Origin: Metarhizium brunneum
Taxonomy: Eukaryota; Ascomycota; Sordariomycetes; Hypocreales; Clavicipitaceae
Assembly (NCBI RefSeq): GCF_013426205.1
Contig: NC_089422.1
Location: 1-64,000 of the forward strand
Length of the DNA stretch: 64,000 bases
Direction: 5' to 3'
In this document: one piece after another, positions 1-64,000 of the stretch
Layout: each line of letters opens with the position of its first letter
Position numbering within the stretch: position 1 is the stretch's first letter
Position numbers and translations under genes: made by a program
Notes under the pieces: generated by a model
Databases searched by the model: none
Seen by the model: the letters and a program-made list of their open reading frames with translations, nothing else
Told to the model about the DNA's origin: nothing

Positions 1-143
1 AACCCTAACCCTAACCCTAACCCTAACCCTAACCCTAACCCTAACCCTAACCCTAACCCTAACCCTAACCCTAACCCTAACCCTAACCCTAACCCTAACC
101 CTAACCCTAACCCTAACCCTAACCCTAACCCTAACCCTAACCC
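1..143. repeat. Telomere, (CCCTAA)n
   Basis: About 24 uninterrupted copies of the hexamer CCCTAA run from the first base, then give way to an A-run and AT-rich DNA at 144. Read outward, the G-rich strand is TTAGGG, the telomere unit of most filamentous fungi. The C-rich strand reading 5' to 3' from base 1 fits a left chromosome end. No variant units are visible. Confidence 0.98.
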
Positions 144-157
144 AAAAAAAATTTTAT

Positions 158-251
158 TCCTAAGAGTAAAAGTATATTAGCTATAATATAAAATATTATA
201 TTATATTATTATAGTTTATAAATTATAATTATTAATACTTTTACCCTTAGG
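158..251. repeat. Inverted repeat beside the telomere
   Basis: The arm near 158-174 (CCTAAGAGTAAAAGTAT) is repeated in inverse, with one mismatch, near 233-249 (ending TTTTACCCTTAGG). About 55 AT-rich bases lie between. The arms contain CCTAA-like telomere-unit fragments. It could be a hairpin, a relic of a transposon end, or a product of chromosome-end healing. Confidence 0.5.
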
Positions 252-259
252 GGTAAAAT

Positions 260-425
260 AAGATACTATGATTCTAGCCTAGTCCCTTATTAACCTAATA
301 TCTAAAGGCTGGAGAGCACACTACTATTAATCTATTATCTGCCCTGCCTATACCGCCCCGTGGCTTATGTAGCCGGCCTAACTTACAGCCTGCTTCCTGT
401 ATACAACTAGGTTGTAATATTAATA
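260..425 (-). repeat. Decayed LTR fragment, reverse orientation
   Basis: Read on the minus strand from about 425, this begins with a degraded TGTTACAACC and then contains a GCAGG...GGCCGGCT...GCC pattern that lines up with the first 50 bases of the young LTR. It also matches 2585-2642 in the same orientation. To its right, on the minus strand, is an A-rich run like a decayed polypurine tract. I therefore read it as the truncated 3' LTR of a reverse-oriented element whose 5' LTR is at 2199-2642. The left limit is uncertain. Confidence 0.6.
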
Positions 426-2187
426 TTATTACTTTTTTTTTAATTATTTATTTAATTATAATACTTTTTATAATAATATTATATAATCTTAATTTTATAT
501 ATAATATATTAATATATTTAATATTATAATTTATTACTTTTTAGTTTTTATATATATAAAATAAGTAATACTTAATTTAATAATTAGTATTTTATTAATT
601 ATATTTAATTTTTAATTAAACCAGGAATTTTTTATATTTTCTTTATAATTACTTTTTATATTATTAGCTAGATTATAATATAAAAACCAGTTAAATATAT
701 ATTAATTTTTTTTATAATATATACCTACTTATATTATTAATAAAATATAAATAAATATTAATTATTATATATAAATAGCTTTATTTTTTTTTTATTATAT
801 ATTAATACTAAAAATAATATCTTATTATATTTTATATTAATTATAATAATAACCCTTTTTTATTTCTTAGCTTTTATTATTAAAATATTAGGTATACTTT
901 ATTTTTTTAGTATATATTTACCTTTTAAGTATTAGATTTTTTAAGTAGCTTTATAATTACTTTTTAGTTTATAATTTTTTTTTAAATTTTATAGTTTTAA
1001 GCTTTTATTTTCTTATAAAATATATATTTTAGAATTATATACTTTTTTAATTACTTTAAATTATAAGCTAATTTTCTTAATATTAACCTTATAATCTAGC
1101 TAGATAGCTTTACTTATAACTAAATAATAATATAATATAATACTTTACTAATAAATATTAAATCTAAATAAATTCTAAATATATTATTATTTAAATATTT
1201 ATTATATTTTATATTATATTATTATTTATATAATACTTATAATTTATATTTTATTATTATATATTATTAAATATACTTTAATAAACTTTATATTAACTTT
1301 TATAATAAACTCTACTTTTTATAGTTTTATAAGGCTATATAAATTTTTAATAAATTTTAGTATAGTTTATTAGAGTATTAGTATTAGGGTTCTAGGTTCC
1401 CTTTTTTTATTACTTTTATATATATTATTAATATTATTTATTATTAATTTAAACTATTATTATTATATAATTTAAGAAGTTATTTAATATATTTTTTTTA
1501 TATAATTTATTTTTAATTTCTTTTTTTAATCTTTTAAAAAAAGCTAATATAAATAGCTTATTTTCCTAGTTTAATACTAAGATAACTTATCTAAAATATA
1601 CTATATAATTTAATATAAATTCTTTTTATTTAAGTTAATTTATATAAATAATTATAGTTTTTACTTTATTAATTAATTTAAATATTTTTTTAATTACTTT
1701 TTTAAATTTTTTATAATTAATAAATATTTTTTTTATTTTATTTTTTTAATTATTTCTTATATTAATAAGATAATTTTATATAATTAATTTAAATTATATA
1801 AGTATAATACTTATTATATATTTTTTAATATATAATACTTTTACTTATATATTAATTAACTTATTTAGGTAGAATTAATAGTATATTTTAAGCTAGGTTA
1901 AGAATTTTTAGAGTATTCTTAAATTATTATTATAAGGTTTTAATATTTTAAGCTTAATAATTTTTTTTAAGTTTTTTTATTTTAATATAAGTATTTAGTA
2001 TTTAAGGCTAAATTACTTAACTTATTAGTATAATTATATAAGTTTAATTATAAGGTTTTAAGGTTTAAGGCTTTAAGGTTCTTAAAATATTAATAATATA
2101 ATTATCTTAGATAAAATAAGTATTATAAGTGCTATTTTAATAATTATTAAATATTACTTAAAGTAATATAATAGTTATTTAAATAAG

Positions 2188-2642
2188 AGCTTTTAATATA
2201 TAATAACTAAGATTTTTAAGGAATAAACTAATTATAATTTATATTAATAGAATAATTAAAGTAGTTAATTTAAGTAGTTAATTATTATATTAATAATAGA
2301 TTATAAATTATAACTAAGTAATTAAAGTTAAAAAGTTATAAGTAAAGCTTATTTAATATAATAATTTATATTAAAAGCTAAGAAACTAAAATTTATTTAT
2401 AAAGTAAATTTAAGAGTTTTTATATATTATAATATTTACTTATTATTTATTAAAGTTTTAGTAAATTATAATTATATATATATTATTAGTTTATTTAAAG
2501 TTTATTAAATAATTAATAAACTCTCCCTTATTAATAGCTTATTTTAACTATTAATTTATTACTTACTATACTTATGCTATTTTATAGCTTATATAGCCGG
2601 CTTAACTTGCGACTTATACTACAGCTTGTAACTAGGTTGTAA
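2188..2642 (-). repeat. Decayed 5' LTR plus primer site, reverse orientation
   Basis: The reverse complement lines up along its whole length (about 444 bases) with the decayed forward LTR that is split at 5002-5277 and 13089-13263. Its R-U5 half also lines up with the young 436-base LTR, differing mostly by C to T and G to A. Immediately outside its 3' end (2188-2198) sits a decayed copy of the young element's primer-binding site, so this is a 5' LTR and its element body extends leftward toward 426. Confidence 0.75.
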
Positions 2643-5001
2643 TATTTAATAAGCTAAATATTTTTTAGAATTTAATTATAAAATTATTTATTAAAAGAAA
2701 TCTAAAAATAAATAAATAAATACTTTAAGTTAAAAAAGTAATTATAATATAAAAGTACTTATAATAATAAAATAACTTTTTAAGATTAATAAAAATAATA
2801 ATTTCTAATAAAAATAACTAAATATTATACTAAAAATATAAAATAAAAACCTAATATATAAAAAAATCTAATAATAAGTAAAAAAAAAAGTTAGGTTTAT
2901 AAATATATTAAAAGAATATTTTATAAAACCTAAAATAATCTTAATATATTATAAAAAAACCTAGATATTATTAAAATTATAAAAAGAATATATTAAAAAA
3001 ATATATAAATACTTAGCTTATAAATACTAAGAAATTTATAAAATATTAGATAAAATATAATAATAATATAATTTCTTAGGAATTAAGAAAATAATTAAAA
3101 AGGTTATTAATAAATATATATAATATAAAAAAAGTAAGGCTTTATAATATAAGCTATATAAAAAATTATAATTCTTATTAATATTAATATAATTATAAGA
3201 ATTAATAGTTTTTAATTATATTATAAAGCTATTAATATTAAAAAAACTAATAATTAATATAAAATATAATAATATATTTATAATTATAAATAAACTTATA
3301 AAATATAAATACTTTTTATTATATAAAAAAATAAGTAATATAAAAAAACTTATATATATATTTTTATAAATAATAATAAGTAATTATAAGTTATTAAAAA
3401 AAATTATATTAAATAAAAAAAGTATATTTATTTTTAAGTTTTAATAAGTATTTATAATATAACTTAAAATAAATTATAAGTTAAATATTATATATTATTT
3501 ATAAATAAATAAATAAATAAAAAAATTAAATTAAATACTTAAATAATATTTATAATATTATATTAATTATTAATAAAATAATTAAATTAAATAATTATTT
3601 ATAATATAATTAGCTTATAATAGCTTAATATTAGAATTAATAAAGTAAATATTAGCTTATATTAATTATAAATTTAATTTTAAAATATTTTAAATATAAT
3701 ATAAAAAATTATAAGTAAAATAAGTAATATTATAAATAAATAAACTAAAAAAATTATATAAAAAAATATAATATAAATTAAAATTTATATAAAATAAAAT
3801 AATATAATATTATAATTATAAAAAATTAAAAAAATTAATTTTTAAGAAAAAAAATATAATTTATTTACTTTAATAAAATATTAAAATAATATAATTAAAT
3901 AATAAATTAAATTATAAAAAACTAAAATTATTTATTATTAAAAAATAAATATTAATAAATAATTATAAACTTTTATTATTAAAAACTATAAAAAATTATT
4001 TTATAATATATATTTTATTTTTTAAAAAAATATTAAATAATATATTAATAAAAAAAAATATTAAAGTTATAAATAAAATAAAATATAAAATAAAATAAAT
4101 TCTAAATATAAAAATAAAAAATAAAATATATTAATATTTTATTAAATAAAAAAACTATAAAAATAAGAAAAATATATAAAAGCTTATAACTAATTTAAGA
4201 AATTATTAAGTACTATTATAATAATACTACTAGTAGCTTATAACTTAATATTAAGTAAGGCGCTTTAATTTAAAATATTAAAAGTACTTTAGTTCTAAGT
4301 ATTATAAATAGCTTTAAACTCTTATTATTAAACCTACTTTAACTTATACTTTTAGGCTTTTTTCTTTTTTACCTTATAATTTATATTTTTTATTTTTTTA
4401 AAAGATTTAAAATTATAATAAGCTATTTTAATACTTTTTTTATATAATTAATACTTTATATAATATAATTATAAAAGATAATTAAAAGCCTTATTTATAT
4501 TATATTAGGCTTTATAAATTAATTTCTTTTACTTTTTATAATATTTTATAATAAGCTTTTTAGTTATTTTTTTCTTTTTTTTAAGCTAATAAAATTTCTT
4601 AGTAATATAATTTACTAGAATATATTAGCTAAATATACTATAATAAGAAAACCCTATATATATAATTTATTATAAAAGTATAAAAGCTATTATAAAAATA
4701 ACCTAAAAAATAATAAAGTATATAATAACTAATACTTTTAATAATCTAATAAAAACCTTTTTTTTTAAAGTAATAATTATAAGGTAATATCTTAAAACCT
4801 TATTTATAAATAAAAGTAATAATTATAATATAATTAGTAATAAAATAAGATTTTTTAGGTTTTTTTATATAATTAAATATAATAAAAAGAAAATATTATA
4901 AATAAGTAAAAAACTTATAACTAATAAAAGAAAAAGTAATAAAATTATTTATAAAATAAAGCTTAGATTTTAAAAGCAAAACTATAAAAGAAAGAATATT
5001 A

Positions 5002-5277
5002 TATTATAACCTAATTATAAGCTATAATAAAGGTTATAAATTAGGCTAGCTATATAAATTATTTAATAGCTTAAGTATAATAAGTAATAGATTAATAATT
5101 AAAATAAGCTATTAATAAGAAAAAGTTTATTAATTATTTAATAAACTTTAAATAAACTAATAATATATATATAATTATAATTTACTAGAATTTTAATAAA
5201 TAAAAAGTAAACTTTATAGTATATAAAAACTTTTAAATTTATTTTATAAATAAACTTTAATTTCTTAGCTTTTAATA
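5002..5277 (+). repeat. Decayed LTR, left part (split by insertion)
   Basis: It starts with a degraded TGTTACAACC-like end, follows the same course as the reverse complement of 2199-2642, and stops at the young element. The remainder of the same LTR continues at 13089. A purine run just before 5002 looks like a decayed polypurine tract, and no primer site follows the far end at 13263. It is therefore most simply the 3' LTR of an old element whose body lay to the left. Confidence 0.75.
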
Positions 5278-5713
5278 TGTTACGACCCAGCACGTAGGCT
5301 GCAGGTTGGGCCGGCTGCATGGAGCCGCCGGGCGGCACAGGCATGACGGGCCACGGAACATTGGTCGGCACGACAGGACCAATGGGAAGGACGCTCAGTT
5401 ATTATAAGTGAGCATGCACAACGCTCACCAGTGTTTGGAAGTGAGCATCGAGGATGCTCACCTCCGCGATAACTAGCAACCGTAGTATATAGGGACCCCC
5501 AAATTCGCTTCATAGATAGCCTCTAGCTCCTTAGCTTTCAACACAGATCATTACATTGAATAAGCCTCGCTTACAACTCTTTGACTCTGATCACTTGGTT
5601 ACGGTCTACGACCTATTACCAACGTAACACCCAACTGCTCAGATTGACTGCCCTAGTGGCTCTGCCAACATAAACTACGACTAGTTTATCCCTTGGGAAC
5701 CTTAGCCGTTACA
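5278..5713 (+). repeat. 5' LTR of the young chromovirus
   Basis: 436 bases, TG...CA ends, and no difference from 12653-13088 when compared base by base by eye. A TATATA box lies at 5486-5491. The predicted transcript start, inferred from the primer-site complementarity, is near 5533. The inner half (R-U5) matches the older decayed LTRs, while the outer half is more diverged from them. Confidence 0.95.
5486..5491 (+). promoter_or_regulatory. TATA box in the LTR
   Basis: TATATAGG lies about 45 bases upstream of the AGCTTTCAAC block that is complementary to the primer site, the spacing expected between a core promoter and the 5' end of the element's RNA. The same box sits at the matching place in the 3' LTR (12861-12866). 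Confidence 0.6.
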
Positions 5714-5724
5714 CGTTGAAAGCT
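5714..5724 (+). other. Self-priming type primer-binding site
   Basis: The bases just inside the 5' LTR read CGTTGAAAGCT. Ten of them (5715-5724) are the exact reverse complement of AGCTTTCAAC at 5533-5542 in the LTR, where the transcript should begin. This is the arrangement of Tf1/sushi-group chromoviruses, in which the folded 5' end of the mRNA replaces a tRNA primer. I see no obvious tRNA 3'-end complement, though I could not search tRNAs. The decayed copy at 2188-2198 keeps the same site. Confidence 0.75.
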
Positions 5725-5776
5725 CTTGTTCAGACTACTACCGCGTCACTCTGAGCAATACCTGATAACTGTCAAC

Positions 5777-8276
5777 ATGGCACCACGCGAGACTACCACC
5801 GCATCTGGATCCAATGAAACCCGAGAGGGACCAACCACCATCTCTGCTCACGACATGCTTGCTGAGATCATACGCCTTCGGGAACGGGTCCAACAGATGG
5901 AAGAAGAACGGCAGGAACAAGCCACGACTGCGGCCACAATTAAAAAGGACTTGGGAGAAATCCTTAGACCCAGGGCACCAGGACCGTACGACGGATCCCC
6001 GGGTGCGCTTCAAGGATTCCTCACTCAACTCAGGGCTTACCACCGACAATTCCCGACCAAAATGGAAGAATCCTCTGCCAAGGTACTGCACGCAGGAGGG
6101 TGTATGACGGGAGTGGCACTCGCATGGTTTGAACCCATTATGAGGGACTACCTTAACAAAGAAAAAGACGACCGCGAAGAAGAAACCAACACCATTTTCG
6201 AAAGTTACGATGAATTCGAAAAAGCTATCAAAAAGGCCTTTGGAACAGTTGACGAAGCTAGGGCTGCTGAGTACTACATCGACGGGCTCAAGCAGAAGGG
6301 ATCGGCATCCGATTATGCCGCTCGCTTCAGACAACTTGCATCTCAGCTTGACTGGGAGGACGAACCTCTTATGTCAGCTTTCTATAAAGGACTTAAGGAA
6401 GAAGTCAAAGATGAACTCTACAGGGAGAACAGACCAGACAACTTATCGGACTACATCGCTATGGCGGTACGAATCGACGACAGACAGTATCAGCGACGCA
6501 TACAGAAGAAACAGGGTAAAAGGAACCTGGAGCCCTGCCAAAGGGAAGAGTTACCAAGCCAATCAACGCAGAAAGCGTGACGAACCTATTGCCTATGGTC
6601 ACACTCTTAACCCTGGACGAATGGAGCTTGACGCTACCAAGAAAGACGACAAAAAGGAAAAGAAATGCTACAACTGCGGAAAACCAGGACATTTCGCCAA
6701 TAAATGCAAGAAACCCAGGAAAGAATGGAAGCCAGTACCAGAAGGAGGTAAGAAACAACTCAATTCTACTAACCAACAGAAAATCGAAGTTACCGAATCA
6801 GAGGTGGAACATAAGAACCTCAACTGGACCTTCTGCTATGACGACAACTGCTACGTTCACATGAGCAGCAAACAAGAAAGAGGATGGTTTCCAAAAGAAC
6901 CAAGAAAACCAAAGAAGAAAATTATGAACTTCATAGGAAACGGACTGCAAGTAGCCAAACAACTGGTACAAGAAGACCTGGACGAACAATCAATGGAAAA
7001 GAGAACGCTTGCAATGACGGGACGAAAGGAACTCCATGAACCAAAATCGCCAGAATATTTGGACGAAGACTCGCACCAAGAAATTCTCGATTGGGTGCGA
7101 CAACAAGCAGAAGCAAGGAAGAATCGAAGGGAACAACAATATAGGGAGGAGCAAGACGCACAAATCCTCACCACCTTCGACGAACCGGAAGATAGAGTAA
7201 GGGAAATGAGCGTCGATGACGACAACGCAATCCTAGATACTCCAGAAGCGTCCGAAGACGAACGAAGCGAGGAAGAAACGCCTGCAAGGCTGACAGCCAC
7301 ACAAGAACAAGCTGTACAGCGATATTTCCCCGCACCAACAGGAAAACATTTCGCAATTCCTATTCTAGCAGTGGACACCACCACGGCAATGGAAAACCAG
7401 ACACTATGGTTTCCGGAAGGAGAGAAGGAAGACGATCCTAGACTCTCACCAAGACACGCGGAACATACACGTTTAGCATGGGCATCATGCGCGTTTGCAA
7501 TGTGCCAGGCACACTTTCAAACCAAGGCACGATTGGATGCGTTTCCGATCAGGATGAAAGGATATCCGATCAAAGCACCATACTTCAGATGGGAACTCCT
7601 AGAATGGAGAGTGAAGATAATCAATAACGATCAAACGATGATCTTGGAACCCGATTCAAACACACCCATCAAATGCCGAGCTCATACAGATCCTACGGAC
7701 GTATGTGAATCAGACACATGCCAGTTACATGTACATACGAAGAACAGGCAGTGGCATCAGTATGTGTATGAGGGAAAAATCCCAACACACAGAAGGGAGT
7801 TACTACTCAAGTCACCTCGATGTGAAACAAAAGACCACATGGTATGCCCACTACCTAATTGTTCAGAACATATGGTAGATAAGGCCAGGGAATGGCACAA
7901 GTGGCAATGTGGAACACCAGCAGCATACAAACGGACACAGCGAGCATTAGACATACTCGAACAGAAAGACCCCAGGGGAACCACAGAATCAACATACCAC
8001 AGTGAACAACAGTTGGATAAGTGGTACAACGAACAGAAGTTCAACCCCAGATGCAACAGGAAATATGCGGTAAACTGCGACAACCCAAGATGCGAAAAAC
8101 ACGGAGAAATGAAAAACCAAATTTACAATCGCCTATGTCAAATGTTTGACGATGGGTTTTGCTTCAAGCACCCGCAAAACGGAACTGGACCTACAGAATG
8201 GTACCAAGAAATGAAACGACAAATCGCAGAAGAATCTATTCCGGAAAACTCAAAAAACGAGGCACGCCATCTGTAA
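5777..8276 (+). pseudogene. gag: Gag polyprotein (capsid, zinc knuckle, Cys-rich tail), frameshifted
   Basis: The start was taken at ATG 5777. The reading frame is open upstream to 5726, but that earlier ATG is close to the LTR. The first part (5777-6580) is a capsid-like helical region with the retrotransposon Gag core. The continuation is in the next frame up to 8276 and includes a CX2CX4HX4C zinc knuckle (CYNCGKPGHFANKC, about 6666-6707). A long tail rich in Cys, His and charged residues follows (motifs like CYDDNCYVH), as seen in fungal MAGGY-like elements. The frame change lies between about 6510 and 6560, before the zinc knuckle. It has no recognisable programmed slip site, so it is probably an indel. 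Gag ends at TAA 8274-8276, overlapping the pol frame. Confidence 0.8.
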
Positions 8277-8293
8277 AAGGGCTACAGGCTGGC
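8252..8293 (+). promoter_or_regulatory. Programmed -1 frameshift signal between gag and pol
   Basis: The heptamer A AAA AAC occupies 8252-8258 in exactly the right register of the gag frame (codons ending in A, then AAA, AAC). After a 7-base spacer, bases 8266-8275 (GCCATCTGTA) can pair with 8283-8293 (TACAG plus TGGC) around a 7-base loop, giving a hairpin with a small bulge. Slippage by -1 moves ribosomes from the gag frame into the protease frame, which is open here. Heptamer, spacer and stem all match known retroviral-type signals. Confidence 0.75.
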
Positions 8294-11200
8294 ATGAAAA
8301 GAAAGACGCTAATGACCCTCAACGCAACCCAGAACGGACGAAGCGACAAAATGGTATTAGACGCCGAAGTCATGGGACATCGCGTTCGCATACTTGTGGA
8401 CAGTGGCGCGATGGGCAACTATATCTCACCCAGAGTTGTGAATCGTTACCAACTACCGTGGAAACACAAAGAGGCACCATACGAGTTAACTGATATCGAA
8501 GGAAAACTTTTTGCCTATAATGACGGAATCATTAACCAAGAGACTGATCATCTCGAAGTACAGATTCAAAGTCATTCAGAAGTGATTCAACTCGATGTTA
8601 TGGACGTATCGGAACACGACCTAGTGTTAGGGTACCCATGGTTATGGGAGAGTAACCCACTGATCAACTGGAGGACAGGCCAACTGAAGTGGAACGAGAC
8701 TTCAGGCCAACAGAATCAGCAGAATTCGGAAGAAAGAACGAAATTTCGTCATAACTTAGCTCATGAACAGAGTTCTGAAGAAAAAGAACCTTCAAGCAAG
8801 TTATCCAAGGACCAACGACAACAAACAAGCGGCAGAAAAGCAGTCAAAACAATTGGATCCACCGTAACGACCTCGACGGCGCTACAAACCGGGATACGAA
8901 CAACAATAAGCAACAAGAAGACAAAAGCCAAGATCCGAAAGGTTATTGCCACCTTAAGGAAAGACCTCGCGAACACAAACAAGAAACTCGAAGGAGAAAA
9001 GAGGAACGAGAACGATAAAGACGACAAAAGCCCAATAACGAAAGAAGAAAGACTCAAGAATATCCCTAAGGAATACCGGAAATACGAAAAATTATTCGCA
9101 GAAGAATTAGAAACCGGATTACCAGAACACAGCCAATGGGATCATCAGATTGAATTGATAGACGGAAAGTCGACAACATTCCATAAGATTTACAACTTAA
9201 ACGCAAGAGAACTCGAAACACTACGGGAGTACATCGACGAGATGTTAGCGAAAGGCTACATCAGAGCATCCACATCAGAAGCTGGATACCCAGTTATGTT
9301 TGTTCCAAAGAAAAACGGGAAACTGCGGTTAGTAGTGGACTATCGGCGATTGAACGCGATTACCATGAAGGATCGAACACCGTTGCCACTAATATCGGAA
9401 CTACGGGACCGATTGCACGGAATGAATTGGTTCACCGCTTTGGACCTGAAGGGAGCATACAATTTGATTCGAATAAAGAAAGGCCATGAATGGAAGACAG
9501 CCTTTAGAACGAAGTTCGGACTATTCGAATACCTGGTAATGCCATTCGGGCTTACCAACGCACCAGCGACATTCCAACGAATGATCAACAGCGTACTACG
9601 AAAATATTTGGACAATTTTGTGGTAGTGTATCTGGACGATATACTGATCTTCTCAAAAACCCTGGAAGACCACAAAAGACATGTACACAAGGTACTACAA
9701 GCGCTACAAGACGCGAAGTTACTAGTGGAACCAGCAAAAGCAAATTCCATACCCAGGAAGTAGACTTCCTAGGACACACGATACGACCAAACGAGATACG
9801 AATGGAAAAGACAAAGATTGAGGCAGTAAGGAACTGGCCAACACCGAAGAATGTCAAGGACATACAAAGCTTTAGAGGCTTTGCGAACTATTACAGGAGA
9901 TTCATCAAGAGCTACGGCGAAATCGCAGCACCCTTGGATGAACTCACCAAGAAGGATAAGCAGTGGAATTGGAACGATGAGGCGCAATGTGCCTTTGACA
10001 AGATCAAAGAACTCATCACATCCGAACCTGTTTTGAGAACCTTCGACCCAGAAAAAGAAACGGAACTAGAAACCGACTCATCAGACTTTGCTCTAGGAGC
10101 ACAAGTTGGACAAAGAGACGATGACGGAAAACTACACCCTATTGCGTTCTACTCGAAGAAACTTCATGGAGCAGAACTCAACTACCCCATCTACGACAAA
10201 GAATTCCTAGCAATCATCAATGCTTTCAAGGAATTTAGACACTATCTCATGGGAAGCAAACACAAAGTTAAGGTGTATACCGATCATAAGAACATCTCTC
10301 ATTTTGCGACGACGCAACAATTGAATGGACGACAAATTCGATGGGCCGAATATCTTTCAGAATTCGACTACGAAATCATCCATCGAAAAGGATCCGAGAA
10401 CGGACGAGCAGACGCTCTAAGTCGAAGAAGCGACTACGATACAGGAGTACCTACAGCAACAGGACCACTCCTTGAGATCAATAAAAATGGCAATTTCCAG
10501 CAGAAACAACTGAATGCCATATTGAAAGTACAGAAAGAAGACCCAGTATACGGCAAAATACACCAATGGGCAACAGACAATATACAACACATTGGGGACG
10601 TACCGACGGGATGCACATGCCACCCAGGAGGAGTACCAATGTATGGAGAGAAAATCTGGATACCACCAGAATTACAAGAAGAATGCATCAAAGAAATGCA
10701 TGAACATCCAGTCTACGGACATCAAGGAATCCGCAAGACACTGGATAAGATACGACGACAATACGATTTCTCAGGAATCAAGAAAATGGTCGAAAAGGTT
10801 GTCAACGAATGCATACAATGCGGAAAAAGTAAGGCTTCACGACATAAGCCATACGGAGAACTGCAACCATTACCAGTACCAACACGACCATGGGAATCGA
10901 TAGCTTTCGATCATATTACGAAGCTACCAATGTCAAAAGAACCAATGACCAACGTGGAATATGACAGCATATTCGTGGTCACGGATAGACTCACAAAATA
11001 CGGATACTTTTTACCGTACAGAGAAGCAAGCAATGCAGAAGAACTTGCATATGTGTTCTTACGAACAATAGCAAGTAACCATGGACTGCCAGAAGAAATC
11101 ATATCGGACAGAGGAAGTACATTTACTTCTAAGTTTTGGCAAGCACTTATGGCACAACTTGGAACGAATCACAAGTTAAGCACCGCATACCATCCACAGA

Positions 11201-11982
11201 CAGATGGACAGACGGAAAGATTGAACCAGACGCTTGAACAGTATCTACGATGTTACATCAATCATCAACAGGACGATTGGGTTAAATGGTTACCTACAGC
11301 GCAATTGGCTTACAATAGCTCGATATCAGAATCGACAAAGCAAACACCAGCCTACGCCAATTACGGATTTAATCCCGAAGTATTTCGAACACAGCGCGAA
11401 GGACCGCAAGCAGAACGAGCGATGCTGCAAGCAGATGAACTGAAGAGATTGCACGAAGAAATGCGACACGAATTGGAATTCGTACGAAACAGAATGGCAC
11501 AATACCATAATCGTAAAAGATCGAAGGGACCAATCTTTGGGGAGGGAGACATGGTCTACCTACTCCGACGAAACATCAAAACAACGCGACCAAGCGACAA
11601 ATTGGACTACAAAAAATTAGGACCATTCGCTATCAAGAAAAGAATATCGACAAACAACTACGAACTTTCATTACCAAAGACTATGAGGAATCATCCTATA
11701 GTACACATTTCACTTCTTGAGAAAGCACCAAACAATGCACCAGCAGAAGAAGACATCGAAGTCATGAACGAAACGGAATATGAAGTAGAACGGATCTTAG
11801 ACATGAGGACAAGAAACAAAACACGCCAATATCTCATTAAATGGAAAAGCTATGGAGACGAGGAAAACACATGGGAACCTACGGAGCACCTGAAGAATTG
11901 CCAGCACCTATTACGGCAGTATCACCAGCAGCATTCAACAAGGCATCCCCAAACACAGCGTTCCAATCCAACACGTCAATAG
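8252..11982 (+). pseudogene. pol: Pol polyprotein: PR, RT, RNase H, integrase, chromodomain; frameshifted in RT
   Basis: Pol is entered by -1 frameshifting near 8258. The protease has the DSGA active-site motif at about 8400. The reverse transcriptase follows, with LDLKGAYN and the YLDD catalytic box near 9630. At about 9740 the frame changes by one base inside the reverse transcriptase (a 1-base loss fits), giving a stop at 9763. The rest is open in another frame to 11982. This part holds RNase H (TDSSDFALG), the integrase HHCC zinc region (HEHPVYGHQG...CIQC), the integrase DDE core (FDHITK, SDRGSTF, then E) and a C-terminal chromodomain (about 11780-11930) that would direct integration to modified histones. 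Apart from this break the catalytic motifs are complete. Confidence 0.9.
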
Positions 11983-12524
11983 CGCCTAGAGATTGCGCAT
12001 CGATAACAGCCTCGGATTCGCGACGCTCCTCCTCCTCCAACTCATCCAGCGATTGCAGACCCAAGCGAGTCATTTGTTGACCCTTGGTAACCAACTGCCG
12101 CTTTTGGCGGCGCAGTCGCGCTAGACGGGCCAGCGCTTCATTCAACTCAGCCTGAGCCTTGAGCATTTGCTCTTCCGCTCTCTCTTCCTCCTGATCCAAA
12201 CGTTTCGATTCGGAAATAATGCGACCAACTACAAGGACACTCATTAGCAAAAAACAGTGACACACAAAAAGGACACCTACGCGAGCTAATCGCGACACCA
12301 GAAGCATCACAGGAACGCCCCCGCCGCACGCATTCCCCGCACTTGGAGGAACGCTCAATCATCTTGCAACGAAGACCACGGGCGGAACAAAAGGAACACG
12401 GCATGACGTCGTAACCAAACGATTCAATGGAATCAGCCAAGCGATCGTTCCGTAAGGTAGAAGGAGCCTTCAACGAGGGATCTTTTCGCTTTCGGGTACG
12501 AGGAACGACGGTACGACTGGACAT
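11879..12524 (-). CDS. Antisense spliced gene of the retrotransposon, Cys-rich plus coiled coil
   Basis: On the strand opposite pol, an ATG at 12524 opens 244 coding bases. An intron at 12229-12280 (GTAGGT donor, GCTAAT branch, TAG acceptor, 52 bases) joins it to 350 more bases ending at TAG 11879. The spliced frame is continuous at 197 residues. Residues about 41-72 hold a CX2CX6CX9CX2CX6C cysteine pattern resembling a binuclear zinc cluster (CSFCSARGLRC...CGECVRRGRSC). The second exon is a long charged helix rich in Glu, Arg and Leu, probably coiled coil. The 3' end overlaps the pol chromodomain region by about 100 bases. I recall similar small proteins being abundant in fungal gene sets, probably from such elements. 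Function is unknown. Confidence 0.65.
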
Positions 12525-12636
12525 GGCGTCAGAAGGACATCACAAAGGATGAAAAGAAAGAGGAACTTACCAACGAAAAGAAAAGGGCAGAGGAACTACT
12601 TATGAAACAAGGCCTAGGTCTTGAGGACAAGACCAT

Positions 12637-12652
12637 GGGAGAGGGGACATCG
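12637..12652 (+). other. Polypurine tract of the retrotransposon
   Basis: GGGAGAGGGG lies directly upstream of the 3' LTR, with six bases between it and the TG end. This is the expected plus-strand primer. The decayed LTR at 5002 is preceded by a corresponding A-rich purine run. Confidence 0.6.
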
Positions 12653-13088
12653 TGTTACGACCCAGCACGTAGGCTGCAGGTTGGGCCGGCTGCATGGAGC
12701 CGCCGGGCGGCACAGGCATGACGGGCCACGGAACATTGGTCGGCACGACAGGACCAATGGGAAGGACGCTCAGTTATTATAAGTGAGCATGCACAACGCT
12801 CACCAGTGTTTGGAAGTGAGCATCGAGGATGCTCACCTCCGCGATAACTAGCAACCGTAGTATATAGGGACCCCCAAATTCGCTTCATAGATAGCCTCTA
12901 GCTCCTTAGCTTTCAACACAGATCATTACATTGAATAAGCCTCGCTTACAACTCTTTGACTCTGATCACTTGGTTACGGTCTACGACCTATTACCAACGT
13001 AACACCCAACTGCTCAGATTGACTGCCCTAGTGGCTCTGCCAACATAAACTACGACTAGTTTATCCCTTGGGAACCTTAGCCGTTACA
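12653..13088 (+). repeat. 3' LTR of the young chromovirus
   Basis: 436 bases identical by eye to the 5' LTR at 5278-5713, followed by the TAATA target-site repeat at 13089-13093. Identity of the two LTRs, which are copied from one template at insertion, implies a recent event. Confidence 0.95.
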
Positions 13089-13263
13089 TAATATAAATTA
13101 TTATATTAAATAAGCTTTACTTATAACTTTTTATTTTTAATTACTTAGTTATAATTTATAACTTATTATTAATATAATACCTAGTTACTTAAATTAATTA
13201 CTTTAGTTATTCTACTAATATAAACTATAACTAGTTTATCTCTTAGAAACCTTAGCCGTTACA
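13089..13263 (+). repeat. Decayed LTR, right part (split by insertion)
   Basis: From 13089 the sequence lines up with young-LTR positions 5539-5713, carrying many C to T and G to A changes but keeping the terminal CCTTAGCCGTTACA. Together with 5002-5277 it forms one LTR of about 446 bases, allowing for the duplicated TAATA. Confidence 0.85.
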
Positions 13264-14446
13264 CTCTTATTCTTTTTAAATAATTTTTTTTAATATTTTA
13301 GTTTTTTATATTTTATATACCCCTAAAACTTTACTTTTATTAATACTTTTTAATTAGACCTAAAATTTAATAATAGTTTTTCACTTAGTTCCTTAAGTTA
13401 ATTATATACTATTACTATATTTTCTAGCGTAATATTACTAATAAAATCCCCTTTTCTTACTTTCAATAATAATATAATACTATCTAACAGCCCAATACTA
13501 TTTTAGATTTTACGCTTGCACGATACTTGTATTATACGTGTAATTTTATTTAACTACAAAGCGAAACAACCAACAATTAATAATACTATCTAATATTTAG
13601 TAGTATAATAATTACATGTATAAAATATATAAATCGCAAGTTATAAGTACTACCTAGCTATTAATATTTATTATTCTAGTCCCTTAAAGTTTTAAATTTA
13701 CTTGCTTTAGTATTTAACCCTAGACCTTATAATTTATATAAGTAAATATTATAGTATAAGACAACCTTTTACGTATATAGCTAGTTTATTATTATAACTA
13801 ATTTATTTAGTATAGTATTTACGCGCTTAGTAGTATTAAAAGAATAATACCTTATATAGTATATTAATAAAGTAAAAGATTTTAGTTAAATTTACTGTAA
13901 GTATTATAAGCGGTTTAAAGTAAAGAATAATATTAGTGGAGATCCGGTAGCCGGAGAATAACTTATCCTAAATTATATCCACGGCTATATATAAAGATTT
14001 ATTAATAAGTTTTAGTTAAATCCTAGATTGCTTATAGCTGACGTGCGTATTACCTTCCTGCTGCCTGCTAGGCAGTAGGGGGCCTCAGGTAATATATTGG
14101 TATACACTATATATTAAGCTTATAATATAATTTTAAAAGAATATTAAATCTACACTTATAAAGTAAATTAAGTCTCTTGTAAGCTATAACTACTTGGGCC
14201 TTTAGTTCGGGCCTAGTTGAAAATACCAGGCTTGTTGGAAGCCGGCTACAGCTTACAGCTTATAGCCTATAACCTATAAACTAGGCTAGTTGATAGCCGG
14301 CCTTTAGTATATAATAATACGTAGAATAGTAAACTATATTCTGGTATATCCTACTACTAACTAGTATGTTGTAATAAACTTAAACTTCTTGTATGTAGTC
14401 TAAGATATAAGTTAGCACGGTAAATATATCAAGACTCTAGGCTGCT
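13264..14446. repeat. AT-rich stretch, no gene
   Basis: Mostly AT-rich, less extreme than 144-5277, with patches of normal composition at about 13920-14100 and 14200-14300. I see no open frame or primer-site match next to the LTR end. A short palindrome (CTGCCTGCTAGGCAG, about 14063) and a GCCGGC-containing patch near 14250, loosely like the LTR outer end, are the only recognisable marks. Confidence 0.6.
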
Positions 14447-15959
14447 CTATAAAAATATACATACTGGCAACTGTTGGTCTATAGTCGAGGCAAAATCAAG
14501 ACCCGGAAATACAGACCCATTATATTCGAGATCGGTCTCATCGGAAACTTTGTCAGGCCGGACAACAACAATCCACTCCTTGATATTAACGATAAGAGAA
14601 ATAGTACTGCTATCGCCTGCGAGATTATTTAAGCGTGCAAGTTGTGCCAAGCTCAGTCTTGTAACCGGGTAAGCCTCACGAGCTTCCACATCCCACGAGA
14701 TCCAGGCCATGTCGTTTGTCTGGCTCTCGTTTTCATCTTGTCGGCAGGCGAAGCCGTGGTCAGACCTGGGATATCCAGTAGGCGCTGTCCGAGCCCGCGA
14801 GTACACTGGCAAGACCTCAAACGTGGTCTCTGGATTTCGGTCCTTTGGATCATGGACCTGGACCTGCATGAATTTCAACTCACGCGAATACATCAGGCGG
14901 AGGGGCTTCTTTGGCTCGGACTGCGCCATGCTCGGCGCCGCGACGACATTTACAGCCCGTCTGTAAACGCCCGTCCATTCGAAAATCTGACGCATCATCT
15001 TCAGGTTGATGCGTGACCCGCGGCTCCCGTATCTCGGGTCTTTGATTCGCGGACCGTAATTGCTGCTCGTGAACAAAACTCAACGTTAGTCCAAACTGTG
15101 TCGAGATCTTCTACCAGGGGTGAGGGTTGGCCCGTACTGAATAGCAACCGCTATGGGACTGCCGTTATATCCGACCCAGACGACTGAGCCGCTCATACCA
15201 GCCGAGGTTCCTACGAGATACTCGAGCTGATTCTCTGCTATGATTGGATTCACAAATCTACCTGTGCTCTGGGTTGGGCCATCCATGAGAAAAGACTTTG
15301 CTGAGTAGCTGGATATATTGCACTGGCCGTCGATTCTATCGTCCTCTCCAAGGCGGATAGAAAACCCGAATGCCTGACGACGTTGTTTGACGTTCTCTGA
15401 CTTCAGAATGATGATGCCGAAGTCGTCTGTTGCCGATTGCTCGGTTGGCCTGGCCAAGTAGGCCTTGCTCACTCGAACATTTTCTGTGGCTATGCTGATC
15501 CACTCGCCCCCGTCTTGCCACCACGCCATCAGGTCTGTCGAGCTCATTCCGTGAGAGTCAACCAGGTTGTGGCCCGCGGTGAGAATTATGTCGTTAGTCT
15601 GTCCGGGAACTTCGATGAAGAAGCCGTTGCCTCGCATCTCTACCGCAGCGGTCACCAAAACAACATTAGTCCAGACGAGAAGGAAACTAATGCTTGACGT
15701 GTATATAAAGGAAAAAACAGTGATGATAACGATGATGACGATAATAATGATGATAATATAGAAAGAAATAAAGAGACAAAGAGGGGGGGAAGAGACAAGG
15801 AGAACGAAATATGTTGCTCTTACCCTCACCATTTCTTTCAAATTTGAGTGCTACAATAGCTTGACTCATAAAACTGCTATGTAGATCATCCAAGCCAAAT
15901 CGTACTTCTTCTTCCCTTGGCCGCCTTCGACCAAGGCGAATAGCAGTTGGGTTAACCAT
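14447..15959 (-). CDS. Trypsin-like (V8-type) serine protease domain protein
   Basis: The model uses exons 15959-15824, 15639-15115 and 15078-14447, giving 430 residues in one frame. The catalytic triad is visible: His in ILTAGHN, Asp in DDFGIIIL and Ser in GMSGSVVW. This fits the chymotrypsin-fold, glutamyl-endopeptidase-like family. The C-terminal 200 residues have no domain I recognise. Intron 1 (15640-15823) contains a TGATGA-rich microsatellite. The second intron is only 36 bases, unusually short, but it restores frame and has a GACTAAC branch site. No secretion signal is evident at the chosen start. This is the first gene after the repeat block. Substrate is unknown. Confidence 0.7.
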
Positions 15960-17357
15960 GATTTTTTTTCGAAAACTCGTTCAACCAAAGGACACGAAAA
16001 CAGCTGTCAAGCTTTCTTTGCGATGATTCCAGTTCCGTGAAAACGTGGGGGATAAAATCTAGTAGGGCATGGTAGATAATCAAACCAGGTATTGGGCGTT
16101 GACTTTGAAGAAAACGGGGGAGCGCGCACATGCCGAGGATCCATGGCGCCTCTTATCTAGAACTCTCTATTAGAACTCTCCTCCGAGTATTATTCTTTGT
16201 GATACAATCTCGCTGACGCACACTAGGCTGTATAGTCTCTGCAAATAATTCCCTCAATCTACACGTGATGCCCTCAAAATGGTTAATCGAGTAGGTTCCT
16301 CGTTCAAGAGGAAGCTCTGGCATGACTCGTGTCAGTCTGTTTGCCATGTAGTGTAACAAATTTTGGATGCAGGACTTTATCAATATTGACACCAATGTAG
16401 GCAATGAGAGGATTACCCGCTTTGGATGCCGGAAAGGAAAAGGGATTTCCGTTTTTACCACGGGCGGATTGTCCATTATACACGGTAACTTGGTATATTC
16501 TGTGATGATGTCGGAGAAGAGAAATTTCGTATCATGTATCGCGCAACGAGGATATCGCGGCACCGCTCGCTAGTTGCGACTTCGTATAATATCGAGATAG
16601 CTGTTTATTTGTATAGGTTCTCCAATATATTTTGAGCCTTGATATACCGACGCACATTAATGCCATACAAAACCACACAGGTTGCACTGCAACATGCAAC
16701 ACATCACTGGCCGCAGCAATTTTCTTCACGATTGCCCTCGCCATACATTACGTTACGGGAACAGCGGCGGACAGCCACGAGTCACGACTGCAGGAGGGTA
16801 ACATGCATGGCCGCCTGATCATTGAAAATTTCCCGGCGCCCGCCAAGATTGCTAGCATCTCCCTTGATGTCTGCGGGAGCCAATATTTTCCATGCAGTGG
16901 TTGACTGACGTCGGCTGAATGAATAAATGCAACTTCTGGGACGCTGTGAAACACCAGTTGACACATCCCTCCACATTTTGGTAAGCAATCCGTCATCTCG
17001 ACATGCCGGCCATCGCCGTGATGCCGTTCACAGGAAAAGAAATCCACCCAACCTACAGAAAGGCATGAACAGAGCGTACTGCTTGGTCCGAAATTCAGAC
17101 ATGTGTCGTAACCCTCGTTGCGACGGCGCCGGTGGTGTCGCAAATTCTTGTCACAATCGCTTAGTTTGTGTGTTGTCGCGGATTCAGAAGAAGAATCAAG
17201 GTCAGGAGAAGAATCGAGGTATAAAACAGAGGCAAAATTCTTCTGTCATAATGTCCTTCTCGTCACTCGCAGCTTTATTCTTCCATCGGAGCAAGCAATC
17301 CTCTTCAACAGCTAACTCCAAAACTTGTCCAAAACTTCCAACTCAACTTCCGTCATC
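15960..17357. other. Intergenic, no supported gene
   Basis: About 1.4 kb of normal composition. Short open frames exist on both strands but none shows a recognisable domain or a convincing spliced continuation. It must contain the promoters of the divergent protease gene (-) and lectin-like gene (+). Confidence 0.5.
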
Positions 17358-18439
17358 ATGAGCAACCTCGCAAACGTGGGCAACATTGTTCGCACCTTGC
17401 AATCCGTCAATTCGAACGTGACAGAAGACGGCCAACTGTGTCTTCTCTCGCTTGAGGGAGATAGACTCATAGAGAACATCTACGACAATGAAGAGCTTCT
17501 GTCTCAACGATGCGTGACCAACGACGCCAAGCATAACTCTTCGGCAGTCTACATGATGTTGGAATCCAGCGTGAGATAATGAGATAAGATTCGTCATTTT
17601 GCATCGTTCCGTGTTATAACGCTAACTTGCTACACCCCCCTTTCTGTAGGCATTCATGCTCTATCTCGGCAGCAACGCGTCGCTCTGCGCCAGGGAGTTC
17701 AACCACCGCGAGAAGGAGTGGGTGGAAGCGAAGATCGAAATTCCCCATCTGACTGACCTGTGCCCTGACACTCGCTTATCCGTCGTGACCGTTCCCGAGG
17801 TCACCATCGTCTTCTATCAGACCATCAAGGGGCAGGTACATGGCATCGCGTTCGACCGCAAAAAGGAGCACTGGCTGGCCCCCTTCTGCCTCCCCTGCCA
17901 GGCCCAGCGTGGAACGCCAATTTCGGCCTTTTCAACCCAGGAGTCCGTCATTGTGTCCTTTGTTGACATTGAGAAGAAAGTGCACATCTTCTCGAGGCGT
18001 CTCGAGGCTGACAAGTGGGAAGGTAATCACTCTTCCTTCTCCTCACATCTACTTGCCCAGGTAGAGCAGCTCTGTACATGTACACTGACACGGGGTTTGT
18101 GGGAAAATAGACAAGATTCTGGATGACTCGTCGGACAATGCACACATGATGAATTTGGTTGTCTATGAGAACGAGGAGCGCGGAACAATCGAGGCCTTTG
18201 CACAGGTGCAGAACAAGATTCTGCACATCGACCAGCATCAAGGACGCTCTTGCTTGGGCCAGGTGACCAAGGGAGAGTTCACGCCCATCACCAAGGCCGA
18301 GTGTGGAAGATTTATTCGCGCGCGCTTTGGACTGATGGGTCGCCTCCGTGGTAACACTACTATCAACATCAACTGGATTAACAACTCGGGCTACGCGCCT
18401 ATTTCTGTTTGGGGAGCGAGGCGACCAGCCTGGGCCTAG
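17358..18439 (+). CDS. Lectin-like beta-rich protein
   Basis: Exons 17358-17570, 17650-18022 and 18111-18439 join in frame to give 304 residues. Donors are GTGAGA and GTAATC, and acceptors TAG. The ATG at 17358 follows TCATC and an upstream in-frame ATG is ignored. The protein consists of repeated short hydrophobic strands with aromatic residues (for example VHGIAFDRKKEHWLAP and VSFVDIEKKVHIFSR). In length and texture this resembles fungal fucose-lectin beta-propellers (about 310 residues), but I do not see the defining repeat motif clearly. No signal peptide. The frame is intact. The lectin call is an inference of low strength. Confidence 0.55.
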
Positions 18440-19201
18440 GCTCAAGTTCGTGTGCCTTTGAGGCCTGTTATCCATTGCTGGATGCAAAAACCACCACTGA
18501 CCATTTACATTCTTTCGGAGGACTTTGATTAGCTACATCTAAATCTAAATTGACACTCGTATCAAGACACCGTGGCATCATCTAGGCTGATGACTTGAGT
18601 GCGTGATTGTTTATGCGCAGAATAAGCGTATGCTACTCGTATATCTGCTGGGACATGTTGTAGTCGCTCTCATCGAAGGCCATACGCGCTCAGTCCGAGT
18701 TGCTCAACGGTTCATCAGCTTTTGGCTCAACGCACGTCACAACCGACGAGCGGATTGAGGAGAAAGAGGACATGACTTTCCCGATTGTTTCCCTGAGCCA
18801 GGATATCTCGAGTCACTCCTGTGCCGATGAATGACTCGTTCGTTGGGCTGCTGTGCGCTCTGCCGTCTGGACAGTCGGAATACAACCTTGTCAGCACACC
18901 CTTTTCTTTCATGCATCCCCGCGCATGCCATGTCACAAACACTGGCAGGAGGGTTACTCAAAGTAACGTCAGAAATATGGCATATCCGGGCTTTTCCGCC
19001 TCGCGGAGACGTAGGTGACATGATTCGGCTTGGCTGGTCGACTACCTATGAGTGAGACAAAACGCTCAAGTATAAATAAAGACGCTGCAAAGCTGTCGAG
19101 AACACATCCAAAACACGCTGGAATTTCTTTGACAACTTTACCGCGACAAATTTTCCCAACTTCAGCCGTATCGTTTATTCCCTTTGCCAGCAGCAGTCAC
19201 C
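18440..19201. other. Intergenic, no supported gene
   Basis: About 760 bases without a supported coding region. The part just before 19202 should be the promoter of the ankyrin/vWA gene. A TATAAATAAAG-like element lies near 19070. Confidence 0.5.
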
Positions 19202-21051
19202 ATGGCGACTTCTATCCATACTATGGCAGGTGATGGAACCCTTACTGAAAGCGTTCTGAAGAAATTTCTAGCTGAAGGAGGCAGAGTTGACGACCAGGAC
19301 GACAACGGTTTCACACCTCTCAGTTATGCGGCCAGGAATGGCCGACTAAGTGTAGTCAAGCTTCTGATCAAGACGGGGGGCGCTTCTGCGAATGCAAGGA
19401 ACCGAAACGGTTCTATTCCACTCTATGAAGCCCTCTCCGGCGGAACTAACCGACACAACATCATAAAGGAGCTCATTCCCAAGACTAGCCCGGCCGAAAT
19501 AGAAGGGCTGTCCACGGGCAAAAACTGCCTCATCCGTGCCATTAAGCAGCAGGACGCAGACGCTGTGAAGCTGTTGATCCAACACGGTGCCAGCTTAGAA
19601 GCAAAAGATGCCACGGGTAAGACAGCCAGGCAATATGCCACAGAATCTGACAGTTTGGAAATCCAGAGAGCTGTGCTTGCACCCGGCGAGAAGAAATGGG
19701 TGCCCGAGCTTGTCAATATGCTGGTGAGCCTTGTGCTTTTCGTTCTGGCCTACGTCGATAGCGGTTCCTTGAAAGGCGTCGCCCGAGGCACCGTGTCCAA
19801 GCTGTATCACATTGGATCTTTGCAGCCTGATCCGGATATTGCCAAGGTAAGCTTGCCACTTGTGCGGCGCGCACGGCGCGTACGGCTTGAGTGTATCGAT
19901 GCTAGCTCTCTTTTCTAGGAAATTCAACATCCACAGACCGTCGACGAATTCCTGTTCGACCTCGGAGACTACGTCAAGAGCAGCAATCTAGGCCAATTCT
20001 TCCCCGATGACGACAATTATCTGACACAAGTGGCTGAGCGGGCCATCGAACTGAAGAACGACCCCCGGAACAAGACAGGGAAACCAGGTGATCTCAGAGC
20101 TTTGACGAGACTGGCGCTATACCAGCCCGTGTTCTACTGTGGTATGTTCTTCTTGTTTCCTCCTCTGCATGTCTCCAAAGCCATGGCTCTAACACCACCA
20201 CAGACGACAGCGGCTCTATGTTCGGGGCGAATTCCGCCACGGATAAAGGGATTCGCATGGACGCTCAACGAGCCCTCGTCAAGCGCATGGCTTCCATTGC
20301 AACGCGGCTCGTGCCCGATGGCACGGGCGCTCATCTTCGCTTCATCAACAGCAATAATGGAGGCGACAACCTCACCCAGCAGCAGCAGTTTGATCAAAAG
20401 ATGCCTACGGAGGGCCAGGGTGGCACGAACATCGGTGGAAGCCTGCATGACAAAGTTTTGGATCCTTTAATCTATGAAAAACTCAAGTCCAAGACTAAGC
20501 TGAGCCGCCCATTTCTCATTATTACCGTCACAGACGGCTGTCCGGATCCGGAAAACGTGGATGTTTTTAAGAACTCCATCATCACGTGTTTGAAGTGGCT
20601 GGATAGCTATCAATATCCTCCCGAGTGTAAGTAATGTTTGCCCCAGGATACTGTCCATTTTTTCCTCAACTCCTGCATGTACATTCCACATGATCCGACC
20701 AGAGGCTAACATGACCCAATGCCAATATAGCTGTCAAGTTTCTCGTGAGCCAGGTCGGCGACGATAAAGAATCGACTAAATTTCTCGATTCTTTGGCTGG
20801 AGATGCTGCTGTAGATCAGGTACTGCACCGTACAGCTGGTTCGTTTGCTCTTGTCCCTCTCCTGCACATTGTATGCGGGAAAGGATCGACTGATGTGCTA
20901 ACATGTTTTAAAGAGACTCTTGATAGCAAGTATGCTGCATTGAGGGACAACGAAGCCGGCCTTGAAGAATGGGTAAGTACTATAAAATATTCCTATTGAT
21001 TCTAATTACTGCAATTGTATATAGCTTACGTATGGGCTATCTAGCTTATAA
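19202..21051 (+). CDS. Ankyrin repeat and von Willebrand factor A domain protein
   Basis: Five exons (19202-19846, 19919-20141, 20204-20626, 20731-20972, 21025-21051) give 519 residues in a continuous frame with consensus splice sites. Residues about 15-160 contain ankyrin repeats (DDNGFTPLSYAARNGRLSVV, then a second set near LLIQHGASLEAKDATGKTA). A short linker includes a hydrophobic segment (MLVSLVLFVLAYV). The second half is a von Willebrand A domain with the metal-binding DDSGSM motif and TDGCPDPENV. In other fungi, vWA domains behind protein-interaction repeats occur in intracellular proteins, some linked to self/non-self recognition loci. That role is a guess here. A start at 19184 is also possible. 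Confidence 0.8.
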
Positions 21052-21491
21052 AAACCCTGATGTATCCCATTATGGGAGACAATGACGCTCAATTAGGCAT
21101 TCGAATTGAGTGACTATAAGTAGCGATATTCTTTTAGCGCTGCCTATAGCGAGGCGATAATAGGCAGTCGCAGCTTAGACAACAGACGTTAAGAAGCGTA
21201 CCTGGAGGGTTGGGGTTGGGGTGGACTAGGTTACTGGTGCTAGCTAAGTTATTCTACCCAATTTATTTATAGCGGAAAATATATAAAAAAAGAGCTGTCT
21301 TAAAAAGTAACTAGTTTTAGCTATTTCTGGTAATGAGCAGTTAATTTAAGTTATAGTATCTCAGGAAGCTCCACTATCCTCGTTTGTTAGATAACTGGGA
21401 CGATTTCCCTTGCCACCGTTTCCCAAACGTTATAATTTCATATATCATTTGAACTCGATTCCGGGAAACATCGGCAGCTCGCAAGACTTAC
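21052..21491. other. Intergenic, AT-leaning
   Basis: No gene is seen. The stretch separates the ankyrin/vWA gene from the first polyketide synthase remnant and may include sequence left after loss of the rest of that synthase. Confidence 0.4.
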
Positions 21492-21701
21492 TGAGTTCAG
21501 TCTCCCGGTTTTCGGGTGGTAGACTCCGTCGGATCTGAATCTAGAAGCTGGGAAGTCTGTCCATCCGCTTCTCCCCTCCACTAGCATCTTCCAGAGCTTT
21601 TCAGCATCTGTTGCATCTCCTGCGAATTTGGAGCTCATGCCAATTATCGCAATAGGCCCACTCGCAAAGCCAGATTGATTGTCGTGGCTAAGGCTTCCCA
21701 T
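21492..21701 (-). pseudogene. First exon of a highly reducing polyketide synthase, rest missing
   Basis: From ATG 21701, 70 codons encode the N-terminal edge of a ketosynthase domain (GPIAIIGMSSKFAG, then GRSGWTDFPASRFRSD), typical of fungal highly reducing synthases. The exon ends at a consensus GTAAGT donor (21486-21491 on this strand), so its boundary is preserved, but nothing of the remaining 2000 or so residues follows. It is oriented head-to-head with the non-reducing synthase pseudogene at 22472, as in two-synthase azaphilone-type clusters, which suggests a lost pair. Confidence 0.75.
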
Positions 21702-22471
21702 CTTCGATCGTTGAGGGTGGTCGACAAACAGCATGTTGAAGGGCAATATGTGCTTGCGTCTGGGAAGAATGGCCAATAGAACAGAAGAAGGAAACACTGG
21801 TCATTGCGTCTTAGATAGCTGCAGGGCTTCGGCGGCTCCCAAGTCCAGTATCGTGGTACTCGGTCGGATCATTCTGAATGGCGCGTGTCTGCCGTGACAA
21901 ACACCTAGCTGTGGATCTGTCGGTAGACCCCGTATACCTTTCGAAAGTGTACGAGCGGCATTGACCGGAATTGTTCTGAGCCCAGTGCAATTCACGCACA
22001 ACGGTGATAGCCTGTGAAGGGAAAAAGGACTTTGGCGGAGAGCGGCGAAATGTAGACGTAAGCCCGGAGTCAACTCCGTTCTTAGTTTAGTCGCGTACCT
22101 AAAGGAGTAAGTTAGAAGGCTGGCGGTTCAAAAAGTCCGCCTTGGATATTGGCAGACTCCGAATACATCTTCAAGACGGCAGTGCATAGCCTGTATCGCA
22201 GTATCTCAACTCCGGATTGTAACTTGGTGACCATGTCCGTATCCAGGAGGTACCAAGTGCCTTTCTGGAGACGAAGACGGGGCACAGCGTTTCTGCATAT
22301 TGCGACTAGATGAGTAATGAGTTTGAATCTAGTCAGATCCTAAAAGCTTGTGTATAATCCGCAAGAATTTGCCTTTTGGTGACAACCTGTGAAGACATCC
22401 GTTCACCTCAAGGCTTGTGGTAATCAACATTACCACATCACATTCGGCGATCGTTGCCATCTTGTACAGTC
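21702..22471. other. Former divergent promoter between two synthase remnants
   Basis: No supported gene. It lies between the divergent first exons of a reducing and a non-reducing polyketide synthase and probably was their shared upstream region. Confidence 0.45.
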
Positions 22472-25400
22472 ATGGCCATCTCAAGGACTCTTCTTATGTT
22501 CGGGCCAGGGGCCATGTCCTTGAATGAGACTTATTTTGCCAACATCTTGTCCTTCATCAGCACAGACTCTGCAACCCAGTGGGCTGTTAACGCCATCAGG
22601 GATATCGAGAGTCATTGGGCGTCTATATGTGAAGTCATTTCAAAATTAAATGACACTTCAAGCGTTAGCCATGCTCAGATATTGGCAGATTGTTTGCGAA
22701 CGGGCTCTCTCCCACCTAATTCGAGCGTCGCCAATCTACCCAATGCCATTCTCGGACCCCTTGTCGTCATCGCGCAGCTTGTCGAATATCTCCAATACAT
22801 TGACTCCGTATCATAATCCGGGCTCAGAGGTGGCGAAGGCTTCGAAGTACCTGCTGCGTTAAATACAGAAACAGTGGGCTGCTGTCTCGGCACATTCAGC
22901 GCATTGGTGGTATCATCTAGCTCGTCCTGGGCTCAAATTTGTCACAATGCCGCAGCGGTAGTTCGCGAGGCCTTTGTACTGGGGGCATTATCCGCCGCAC
23001 ACGATGCAATTGATGCATTCGGGCCGTCAATTTCACTGATAGCGTTTTGGGGAGGTGGTCAGTTATTGTCCGATCCGAGGAAGGCACTGAAAAACTGTCC
23101 CGAGGTATGCAACTCGACACGGAAATTCCATCATCCAAGACTCCCTGAGCTGCTTCTAACGTATTTTGACATGAAGGGCATATATCTCTGTCTTATACGA
23201 CGAGAGCAGGGTTACCATAACAACATCCACTCCCACAGTGGCTGCTTTGAAAAGTCACCTTCAAACTATGGGTATTACAACCAATGAAACGGAGGTTCAT
23301 GGACGATTTCACTCGGGTCAACTTTACAAGACCGAACTAGAAGGGTTCCTTTCCTACTGCAAACGGTTCCCAACGGGCGTGCGAAGCTACATTGCTGGCA
23401 AGGTAAGACATTTCTTTGGCTGGACGGCTCCTGCAATGACAGTTGACACGGTTTGCTCAACATCTACTGTTGCCATTGACCTGGCATATAAGGCCATCTT
23501 AAGCCGAGAATGCTCTGCGGCCCTTGCTGGTGGGACGAACTTTTATAGCACGCCGATGTTCTTCCAAAATCTTACTGCAGGTTCATTCCTAAGCGCCACT
23601 GGATAATGCAAGCCGTTTGACTTAAAAGCCCACGGTTACTGCCCAGGGGAAGCTATTGGTGCCGTGTTTCTAAAAAAGTCAACTTATGCGATTTCCGACG
23701 GTGATCAGGTTATTGGTGTTATCTCGGCCATTGCAATTAATCAGAACCAGAACATGACACCCATATTTGTACCGAATTTGCCATCGCTTACGAGTGTGTT
23801 CCGGACTGCCATTCAAAAATTGGGTTTAGATGCCAAAGACATATCGGTCGTTGAAGCCCATGGAACTGGAACCCCAGTTGGGGACCCTGTTGAGTACGAC
23901 AGCATCCGCCAGGTATTCGGAGGGTCTATCCGTGCGGGACAAAATGCCTTGCAGATAGGATCGGTGAAAGGGCTCATCGGCCATACTGAAGGTGCTTCTG
24001 GACTCGTCGCACTCATTAAGATTCTCCTGATGATGCAATAATGCTGTGTCCCGCCACAAGCCAGTTTCGATTCCATGAGCCCCTCCATCAAATTTTCGTC
24101 CTCGGATAATTTGCAAATCACCAAGACTCCAGTTCCCTGGAAGCAAGAATTCAAGGCCGCCCTTATCAATAACTACGGGGCTGCCGGCTCGAATGCATCC
24201 ATGATCATCAAGCAAAGTCCAACACAGCCACGGCGCCCATCAGCAGTCGTTGATAGCGAAACAGAGGTATTACTCTCTGAAGATGACGTTGATTCTCAAA
24301 ATAAGGTCCCGATTTTATCTCGGGGCTTGACGAGAAAGCCATCATGGCCTACGCACAGAGGCTCCGTCAGTTCGTCAAATCTCAATCACATACTCAAAAC
24401 AACCTCAAAATTAAAGACCTAACATTCAACATAAATCGACAGTCCAATTAGTCCCTTGGTCGAAGGTTTGTTTTTAGCGTTAAATCCATCTCTGGGCTTG
24501 ACCAGAAGCTGCCTTCTATCGACACATTTCCGGTAAACTGTTCTCAACCACCAGTGGTTTTATGTTTCGGTGGTCAAGCTTCGACCTTTGTCGGGCTCAA
24601 TTACCAACTTTTTTTCGAAATCGACGGTTTTGCGTCGCCATATTGATCAGTGCGACACGATCTGCAAGTCAATTGGTTTAGGGAGCATTTATCCTCTCAT
24701 CTTCCAAAGCGAGACTATCGATGATCCCTCTGTCCTTCAACCACTTCTGTTCTCCATTCAGTATTCATGTGCAATGAGCTGGATCAATTATGGTCTTGTT
24801 CAGGTGAAATTAATTGGCCATTCGTTTGGAGAACTCACTGCGCTCTGTATTTCTGGCGTATTGAGCTTGCAAGATATATTATGCCTGGTCGTCGGCAGAT
24901 CCAAGATCATCAAAGAGGTTTGGGGCGCCGAAAAAGCTTCAATGCTGGCCGTTGAAGCCGACTTGGAGGAACTAGAAAGTCTCCTGACTACTGCAAATGC
25001 GTTTCTGTCCGTGCCTGGGGCTGAAAGCGCAGGCAGAGCGACAATCGCTTGCTTCAACGGTCTGAGAAGCTTTACCGTAGCTGGTTCTTCAACTGCAATT
25101 GATGCAGTGTAGCGGATAATTTCGAACAAGAGCGATACAAATCAGATCAGCATACCTTGAAGCACAAAAGGTTAAACGTGATCAAAGCTTTCCATTCTGT
25201 GCTTGTTGATCGGTTAAAGCTGAATTTGGAGGCGCTTGGTCGAAAAATTACGTTTGCGTTGCCCCAGATTCCCCTTGAGAGGGCAGCTCGAACACGCGAG
25301 GATAATAAGCTGTCAGCTGCCTACGTTGTGTATCATATGAGAGAGCCAGTTTACTTCCACCATGCTGTTAAAAGGATTGCTGAACAGTATCCGCAGTCTA

Positions 25401-28400
25401 TCTGGTTAGAGGCAGGTTCCAACTCTACAATAATAACGCACGACAGATGCTTACAGGTTCTAGAAAGCAGCGGGCGCTCCGATGAGGTGATTTAGGGACA
25501 GAACATCTATAATGTTTCCTCCGGTGGCGTCCAATACGGGCATAAGTTGCGCGGCATGCAGAGACTTGTTGGTAGATCCAATGAATCTACTGGGAGAATA
25601 GTAAGAAGGCGGTCAGGCAATTCCTTCGTTGACTTCGCTCTTGGGGTGTTACACGGAAAAGGCCCAACAGTTCGTGAGACCCAACAAAGGGGCTTCACCG
25701 ATACAGGGCTTATTAGTTACACAGCTTAAACACGCACCCGGGCTAGAGCTCTAAGCCTAGTCGTTCCTTTTATGTATATAAGGCGATTACCCTTCTCTTC
25801 CTCTCTTGTAGCAACTTAAGACCTTAAAAACCCTTCAAGATTATTATTGAATTGAGCTCTTTTGCTCTAAGCGCTCTATTGAGCCCTTGTCACATGGGAG
25901 GTCTTCACCCAAGTGGGTAGTATATGGGCGAATTGCATGGCGCGCAGTTTACCTAACACAAAGAACAGTATTTACATGGCTAAGGGATTCGAACAGTGGT
26001 CCAAGTCATCAGAAGTGCTCAGGAAGTTTAACCAAGGCTTCTATGCCGACGATCCCGAAATCGAGTGGCACGTTCTAGCCCAGCATAAGCGTAATAACCT
26101 GGATGAGTCTCTCACAACGGATATTTTTGTCTTTGGCGCGACTTCCGGGTTCTTGAAGGAGGTTATTCTTGGGATTAGATATGCTCCAGTGTCGCTGTAA
26201 GTAGAAATATTCAAGACGCTATTTAGGTAATGTACTTACTGACTTTCTCCGCGGGGATCAACTTCTGTCGGCCTCTCCAAGCCCAGCAACAACTGTGCCA
26301 ATAGCAAATGAATATGTCCCTCTAGGTACACAGTTCGTACCGGCACCAACTGCAACGGAACAAATGTCCGTGCTATACGAGTCATATGCTTCTGAGGTTC
26401 GACAGCCTCAGCAAGGTGCCACGAAGCCAGCTCCAGCGCCAGCTCCCAAGAAGGACATCAAGGCGGAGCTGTGGCTTAGGCTCCGACCAGTTTTAGCAGA
26501 TATTTATGGACTTGAGCCAGATGAGATAAAAGAAACCAATTTATTGGCCGACATTGGGATAGACTCTCTCATGGGGATGGAGATGGCCCGAGAAATCGAG
26601 ACTACCTTCCATGTTACTGTGGAGCAGTCCGAGTTGCTTAGTATCGTGGATGTACCAGGCATTCTCAAACTTTTGCAGTCTACCCTAAGTGACGATACTT
26701 CTTTTGACTGTTACGAGTCTATGAGTACATTGCCCTCGGACATGAATACTTTTTCATCTAGTAACAGAGGGTCACCATCTACCCCAGATTCGGAAGCCGT
26801 GACGCCGAATCCGAATAATCTTGCGGCCCATCAGATGACGATGTCGACCGCCCTTCCTCTGCCACTCTTGAAGCTTTCCCTGAATCAAGCGCTAAAACCA
26901 ACCAGTTTCTGAAGACTTATGGCTGCGCTGGCTACCTTGACGCGGTGTCTCCAAAGCAAACCAGATTATGTAGGGAGCTGACAAGTGCGGCTTTCAAGCA
27001 GCTTGGGTGCGACTTGCGGCTGCCAAGCCTGGAGAAGTCCTACAGCCCGTCCCTTTTGTTAAGCGCCATCAGCGCTTCCATCAGTACCTGCACAATATGC
27101 TCGAAGAGACCAGAATTATTAATATCGACGGGGATGTCATCACGCGAACTGCTATCCCGCTGCCTTCTCAATCCGCAGATACGATTCTGCGGGATCTTAT
27201 GCGACGCCATTCTGACAATGAGTCCTCTCACCAGATTGCCTACAATGTTGGCTCGAGGATGGCGGATGTTCTGTCAGGAAAGGCGGATGACCCGCAGCTC
27301 ATCTTTGGTGATGCGACGAACCGTGAATTCGTGGCAAATTTTTACGGCGAGCTGCCATTCAACAAGCTTTACTTTGAGCTAATGGCTGATTTCCTCACCC
27401 GTATAGCCGCAAAATAGAATCTCTCTTCGCAGAATCGCTCTACACTCAAAACCTTGGCGATGGGAGCCGGAAGCGGTGGCACAAGAAAGGTCCTTCTGCC
27501 TGTTCTGGCAAAGTTGAGAATACCCTTGGAATACACGTTCACCGACCTCTCACCTTCTCTGGTGGCCCAGGCTAAGTAAAGATTCAATGATTATCCCTTT
27601 ATAAAATTTTCTGTTCATAATATTAAAAACTCCCCCTGTGTCCCAGAGCTTTTCGGCTCGCAACACATAGTCATTGCCAGCAACGCGGTGCACGCTACTC
27701 GCTCTCTGAGGGACTCGGCACGCAATATCCGGAGCATCCTGCGACCTGACGGATTCCTCATGATCCTTGAGATGATGAGAGCTCTACAATGGGTTGACGT
27801 AGTCTGGGGTATTCTTGAGGGTTGGTGGCTATTCGATGACAGTAGAACCCATGCTATTGTGAACGAGTAACGATGGGAGAAGGATCTGCTCGCTTCGCGT
27901 TTCAAAGGTGTACGCTGGACTGACGGGAAGCTGCCGGAAATTCACGTGCAAAGAGTTCTTATCGCCCTGGCCAGTGACGGTGAACAAGATCTAAACGACA
28001 TACCGCCTTTGGCTACCCTCGAGCTGGAAGAAGATCATCATGATTCCAAGGGTGACCAGGAAGAACGAAAGCTCATAGGAGATGCCTATGTTCAGAATAC
28101 AACGCAACGTTTCACAATTCCCAGCTATACTGGGCCTACCTTAGACGCATCTGGCGCGGGCGCATACATGCTTGTCACGGGTGCAACTGGAAGTCTCGGC
28201 AGCCATCTTGTAACGCACATTGCTGGTTTGCCCTCAGTTGATACCATTTGCTGGTTGAATCGGCGGAGTATTAGTCAGAGGGGCCAAAACCAGTCTCCTA
28301 ACTCTTTAAACCAACAGATACACGCAATGGCATCCAAAGGCATCGAACTAGGTGCAGCGGAGCTCGACAAGCTGAGAGTCATCGAAACAGACTTGCCGCT

Positions 28401-29311
28401 GCCGCAATTTGGCCTGGATGAGAGCCAGTACGGTCAGCTACTCAACAACGTGACACATATTGCTCACAATGCTTTCTCTGTAAATGGCCTACGCTCATTG
28501 GAGCAAAATAAACCGCAATTCGCTCTCATGCGCAATCTCGTTGACCTTGCCGCCGGCGTGTCAGCTCGCCGTTCAGACGAGTTCAAAGTTACGTTTCAGT
28601 TCATCTCCTCTCTGCCGGCTGTGGGAATGTATCCAAAGGTTCATGGCGAGACTAAGTACGTGAGAAGCAGTGAAATCTTGACAGTGCTCTTCCGAGCGGG
28701 TACGGCGAGGCAAAGGTTGTCTGCGAACGCGTCCTGCTCGCAACACTTGGTCAACATCCCTATTGATTCCGTGCTATGACGGTGCGACTAGGGCAATTGT
28801 CAGGCTCTATAAAACGGGTTATTGGAACCACATGGAGATGCTGAGCTTTTTGTTCAAGTCTGCTCAGACCCTTCGGGCTTTGCCAGATGTTGACGGCGCA
28901 CTCTCGTGGTTGCCTCTTGAGGTAGCCTCAGAATCATTGGCCGATTTGCTCTTTCACGAAGCGCCTACGTGTCATGCTGTCTATCACTTGGACAATACTA
29001 CTCCTAGGGATTGGAAAGATATGATGCCCATACTAGCTGATGCATTGGGAGTCCCCGAATGCCATTTTGTCCCCTTCCAGGAGCGGCTCCGGAGGGTGCG
29101 TGCTTATCCAGGGGAGGACCCCTGGGATAACCCATCCGCTAAGGCTATGGATTTCTTTCATCACTTGGAGCGCTTGTCTTGTGGTGGAGTGACAATGGCC
29201 AAAGACAATGCTAGAGAACACTCCTCGACCTTGCGAGCTGTCCGTCCAGTGAGTGACGAGCTGTTGCACAAGTACATTCTGGCATGGAAGGAAAGCGGAT
29301 TTTTGCGATGA
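22472..29311 (+). pseudogene. Non-reducing polyketide synthase, SAT-KS-AT-PT-ACP-CMeT-R, decayed
   Basis: Pieces of one large synthase run in order: starter acyltransferase (22472-23250, LLMFGPGAMSLNE), ketosynthase from the active-site Cys on (about 23375-24230, [10 protein letters not shown] and EAHGTGTPVGDP), acyltransferase (24800-25490, GHSFGE), the end of a product-template domain (25960-26198), acyl carrier (26460-26690, DSLMGMEMA), C-methyltransferase (27000-27960) and terminal reductase (28150-29311, GATGSLGSH). This order is that of citrinin/azaphilone-type synthases. Breaks include loss of the first part of the ketosynthase, loss of the start of the product-template domain beside an insert at about 25640-25895, in-frame stops (for example 23604 and 27868) and several frameshifts. 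The last 180 codons are again open to a natural stop. It cannot make product. Confidence 0.85.
25640..25895. repeat. Promoter-like insert in the polyketide synthase, possible solo LTR
   Basis: Between the acyltransferase and product-template remains lies non-coding DNA with a TATATAAGG box (25776-25784), a pyrimidine run, and an end reading CCCTTGTCA. This layout resembles a short LTR. I could not find matching target-site repeats or a convincing partner terminus, so limits and identity are uncertain. Confidence 0.3.
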
Positions 29312-29854
29312 GTTAGGGTAATATTCCATTGTGTTTTTATGCAATTTGCGATTTTATTCGTTATGCTACAGGCCAGTCACGAATAACTATGCCTGTAGTG
29401 TTAGCTCACCAATCTACGTATTCGTAACCACCAATCTCAATATGTATCAACAGATATTCCGTGAGACAGCGAATCCGGTTTCTACCGCGTCTCATGTCCC
29501 CCTCAAGCCTCTTCACACCGTGTTCATCCACCATAGGTAGTCTCGTCATTAGACGTTTGGAAAATCCTCCAACCAGTCTGTACAGCACACCTCTTTCTGC
29601 ATGTACTCCACCCCTAGGAAACTTCCAAACTGACACAAAGCTTGCTCCTCCCAGAGAGAATATTTCTAATATTGTTGAGTTAGTAGGAGTCATGTACAGA
29701 GAATAACACGCAGGGACCGTATTACCAGGTATTTATATGTATGAGAGCCGTCAGCCAGAATTAAATAGAAGCAAGTTCAATGACAAAATATGGAGGTAAT
29801 GAATAATGCCTGTCCTTTTCCCGCGCCTCCTTTAAATAAAAGGAACGAAGCTGA
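29312..29854. other. Gap between two synthase pseudogenes
   Basis: No gene is recognisable. It should have held the promoter and the first half of the condensation domain of the following synthase, so it marks a deletion or rearrangement. Confidence 0.45.
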
Positions 29855-32800
29855 TTGGTAATTCAGAAAGCTTGGTTCGGATCCGAAGCTTCGGAGAAAA
29901 GCCGGCAAACTCTTCTGTCCCAAGTTTCCAACAAGCACAGTCTTTCTTGGCCAAAGGACCTGTCGCTGCCACAGAGTTCCAAACGCCAAGACTACCGCAA
30001 AATCGACTCGTGGCTTACCATTTCCAAGGCTGTAAGTGACATCATTCAAGAGCGAGGATTCACCGGTCTAAAACCTTTCCAGGAACTTGAACAATGGAGC
30101 AACTGCTACAGCACTTCGTGGTTTAGAGTTGCCGTGTCATTGATTGGCCTGCTTGTGACAGACATAACACACCCGCCGTTTGGACAAGACGAAGTGGTTT
30201 CTGTTGCCTTTGGTAGTCGGCCAAAGGAGATGGCTTCTTGCATTGGACAATTCGCCAATGCACTTCCGGTAAAGATTCCGCTTTGGGAGTGCCTCGGGGC
30301 TGAGGCCTCCCAGACTGCTTTCAAAAGTCTAGTTTCCGCTGTTGGAAAGAACATTAGTGCGGTGAAGAAAGCCGAGCTATTCCCTGCTACCGAGTTGGCG
30401 CGGACCTGTAGGAATCTGAACATTGAGTACGAACCGCCAAAAGTCACCATCACGTACTCGCCCAAACTTGCTGAATCGAGATGCCTCCTCTTCCCGGTGG
30501 AGGGCCCATGGGACTTGTTCTTCTGTTTCCTGGAGTACGAGGATCATGTTAAACTTGGGGTAAATCACATGCCCAGGATTTTCAAACGCTACCTAAGACA
30601 TACTAATATTTGTTAGGTGATTTACAACCCACTGGTCTTCTCTGATAAGACCATGTCAGAGATGAAATCGAAGATGACCAACTTGATCCAGTTCAGCAAG
30701 TCACAGAACACGGCACTCAATGAAATGATGCCGTGGCTTCCCCATTACCCGCGCGTGCCCTTGCAGCCTTCAGTGGCGGATAAAGGCCAGCCGCTGAAGC
30801 ACATACATCAATGGTTTGAGGCCCATGCGAAATCGAGACCAGACTCGATCGCCTTGTCGTCAGACGAACTCGGAATTCAGATGACATACGGCGAATTGCA
30901 GCAATCGGCTGAGGAGAAAGCGATGAGTAAGTCATTGGTCAACCAATATGGGATGCCGTTTCTAACCCACGGCAGGTTTGGTTCGCAAAGGAGTCGGGAA
31001 GGAATGCAAAGTCATCCTGAGCTTGCAACGCGGGTTTGCCGTGATTGAGTGGATGCTCGCCGTTTTGAAGGCCGGGGGTGCTTTTGTATACGTCGACCCC
31101 AATCTTGAATCGCAGAAATCGGCCGTTATCGCGAGCTGCAAGCCCACTCTTATCGTTGACGACGGAACGTCTGACCAGCTCGTCGCGGAAAATGCAAATC
31201 ACAAACAGGCAGAGAACGAGTCGGGAATGGAGCCCGGTGAGAAAGAAGCGACTCTGAAACTTCCCAAAGATGACACCTCAGATAGTGACCTGGCGTACAT
31301 CATCTATACTTCTGGCTCAACCGGAAAACCCAAAGGCGCCATGCTGGAGCACGGCAATGTGGCTGCTTATGTGAAGGCAGCTACTACTGCTACATATGAA
31401 TGCGGCTACGGGGCACGAGTTCTTCAGCTGGCATCCTTTTTGTTCGACGCGTCAGTTTTGGAATGGACCACTGCTCTTTGAACGGGAGCAACTTTATGTT
31501 TCGCCCAGCACCCGGCACATCTGGTCGGAGACTATCTCGCCGATGTTATTGAGCGCAACAACGTGTCGTTTTTGGAGATCACTCCAACCGCATTGTCAAC
31601 TCTTCCGCTCCATCGAGAACTCCCGTCGCTAAGGCAAATATCGGTGGGAGGAGAGTTGCCTTCGCGCGAAATTTTCCAGCAGTGGCACTCAAGAGTTAAT
31701 CTGGTCAACACATACGGCCCTACAGAAACCGCCGTTGCCGTGGTACTCGGCAAGATTGACAAAACGGACCATATGTCAGACGTACTGTATACGGGCTTCC
31801 CTATTGGCGAAAATGAGATCTACATTTGTTCGGAGAACTTCAAGTCTATACTAGGGCCAAACTCGGTGGGAGAGATTTGCATAGCTGGACCACAAGTCTC
31901 CCGGGGGTACTGCGACCTACCCGATGTCACGGCTAGACAGTTCGCCGTGCATGCCAGTGGCGTTCGCATGTATCGGACTGGTGACCGCGGGCTCAAGGAC
32001 AGCAATGGCCAGATATTGGTTCTTGGCCGAATTGATCGGGAAATGAAAGTGCGCGGGTTCCGCATTGCCCCGGAAGAGGTCGAACAGACAGTTATTGATG
32101 CGGATTTGGGTGTGCTAGAGGTTTCGGTTCAATCGTCCGAAGATGGTCTGCAGCTCATGGCGTTCGTAGCACCGCGCAGCGTCGACGTTGCGGCGCTCCA
32201 AGCAAAGTTGAAGGAATCGCTGCCGAACTACAAGGTGCCGTCCAAGTTTATAGTGGCGCAGAGCTTGCCAAAGAATGTCAGTGGCAAAACGGATCACAAA
32301 GCCGTGAAAGCACAGCGCAAGGAACTGTCCAGGGATACCAAGTCGGAAACAACCATGACAAAAGCTGTCGCGATGACACGGAAGAATTTGGAAAACATGC
32401 GTAAACCGCGCGTGGAGGATGCCGAGAACATGGTTGGCCAATTATGGAAAGACATCTTGAACCTTGAAAAACCTCCCGTCCCTACAGTCAATTTCTTTGA
32501 CATTGGCGGTCATAGTCTGCTAGTGCCTAAGCTTCACGAAAAGTTGAAGGCCGCGTTCCCATCCATGCACGTTCGACTATTAGACCTGTTTCATCAGTCA
32601 ACAATCCAGCAACAGGCTCAACTGGTTGGTGGCGGAGCCCAGGGAACGAGTGACGCAGACCGGCCTCCCTCTCCCATGAGCTCAGGCAAATTCACACCGC
32701 TATCGGAGGAGATGCCGCTCCCTGAAAATGACATTGCCATTGTCGGCATGGCTGGCCGATTTCCCGGGGCAGCTTCCGTTGATGAATTCTTTGAGAAGCT

Positions 32801-34506
32801 CGTGAATGGTTACTCGGGAGTAATTCCCAGCGATGTCCAGAAGGAGACGTTGGAAGGCAACATTTGGGTCAATAGAGCGGGTGCTCTGCAAGACGTTGAG
32901 GACTTTGATCATGAATTTTGGAACCTGTCCGAGGAAGATGCGACAGACATGGATCCGCAACAACGGTTGTTCTTGGAAGTCGCCTATGAGGCTTTTGCGG
33001 ATGCTGGCATTGCCCCTGCCAACATAGACAGTGGGCGAACGGGAGTATTCATCGGATCTGCAACTCAGAACTACCATCTGTATACAGAGGGTGTGGTCGC
33101 CGATTCCTTCCTACGGGAGAACAGAGGTTTTGTTGCGCCGTCAATTTCGGCACGGACGGCGTATCACCTAGATCTTCGTGGCCCGAATGTAACGGTGCAA
33201 ACGAATTGCGCTTCGAGTACAGTGGCACTGTCGCTGGCCTTTGATGCCATTCGTTCAGGTCGTTGCGATACGGCTCTTGTGGGCGGTGTCTCGGTTCAGC
33301 TCTTTGAGTAAGTGTGCTCACGTTTCAGTCTGGTTGCTTCGGTTGATTCAATGCTGACACGGAAGTAGTGGCGGATATGTGACCAAGCATGGACAGATCT
33401 TCTCTCCACGAGGAGAGTGTAATCCCTTTGACGGCCGGGCGGACGGCACGGTTCCAGGAGACGCTGTTGTAGCAATAGTTCTGAGAAAAGCAGCTACCTA
33501 TGATACACAACCTTGGAGTGCTTACGCAAACCTGTTGGGAACTGGCATTGGAGCCGATGGTGCTTGCGAAAAGGCTGGCTACCAAGTTCCATCACCTCGC
33601 GGCCAGGCAGAGGTCATCAAGACGGCTTGGGCTGTGGCTGGAATCACACCAGAGAGACTGAGATATGCCGAGTAAGGCGTGGCCAGAAACCCCCCCTCCA
33701 AAATAATAACCGGCAGTGAAGCTAACACCTTGTGCGTCAGAATCCATGGCAGTGGAACTCCAGTAGGAGACGCCCTCGAATTAGAGGGCTTGACCTTGGC
33801 CGTTCAGGAAGCGGGCGGCGCTCAGGCGCCATTTGTCGTCGGCTCGACCAAAGGCAACATTGGCAATACCCAGCATGCATCCGGCTTAGTATCTCTGATT
33901 AAACTCTGCAAGTCCATCCAGGCTGGGACTGTGCCTCCCATGAAGGGCCTGTCAGAACCGAATCCCATGATTGACCGCAACTTACCAATTAGATTCGCTA
34001 CAGAGCCCACAGTATTAGAGGATGGCGATATTCTCGCCGTTTCTGCTGCCGGTTGGGGCGGCATTAATAGTCACTTGCTCTTGTCATTTCCAGACCCAAG
34101 TCACCGGAAGGAAAAGACAAACCACATTGCTTCCATGACTTGGCGTCGCAAAACCTTGGCAGCCCCAAGATTGTCGCAACCTGGGTCAACGGGTCGCAGC
34201 GACTGCAAGGAGGTGATGATTGAATCATTTATTCGTCATGCCTCTAACATTCTGGGATGTGACGTTGCGTCTGATACTCGCCTCAAAGAACACGGTCTAG
34301 ACAGTTTGAAGTACATCGCCTTGTCAACAGCTGTGGCGAATGAGCTTCAGACAATACCACTAAGGTAAAGGACTTTGATACAATTCCCTTTGATCATTGT
34401 GGTTTCACACCTGATACTAATTTCTGCGCACAGCATCCGCGGGTTTATGGATGACAGTTGTAGCCCAGCGACGTTGGCGAGTCTGCGATCAACTATATCA
34501 AAGTAA
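29855..34506 (+). pseudogene. TAS1-like NRPS-PKS (C-A-T-KS-T), 5' truncated with one nonsense codon
   Basis: The family fuses a nonribosomal module to a ketosynthase that cyclises an acetoacetyl-aminoacyl intermediate to a tetramic acid. Visible in order: second half of a condensation domain (29855-30700), adenylation domain (TSGSTGKPKGA near 31310; NTYGPTETA near 31705; RTGDRG near 31975), carrier (GGHSLL, about 32508), ketosynthase (32720-34100; active Cys in NCASSTVAL, His in IHGSGTPVGD) and a second carrier near the end (HGLDSLKYI, about 34292). Consensus introns lie at 30560-30616, 30927-30975, 33308-33368 and 33672-33716, with another near 34366. The conserved ketosynthase segment reads GNIGNTQHASG, with Asn where most have His. 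Breaks: the first half of the condensation domain is absent and TGA interrupts the adenylation domain at 31479-31481. Otherwise frames agree over 4 kb. Confidence 0.85.
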
Positions 34507-36366
34507 GGCGCGTGGATTAGAAGATGAATAAAACGCATCTAGATACAATAAGTATTGTTTCAAATAGAGCATCTCTTGGCGCACACGCAATGTCTTTCGT
34601 TATGCCTGCCTTGATGTCTTGAGAAATTTTGCTAGTTATCCCATGAGGTGAATTTTACTTTTGTACGAACGATATTAGAAGCCCTGTACATTGACCCCTT
34701 TTATACCTTGTCAGAGCCCCTGAAAACCCCTTCTAGGGCTCCTTTGCCCGAGCCCGAGACAAAGCAACCATCGTGACCAACAGGGCCCAACAATACCTCG
34801 ATGGTTCCAACCATCCTCCAGTATTCTTGTGGCTAGTTTGAGTATGCACATACACGTAAAATCCCAAGCATTGCCACCATGAATATCTGCATCCGTAGCG
34901 GCTGACCAGAGAGAAGGGATTGTACTCTCATTTGCCGATTGAAGCTTCCTAACCTTCATGGATACCGCTCGCTGTGGAGGTTCTATCTGAGACAAGAATG
35001 ACCGTAATACCGAGAGAGGCGGGCCAATAAGCTGTGTAGCAGTATACTTCGCCTCAAGCAGATGTTTGTTGGCGCCTATTATCTGACAGACCCATGCAAC
35101 ACCATTAGTTACTTCTGAGTTAAGATCCGACAGCGCCGAACTATGGTCTGTAAACGACATGATATTCTGAAATGTCGGCAGAATCACGGTTGGTCTTGAC
35201 CAGATTGCCTCCCGATGTGCAGCTTTAACTGATGACAAAGACAGGGGAACACGAAATATATCACTTTCATGACTATGACTTTGGGCTGTGTGATCAGCAA
35301 ACTTCCGTGGTAGTACGTACGTACGGCAATTCACGTTCACCTTACTATCTCGGCCTGGCGGAAGTTATTAGATGACGCAGTGCCGGGTAGCATGCTTCGT
35401 CTTTTTTCGTCAGGCGACATATCTTCGAACCTTTACGCTGATTGGTTGTTTCGAACCACAGTGTCTAAAACGCATCATTTTCGTCCTGGAACTCAATACT
35501 GGTTATAAAACAAATGGATGGCACTGTGGCTTCAACTGCACCTCGAGAAAGCACAACGGTCACCATAGAGTGGCTCCAATGAAATATCGCGATTGCGGCT
35601 ACGCAACCCCTGTCCGAATAAGTGATCCAGTACCATCAACTACCGACAGGCTCCTTGACAGCCAAGATGGTGTGGTGATGAGCCTGCGAGCAGGGGTCGT
35701 GGGCCAGTAAAAGGAATAGCCTCATCCCGAGCCCTGCTGTGAAAGCCTCAGAGGAGGCAAAGACAGCGCATGTCTTGGTCGCGGAGTCGTAAGGAGGCCA
35801 TTGAGTTTTACACAGGGAGGGTCACGAGCTTTGATGATCCGGGCCGATAACCCAAGCACAGTTCAGGATGAGAATACGCATCAAGGCAACCGATTACCTT
35901 TCGACACATACAAGAGACTCAACTCCAGCCGGCAGTTCGTTCGCGAACTTCGCCAACACCAATCGGATCCACAGCTTGCCCGTCATGGGCAGGGTGACCC
36001 AAGACAGTCTGACCAAAAGGCGGCCGACAGGTCAACAATGTCATATCTCAGAACATGGTTCGGGTGCCGGGTCATTTTTACTTTGTATTACTTCATCACT
36101 GACGTGGCTGACTCCCATCGCGCGAACGGTGCCAACACTAGTAGTTAAAAATGTAGAATAACTATGCCGTTCGCCTCGTTATCGGATGATGTTGCGCTTG
36201 GGAAATCTTGGGATATAAGGAGGCGTGCACTCCTTATTCCTCTGCCAACTATTCACGCTATTTGTTTCTTGGGAATCGGGCCTGCTTCCTTCAGATAAAC
36301 TGCACCCTTGTTCGATATTACACAGCCAATATACAAGTCACCAGTATTCTTGTTCCTCTAATCATC
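34507..36366. other. Gene-poor stretch with only uncharacterised open frames
   Basis: No domain-bearing gene is recognisable. A 209-codon minus-strand frame (34711-35340) and 90-115-codon plus-strand frames (35372-36148) are open, but they show no motif, splice logic or composition that convinces me. They are treated as unproven. Confidence 0.4.
34711..35340 (-). CDS. Hypothetical open frame, unrecognised
   Basis: A single 209-codon frame starts at ATG 35340. No signal peptide, membrane segment or domain is apparent. The residue mix (many Ser, Arg and Trp) is not clearly protein-like. It lies 200 bases past the end of the NRPS-PKS pseudogene, tail-to-tail. It may be a chance frame. Confidence 0.2.
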   Translation of the reverse strand: MNVNCRTYVLPRKFADHTAQSHSHESDIFRVPLSLSSVKAAHREAIWSRPTVILPTFQNIMSFTDHSSALSDLNSEVTNGVAWVCQIIGANKHLLEAKYTATQLIGPPLSVLRSFLSQIEPPQRAVSMKVRKLQSANESTIPSLWSAATDADIHGGNAWDFTCMCILKLATRILEDGWNHRGIVGPCWSRWLLCLGLGQRSPRRGFQGL

Positions 36367-36594
36367 ATGTTCCACACGCCCGGGCTCGAGCTTGTCCCGT
36401 TAGAGAGTCCCAAAGCAAGGCGCCTTCCGGGTCTGGGCTTGATCGATATCGTGGACGGTCTCATCAATGGTCTCATACCCACCCTGATGGATCTGGCTAC
36501 TCAGGGAGAAAAGGAATGTCGATTTGTGGGTCAAATAACGGAAACGTTATTATTGAATTATGACGATAAGAACGTCATCATCTTCCAAGATTAG
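36367..36594 (+). CDS. Hypothetical small protein fragment
   Basis: From ATG 36367 a 75-codon frame encodes a Leu/Gly-rich, partly amphipathic segment ending NYDDKNVIIFQD. A different frame downstream (about 36600-36790) continues with protein-like text (FGDKVYQIGVFSEGKFIRSGG). The two may be exons or the halves of a frameshifted gene, but no clean intron joins them. Family not recognised. Confidence 0.3.
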   Translation: MFHTPGLELVPLESPKARRLPGLGLIDIVDGLINGLIPTLMDLATQGEKECRFVGQITETLLLNYDDKNVIIFQD

Positions 36595-36832
36595 AAGGGC
36601 AGCATCCAAGGACTCTAAGACAGAATCTGCTACGAAAGGCTATCCCCCAATTCTTCGGTGACAAAGTCTATCAGATTGGTGTCTTTAGCGAGGGAAAGTT
36701 TATCCGCAGCGGAGGACGGCGGTTGTCGGAATTAGGGATTCGGAAAATGCGCCAAGACGACATCGGATGTTGCTGTGAGTTTTTGTCGGGTCAAGTTTAG
36801 AATTTTACATTTTTTAAAAGTAAAGTCTAGAC

Positions 36833-39506
36833 CTATTCCTCGGCTATAAGCTCAGAGAATATCTCCGGCGTCAAGACCAAGGGCAGCTCACATAAAGTAG
36901 GTTCTTGCCATAAAAAGCTAACCGCCGGCAGCCAGCTAGGGCTAGAGGGAAGTTGCATGGAGGCCCCTAATCCGATACCTGTTATCGGCGCTCCTGATCC
37001 GGCATCAAATCCAAGGTCAAGTCCGTTCCATTGATATTCATCATGTCGCACGATAGAACTCAGTTTTTCTTGGCTTGGTAAAGCGTGCGAGTTATCAGAG
37101 GCTGTGGTTGGAAGAGTGTTACTGCGGCTCTCTGATGCAGATAGTGGTAATAAGTCCGGTCCGGCATGACCCCAATCATCAAAGATGATCTTAGGCGTCT
37201 CTCCGAGTCCTTCATCTTGCGCCCCTACTTCGATATCCTCTGACAGGTGGCTAGCGTATTTATCCACCCACACTGTCTGGGCATCATCATTATTACGACC
37301 CTGTATGTCCGCCGTAGATTTCGGCTCTGTCGCTAGGGAAGACGAAAGTTTATCGTTATTTAGCTTTGCAGAATCCTGGTTGGAGCCTTCTTTGGACGCT
37401 ATCGGCACAAAGCACGGCTCCTTGATATTGGTGAAGCGGCTAAAGTACGACCGAAAAGCATCGTCCACGGTGCCGTTCTGATGCGTCAATGGTGCCGACA
37501 CATCTTTTGCGTGGGAAATTGTATCAACCTGTGGTAGACAATATTAGTACTAATGTGGGATTCATGATAAGATCCAACAAATAAATTTACCCAGATGCCT
37601 GCCGGAGAGTAGAATTTCTTCACCGCCTCTAATAGGAATAAGATAAATTCTGTGCTCTCTACAAGCTTTTCTGATTCTTGTTGTTTTGTAAGTCTATGCA
37701 GTTGATTGATCAGGACAAACACAGCCTGCATGCAACAATAGCCGAGTAGGGCGGTATGCTAAAGAAAGTCGAATGTGTCAGGGTAACGTACAAAGCCTAT
37801 CCATAAGCGCGACCATGATCAATTTAAACTTACGAGAAAGAAACCCCCGTTTCTGACAATTTCTTGAGCAACGCAGACAATGGCTTCCGCGCTCGCTTCA
37901 CATCGCTTCCTTCTCTCCAACAGGAAGAGAGGTGGTGCCCCAGGGAACTGAATGCATGGTGGCGAAGTATCAACACCTTGGCCGGTGGTGCTACGTGACT
38001 CCGGGATAGGAAGAAACCGCAGATTGAGCACTATATCGCAACAGTGGCAGACTAAGAAGCACATAGCCTCGGCGTGAGCATCTGCCATGTCTTCATTTTC
38101 CGACAGCTCTTCATGTTCAGGGAAAGGCGTGTTTGAGTAGTGCAACCTGTCTCTTTCCACCTCATTCTGTAGCTCCCGAAATTCGGATTCAATCTTCCAC
38201 GGCTGAAAACCCTGGGTGGTAGAAGCACAAGTGTCGTTGTGTTTCTTAATACGGATGAGAAGCTTTAGCAGATTAACAAGACGTACAACTGGCTTGTCTC
38301 TTGTCCGTTGGTCGGTCGAGGCGGGCTGGGCGAGAGGCCGGTGTAGAATAGAAGTTTGTAGAGCCGAGTGACCAAGGCAATGGGTAGTTTCAACAGTTTC
38401 AAGGTACATCTCTATGTTCTCTAGATCCTGCACGTCATTGATGGCGTGATGGCCTTGCGCCCGATACAGCTGGGCTAGGCTCTTCGAGAGTCCTAGCAGC
38501 CTTTGTCAATGGCCGGCAGTAAGACATGTTTTGGGCGGGAGCACAGCGCGTGTAACTTACCTATATTCAGCCATGCTTTTTGGCCATTTGACTTGGCCGC
38601 GTCGTACGCTATGAGTACGCAAAATGTTCTTAGGTAGTCCATATACCTACTAGTGTCGTCCCAGTTGCACACGGAGGCTCTTGACAGCTTTGTGAACTCC
38701 TCTTCAGGCCCTGATTCTCCCCGTGCCTGCATTCTAGCAATAGGATGCACCGAGAATGCTACGCTGCAGGCACATACAGCATATATGAGGCCAGGGAATG
38801 CGGTTTTTGCAGCAATCATTGGAAAGAAGGTCGATTTCGGGATTACCTGCAAAACATTGGAGTGGCATCGACTGTAGAAAAGCTCTAGTAAATGAACGAT
38901 CAGATTTGAATCTATGCTTGAGCTTACATGTAGTTAGTACGAGGGTTCGAGGGAAAACTACGTCGATGTGGAATTGAACATACTTCAAACCGTCATGAGG
39001 GGTACTGTTAGCAAGTATCTCTCCTAAGTTGGCTTCCCACGTGCAGGAATCTGGAATACTGTGGGATGAGCTTCCGTCAAATGTATTGCTTTCTGCGTCA
39101 GAATAAGTGGCAGTATCTTCCTCAAGTCCGCTGTTGTTTTCGTTCCCGGTGGGCAGACAGAGATTCATGTCCACGGGTGCGACTGGTTCGATGGGCTTCC
39201 ATTTCGAATCACCGACCGAGACGACTTTACTGGGGAAAGAGTCCCTCGGTTGTGGTGCCGGGGCAAGCTCATGGATTACTCGTTCCTGGGGTTGCCGTCG
39301 AGGCTTCGGCCCACGTCTTCCTTGATTCTTGTCATAGACACATCTTTGGCGGCTTTCGAGGCAAAATGAACACGGCAATGTGCCTGTACATTTCACCTGG
39401 TACAGTTATTACATGCTAAGCCAGGGAGGAATGGATGGCAGGGAATTACTCGACGTTTGCGACATGCGTCGCACGCTGACGTGACTTTGCTTCTGTTGTA
39501 GGACAT
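36833..39506 (-). CDS. Zn2Cys6 transcription factor
   Basis: Six exons (39506-39450, 39396-38941, 38846-38561, 38492-37834, 37758-37591, 37528-36833) give 773 residues in one frame. The N-terminal zinc cluster is split by the first intron (ACDACRKRR joined to VKCTGTLPCSFC...RC) and is followed by a basic RRGPKPRR linker. The central part resembles the fungal-specific regulatory domain, and the tail is acidic and Ser-rich. The second intron uses a weak GTACTA donor, which is the least certain junction. The gene is divergent from the monoamine oxidase at 40530, with 1 kb between, making it a candidate local regulator of that gene and the adjacent permease. Confidence 0.8.
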
Positions 39507-40529
39507 TGGCGACTCTCGGCTCATGAGGCGGCATTGCACGGACAACATTTGAACGCTCTGTTTGACTTGGACGGTGATAGTGGCCCAGAATGATATACCC
39601 GAGAGGGGGGGCCAAGGACAAGGGTAGGGGCATGACCGCCTACTGTTTCATCTGCCGTCTCTGATCTCACATTGCCCAGCTTCTTGTGACTGGTCGATAA
39701 TGTGTACGGAGGCCGCGGATACCGTGGGCGTAGCTACATGCGCGCGAGCCACGTGATGCGTGCTAGGCCCTGATGATATCATCAACAACCCGAGAGTGTC
39801 ATGAACAGAGGTAAGGTATTGACGATGCTATTGTTCGGGGACTGCGATTCGGCCGTTTAAAAGCATTACGAGTCAATTTCTCTCCCAAAAATCCCATTAT
39901 AATTGTCGCTCTTCACTCAAGGCGGCATCACTACAGTCTATACGACGTAGTTTACAAACCAAACTCAAGAACACTCCAAGGCGAATTCAAAGCTCTAATA
40001 AGTGTATTCATTAGACCTTACAAGTTGCGAGCCAAGGTGTATTGACTGCATAGAGATGCCGCAAACCGGTGGCTTGAGCGAGATCGTCTTCGGAATAGCA
40101 GTGGGAAAGGCAGGGGGAGGGGTAACTTGGTTGACACTTGTATGGGCCTGACAGAAAATTACATGTACGAGACAATTCTTGGCAAAGGAAGACAGAGGAA
40201 GGAGGTAGGCTTGTCTCTCCCTGTGTAGTAGATAAACGGTGTCGGAAATACGAGTTGGCGTTTGTGGAAAATTAAGACCAATCAGAAGGCTTCCACGACC
40301 CGGGGTAAAAACTAGCAAGCGTCAACTACTGGTAAGTTAGATATAAGAATGTAGTGGTGTGAAGACGCCCGGTGCTGTCAAGTTAGCTATAGTTCAGAAA
40401 TGTTATGTTATGCAATTGCGACTTGCACGTTGCACTATCCAATATTTTGCTTTACCCGACACTTGGCATTCCACTATATCCATTTTTGTTATCAGTATAT
40501 AATCAGTATCTCTTGTCTTTTTATTCCCC
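39507..40529. promoter_or_regulatory. Divergent promoter region, regulator and amine oxidase
   Basis: About 1 kb without a supported gene between divergent starts. Its position suggests shared control of the Zn2Cys6 regulator and the oxidase. I did not identify a specific binding site. Confidence 0.4.
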
Positions 40530-42224
<1,695 letters not shown>

Positions 42225-42403
42225 GATTTAAAGTGTGCTAGAGTATTGTAGTATCACCTCAGATTGAGAATCACTGCAAAGAAAATATTACAAGTATTCA
42301 TGGCGACTTGTTAAGGGGTCGAACACAACATCGGGTACTTTTGCCATATGGGAAAAGAACCTTTTCCATTTTAATCAGCGAACTATGTATCATCCAGAGG
42401 CCA

Positions 42404-44334
42404 TCAAGCAGCATACACATGTACACTGTCCTCGTCTTCGGCATGAACACTGTTCTCGAGGGGACCCTGGTAGTGTTTATTCCCCCAAGTAAACCAAGAG
42501 CAAAGAGATAGGATAAGCACAGCGCCAACTAAAATGCTAGCGTAGTTCCTAGTCGCGGTTAGCCATATACTTTGAGTCGAGATATGTTCTTGCTCACATA
42601 TTCGCAGCCGTAACCGGCTGATAAACAGGGAACGACATTACAATCGTCATAAAGCAGCCGAAAATGAACGCCGCTACATGGCAAGGGTAGGATAATCTCC
42701 CTAGGTTAAACGGGCCCTTGATAAGATCCTTCTTCCACGCAGCATAAACGATGTAGAGGCCAATGGGGATAATGTAAGAAAGTTGGAACGCCACTAGCAC
42801 TCCTGCCATTATTCCGTAAAAAGCGGTGGTATTCCATATATATATCATGTACACCAGAATAGAGGGAAGGACAAGTACAAGATTGCCCCATACTGGCACA
42901 TTCCGCTTAGGCTCTAGTTTAGCCAGGAATTGAGGTAGAGCCTTGTCACGGGCCATGGACCAAATCGCCCTTGCAACTGCACCTGTGAGGTCGCAGCCGG
43001 CAACGAATGCGACGAGAGTACTAATGAGGTTAAGGATTATGCCTGCTGGGATGCTGTTTGTACTATTCACAATAATCTGGGTGAATGGACTCATGAGACC
43101 AATTGGCGATTGAAGAACAGCGTCAATGTCACCAATGCAGAAGAGTACCACAATGATAAAAGGGAAAGTCATGAGAGAGTTGCCCACGACCTGGAGACAC
43201 ACTATAAAACAATGTTAGCCAAGCATGAGTCTAGATCATTAGTGTGAGGGACTTACTGGCCCGGGGGACGAAGACGTTTGCTCTAGGAATCTCTTCACTG
43301 AAGTGGCTGGCAGAATCCAGGGAGAAGAACGCATACAAAGCCGCAAGAAGGCTGACACTCCAAGAAACGAAATTGCTATCCCATCCTGTATGATTTTGAA
43401 AGTCGGTAAAGACAAACTTGGCGTCGTGCTTGTTAGAGCTACATCCAAGCAGCACACCGATAAGAACAAAGTAACCTGTGACGTGGATAACAAGAACTAA
43501 GCTCAAGTCAATCAATATTGCTCTGGGACACTAAATCAGGACATAAAGATGGCTCGCCGTACCCCATGTGTTGATTTGGTGCAACATGTCAACCGCCCAT
43601 ATGTTGATCATAATCCAAAGGCCACAGCAGGCGACACACATCTTTTAAGATTAGTCGGGCTTCATCTCGATTTATTCACAGTTTGGTGTACTCACCAAAA
43701 ACGTGTGCCACGTTTCTGGCACGTAGCCTCTGGAGATGACGGCGTAGCTCTGGATCTGGAGTGAAACTCCAATTCCACAGGATAACGTCCCAAGCCACAT
43801 ACCTGCTAGGGCGGCCCAAGCAGTGAACCAGCTCTGAAATGTAAATGTCAGCTTCATTTAAATAAGAAGACTATGCTCGTACCAATACTCTAGCCAACTG
43901 TGGTGGCGCAAGCTTCGCTGCCCAGACGTATTGGCCTCCAGCTAACGGCCACATGCTATCAAACTATCAGTACCTTGGAATTGCAGTCCGGTGTCAGGGT
44001 TCGGACCTAACAAACTCGGCAAGAGCTAGGCCCATGCACAAGATGCCGACGGAGACGAAAACCCAGCCCCAGAGCAGCCCTACGGAACCTCCTCCCAAGA
44101 GGCCCTGTGCAATGGAAGCCGTCCATCCTTCCCACTACTAGGTGTTAACGACAATCCTGAAGAGGGGAAATTAAGAATATAGGACAAGCTCACGGCTCCC
44201 GAAGTGCATACCGCGATGCCAACCGCGGTCCAGAAGTTGAATCGCTTCTTAATTTGAGTACCTCGGTCTTCATTTGTGGTGCTCGATTCCAGATCAAGCG
44301 AAGTCGTCCCTTTCAACTTATCCGTATCAGACAT
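42404..44334 (-). CDS. Amino acid/GABA-type permease (APC family)
   Basis: The gene starts at ATG 44334 (MSDTDKLKG) and ends at TGA 42404. Several short introns interrupt it; the first exon ends at 44194 and the last intron uses a GTGAGC donor near 42594. The spliced protein has about twelve hydrophobic segments (for example FWTAVGIAVCTSGA, GLLWGWVFVSVGILCMGLALAEF and SILVGAVLILSLCSWF) and the PLAGGQYVWAAKLAP region typical of fungal choline/GABA permeases. It would import an amine or amino acid across the plasma membrane. No stop or frameshift was found, but not every junction was verified. Confidence 0.8.
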
Positions 44335-45418
44335 GGTAGATATAAGTAAGATCCAGTAGATGTGCCAAGTTGGTATAACAGTTATGGCGATGATGAGTGA
44401 TATCCAGTACAAGCAGGTCAACTGCCTCAACAAGAATTTTTCCTCCGTGTAATCGAATCAACGAGTGTCCTAGATTTGAGGACAGCAAAGCCCACAAGAC
44501 GCCTATTTTTATATATTCAGTATAATGTGTGTCTATCGTACGGCGGTTGTATACCAGGTGATGATAGCGCATGTGGCAATTTCCTCTTGATCGCCATGGG
44601 TTGTGTCGGAAGACAGCGTTTCATTCTCAGATCTCCAAAGTCCTCCAAATGGGCATAGGCTAGATTACTGGCGACTTATCTATTTTTCCATGACAGGTAC
44701 GTGCACCACGGCAGGGATATGATAGGGCTAGAAGAAGATGGCTTTGCTAGGCCCGGAGTTGACACGCTGCGCGTTGTGTAACAGCTACCGATAGCATTTT
44801 AGCACAGGCCCAATAAACCAGACAACATTGGCTTGAATGTTAGTAGATATGCCCTGTACATCTATCCCCGCAGATTCGGACTCCGCACTTGGGGTAAATA
44901 ATATTGGGACCAAACTGGGATCAGGCTTGCATTGATAAAGACACATGCAGCTATACACTAGTGGCAGAGTCTGACCTGAAATCGAATGCTACATCACTGC
45001 GCCTTCTATAAATAGTTTACCTCGGTTATATTCCCATCCTGTATGATCAACGCACTCTTTGAATCGGTCTTCCGCCGTGACTTTCACAGTTGCCACCCAG
45101 ATAGCAAGCAGTCCACCCCCCCCTTCTTTCCCCTTTTTTTTCTCACTTAATGATTCCTCTGAAAGCAATTTTGAGCCCTCAATACACCATCTTAGGCTTC
45201 TCAAACCTCGATAAATATTTCCTAGTTACTAAAGTGTATACCGTTCTTTTACAAGTAGTAGGTAGGATCCAGTTACGACATTGAAATACACGGTATTTGA
45301 ATAAATACTTTGAATAAATACATCATAATTATCCTAAAAGAAAAAGCATGTAGTAAAGCGTATTCAGTGGAAGTTTGGGACCACATTGTCAATATTTTAT
45401 CAGGTAGGATATGTTTAA
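44335..45418. other. Intergenic, no supported gene
   Basis: About 1.1 kb holding the permease promoter and the 3' flank of the monooxygenase. It contains a C/T-rich run near 45110-45142. Nothing coding is recognised. Confidence 0.5.
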
Positions 45419-46837
45419 TTACACCGTAATGACCTTGTCTGCCTTCTTGACAATCCTGCTTTCCGGCCGATAGTCACCGCCGGCCGGCAATGATAACTCC
45501 TCTATTGTCCCCTGCCGGCCGTCCTTTACGTCTTTGGATATTTGGTCAAAATGCTTCTCCGACTCCGCAGCAATATCATATTCAATGACCCAGCTTGGTC
45601 GTGGGAGGTTGAGGATTTGAGGATTCTTCTTGATCTCTTCGCCTTCCCAGTCCACATTATGGTAGCCATCTCGGATCCAGATCGATGCCATGTGCGTAAT
45701 ATGAGAGCGGTTGAAGCGGATCCTCTCAAAAACCTTCATTCCCAATGGTACATCTCCCTTGGCCCGATCCAAGGCAATAGCCAGAGCCACGCCATCTTCC
45801 ATAGCCTGGGATCCTCCTTGGGCCGAGGTGGGAAGATGGCAGTGTGCAGCATCACCAATTACTGCGATGCGGGATGAAGGGCTAAGCCACGTTTTCAGGG
45901 GGTCACGCCAGACGAGTTTGTAGTCGACGATATCTTCGTCTGGTGTCTCGTTGACGACTTCGAATAGCTTCTGTTCAAAGCCACTCTCCTGGAGACAGGC
46001 CAAAACATCGCTCTTCTTGCCTGGATATGACCAGGATTCTCCTATATCATCAGTATCCTTGGATGGAGCGTCAGTGAGCGAAATCTATTTGACAAGTGCA
46101 GAAAAACAAACCTTGTGTGTCAAAACCCAGCCAAGGTCCTGGCCTTTGTTCCAGGTGTAGATGAGCATGTGGCTATCATGGGCAGCCCAAAGACAAGTGT
46201 CATCTTTGGTAGGATCGCAGAAGTCGCGAAGGAATTCGTTATTTTTATGTCGTTCCGTCAGGGTGAAATGTGCCCGGAAAATCGCATAGCCGCTATTCAC
46301 CTTGGTGTCTGGTAAACCAAGAACTTGCTGTCGTGCAATTGAGCGTGGGCCATCCGCAGCAATTACAACGTCGGCTTCATATGATTGACCACTAGTCGTG
46401 ATGACTTTCGGTTTGGAACCGTCCACATATGATTCGACGCGCTCGCCGAGCTTAAACTTGACACCGAGCCTCTCGGCATAGCGAAAGACAACTTGGTGGA
46501 TCTGGCCGCGGTGACCAGCATACTGCCTCCAGAAGTGATGAGGTTGCAGGATCCAGTCTTCTGACCATATCAAGGAGCCATCTGCCTTGAAGTACAGGAA
46601 GCGGTCACCTTGGTTGATGCAGATGTTCATCAGCTCGCGGCCAACTGCGCCGTTGTCCCATTTCTCAATAATACGCCCTCCGTTGGGGAAGAAGTCGATG
46701 ACATCGCCGTACTTGAGACTCGTAGGGTAAGTCTCAATGACAGTCACCTTCATCCCCCTGAGCCGGCACTCAATGGCCGCAGTCAAGCCGCCGAAGCCGG
46801 CTCCGACAATGAGTACGTGCAGAGGCTGTGATAGCAT
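45419..46837 (-). CDS. FAD-dependent aromatic monooxygenase (salicylate hydroxylase-like)
   Basis: Exons 46837-46112 and 46057-45419 (54-base intron with donor GTTTGT and acceptor CAAG) give 454 residues. Motifs of group A flavin hydroxylases are in place: VLIVGAGFGGLTAAIE at the N terminus, the DG motif (VVIAADGPRSIARQ) near residue 175 and GDAAHCHLP near residue 310. The protein would hydroxylate an aromatic or polyketide substrate using NAD(P)H. Similar enzymes serve salicylate breakdown and azaphilone tailoring, and the nearby synthase wrecks make the latter conceivable. Reading through the intron would hit a TAG at 46085, so splicing is required. Frame otherwise intact. Confidence 0.85.
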
Positions 46838-48077
46838 GGTGAAGATTGGTGGTGTGATGACGGGTAGGCAGATGTTAGATTATCGGAGCTATCCAAGAGG
46901 AAATGCACTGTCGTAATGCATATAATTTTAAACCAGAGGTGAGTAGGGCCAATCTAGCCGCCGATTTTCTGAAACATTGAAGTGATTGGAAGTCTCTAGC
47001 ACAAACGTGCGAATATACCATTGAAACGACACAAGTCAGGCAGCACTACCCTTCGTTACGTAGTAAGGCCTCTTTGCAACGTGGGACTAATTCTCCGTGG
47101 GGACGATCCCGAATCCCGAAGCATTTCAGAAGATTGCACGGACCAAGCAGCAATAACCCGTACCGTTAAGATACCTCCTCGGATAATTGAGTGCCTGCGC
47201 ATGAAAGAGGCGCGGCGGCATTGAAGGAGCAGCTCAACGAATGATGAGTTGTTACGGAATGGAGACGGGAATAATATTTGATTCGCCCAACTCCCGGGGG
47301 CCAATAACGCGGAGTAGCGCCAAGACAGTCTAAAGTCGCATTGCTGGGCAATTACCTAACCACGTGTATCGTGATTCGTGTCGGCGTGGTAGTTCTAAGT
47401 GGCGGAGCAAGTGACGAGGTTGTAACCAAGTGTGAAGTGTGAGAAAGGGCATTCTTTCAGCGATTATAGCCCATCTTATCTTTGCTATAATGTATCTGCT
47501 GCAAGAAGGAAGTGCAGGACTCTGGCTCTTGCGATGAGAGAGTTCACTTTTTAGTCTATGACTACGCAACAGAAAATCGCGCAGCCAGACTCCCAAGGCC
47601 TTGTAAAAAGTCGTGAAATGTGTTGAAATTAAATGAACTATTGCCGTCATTGTAATGGCATATCGTCCTGGCTTTGCATTCGTCTGGTGCTTTATGTTCA
47701 TCTTACTCTGCGTTAATAGCAATTTTTATTCTATATTTTTCCTTTACGGACCGTGGGCTGAAACCTTATATTTTCTATATTACAACCGGTAGATTTGATG
47801 TTCGAGCATGACATAGTGTGAACATTACAAGTTTCAAATGGTTGAAATTCTTGTCTTGGTGGGCAGGGCATAGCTATTCAAAACTCCCCACATGCAGGAT
47901 AAACATCCCGTTGGTCTCTGATATGGACTCTAGTAGTCTTTGACATCCCTTTTGTTTCAGCAGGCAATTCTTAGAGTATAAAGACTAATCGGAAGTGCTA
48001 TGAGATGAGTTTTGTTACAACCATCAAACCTCTCTACTTACAATTTTGTGACAAGTTATCAACAAGACGCCTCAACA
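46838..48077. other. Intergenic, no supported gene
   Basis: About 1.2 kb with only short random frames, containing the divergent promoters of the monooxygenase and the cupin gene. Confidence 0.5.
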
Positions 48078-48590
48078 ATGGTTTTCGAGTGGAAGAGCGA
48101 AGCACATTTTCACAGGGTCCCTAAACTGGTCCCTGGGCCTCCTAATGTGTACTTTGGTAAGCTTGGCAAGAGACGTCGAACAAAGACTGGCGCCTTGAAA
48201 CGAGTAGGGGCGCGCATGCAAGTGAAAAATAATAACGTCTTCTTTCATTAGCCGATGTCTTCTCTACCTCATCACCCGAAGCACCAAGCCCTTTAACTAG
48301 CTCCATGTTCTTTTTAGACTATCTCGAAAGACCAGACCCGGCGCCGAAATATGAATATGACGAGACAGGAGTTGTTATCAAGGGTACGAATTATACCAAG
48401 TGCTCATTGAGAAGATACTAACAGTGTGTGTTTTGTTTCAACAGGCGAGCTTCACATTAGAGATGAAACGGGCAATGAGGCAAAGCTCCTCCCTGGTGAT
48501 ACTTTCTTTATTCACCGAGGCAGCACCATCGTTTTCTCGACCCCGCGGTATGCAGTCGCTTATAAGTCGGCATCGCGACATAGCCATTAG
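48078..48590 (+). CDS. Small single-domain cupin (EutQ-like)
   Basis: Exons 48078-48156, 48252-48383 and 48445-48590 give 118 residues. The middle and end carry a cupin barrel signature (YDETGVVIKGELHIRDE, then LLPGDTFFIHRGS). It resembles fungal proteins related to the ethanolamine-utilisation protein EutQ, often annotated as ethanolamine utilisation proteins although their activity is unproven. Introns have standard sites and the frame is clean. An upstream in-frame start at 48012 would add 22 residues. Confidence 0.75.
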
Positions 48591-49422
48591 TGACTGGATT
48601 TAGGAAGACATAGATTGGTGGCGTAGGTAGTGGACTGTTTTGTCTAGAACACGTATTTCCTGAATAACAGAGCTATACATTGGTGTTTTTAAACATAAAC
48701 TCAATCGCCCTAGACAATATGGCATGCTAAAACAAGTTGTTCATTTTAGATCTCGACGTTCCGTGCATCGTTTCTCTGCTATTTACCATTATTGCTGCCA
48801 GCGTAGTGTCTCTCCTACCTCTTTTTAATACAAAAAAACAAACAACTTCCTTTCGTCCAAATTTAACTTTTGGCCAAGTCAAGTTATAATAGCCAACGCT
48901 ATAACAGTCAGCCGTCACACCAAGCTCTGCGACTTCAGTCTACAGAGGCACTACCCGGCATCAGTGGCCCAACTGCCAGGTCAGCTCTCCTTGGCAAGGG
49001 AACAGGCTGCGACGACAATGTATGTGCTTTATTTTTTCTGCCCAAGCTATCGCATTCCCTGCTTGTATGTATACGCTTGTGTTTTATTGTTGATGAGAAA
49101 TTGATTCGTTAGTAAGATGTTAGCCTCCTGGTTGGGTGAACCAGTTTCAGTGACGCGGATGGCTTAACCTGAGCCATCGGCAATGAGGGATCGTACTTCT
49201 GCGACATCGGCATGCCTGGTTGTGCCGGTACTCCGGCCTGCCTCAGAGGCTTTCATGCTCCATGTCCCTCTCGGCCCCAGCATATTCCAATGTTAGCTTT
49301 GTCACTCATCCGGGGCACCCGACTCCCCATCTACTGTTCCAATAGCCAGGTCTGCCATTCTCATTTCTGTTCCCCCGCATATGTTGTGCCGGAATCCGTA
49401 CCTAAAGCATTAATTCCCTGCG
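48591..49422. other. Intergenic, no supported gene
   Basis: About 830 bases with no recognisable gene, upstream of the next regulator. Confidence 0.5.
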
Positions 49423-51163
49423 ATGGACCTTACACTTCGAAACCCTGAACTCGACAATGAAGATGGCGCCTGCTGGACATGTCTTAGCCACAAAAGGAAA
49501 TGCGACCGCATGCTTCCCAGTACGCCTGAATAGTCCCGCGACTTGCCCCAGTGAACATAGTTTCCACATGCCTTGCCAACAGCCGAGTCTAATTTGTAAC
49601 GTTTCTGTTTCCCCGTAGAATGCCGAGCTTGTCACGAACGAGGTGTAAAGTGTTCTGGCTATGGAGTAAGAATATCGTGGCCCAAGGACATCTGGGCGCC
49701 AAAACAACAAAGGCGACACAAGCAGCGAGCATCCGGGTCGTTGGCACAAGGATCGCTGCCTGCTGATGCTGTCCGACTCGACAGACATGCCTTACCTTCA
49801 TCAATATCAACCCTGACCCTACCAACGACAGAGAGCTTCTACATGCAGCATTTTCTTCGTATGTTTAAACCACAAACATCCGAGCATGTCTTCATTGTGG
49901 TGAGCCTGTTTAACAGAGCACGAGTTGTGCAGGGAATATCGCCCGCATCGCACTTGCGATTGACCACGATGATAACGGATACCGGTCACTGCTCCCTATG
50001 GCACTCACTGAGCCATGCGTCCTCAACGCGGCACTGGCTGTGGCTGCATCGCATCATAGTCGGTGGCAGCGTATACCAGATACCATGTCCCGTAAATATT
50101 TGCGAGCCGCTTGCAAGGCTGTCCGTGATAGATTCACCGACCCGCGTCTCATAAAAAGCCCTGCTACATTAGCTGCCATGCTGCTCTTGGTTTCATACGA
50201 GGTGAATCACTATCGAAATTTGTGAAACGGGTGCCAACTAACACCTCTGTGCAGGTATTTTCAGGATCAAGCCGCTGGAAAGGCCACCACACTGCTATTC
50301 GCGGATGGATTCAGGGCCGAAGAGACTGTTCCGATATCGATTCCTTTCTCAAGAACTGGGTTTGTCTTATTGATACACAGAACGCCTTGAACCTCGGGAC
50401 TTCAACCATTCCTGAGCTAGAAGAATGGATGGGCGCCGCCTCCTCTGATCGAGGCTACACAGTCGATGCACTGTTTGGATGTTCAGCGCGACTTCCAAGG
50501 CTTATGGTAGGGAAACCGGTCTGCTTGTTGCTATTTCTTGCTGATCTTTCTTCTGTCTAGGCTGCTGCCTCTCGCCTATACGTTGCCTCCAAACAGGCAG
50601 AAATCAGTGAGGATTGGGTACGGAGCCAAGCAGAGACCCTCCAGACCCGGATTCGATCCACCCGACTACAAGACAATTCCCAAATCATGATCGGATTGTC
50701 GTGCAATGATACCCCGCAAGAATTCTCCGTTACCGTCGGGGTTGATAGGGAGGAGCTCCGTCGGAGAGCGGGTGCTACGGCCGAGATATTTCGTCATGCA
50801 GCACACATCTATGTCCATCGCATCGCACACGCCCCGATGGAAGCCCTGACGCCAGAGACGCAAGAATCGCTGGAAACAGCATTGCAGCTTCTCACTCAGG
50901 TGCCAGATGCTCTGGGACCGGGGGCAAATTTGGGATGGTGTCTGGTGGTCCTAGGGGCGGAACTAGACATTGCGGAACAGCGTGAATACATCAATTCAAG
51001 ATGGGACGGCTTACACCTCCTCGGAATCGATAACACCAGGAATGGTCAAAAAATTCTCGACGAGGTGTGGAATCATCGGGATCTAGTACGTCGCGGATTT
51101 GCCACCCCAGAGCGTTGGCAAGACACGATGCAGCGAATAGGGCAGTCACAGATTCTAGTATAG
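49423..51163 (+). CDS. Zn2Cys6 transcription factor
   Basis: Five exons (49423-49519, 49619-49858, 49933-50201, 50255-50506, 50561-51163) join without a break to 486 residues. The zinc cluster is split by the first intron (ACWTCLSHKRKCD joined to CRACHERGVKC). The second intron has a perfect GTATGT donor. The rest matches the common fungal regulator type, with LLPMALTEPCVLNAALAVAAS and VFSGSSRWKGHHTAIRGW. It lies tail-to-tail, 87 bases from an NmrA-type reductase, next to the broken homogentisate genes. Whether it regulated them is unknown. Confidence 0.85.
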
Positions 51164-51250
51164 TGCCTGGCAGATATGCATATCTTGTTTAGTTCAACGT
51201 AAACTTATGAACTCGGCTTCTTTGACTGTTTGCCGATATTCCCGCAATTT

Positions 51251-52295
51251 TTATTTCCCTTTCCAAGCCATCTTGAGCAACCGCTCGATCACCATGGGTG
51301 GTTCTGTCCTTCCTCTGAACTCCATGACAAGGTCCAGGTGATCTGTCAATTTGTCAAACTGGAAGGATCCCAGGGCTATAGAAGCCTCCAAGTCTGCCGT
51401 GAGAGCCTTGACCTGCTCTATGCCACCCGGGAAGCTGTCAGCGATTGTAATGTTCCTGGGGAGCAGCTTATTCTCGTGCTTGGTCAACTTCTGGATTGGT
51501 TGGTACGTAACGTCAAGCCGGTGCTTTAAATTCTCCTCAAACAAAGTGATTAGCTGGTTAATTGATATGCAACTAGCTGCCGTAGTCATGACACGGGGCC
51601 AAGCGTCGAGTTCAAGGGCGAGTGCTGTGTACCGCGCGGCGTCTTGGGCCAAGGACATTGCCATCCTGGACTCTCCATCTCCTGGGACATTGGCCACACC
51701 ATTGGTCGGATCTACTATGAAACAAACCTCGCGAAGAGAGGTCTCCAAGTTTGGCATAGCAAAATAGTCCATAAACATGCCCGCATAAATGTATGAGAAC
51801 TCAAGGTTTGTCTTCTCCAGTTCCCGACGCGCACTGGTGTGGAACTTCTTGTGCGGATACGGCAGGACTTCGTCCGGCAAGTCGTAGTCAACGTTGAACT
51901 CGGACGGGATAAACCGATTCACTGTTGAGGCCATCTCAGAGGCTCGGATGAGGTTTATTTGAGAGTCGCTAGCGGCAGGAAAATCCAGGGAAAATGCGCA
52001 AATAACGGTTTGTATGTTATAAGATTCCAAAACTTTGGCAAGTTTATCCACGGATGAATAGTCTGTCTCTATGACAGTAGTCAGAGGAGGCGACCTTGAA
52101 GGTACGACGGTTTTGGGTAGCTATTCGTTTCCCATTAGATATCGACATGAATAAATCACGTTCAAGGGATATTTCCAGCATGGGTCTTACCTCCCGAGAC
52201 ATTACATAGACTTCATATTTCCCTCTCTCGACCAGGGCGCCCGTAATACGGCTGCCCATGTCGCCTAGACCACCAGCGACGGCCACAGCAGACAT
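51251..52295 (-). CDS. NmrA/isoflavone reductase-like NAD(P)-binding protein
   Basis: Exons 52295-52191 and 52120-51251 (70-base intron, GTAAGA donor, TATCTAAT branch) give 324 residues. A Rossmann glycine motif (GGLGDMGSRI) starts the protein. Family segments include TVICAFS, RFIPSEFNVD and the HKKF region where the family's catalytic Lys lies. It would reduce an aromatic or unsaturated substrate, or act as a redox sensor like NmrA. The gene is intact, unlike the adjacent fumarylacetoacetase and homogentisate dioxygenase pseudogenes. Confidence 0.85.
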
Positions 52296-52750
52296 GACTG
52301 GAGACTTTAAGAGGCACTGCTATATCCTCCCAATAACCATAACTTGTGAATATCAAGTTCAATGTGTCTATTACTTGTTAAGCGAGGCAAGTATTTACAC
52401 TCTATTTCGACGGTAATTGTGAAACTTGGCGTCGGGTCCGTCGGATGGTATTACAAAGATGCAAAAACTGAACATCCCAATTGGCCTCAAAGAAATACAT
52501 CCACACCAAAACAGACGGAATAGTTTTTCCGGACAATTACAAGGGGATGAGTATGTCTATTAGGACCTCAAATATTTACGCCATGGGGCTAGGGATAAAT
52601 TCGTCATTGGCACAAAAGCCTAGCATGATCCGTCACGTCATGAGACAAAAGTCTAGTCCAATCACAAAGAGACATATTTCGATCGCATTAAAGGTTTTTA
52701 CTAAAATGGCTGTTCCATTCTATTCTACTGGGTCATTGTTTGCTCCGATA
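52296..52750. other. Intergenic, no supported gene
   Basis: About 455 bases between the reductase start and the fumarylacetoacetase remnant. An open frame (52481-52870, +) overlaps the latter's end but shows no domain. Confidence 0.4.
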
Positions 52751-54040
52751 TCAACTAAATTGAATTTCCTCAAGAATTTTTCCAGAGCAATCGCCAAAGC
52801 CTACGAGCCCATGTGCTTCCGTTCCGCAAAGACCCTCAATCCGAATCTCATCTCCGTCAAGCAGGAATAGTCTTTCATTGCCATTGACCAGTCCGATCCC
52901 CCGCCTGCCGCCCGTGTTTTGTCCGAGCATGCTCCCACGCGCAGTAAATTCCGGTCCACTAATAGTGCCGCTCCCCAGCAGGTCGCCGGGCCTCATGGGA
53001 CAACCTGACACAGTGTGGTGAGCCAACATCTGTGGAAATAACCAGATGAGATTCCTGGCGTTTGTACGTGTAATGACAGTTCCGCTCCATCGGGTGCAAT
53101 AAGAGTAACCGTGAGCTGGATGTCGTGCTGGTTAGTTTGGCCCGTTGCTGGCGTCTCCCGGAGATACGGCAATAGCTCAGTCTCGTTAGGATACCAGACG
53201 CTGAGAATGGTTCCAATGCATCTAGAAGAATAATCCATAAGCTGATAGTATTGCCGAAGTTCTTAGCATTAAATGGTCCTAGTGGCACGTATTCCCAAAC
53301 CTGTATATCGCAAGCAGACCAGTCATTCATGAGAACATAACCAAAGATGTACTGAGATGTTTCGCCAAGTGCCGCAAGTTGCCCTATAGGACTTGCTTTG
53401 CAGATAAAGACGCCGAGCTCCAGTTCAATGTCTAGACGACGAGAGGGGGAGAAGGTAGGTACTTTATCGCCGGTATCTGAATGAGTGAGAATCTGGCCCG
53501 ACGGACGTCGAATTGGCGTCTTTGAAACGACCACAGAAGAAACTCTGCCATGACAAGCAACAAGAAGATGCCTGTAGTTTGGCTGGAGTGCATTCTCTGC
53601 CCCGCGAAACAGAGAGCCGACCGCGAAGGCATGATTGATGCCGACAAAGAAATATGTGTAGTCTCCGATATCCATGGGAAGGTGAGGGTCACATTTCCTA
53701 AGGGCAAGACTGCCTCCTGCATTAGTGAATTATTGTTCTGAAAAATATGTGCCCTTGGTGACCCTTGCGTTAGGACATCCTGCAAGTATGTCCGGACTTT
53801 GGAGTGGACGGGTCGACCCAAGGCGGCAAAGGCATTTAATGTTGTCGATGAGAAAACATGAAGCTTTCCTCGGACGGCGTCCAACTCTTAGAAGCCATTT
53901 TTCTCTTCAAATACCTTAAGATCAATGACGTTTTCCCCAATAACTGTAGCAGGGCGATGTTAAGGAGCAGCTTTGATACTGATGATGCCAAAAGGGATAT
54001 TAGCCAGAGAAAATAGCGAATTCGCTGCCACAGGAAGCCA
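52751..54040 (-). pseudogene. fahA: Fumarylacetoacetase, decayed
   Basis: Fumarylacetoacetase is the last enzyme of tyrosine breakdown, splitting fumarylacetoacetate to fumarate and acetoacetate. Pieces are in order on this strand: N-terminal NIPFGIIS (about 54005), STLNAFAALGRPVHSKVR, GDYTYFFVGINHA (about 53660), NALQPNYRHL, VPTFSPSRRLDIELELG, YIFGYVLMNDWSACDIQ, then GCPMRPGDLLGSGTISGPE (about 52990-52940). They fall in three frames, with shifts near 53680, 53220 and 53030. In-frame TAA codons are at 53888-53890 and 53960-53962, and no start codon is visible. It lies divergently beside the homogentisate dioxygenase remnant, as fahA and hmgA do in Aspergillus. Confidence 0.88.
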
Positions 54041-54635
54041 GGACTAATAAGATATTTTAAATTTTAAGTTTATTCTTAGAGTATAAACTGTTAAAATACG
54101 GTAGGTCAAAGAAGGAGATATACTATTAATAAATTACTAGAATAAATCCCGATGCTGTCTAATATTAAACTACGTGTCTAGAGCTTTTGTAGGCGACAAG
54201 AGAAGTTTCTAGAAAATTAAGAATTTCTTGTAAGCTTTTAGATGTGCTTAGAATATTTTACACTGGTGTAATAGCAAGGACTGCGATTATGACGGCTCAT
54301 TTCCTTATTAGCCAAGTTGTTCGAAGCGAATTATATATTCTCCCACCACTCCACAACTTCCGACGCCAGGTTACTAATAAAAATGGGCCAACTTCATCGC
54401 AACTACAATCCCTGTTGTAAATTGAAGACTATGTATGCCACGCGCCTTTTCCCTTGATTAGTCCTTCAATGTTATATATGATAAAAATAGCCATACTTTC
54501 CACCGACGTTAGCCTCCTCTACCGCTTTCAGGAGCATTACTATTCCTATATACTCCTCCATTCATAATTCTGTAGCTTCATTTAGAAGTTTTAACCAACT
54601 CTCCTACTTGTATCCCTATCAAATTATTCCAAATC
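54041..54635. other. Former divergent promoter of the homogentisate pair
   Basis: About 600 AT-leaning bases without a gene, between the two divergent catabolic pseudogenes. AT enrichment at about 54045-54180 could reflect local decay. Confidence 0.45.
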
Positions 54636-56052
54636 ATGCCAGTGACCAATTTCTCTATCCCGGAGAAGTATCGGTACCTCAGCGGCTTCCAATCTTACCA
54701 TCAGTACGTCTAGCTATAATCATGCCACCCGCGGGCAACCTAGGTGTTCTTGCTAGGCTCTATTAACGATACACACATCAATAGAACTGAGGCAGTCCCT
54801 GGGGCCTTGCCTGTGGCGGCTAATTCACCCCAAAAGCCGCCCTATGGCCTGTACACTAAGAAGCTCTCTGGAACTGCCTTTATTGCCGCTCGGAGTGAAA
54901 ACTTGCGGAGTTGGTTGTATCGAATCCTACCATCTGCGGCACATCTTCCATTTGAGAGGTCCGATATCTCTCAGGAGCCAGCCAACATTTATTAAATCCC
55001 GTAACAGCTGAGATGGGATCCATTTGATCTGGATAACGTTGCAGACTGGCCTCGTGGCTTGAGAAGACTTGGAGGTGTAGGTGATCCGACCGTCAAGTCA
55101 GGTTTAGGCATCGAAATTTTTGTGGCTGGGAGCTCAATGCCAACCAAGGAAGCCTTTTACTCGTCCGACGGCAACTTTCTCATAGTCCTGCAACAAGGGG
55201 TTCTGGACATCCAAACCGAATTCGGTCGCAGTCTAGTGAGACCTAACGAGATTACTGTTATACCGCGGGGTGTAGAGTGCTGTATTGGTCTGCCAATGGT
55301 CCCGTCCGTGGCTACATTCTCGGAATTGACGATGGTCACTTTAAACTGCCAGAGCTCGGACCGATTGGCTCCAACGGTCTGGCGAATACTAGAGACTTTG
55401 AGATGCCAGTTGCAGCATTTGACAACTGGGAGGACTCCCCGTGGATAATCTACAATAAATTCACAACACCATCTTCGCAGCTTCCCAGGCACACACTCCC
55501 TTTGATGTTGTGGCCTGGCATGGAAACTATTATCCTTACAAATATGACCTTGGTCGCTTTAATAATATTGGCAGCACCAGCTTTGATCACCCGGATCCAA
55601 GTATCCATACCGTGCTCTGCAACCCTAGTGCAGACTTTGTCATCTTCCCGCCACGGTTGCTTGTTTAAGAAGACACATTCAGGCCGCCTTGGTACCACCG
55701 CAATACCATGTCTGAGTTTATGGGGTTGATTATGGGTGAGCATGACGCCAAAAGCGGTGGAGGCTTCCGTCTGGTGCTGCCGGGGCTAGTCTGCATAAGG
55801 TCACCAGTGCACACGGTCCAGATTCCGATACTCACGCCAAAGCCAGCAACATGGAACTAAAGCCAACCAAGGTTGGAGACGGCAGCATGGCTTTTATGTT
55901 TCAAAGTCCTCAAATGATCGGTGTGACAGATTGGGGCCTCGAGACCCTGCAACAAGGTACAGGAGCATTATAATGAAGAATCATGGGTTCCACTCAAAAG
56001 GAGATATCGGGGTCCAAGACCAGGTTACTTCGGTCACTCAGAGTCGGAATAG
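54636..56052 (+). pseudogene. hmgA: Homogentisate 1,2-dioxygenase, decayed
   Basis: The enzyme opens the ring of homogentisate in tyrosine/phenylalanine catabolism. ATG 54636 begins a good N terminus (MPVTNFSIPEKYRYLSGFQS), with an intron at about 54703-54786. Then come [73 protein letters not shown] and DFVIFPPR. The original C-terminal frame ends at TAG 56050. In-frame TAA codons lie at 54993, 55002 and 55666. Frameshifts are seen near 55290, 55465 and 55780-55960. All three TAA fit CAA to TAA changes, the CpA to TpA type favoured by RIP. The base composition is not strongly AT-rich, so any RIP was light. Confidence 0.9.
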
Positions 56053-57095
56053 ATGACCAAAAGTGTCAATTAGCTAAGGTTCATTTAATAATCTTTTAGC
56101 TACGCCCGGTATATTGAGAGATAAAGTACAATTATTATGTTTACTTGGTATATTGGGATTAATTACAGTGAATTTATACTAGTTCTCAAATGCAAGTCAC
56201 AACCACCCATTCTTATATAGCTCTTAAGAGTCTCTATTGCTTCCTGTGCCATATTTGGCGGACATTTGCTACGTGCGACATTTAAGCAGGAGAAACATAT
56301 ACTTAATGCATAATTTATTGGTTTGTAACACGCTTGTGGTTAAATAAGCCCCGTGCCCCTTATAAAGAATTTGCAGTATTCCACTAGTTGTACTCTCCCA
56401 CTCGGTATGCACCTACGTTGTATTGTTAATGTGTTTTGCTATGAAATTTATAGACCTATCGAATAAAGTAACAGGTTTGCATTTTCTTGTGCTTGGTAAT
56501 ATATTAACTAGTTATTGTCCTTAGCACTCAGTTTTACAAATACACCGGCAATCTTCCACGGACCGCAGACCAAACAAAGTAGCCGGTCGGATTAGACTCC
56601 TATTGGTCGCCGCTGTTCCGAGGTTACAGCTACTATTCCAATCCAATGCTAGCTCGCACGAATGGGAGTGGAGTCCACCAGGGATAGCATTTCCCGTCTT
56701 CTGGGTTCGACGTTGTCCTGAGGGACTTCCACCCCTGTCATTATCCTAGCATCCATTATTCCATAGTTAGTTATCGTTGTATGCTACAGACAAACTTTGT
56801 ACGGCGCGCAACTGACTCCCGAGGGAGCTTCTTCATTGGTGCATCTGACGCCTGCCGCGCGGGCGGCATGGAATCATGTCAATATTAGTTGCCTTCAACT
56901 AGACGTCGATTATAAATCGCTCACATCGATCCTAGTAGCTAAGAAACTTTCCGCTAAGAAACTTTCCCTCAAGAGGTCATTGCTCAACTGCGGTGGTCTC
57001 TCTACGTGTATATATAAATATGACATTTCTATGCTCCGAATGTTCTAAACTATGACTTCCTTCAGAAAATTGAACTCCATCTTGCTTAACCCAAA
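56053..57095. other. Intergenic, no supported gene
   Basis: About 1 kb with no recognisable gene, including the promoter of the carboxylesterase. A tandem GCTAAGAAACTTTCC repeat (two copies, about 56937-56968) is the only local feature noticed. Confidence 0.5.
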
Positions 57096-58868
57096 ATGCA
57101 GCTTCCATTTACAACTACGGCTGTGCTTCTCATGGCTTGCAATGCTTTAGCGGGAGTTGTACAGCCGATTTCAGTGCCAGCGGTTCATATACGGAACGGA
57201 ACGGTTGTTGGCAACTATATCGAGTCCCACAACCAAGATGCTTTCTTAGGAATCCCTTTCGCGCAGCCCCCAATCGGAGACCTTCGTTTCAACGCGCCCC
57301 AGTCCATCAGTGAGGGCTGGAAGTCCCCTTTAAATGCGACGGCATACGGCGCTCACTGTATCAATTACCTACTAGGCCTGCCATTGGATCCCGCCGATCT
57401 CGCCACCAGGTACCCCCAGAGCGAGGACTGCCTAACAATCAATGTGGTCCGGCCAGCAGGGACGAAACCCAACGCGCGTCTTCCTGTGCTAACTTATATT
57501 TATGGCGGCGGTTTCCAAGAAGGGGGCTCTGCCGATGCCAGGTACAACACTACCGCTCTGGTTGACAAGTCGGTTCAGATTGGCCAGCCATCGATTGTGG
57601 TGACCATGAACTACCGTCTTCAGGGATGGGGCTTCTTGGCCGGGGATGAAGCTCGCAAGCAAGGTCTCCTGAACCTTGGTATTCAGGACCAGCGACTTGC
57701 TCTCCGGTGGATCCAGGAAAACATTGAAGCCTTCGGAGGTGACCATCGGCGCGTCACTATCCAAGGCGAATCAGCCGGTGCTCTCTCGGTGGGCTTTCAC
57801 TTGTTGGCCAATGGGGGGCGGGATGATGGTCTCTTTAATGCTGCAATTTGTCAGAGCGGCGGACCTTACAATGCTCTGAGCTTTCCGTCAGATGCCCAGT
57901 CCCAGAAAACGTATGAGAGTGTTTTGAAGGCAATAAACTGCACAGATGCTTCCGACACGTTGAAATGCCTACGCGCCGCGCCTTTTGACACTTTGAACAC
58001 GGCGTTCGCTAGTCTCTCGTTCTTACCTGTTATCGACGGAACCCTTGTCCCCGAGTACGCCTCTACTGCTCTTGCTAGTGGCCGATTTGTCAAGGTCCCC
58101 TTGCTTATCGGTGCTAATACCGACGAGGGCAAGGTGTTTGCTGGCATGGGCGTCAATACCACGGAAGAATTTGCTGGCTTCATCGAGAAATACCCGTATG
58201 TACATACCACTACCAACGCAACTATCCGCGATTTGCTGGAAGCGTACCCTGAGCCGGGCACCAACTCGACCCATGGTCAATCGGATGATACACTCCCAGT
58301 CTCTGCGCCCTACGGAGCTCAGTTCTTGCGCGCCGCTAGGTATACCGGAGACGTCATGTTCATTGCCGGACGGCGGTACACGTGCGAAACTTGGGCTCAT
58401 TATGGCGTCCCCTGCTACAGCTACCGGTTCAACACGATTCCTGGCGCCACCGATCCCCTCTACCTTGGAGCTACTCACTTTGAGGAGGTTGCATTTGTCT
58501 TTGATAACGTGTTGGGACTAGGCATGCCATCAAATGCTTTTGATGTTGAGCCTGCCGAACGGAAACAGAGCTACAAGCAGTTGGGTGACACTATGAGCCG
58601 AATGTGGATGAGCTTTTCCGCGACTCACTCCCCCAATAATCACCGAGGTATTTTTTTCTCCATGTATCAATCTACCTTTCAAGATATCTTTGCTAATATC
58701 TGTGTTTTACAAGTGAAATCAATGCGTACGCTCTGGCCGGCGTACAACCTGAAGAACCCCCAGAACATGGTGTTTGATGGAAACATCACCAGCTTCGTGG
58801 AGAAAGATGACTGGCGTATTGACGCACTCAAATTGATCATCGAGAGATCATCGGATTTTTCTCGTTAA
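57096..58868 (+). CDS. Secreted carboxylesterase/lipase, type B
   Basis: An alpha/beta-hydrolase starts with a signal peptide (MQLPFTTTAVLLMACNALAG). The serine nucleophile is in GESAGALS (about residue 225), the acidic residue probably in NTDEGKVF and the His in GATHFEEVAFVF. The oxyanion region reads YIYGGGFQEG. Several N-glycosylation sites are present (NAT, NTT, NST). The frame is open throughout, but 66 bases near 58648-58713 have GT...AG ends, a T-rich start and no family match, so they are probably an in-frame intron. That gives about 568 residues rather than 590. It would hydrolyse an ester outside the cell. It is intact among dead neighbours. Confidence 0.88.
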   Translation: MQLPFTTTAVLLMACNALAGVVQPISVPAVHIRNGTVVGNYIESHNQDAFLGIPFAQPPIGDLRFNAPQSISEGWKSPLNATAYGAHCINYLLGLPLDPADLATRYPQSEDCLTINVVRPAGTKPNARLPVLTYIYGGGFQEGGSADARYNTTALVDKSVQIGQPSIVVTMNYRLQGWGFLAGDEARKQGLLNLGIQDQRLALRWIQENIEAFGGDHRRVTIQGESAGALSVGFHLLANGGRDDGLFNAAICQSGGPYNALSFPSDAQSQKTYESVLKAINCTDASDTLKCLRAAPFDTLNTAFASLSFLPVIDGTLVPEYASTALASGRFVKVPLLIGANTDEGKVFAGMGVNTTEEFAGFIEKYPYVHTTTNATIRDLLEAYPEPGTNSTHGQSDDTLPVSAPYGAQFLRAARYTGDVMFIAGRRYTCETWAHYGVPCYSYRFNTIPGATDPLYLGATHFEEVAFVFDNVLGLGMPSNAFDVEPAERKQSYKQLGDTMSRMWMSFSATHSPNNHRGIFFSMYQSTFQDIFANICVLQVKSMRTLWPAYNLKNPQNMVFDGNITSFVEKDDWRIDALKLIIERSSDFSR

Positions 58869-59103
58869 AAGTCTCTGCTTAGTCCCATTCTATTCTGTAA
58901 CGGGCCGAGTCCGGTGTGGCTCGGTTTACACTTCGCCGCCCCGGCCTGCGGTGGGATATTAGTACTTGACTCCAACTGCAAGAGGGCCAAAACACGAGTG
59001 GCACAACTGTACAAGCAAGGACTTTGGTCAAAGTAGTTTCAGAATAGAAGGCTCCCTTTACACCTTATAGAGCGCGTGCCAAGATGGCTACTTATCCTAC
59101 ATA
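58869..59103. other. Intergenic, up to the inversion breakpoint
   Basis: Short 3' flank of the esterase. It ends where the inverted transporter fragment begins, at a TATACTG that is also present at the other breakpoint. Confidence 0.5.
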
Positions 59104-59450
59104 TACTGGGCTGTAAGCATTATCCTCTCGGCACCGTTTGACTTCGGATGCGTCCTCGTTATTCTACCGATTGTTAAGTACCTTATTGATGCATATACTG
59201 CGTATGCGGCCTCTGTTCTGGCGGCAGCAGCGGTCTTTCGCTCAATCTTAGGCGTTGTATTCCCTTTGTTCACATCCAAGATGTACCACAATCTTGGAAT
59301 CCACTGGGCCACCTCCATCCCAGCCTTTCTGACGTTGGTCTGCATGCTGTTCCCACTTATTATGTATCGGTATGGCGCAGTCGTGAGGGAAAAGTGCAAG
59401 TATGCTGCAGAAGCGGCTGAGATTATGAGGAAGATGCAAGGGAAATGGGT
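59104..59450 (+). pseudogene. Inverted C-terminal piece of the MFS transporter
   Basis: The plus strand encodes the last part of a drug:proton antiporter: SAPFDFGCVLVIL, YLIDAYTAYAASVLAA, VFPLFTSKMYHNLGIHWATS and a basic end (CKYAAEAAEIMRKM). The rest of the same protein lies on the opposite strand at 59473-60859 and stops just where this piece should begin. So this fragment was turned round in place by an inversion of roughly 0.4 kb. Confidence 0.85.
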
Positions 59451-59472
59451 CCAAAAAATTAGCTGTTATTTG

Positions 59473-60859
59473 CTATTCAGAGAACAGTATACTGGGGTAG
59501 TTGGTCCATGAGAAGGCGAACATGCCAATAGGCAGAGCAACTGCACCAACAATAGAAGGTGGCAGACAGAATCTGGGGGTTCTCTTGGATGGTTCCAAGT
59601 TCATAAAATGGCCATTGTTATCATAGATGGCAACCCAAGTCCTGTAATGATTCCAACAGCCATCCCAAGGAAAGCAAGTCCACCAAAGCCTGGGCTCCGT
59701 TTGCGAAGCTCGTTGTAAACAATGGGAATGGCTCCCAGAAACATGTAGATAGTGCCGTATATAATAGCCATGTAGAGTGACGCAATAAGAACAATATACT
59801 CGCGGAAGAGCAGGATCCAAGGTCGTACCAGAGCTCGCCCAAAGACCTCTGATGGCTGCTTCTTACCCATATTCTTCTCCAGGACACTTATGTAGACCTT
59901 TTCATCAGCCTTGGAAAGGGCAATTGCTTTTCTGTCTAGTAAAACTGGTCCATAGGTCTCGGGGACCAAGATGACGCCAATGAGACCTATTCGTGCCCTG
60001 TCAGCGATCGGTTCGCAAGCATCAACATGAATGCTGAAAGAAAATACCTATGACGCCGATAAAGATAGTGCAGATACCTGCACCCATCTCTAACCAATAT
60101 ATTCGGTGGCAAATCCACCAACGTTGGGGCCGATAATGGGACCGAGAAATGGTGCGACACAGTATATTGTCATCGCCAAGCCTCTTCGAGCAGGAGGGAA
60201 GAGGTCCGCAATAGCACCACCGGAATTAACTAGCGGTGATCCTCCGAATGTACCAGCAAGAAAGCGCAAAACGAGAAGCGTGGCAATGTTGGGCTACCAG
60301 AAGAATCTGCGATAAAGGATACCATGGCGATATGGGAAACAATCCAAGGAAACTGTCTTCCACAAAGCTCGGATCTATCAGTGAAATGGCGACGGTTAGT
60401 ATTCGAACCTCGCTTGTAGGTAGTGATGAATGCAGCCGAAACTTACTACACAAGGCAAAAGTAACAATTAGCTTTTTGTGACCGCAAGGAAAACTATTGT
60501 CAATAAGCGTACATATATACGTACCAAGGGACCCCATACTGCTGGACCGATTGCGAAGCCCAAGACGAAGACAGAAACACCAGTAATAAAGACCGTGGTG
60601 CTAATGCTAAACTCGCTCATAATTTCCGCAGATGAGACTGAATACGCCGAAGACGTAAATGCGACAGCAAAAACAGAAAAGTTGACAATTGCGGTTAGGA
60701 ACCATTTTCTAATCTGCCCCAATTCATGGGATTGCTCTGGTCGTCCTTCTGGAACTCGACGATGAAGGGATCCTCCGCCGTGCCAGTGCCATTAAACGGG
60801 TGAATTTTTTCGGTGTCGACGGGGTCAGCCGGAGTCTGGGGTCCGGAGTCTTGAGACAT
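59473..60859 (-). pseudogene. MFS multidrug transporter, N-terminal and middle parts, decayed
   Basis: From ATG 60859 (MSQDSGPQTP) the protein has the acidic lead and NPMNWG entry of DHA1 drug antiporters, then membrane helices (FVLGFAIGPAVWGPL). Later parts are RFLAGTFGGSPLVNSGG, FLGPIIGPNVGGFATEYIG, VPETYGPVLLDRKA and PIGMFAFSWTNYPSI. There is a frameshift near 60280 and a TAG at 60090-60092 where the family has Trp (TGG to TAG also fits RIP, read on the other strand). Its last section is inverted and lies at 59104-59450. It would have exported a small molecule at the plasma membrane. Confidence 0.88.
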
Positions 60860-61261
60860 TCTGACAATGACAATGACAATGGAAAGGCACTGTATGATGA
60901 AATGGATCGAAATCAACTGCCGCCATGGCAGGACAAATCTCCGAAATTTAACTCTTCACCCATTTATACCACAAGTTGGCTTGCATGCAGAGGCCGCTCA
61001 CACAAATATCGGGCCAGCATTTCATGGGCTCTGCTTGGCCAAGACATAGAAAAATCGCATTCAGTTATGATTGGATATAGGCTAATTTAGGCGGACCTGC
61101 GTAGTTTATCAGCGTCCAGTCTCATTATTTAACTGAACTCCGCCCTAGCCAATAATCGTTTATACCGACCCATGCTTGCAAGACTTTACTTGATGAAAAG
61201 TCGGACAACTGCGATTGCATAAGCTTCCGACTCTTCGACAATAAGCGACCGACTTCTTTAA
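60860..61261. other. Intergenic, no supported gene
   Basis: About 400 bases upstream of the transporter start, with short chance frames only. Confidence 0.5.
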
Positions 61262-61678
61262 GAGTGTGCCAGGATATGCCTTGAGGCAACACAAAAGGTC
61301 ACATCCCTCATTGCCGAGATACATGACCATAGTGAGCCGATGATTATTCTACCATGGTGGTATCGGGTATGCTATTTACATGTCGCAGGCACTCACTTCC
61401 TAGCTGCGATGTTTGCGTCTAACCTATTCACCTCATCCATCGAACAGTCTTTCTACCATGTTCTAACAACACTAAAGGCACACGAGCACTTGAGTTTATA
61501 CATCCCTGAGTGTGCTCAAACCTTCAAAACACTGTCAACGAGAATCTTGAACACTCGATGCTCTAATTCAGTTAACCATGGTGCAATGCCTCTAGATGAA
61601 GCGGCTTCTGGGCTTTTTCTAGATAACATATTCCAGGATGTAAACTTTGATCTTGATGACTTTTTGAATAATACTTAA
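61262..61678 (+). pseudogene. 3' end of a fungal transcription factor, rest missing
   Basis: About 135 codons read ARICLEATQKVTSLIAEIHD, WWYRVCYLHVAGTHFLAAMF and FLDNIFQDVNFDLDDFL, ending at TAA 61676. This is the characteristic C-terminal part of Zn2Cys6 regulators with the fungal-specific domain, including the short acidic-hydrophobic tail. A stop precedes it and no DNA-binding or middle domain is found upstream, so only the last exon survives. It is tail-to-tail with the intact regulator at 61708. Confidence 0.7.
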
Positions 61679-61707
61679 AGTAAAGCTCGTGCTCCGTGCG
61701 TGATTTT

Positions 61708-64000
61708 TCACGTCCATGTATCATCTGTCTGGTCCAATTGACTCGCATTGTGATTATTCATTGCCTGTCCCATGTCCAATTCCAGTTTGTACAATAGTTC
61801 TGCAGCAAACTTGTTCACTTGACTTATGCGTCGGAGTGCGATGAGCCAGTCATTGACGGCATCTTGTCTTCCCTGGACTGCATCCACTGTACTTCGAGTT
61901 GAAGTTGAATAAGGGACTTCGGCATTGAGAAACCTTTCCACCAGGGCGATGGCGTTTGGGAAGAAAGGGTGCATCTAAAGATCATAGCTACCCGTCAGTA
62001 CCAACATCCACAGCAAGCCTGCATGTGGCGAGTGTCAGGTATACACGGGCACAAAATACCTTGAAGAATGCAATACGCGGAGCAGTTTTAATGATGCCAA
62101 CTACTTCGGAAGCGACTTGGTGCGCTGCCGGTTTGCACGCCATTGCCATCAAGTGGTGATCCAGCGTCTGCCAAGATGTCAAGTGGCATTTGCTATGCTG
62201 CACAGGGACAGACACACGCCGTAACCCAAGATGCGAGTGAATACCAGCATTGGGTCACATCGTGACACCTCGGTTTCGCACGCCTTCGCGGCCGCTGATG
62301 CAAGCCACGGGTGTCTCTGCCAAAAGTGTTGCGAATCTGGTGCAGATATGGGCGTAGATTGCATACCTAGCTTGCCATGTGTCATGCAGCGTGCGAATAA
62401 ATTAGCCACAACGACGCAGCGGGCAAAGGGAGGCAACATATTGATGCCGTTGCCGGCTTTGCTTTCGTCTGTCGCCCCGACGAGGAAACCCATTGGCGAG
62501 ACAGGCTCTTGGCTACCACTCTGGAACTCAGCCTCCGCCATGGGAAGTCGCGTGTAGTTGACATCTAATTGAATTGAAAGGGCGGGTTAGCAGCGGCACA
62601 TCAGATGGACAGAAATTGATTGACTCGACCCCCACACTTCGCTGCTGGAACTTACTATCTCTTCCATTAGCATCATCGGTTGGTCATTGAGCATCGTAGA
62701 GAGTCGATCAAGGAGAAAGGCACTCAAAACAGTTCGCCCCTTTTCCTCCACACTAATCTACGTCTGTTGCAAGATTGGCTCATCTGCTTCATTGTTTGAC
62801 AGGCACAGTTGCGCATTCCAGCTCGTCTCAGCAGGCGAAGTACTGATATGGCTCCTGTGGGCGTCCATCTTATACAGTCCAGAGAGCTGAAGAAGGCGGA
62901 AGGCTCGCCTGGCAGTGACCAAGGCCTGAATCCCATAATTTCGTAAAACATCATAGTAGGCGAGCAAAAGCCAAGCTTGGATGCGCTCGTGGTCAATCTT
63001 CTGCTGCTCCTGCGGCGGCTTTGGTCTTGCCATCCATGGCAGACCAGTCTCGCCGCATGCGTCCTGTGTTTTGAGCATGCGCCGCGTCAAAGCATACATG
63101 ATTTGCACAATGTCGCAGAACTGAGGTGACATGGCGGAGGCAATGGTTCTCATGGCAGACCGCAGAGCGGTGCGAGCCGGCGAGGTGTCTGCGTCGCCTG
63201 CCCAAGCAAAGTATCGTCGCTTATGGATCATGGGGGCAACGGGGTGTACTCTCTCAAAGTAAAGTAAATCGCTTTGCGTCCCGATATGTCAGTCCCATCG
63301 TCTTATTTAAGCATATTCTATTATTGGGGACTAGATGGGCGCTTCGGCCAACGTACAGTTCTATCAACCGACAAGGACGGCATATGTCCCGGGGCTGTCG
63401 CCGATTGCGGAGTAGGAATTTGTGGATAGGAGTTTTGAAATATGCCAGGTTCGGTCTGCCAGCCTTCGCAAATGCAAGCTGCCATGGAAGTCGCTGTTGA
63501 CGCCGTCGTAAGATCGGGTGTAAGTGTCGGCATCTGTTTCAAGCCCGAACCTGGTTCAAAGAGCGCCAACGCCCCTGGATCAGAACCCATATCCAACCCA
63601 ATATCGGTGCTCGCGCTCGAGGAAATAAGGTCGCGTTCAGGGCTTACTTTTTTAGATGGTTTGGGGGAACTGTCGCGCTCTTTTGGTAGATTCGAAGAAT
63701 CAGGTTGTCCACCTAGCCGCTGCTCTAGCAACACTGAGATGGATGTCAGCGACCCGTCTCATTGTTCAAGATTCGAGTTAGGGTGATTTGCTCCTGACTC
63801 ACTTAATCTTGACCGTAAATCTTTTAGTTGGCCCTTCTTTGGGCCACGCTGAGATCTCTTGTCGACAACAACACAAGTTCTTCCAGACTCTGCGCATATC
63901 CCACACCGCGGTCTTACCCGGTCACAGCGTGCCTTGCGACGACGGCATTCTTCACAAGCCAGTTCAGGCTCTTGCCCAGCATCACCAGATGAGGTAGTCG
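61708..64000 (-). CDS. Zn2Cys6 transcription factor, N terminus beyond the window
   Basis: The zinc cluster is at about 63868-63956 (CEECRRRKARCDRVRPRCGICAESGRTC split as CX2CX6CX6CX2CX6C) with a basic RGPKKGQLKDLRSRL linker. Exons follow to 61708: a Ser/Pro-rich part (63734-63321), the fungal regulatory domain (63231-62758, with YFAWAGDADTSP, WLLLAYYDV and ARRAFRLLQLSGL), then EEKGRTVLSAFLLDRLSTML, LPPFARCVVVANLFARC and the C terminus. No disrupting mutation was noticed. The start codon lies past base 64000. It may have governed the transporter and esterase region, but nothing here proves it. Confidence 0.8.

What the first reader, a model, noticed from the sequence alone, without database searches (positions are those of the whole stretch)
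11879..12524. Intact spliced antisense gene at the 3' end of a broken retrotransposon
The reverse strand carries an ATG, 82 codons, a perfect 52-base intron and a second exon to a stop, giving 197 residues. Only splicing unites the Cys-rich part with the coiled coil. Gag and pol are each frameshifted, yet this frame is intact. An element-borne antisense protein with a cysteine cluster and a long helix could regulate or package the element, or could be a captured gene.
Basis: partly seen in the sequence, partly recalled or inferred. Interest (0 to 1): 0.75.

Follow-up and report, generated by a model that had tools for sequence, protein, structure and literature searches.

The report
Retrotransposon's antisense gene with matching switch
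A fungal jumping gene carries, on its opposite strand, a real spliced gene for a protein that looks like a small DNA-binding regulator, and that gene differs between sister elements together with a distinct palindrome array in front of their promoter, which suggests that each element carries its own on/off switch.

Summary
In detail: reverse strand, ATG at 12524, 52-nt GT-AG intron (12280-12229), stop at 11879, 197 residues. The "broken element" premise holds only for this copy: 16 of 17 near-identical copies have long gag and pol frames.

The gene is no chance frame. All 28 copies found with pol at least 88% identical carry it antisense behind pol. Three element types keep the intron's place and phase. 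Homologues occur in many fungi. The protein has Zn2Cys6 cysteine spacing; the model of a homologue matches Zn2Cys6 DNA-binding domains, weakly but almost exclusively.

Types A and B share gag-pol, and C the integrase part compared (0.7-5% without RIP-type changes), yet differ by 32-41% in the antisense gene and 44-51% in U3 before the TATA box. There each type has its own palindromes: half-sites GTGAGC, GTGAAC, GTGATC. Best reading: a self-specific regulator and its operator, inherited as a cassette. The gene is shown; expression and binding are inferred. Such antisense genes are known (Botrytis brtn); the cassette-operator pattern appears new.

The parts
5278..5713 (+). 5' LTR, 436 bp, TG...CA, 5-bp target duplication TAATA
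   Evidence: identical to the 3' LTR
12653..13088 (+). 3' LTR, 436 bp
5777..8276 (+). gag region (Retrotrans_gag, Ty3_capsid-like, zinc knuckle), interrupted by a frameshift private to this copy
8198..11982 (+). pol region (protease, RT, RNase H, integrase, chromodomain), interrupted by a frameshift private to this copy
12281..12524 (-). antisense gene exon 1: ATG at 12524, CX2CX6CX8CX2CX6C cluster
12229..12280 (-). phase-1 intron, 52 nt, GTAGGT...CTAATG...GTAG
   Evidence: position and phase conserved in types A, B, C
11879..12228 (-). antisense gene exon 2: long helix (presumed coiled coil), DW motif, stop at 11879
   Evidence: helix from the model of homologue P0010
11879..11982 (.). tail-to-tail overlap (104 nt) of the antisense gene with the 3' end of pol
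12525..12652 (-). antisense leader, with a GTAAGT donor-like site (12570-12565) and a TATA-like stretch (about 12605-12597); on the + strand a purine-rich run taken as polypurine tract (about 12637-12647)
   Evidence: GTAAGT in the leader of A, B and C
12783..12803 (.). U3 palindrome GTGAGC-N9-GCTCAC (proposed operator, 3' LTR)
12816..12836 (.). U3 palindrome GTGAGCATC-N3-GATGCTCAC (proposed operator, 3' LTR)
5408..5428 (.). first palindrome in the 5' LTR
5441..5461 (.). second palindrome in the 5' LTR
12861..12866 (+). TATATA, presumed core promoter of the LTR (also 5486-5491 in the 5' LTR)

Best explanation
The feature is a genuine spliced accessory gene of a recently active Ty3/gypsy chromovirus. 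SHOWN: gene structure; conservation of frame, intron position and cysteine spacing; presence in all 28 copies found with pol at least 88% identical; strong divergence of gene and U3 between types that share gag-pol sequence; type-specific palindrome arrays just upstream of the LTR TATA box. INFERRED: it is transcribed from a promoter in the 128-bp spacer or the 3' LTR; the protein goes to the nucleus, dimerises through its long helix, binds the palindromic GTGANC sites in its own U3 with a Zn2Cys6-like domain, and thereby sets the transcription of its own type of element (most likely repression or copy-number control, possibly activation). The half-site base GTGA[G/A/T]C would distinguish self from sister types.
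Confidence: 0.6

Rival explanations
1. Linkage only: the antisense gene is a real accessory gene with some other role (chaperone, nucleic-acid packaging, integration or nuclear import), and it differs together with U3 merely because template switching during reverse transcription replaces the whole 3' end, whose U3 is then copied to both LTRs.
For: The break points lie where that mechanism would put them: near the end of pol and near the U3/R border. Other mosaic patches exist in pol (9001-9850 against B, about 10401-10800 against C).
Against: It does not explain why each U3 has a dyad array at about the same place before TATA with related half-sites GTGA[G/A/T]C, nor why the protein resembles a DNA-binding domain.
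Confidence: 0.22
2. Antisense RNA control: the transcript, not the protein, matters, giving double-stranded RNA with pol or U3 and RNA silencing of the element.
For: The gene overlaps pol tail to tail by 104 nt, and PMC7264820 (passages read) names this possibility for such genes.
Against: Protein-level conservation across fungi, kept cysteines and a kept intron; an antisense RNA needs none of these.
Confidence: 0.08
3. The U3 palindromes are binding sites of host transcription factors, and the antisense protein acts elsewhere, for example on host genes or on the Gag-RNA complex.
For: LTR promoters commonly use host factors (general knowledge). No direct link between protein and array has been shown.
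Against: GTGAGC-N9-GCTCAC is almost confined to this family's LTRs (71 places, control 1; of the 50 places printed, 1 has a spacer unlike the LTRs). A host site would not be expected to change base with each sister element.
Confidence: 0.1

Closest known systems
brtn, the antisense gene of Boty-like Ty3/gypsy elements of Botrytis cinerea (Zhao et al. 2011, Virology 417:248)
   Same: Extra gene in antisense between pol and 3' LTR of a fungal element with gag, RT, integrase and chromodomain (title in reference lists and citing passages of PMC7264820, PMC8365987, PMC4227169)
   Different: The paper is not held, so its protein, splicing and any U3 sites could not be compared. Homology to BRTN is untested, though our family has hits in Pseudogymnoascus and Lachnellula, which I recall as the same class as Botrytis
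aORF-3R antisense genes of plant LTR elements (Grande gene23, RIRE2, Retand, PvRetro13)
   Same: Same place and orientation; a promoter upstream of the gene and nuclear location are reported for Grande gene23 (PMC7264820 passages)
   Different: No sequence relation tested; a Zn2Cys6-like domain and type-specific U3 arrays are not mentioned in the passages read
HBZ of HTLV-1
   Same: Spliced antisense gene transcribed from the 3' LTR, encoding a regulator with a zipper that lowers sense LTR transcription (PMC3185765 passages)
   Different: bZIP rather than Zn2Cys6-like; unrelated virus; HBZ acts by displacing CREB and p300/CBP, here direct binding of a palindrome is proposed. Analogy only
Zn2Cys6 (Gal4-type) fungal transcription factors
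   Same: CX2CX6CX8CX2CX6C; the model of a homologue matches HAP1, GAL4, PUT3, PPR1, LEU3 domains; long helix behind the cluster
   Different: Below the Pfam cut-off; lacks the usual basic run in the first loop, and the proposed sites are GTGANC rather than CGG (the family traits here are recalled)
Immunity regions of lambdoid phages (repressor plus operators)
   Same: Otherwise similar elements differ in a cassette of putative DNA-binding protein plus palindromic sites
   Different: Recalled analogy, not tested; no homology is claimed

Membership tests
Ty3/gypsy chromovirus | LTRs with short target duplications; order PR-RT-RH-IN; chromodomain | tested here: met
   LTRs and 5-bp duplications; RVP_2, RVT_1, RT_RNaseH, rve and Chromo in order
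[quoted passage not shown]
   Antisense behind pol in 28 of 28 copies with pol at least 88% identical; a 3' LTR behind the gene was seen in all 17 A copies, 3 B copies and 3 C copies, the other 5 B copies not looked at for it
BRTN of Boty | Sequence homology to BRTN | not testable with these tools
   BRTN paper not held, sequence not at hand; no name shown contains it
Zn2Cys6 transcription factors (Pfam Zn_clus) | Six-cysteine spacing CX2CX6CX5-12CX2CX6-8C (pattern recalled) | tested here: met
   Window protein and 121 of 174 collected proteins
Zn2Cys6 transcription factors (Pfam Zn_clus) | Score above the Pfam cut-off | tested here: not met
   11.2 vs 21 bits; best of the 41 members of A3 by E-value is P0010 with 18.1 bits. 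So it is called Zn2Cys6-like, not a member
Zn2Cys6 transcription factors (Pfam Zn_clus) | Fold of the binuclear cluster | tested here: inconclusive
Zn2Cys6 transcription factors (Pfam Zn_clus) | Zinc and sequence-specific DNA binding | not testable with these tools
   Needs a bench test
HBZ-type antisense regulators | Homology to HBZ | not tested
   Used as a functional analogy only

The most novel reading that the evidence does not exclude
LTR retrotransposons of filamentous fungi carry exchangeable 'immunity' cassettes: an antisense-encoded Zn2Cys6-like dimer and a matching GTGANC palindrome array in U3, so that each element type controls only its own kind, and sister elements with the same gag-pol escape one another's control by swapping the cassette through template switching, much as heteroimmune phages do.
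Probability: 0.35. Interest if true: 0.88.

Novelty: new variant of a known kind. Interest (0 to 1): 0.72.

Why it matters
What antisense genes at the 3' end of LTR retrotransposons do is stated as unknown in the review read here in passages (PMC7264820). This case offers a concrete answer that can be tested in one binding experiment: a protein class, a site in the element's own promoter, a one-base specificity difference between three sister types in one genome, and a way in which the cassette could spread. If true, it would be a retroelement counterpart of phage immunity regions and would suggest how several closely related families coexist in one nucleus.

Tried and rejected
Recent gene capture by one copy: rejected, since three types and many fungi have the gene. 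dN/dS among copies: not possible, as the 16 other copies are over 99.9% identical to the window's and older or sister copies bear stops and RIP-type changes. Codon-position test on nucleotide alignments: exon 2 positive (A/B p=0.00016, A/C p=0.03), exon 1 not (p=1 and 0.07); a protein-guided version shows position 3 most variable outside the pol overlap but is biased by the alignment. Search for further elements in other records: viral contigs twice and genome contigs once gave no relative; plasmids none. PDB sequence profile search: 11 matches, E 0.06 or worse, helical stretches only as far as I can tell. A fourth, strongly AT-shifted type D (L057) has a dyad before TATA, but 50 of 2000 shuffles reach it, so it is not counted as support; in the same call the plain shuffles reached the arrays of A, B and C (two copies) 6, 0, 1 and 2 times of 2000, and the script took the wrong TATA for the old A-type copy L058. 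Papers seen: search listings; passages of PMC8365987, PMC3441728, PMC7264820, PMC4227169, PMC5987419 and PMC3185765; of Zhao 2011 only its title in reference lists (not held). That the cassette-operator pattern is not in print rests on the searches only.

Full report
1. The observation. On the reverse strand an ATG at 12524 opens a frame of 81 codons plus one base, followed by a 52-nt intron (12280-12229, GTAGGT...CTAATG...GTAG) and 350 nt to a stop at 11879; the product is 197 residues. Unspliced, the Cys part and the helical part lie in different frames.

2. The setting. The element runs from 5278 to 13088 with identical 436-bp LTRs and the 5-bp duplication TAATA. Pfam finds gag, zinc knuckle, protease, RT, RNase H, integrase and a chromodomain, so it is a Ty3/gypsy chromovirus. 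The genome (37.8 Mb in 7 contigs, unnamed) holds 17 near-identical copies, the 16 others over 99.9% identical to the window's. In 15 of 17 the two LTRs are identical and flanked by their own 5-bp duplication; the other two lie in tandem and appear to share an LTR. The closest named hits are Metarhizium proteins, so the host is probably a Metarhizium species (inference).

3. The 'broken' element. In the window copy gag and pol are each split by a frameshift, but 16 of 17 copies have frames of 832 and 1261 aa. The breaks are private to this copy; an assembly error near the telomere cannot be excluded. The antisense exons are also unaltered in 16 of 17 copies: one has a one-base length change in exon 1, and another, with unaltered exons, one in the intron. 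The contrast 'pol broken, antisense intact' is thus no evidence of selection.

4. Is the gene real? A search of 5.8 billion proteins gave 52 relatives; profile searches, which scored about 8000 candidates each, gave 93 and 108, 174 distinct proteins in all. Named ones come from Metarhizium, Colletotrichum, Verticillium, Fusarium, Cryphonectria, Cytospora, Thermothelomyces, Trichoderma, Pseudogymnoascus, Lachnellula and Periconia, among others; I recall these as three classes of Pezizomycotina. The same genome has two sister types: B (8 copies) and C (3 copies). All 28 copies found with pol at least 88% identical (17 A, 8 B, 3 C; 40 of 45 candidates were scored) have the gene in antisense just behind pol. 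Twelve further pol matches at 67-76% were not counted; the four looked at are AT-shifted or full of stops, as RIP would make them. In A, B and C the intron sits at the same codon in phase 1, with lengths 52, 49 and 58 nt (1 A, 6 B and 3 C copies read; one B copy has lost the GT and the ATG); aligned, A's intron is 25 of 47 and 28 of 51 identical to B's and C's. The B and C copies carry stops in exon 2.

5. Selection. Nucleotide alignments outside the pol overlap show the order expected of a coding frame in exon 2 (A/B differences at codon positions 1, 2, 3: 39, 30, 55 of 82 each, p=0.00016 for position 2 against 3; A/C 49, 34, 49, p=0.03), but not in exon 1 (p=1 and 0.07). The main evidence for constraint is the protein family itself: 121 of 174 collected proteins have the six-cysteine pattern, 76 with exactly CX2CX6CX8CX2CX6C; of the remaining 53 many are fragments that lack this part and some have lost a cysteine.

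7. A swapped cassette. Types A and B are nearly the same element over the aligned parts of gag and pol and the second half of the LTR once RIP-type changes are set aside (0.7-2.2%, with one RT patch at 5.1%; one copy of each compared, B lacking about 1.1 kb of gag). Divergence jumps to 32% in exon 2 and 39% in exon 1, falls to 21% in the spacer and 14% in LTR 1-100, rises to 51% in LTR 101-200 and drops to 2% in LTR 201-436. A against C, for which only the part from the integrase on was held, shows the same: integrase part 1.8-3.8%, exons 41% and 34%, spacer 11%, LTR 1-100 13%, LTR 101-200 44%, LTR 201-436 3%; further upstream, about 10401-10800, A and C also differ more. Two stretches thus differ most: the antisense gene and about 100 nt of U3 before the TATA box. 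One first-strand transfer plus one template switch at the end of pol would move both together (inference).

8. The U3 arrays. In that stretch type A has GTGAGC-N9-GCTCAC twice, type B GTTCAC-N10-GTGAAC twice plus a further GTGAAC, type C ACCGTGATCC-N9-GGATCACGGT once, the last in 3 of 3 copies. Of the three B copies shown the second palindrome is altered in two by changes of RIP type. Against dinucleotide shuffles the longest dyad is reached by 10, 0 and 0 of 2000 (A, B, C) and the commonest 6-mer count by 3, 0 and 212 of 2000; control windows of the same LTRs have dyad arms of 5-8 nt against 9, 11 and 10. GTGANC or its complement occurs 4, 5 and 3 times in the 112 nt before TATA (A, B, C), where the internal regions predict 0.05 to 0.12 (motif chosen after seeing the arrays; the C control is only the 2.15 kb held; in one of the two C copies counted the third site is GGTCAC). 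In the whole genome the A pattern occurs at 71 places, reversed control 1; of the 50 places printed one has a spacer unlike the LTRs. The B pattern occurs at 24 places, all with LTR-type spacers, reversed control 10.

9. Mechanism. I take the protein to be a self-specific regulator of its own LTR. Shown: gene, cassette, arrays. Inferred: expression, nuclear entry, dimerisation, binding, and the sign of the effect. Repression or copy control is favoured by analogy with HBZ, a spliced antisense regulator that lowers sense LTR transcription (PMC3185765 passages); activation is not excluded. The antisense leader has a GTAAGT site and a TATA-like stretch (CATAAGTAG in A, CATAAATAG in B, TATAAATAG in C), so it may have its own promoter and a leader intron.

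10. Known or new. Antisense genes at this place are known from fungi (brtn of Boty; title and citing passages in PMC7264820, PMC8365987, PMC4227169; Zhao 2011 itself not held) and plants (PMC7264820). New as far as the searches go: the Zn2Cys6-like nature, the conserved intron, and the linked variation of gene and palindrome array; the Zhao paper might hold some of this.

Noticed in passing
window 4199-4615: Remnant of a sister type's antisense gene in the AT-rich subtelomeric stretch (27% identity, E 3.4e-9, 14 stops), probably RIP-mutated.
   Followed up: no
window 2145-2645, 5001-5278, 13089-13317: Inverted repeats: 2368-2645 pairs with 5001-5278 (87%) and 2145-2373 with 13089-13317 (79%); the element sits at their edge in the subtelomere.
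   Followed up: no
L027 (type B element): The type B copy read lacks about 1.1 kb of the gag part that follows the zinc knuckle, compared with type A. Whether all B copies lack it was not checked.
   Followed up: no
window 9001-9850 and about 10401-10800: Further mosaic patches in pol between types (5% divergence without RIP-type changes against B; transversions up to 0.13 per site against C), pointing to recombination.
   Followed up: partly
window 12565-12570: GTAAGT on the antisense strand 38-46 nt before the ATG in A, B and C: a possible leader intron; several homologues are annotated as starting at the MPCSFC methionine instead.
   Followed up: partly
L024, P0001: One A copy has a 51-nt intron and a 219-codon open frame across it; P0001 seems to read through an intron too. 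Intron retention could yield a longer protein.
   Followed up: no
P0149: A Pseudogymnoascus protein of this family carries a precomputed PF11917 domain, either a gene-model fusion or a true joining of domains.
   Followed up: no
L057 (G000:C4:4391700-4392800): A fourth, strongly AT-shifted 3' end (type D) with its own dyad GTTACTCTT-N4-AAGAGTAAC before the TATA box.
   Followed up: partly
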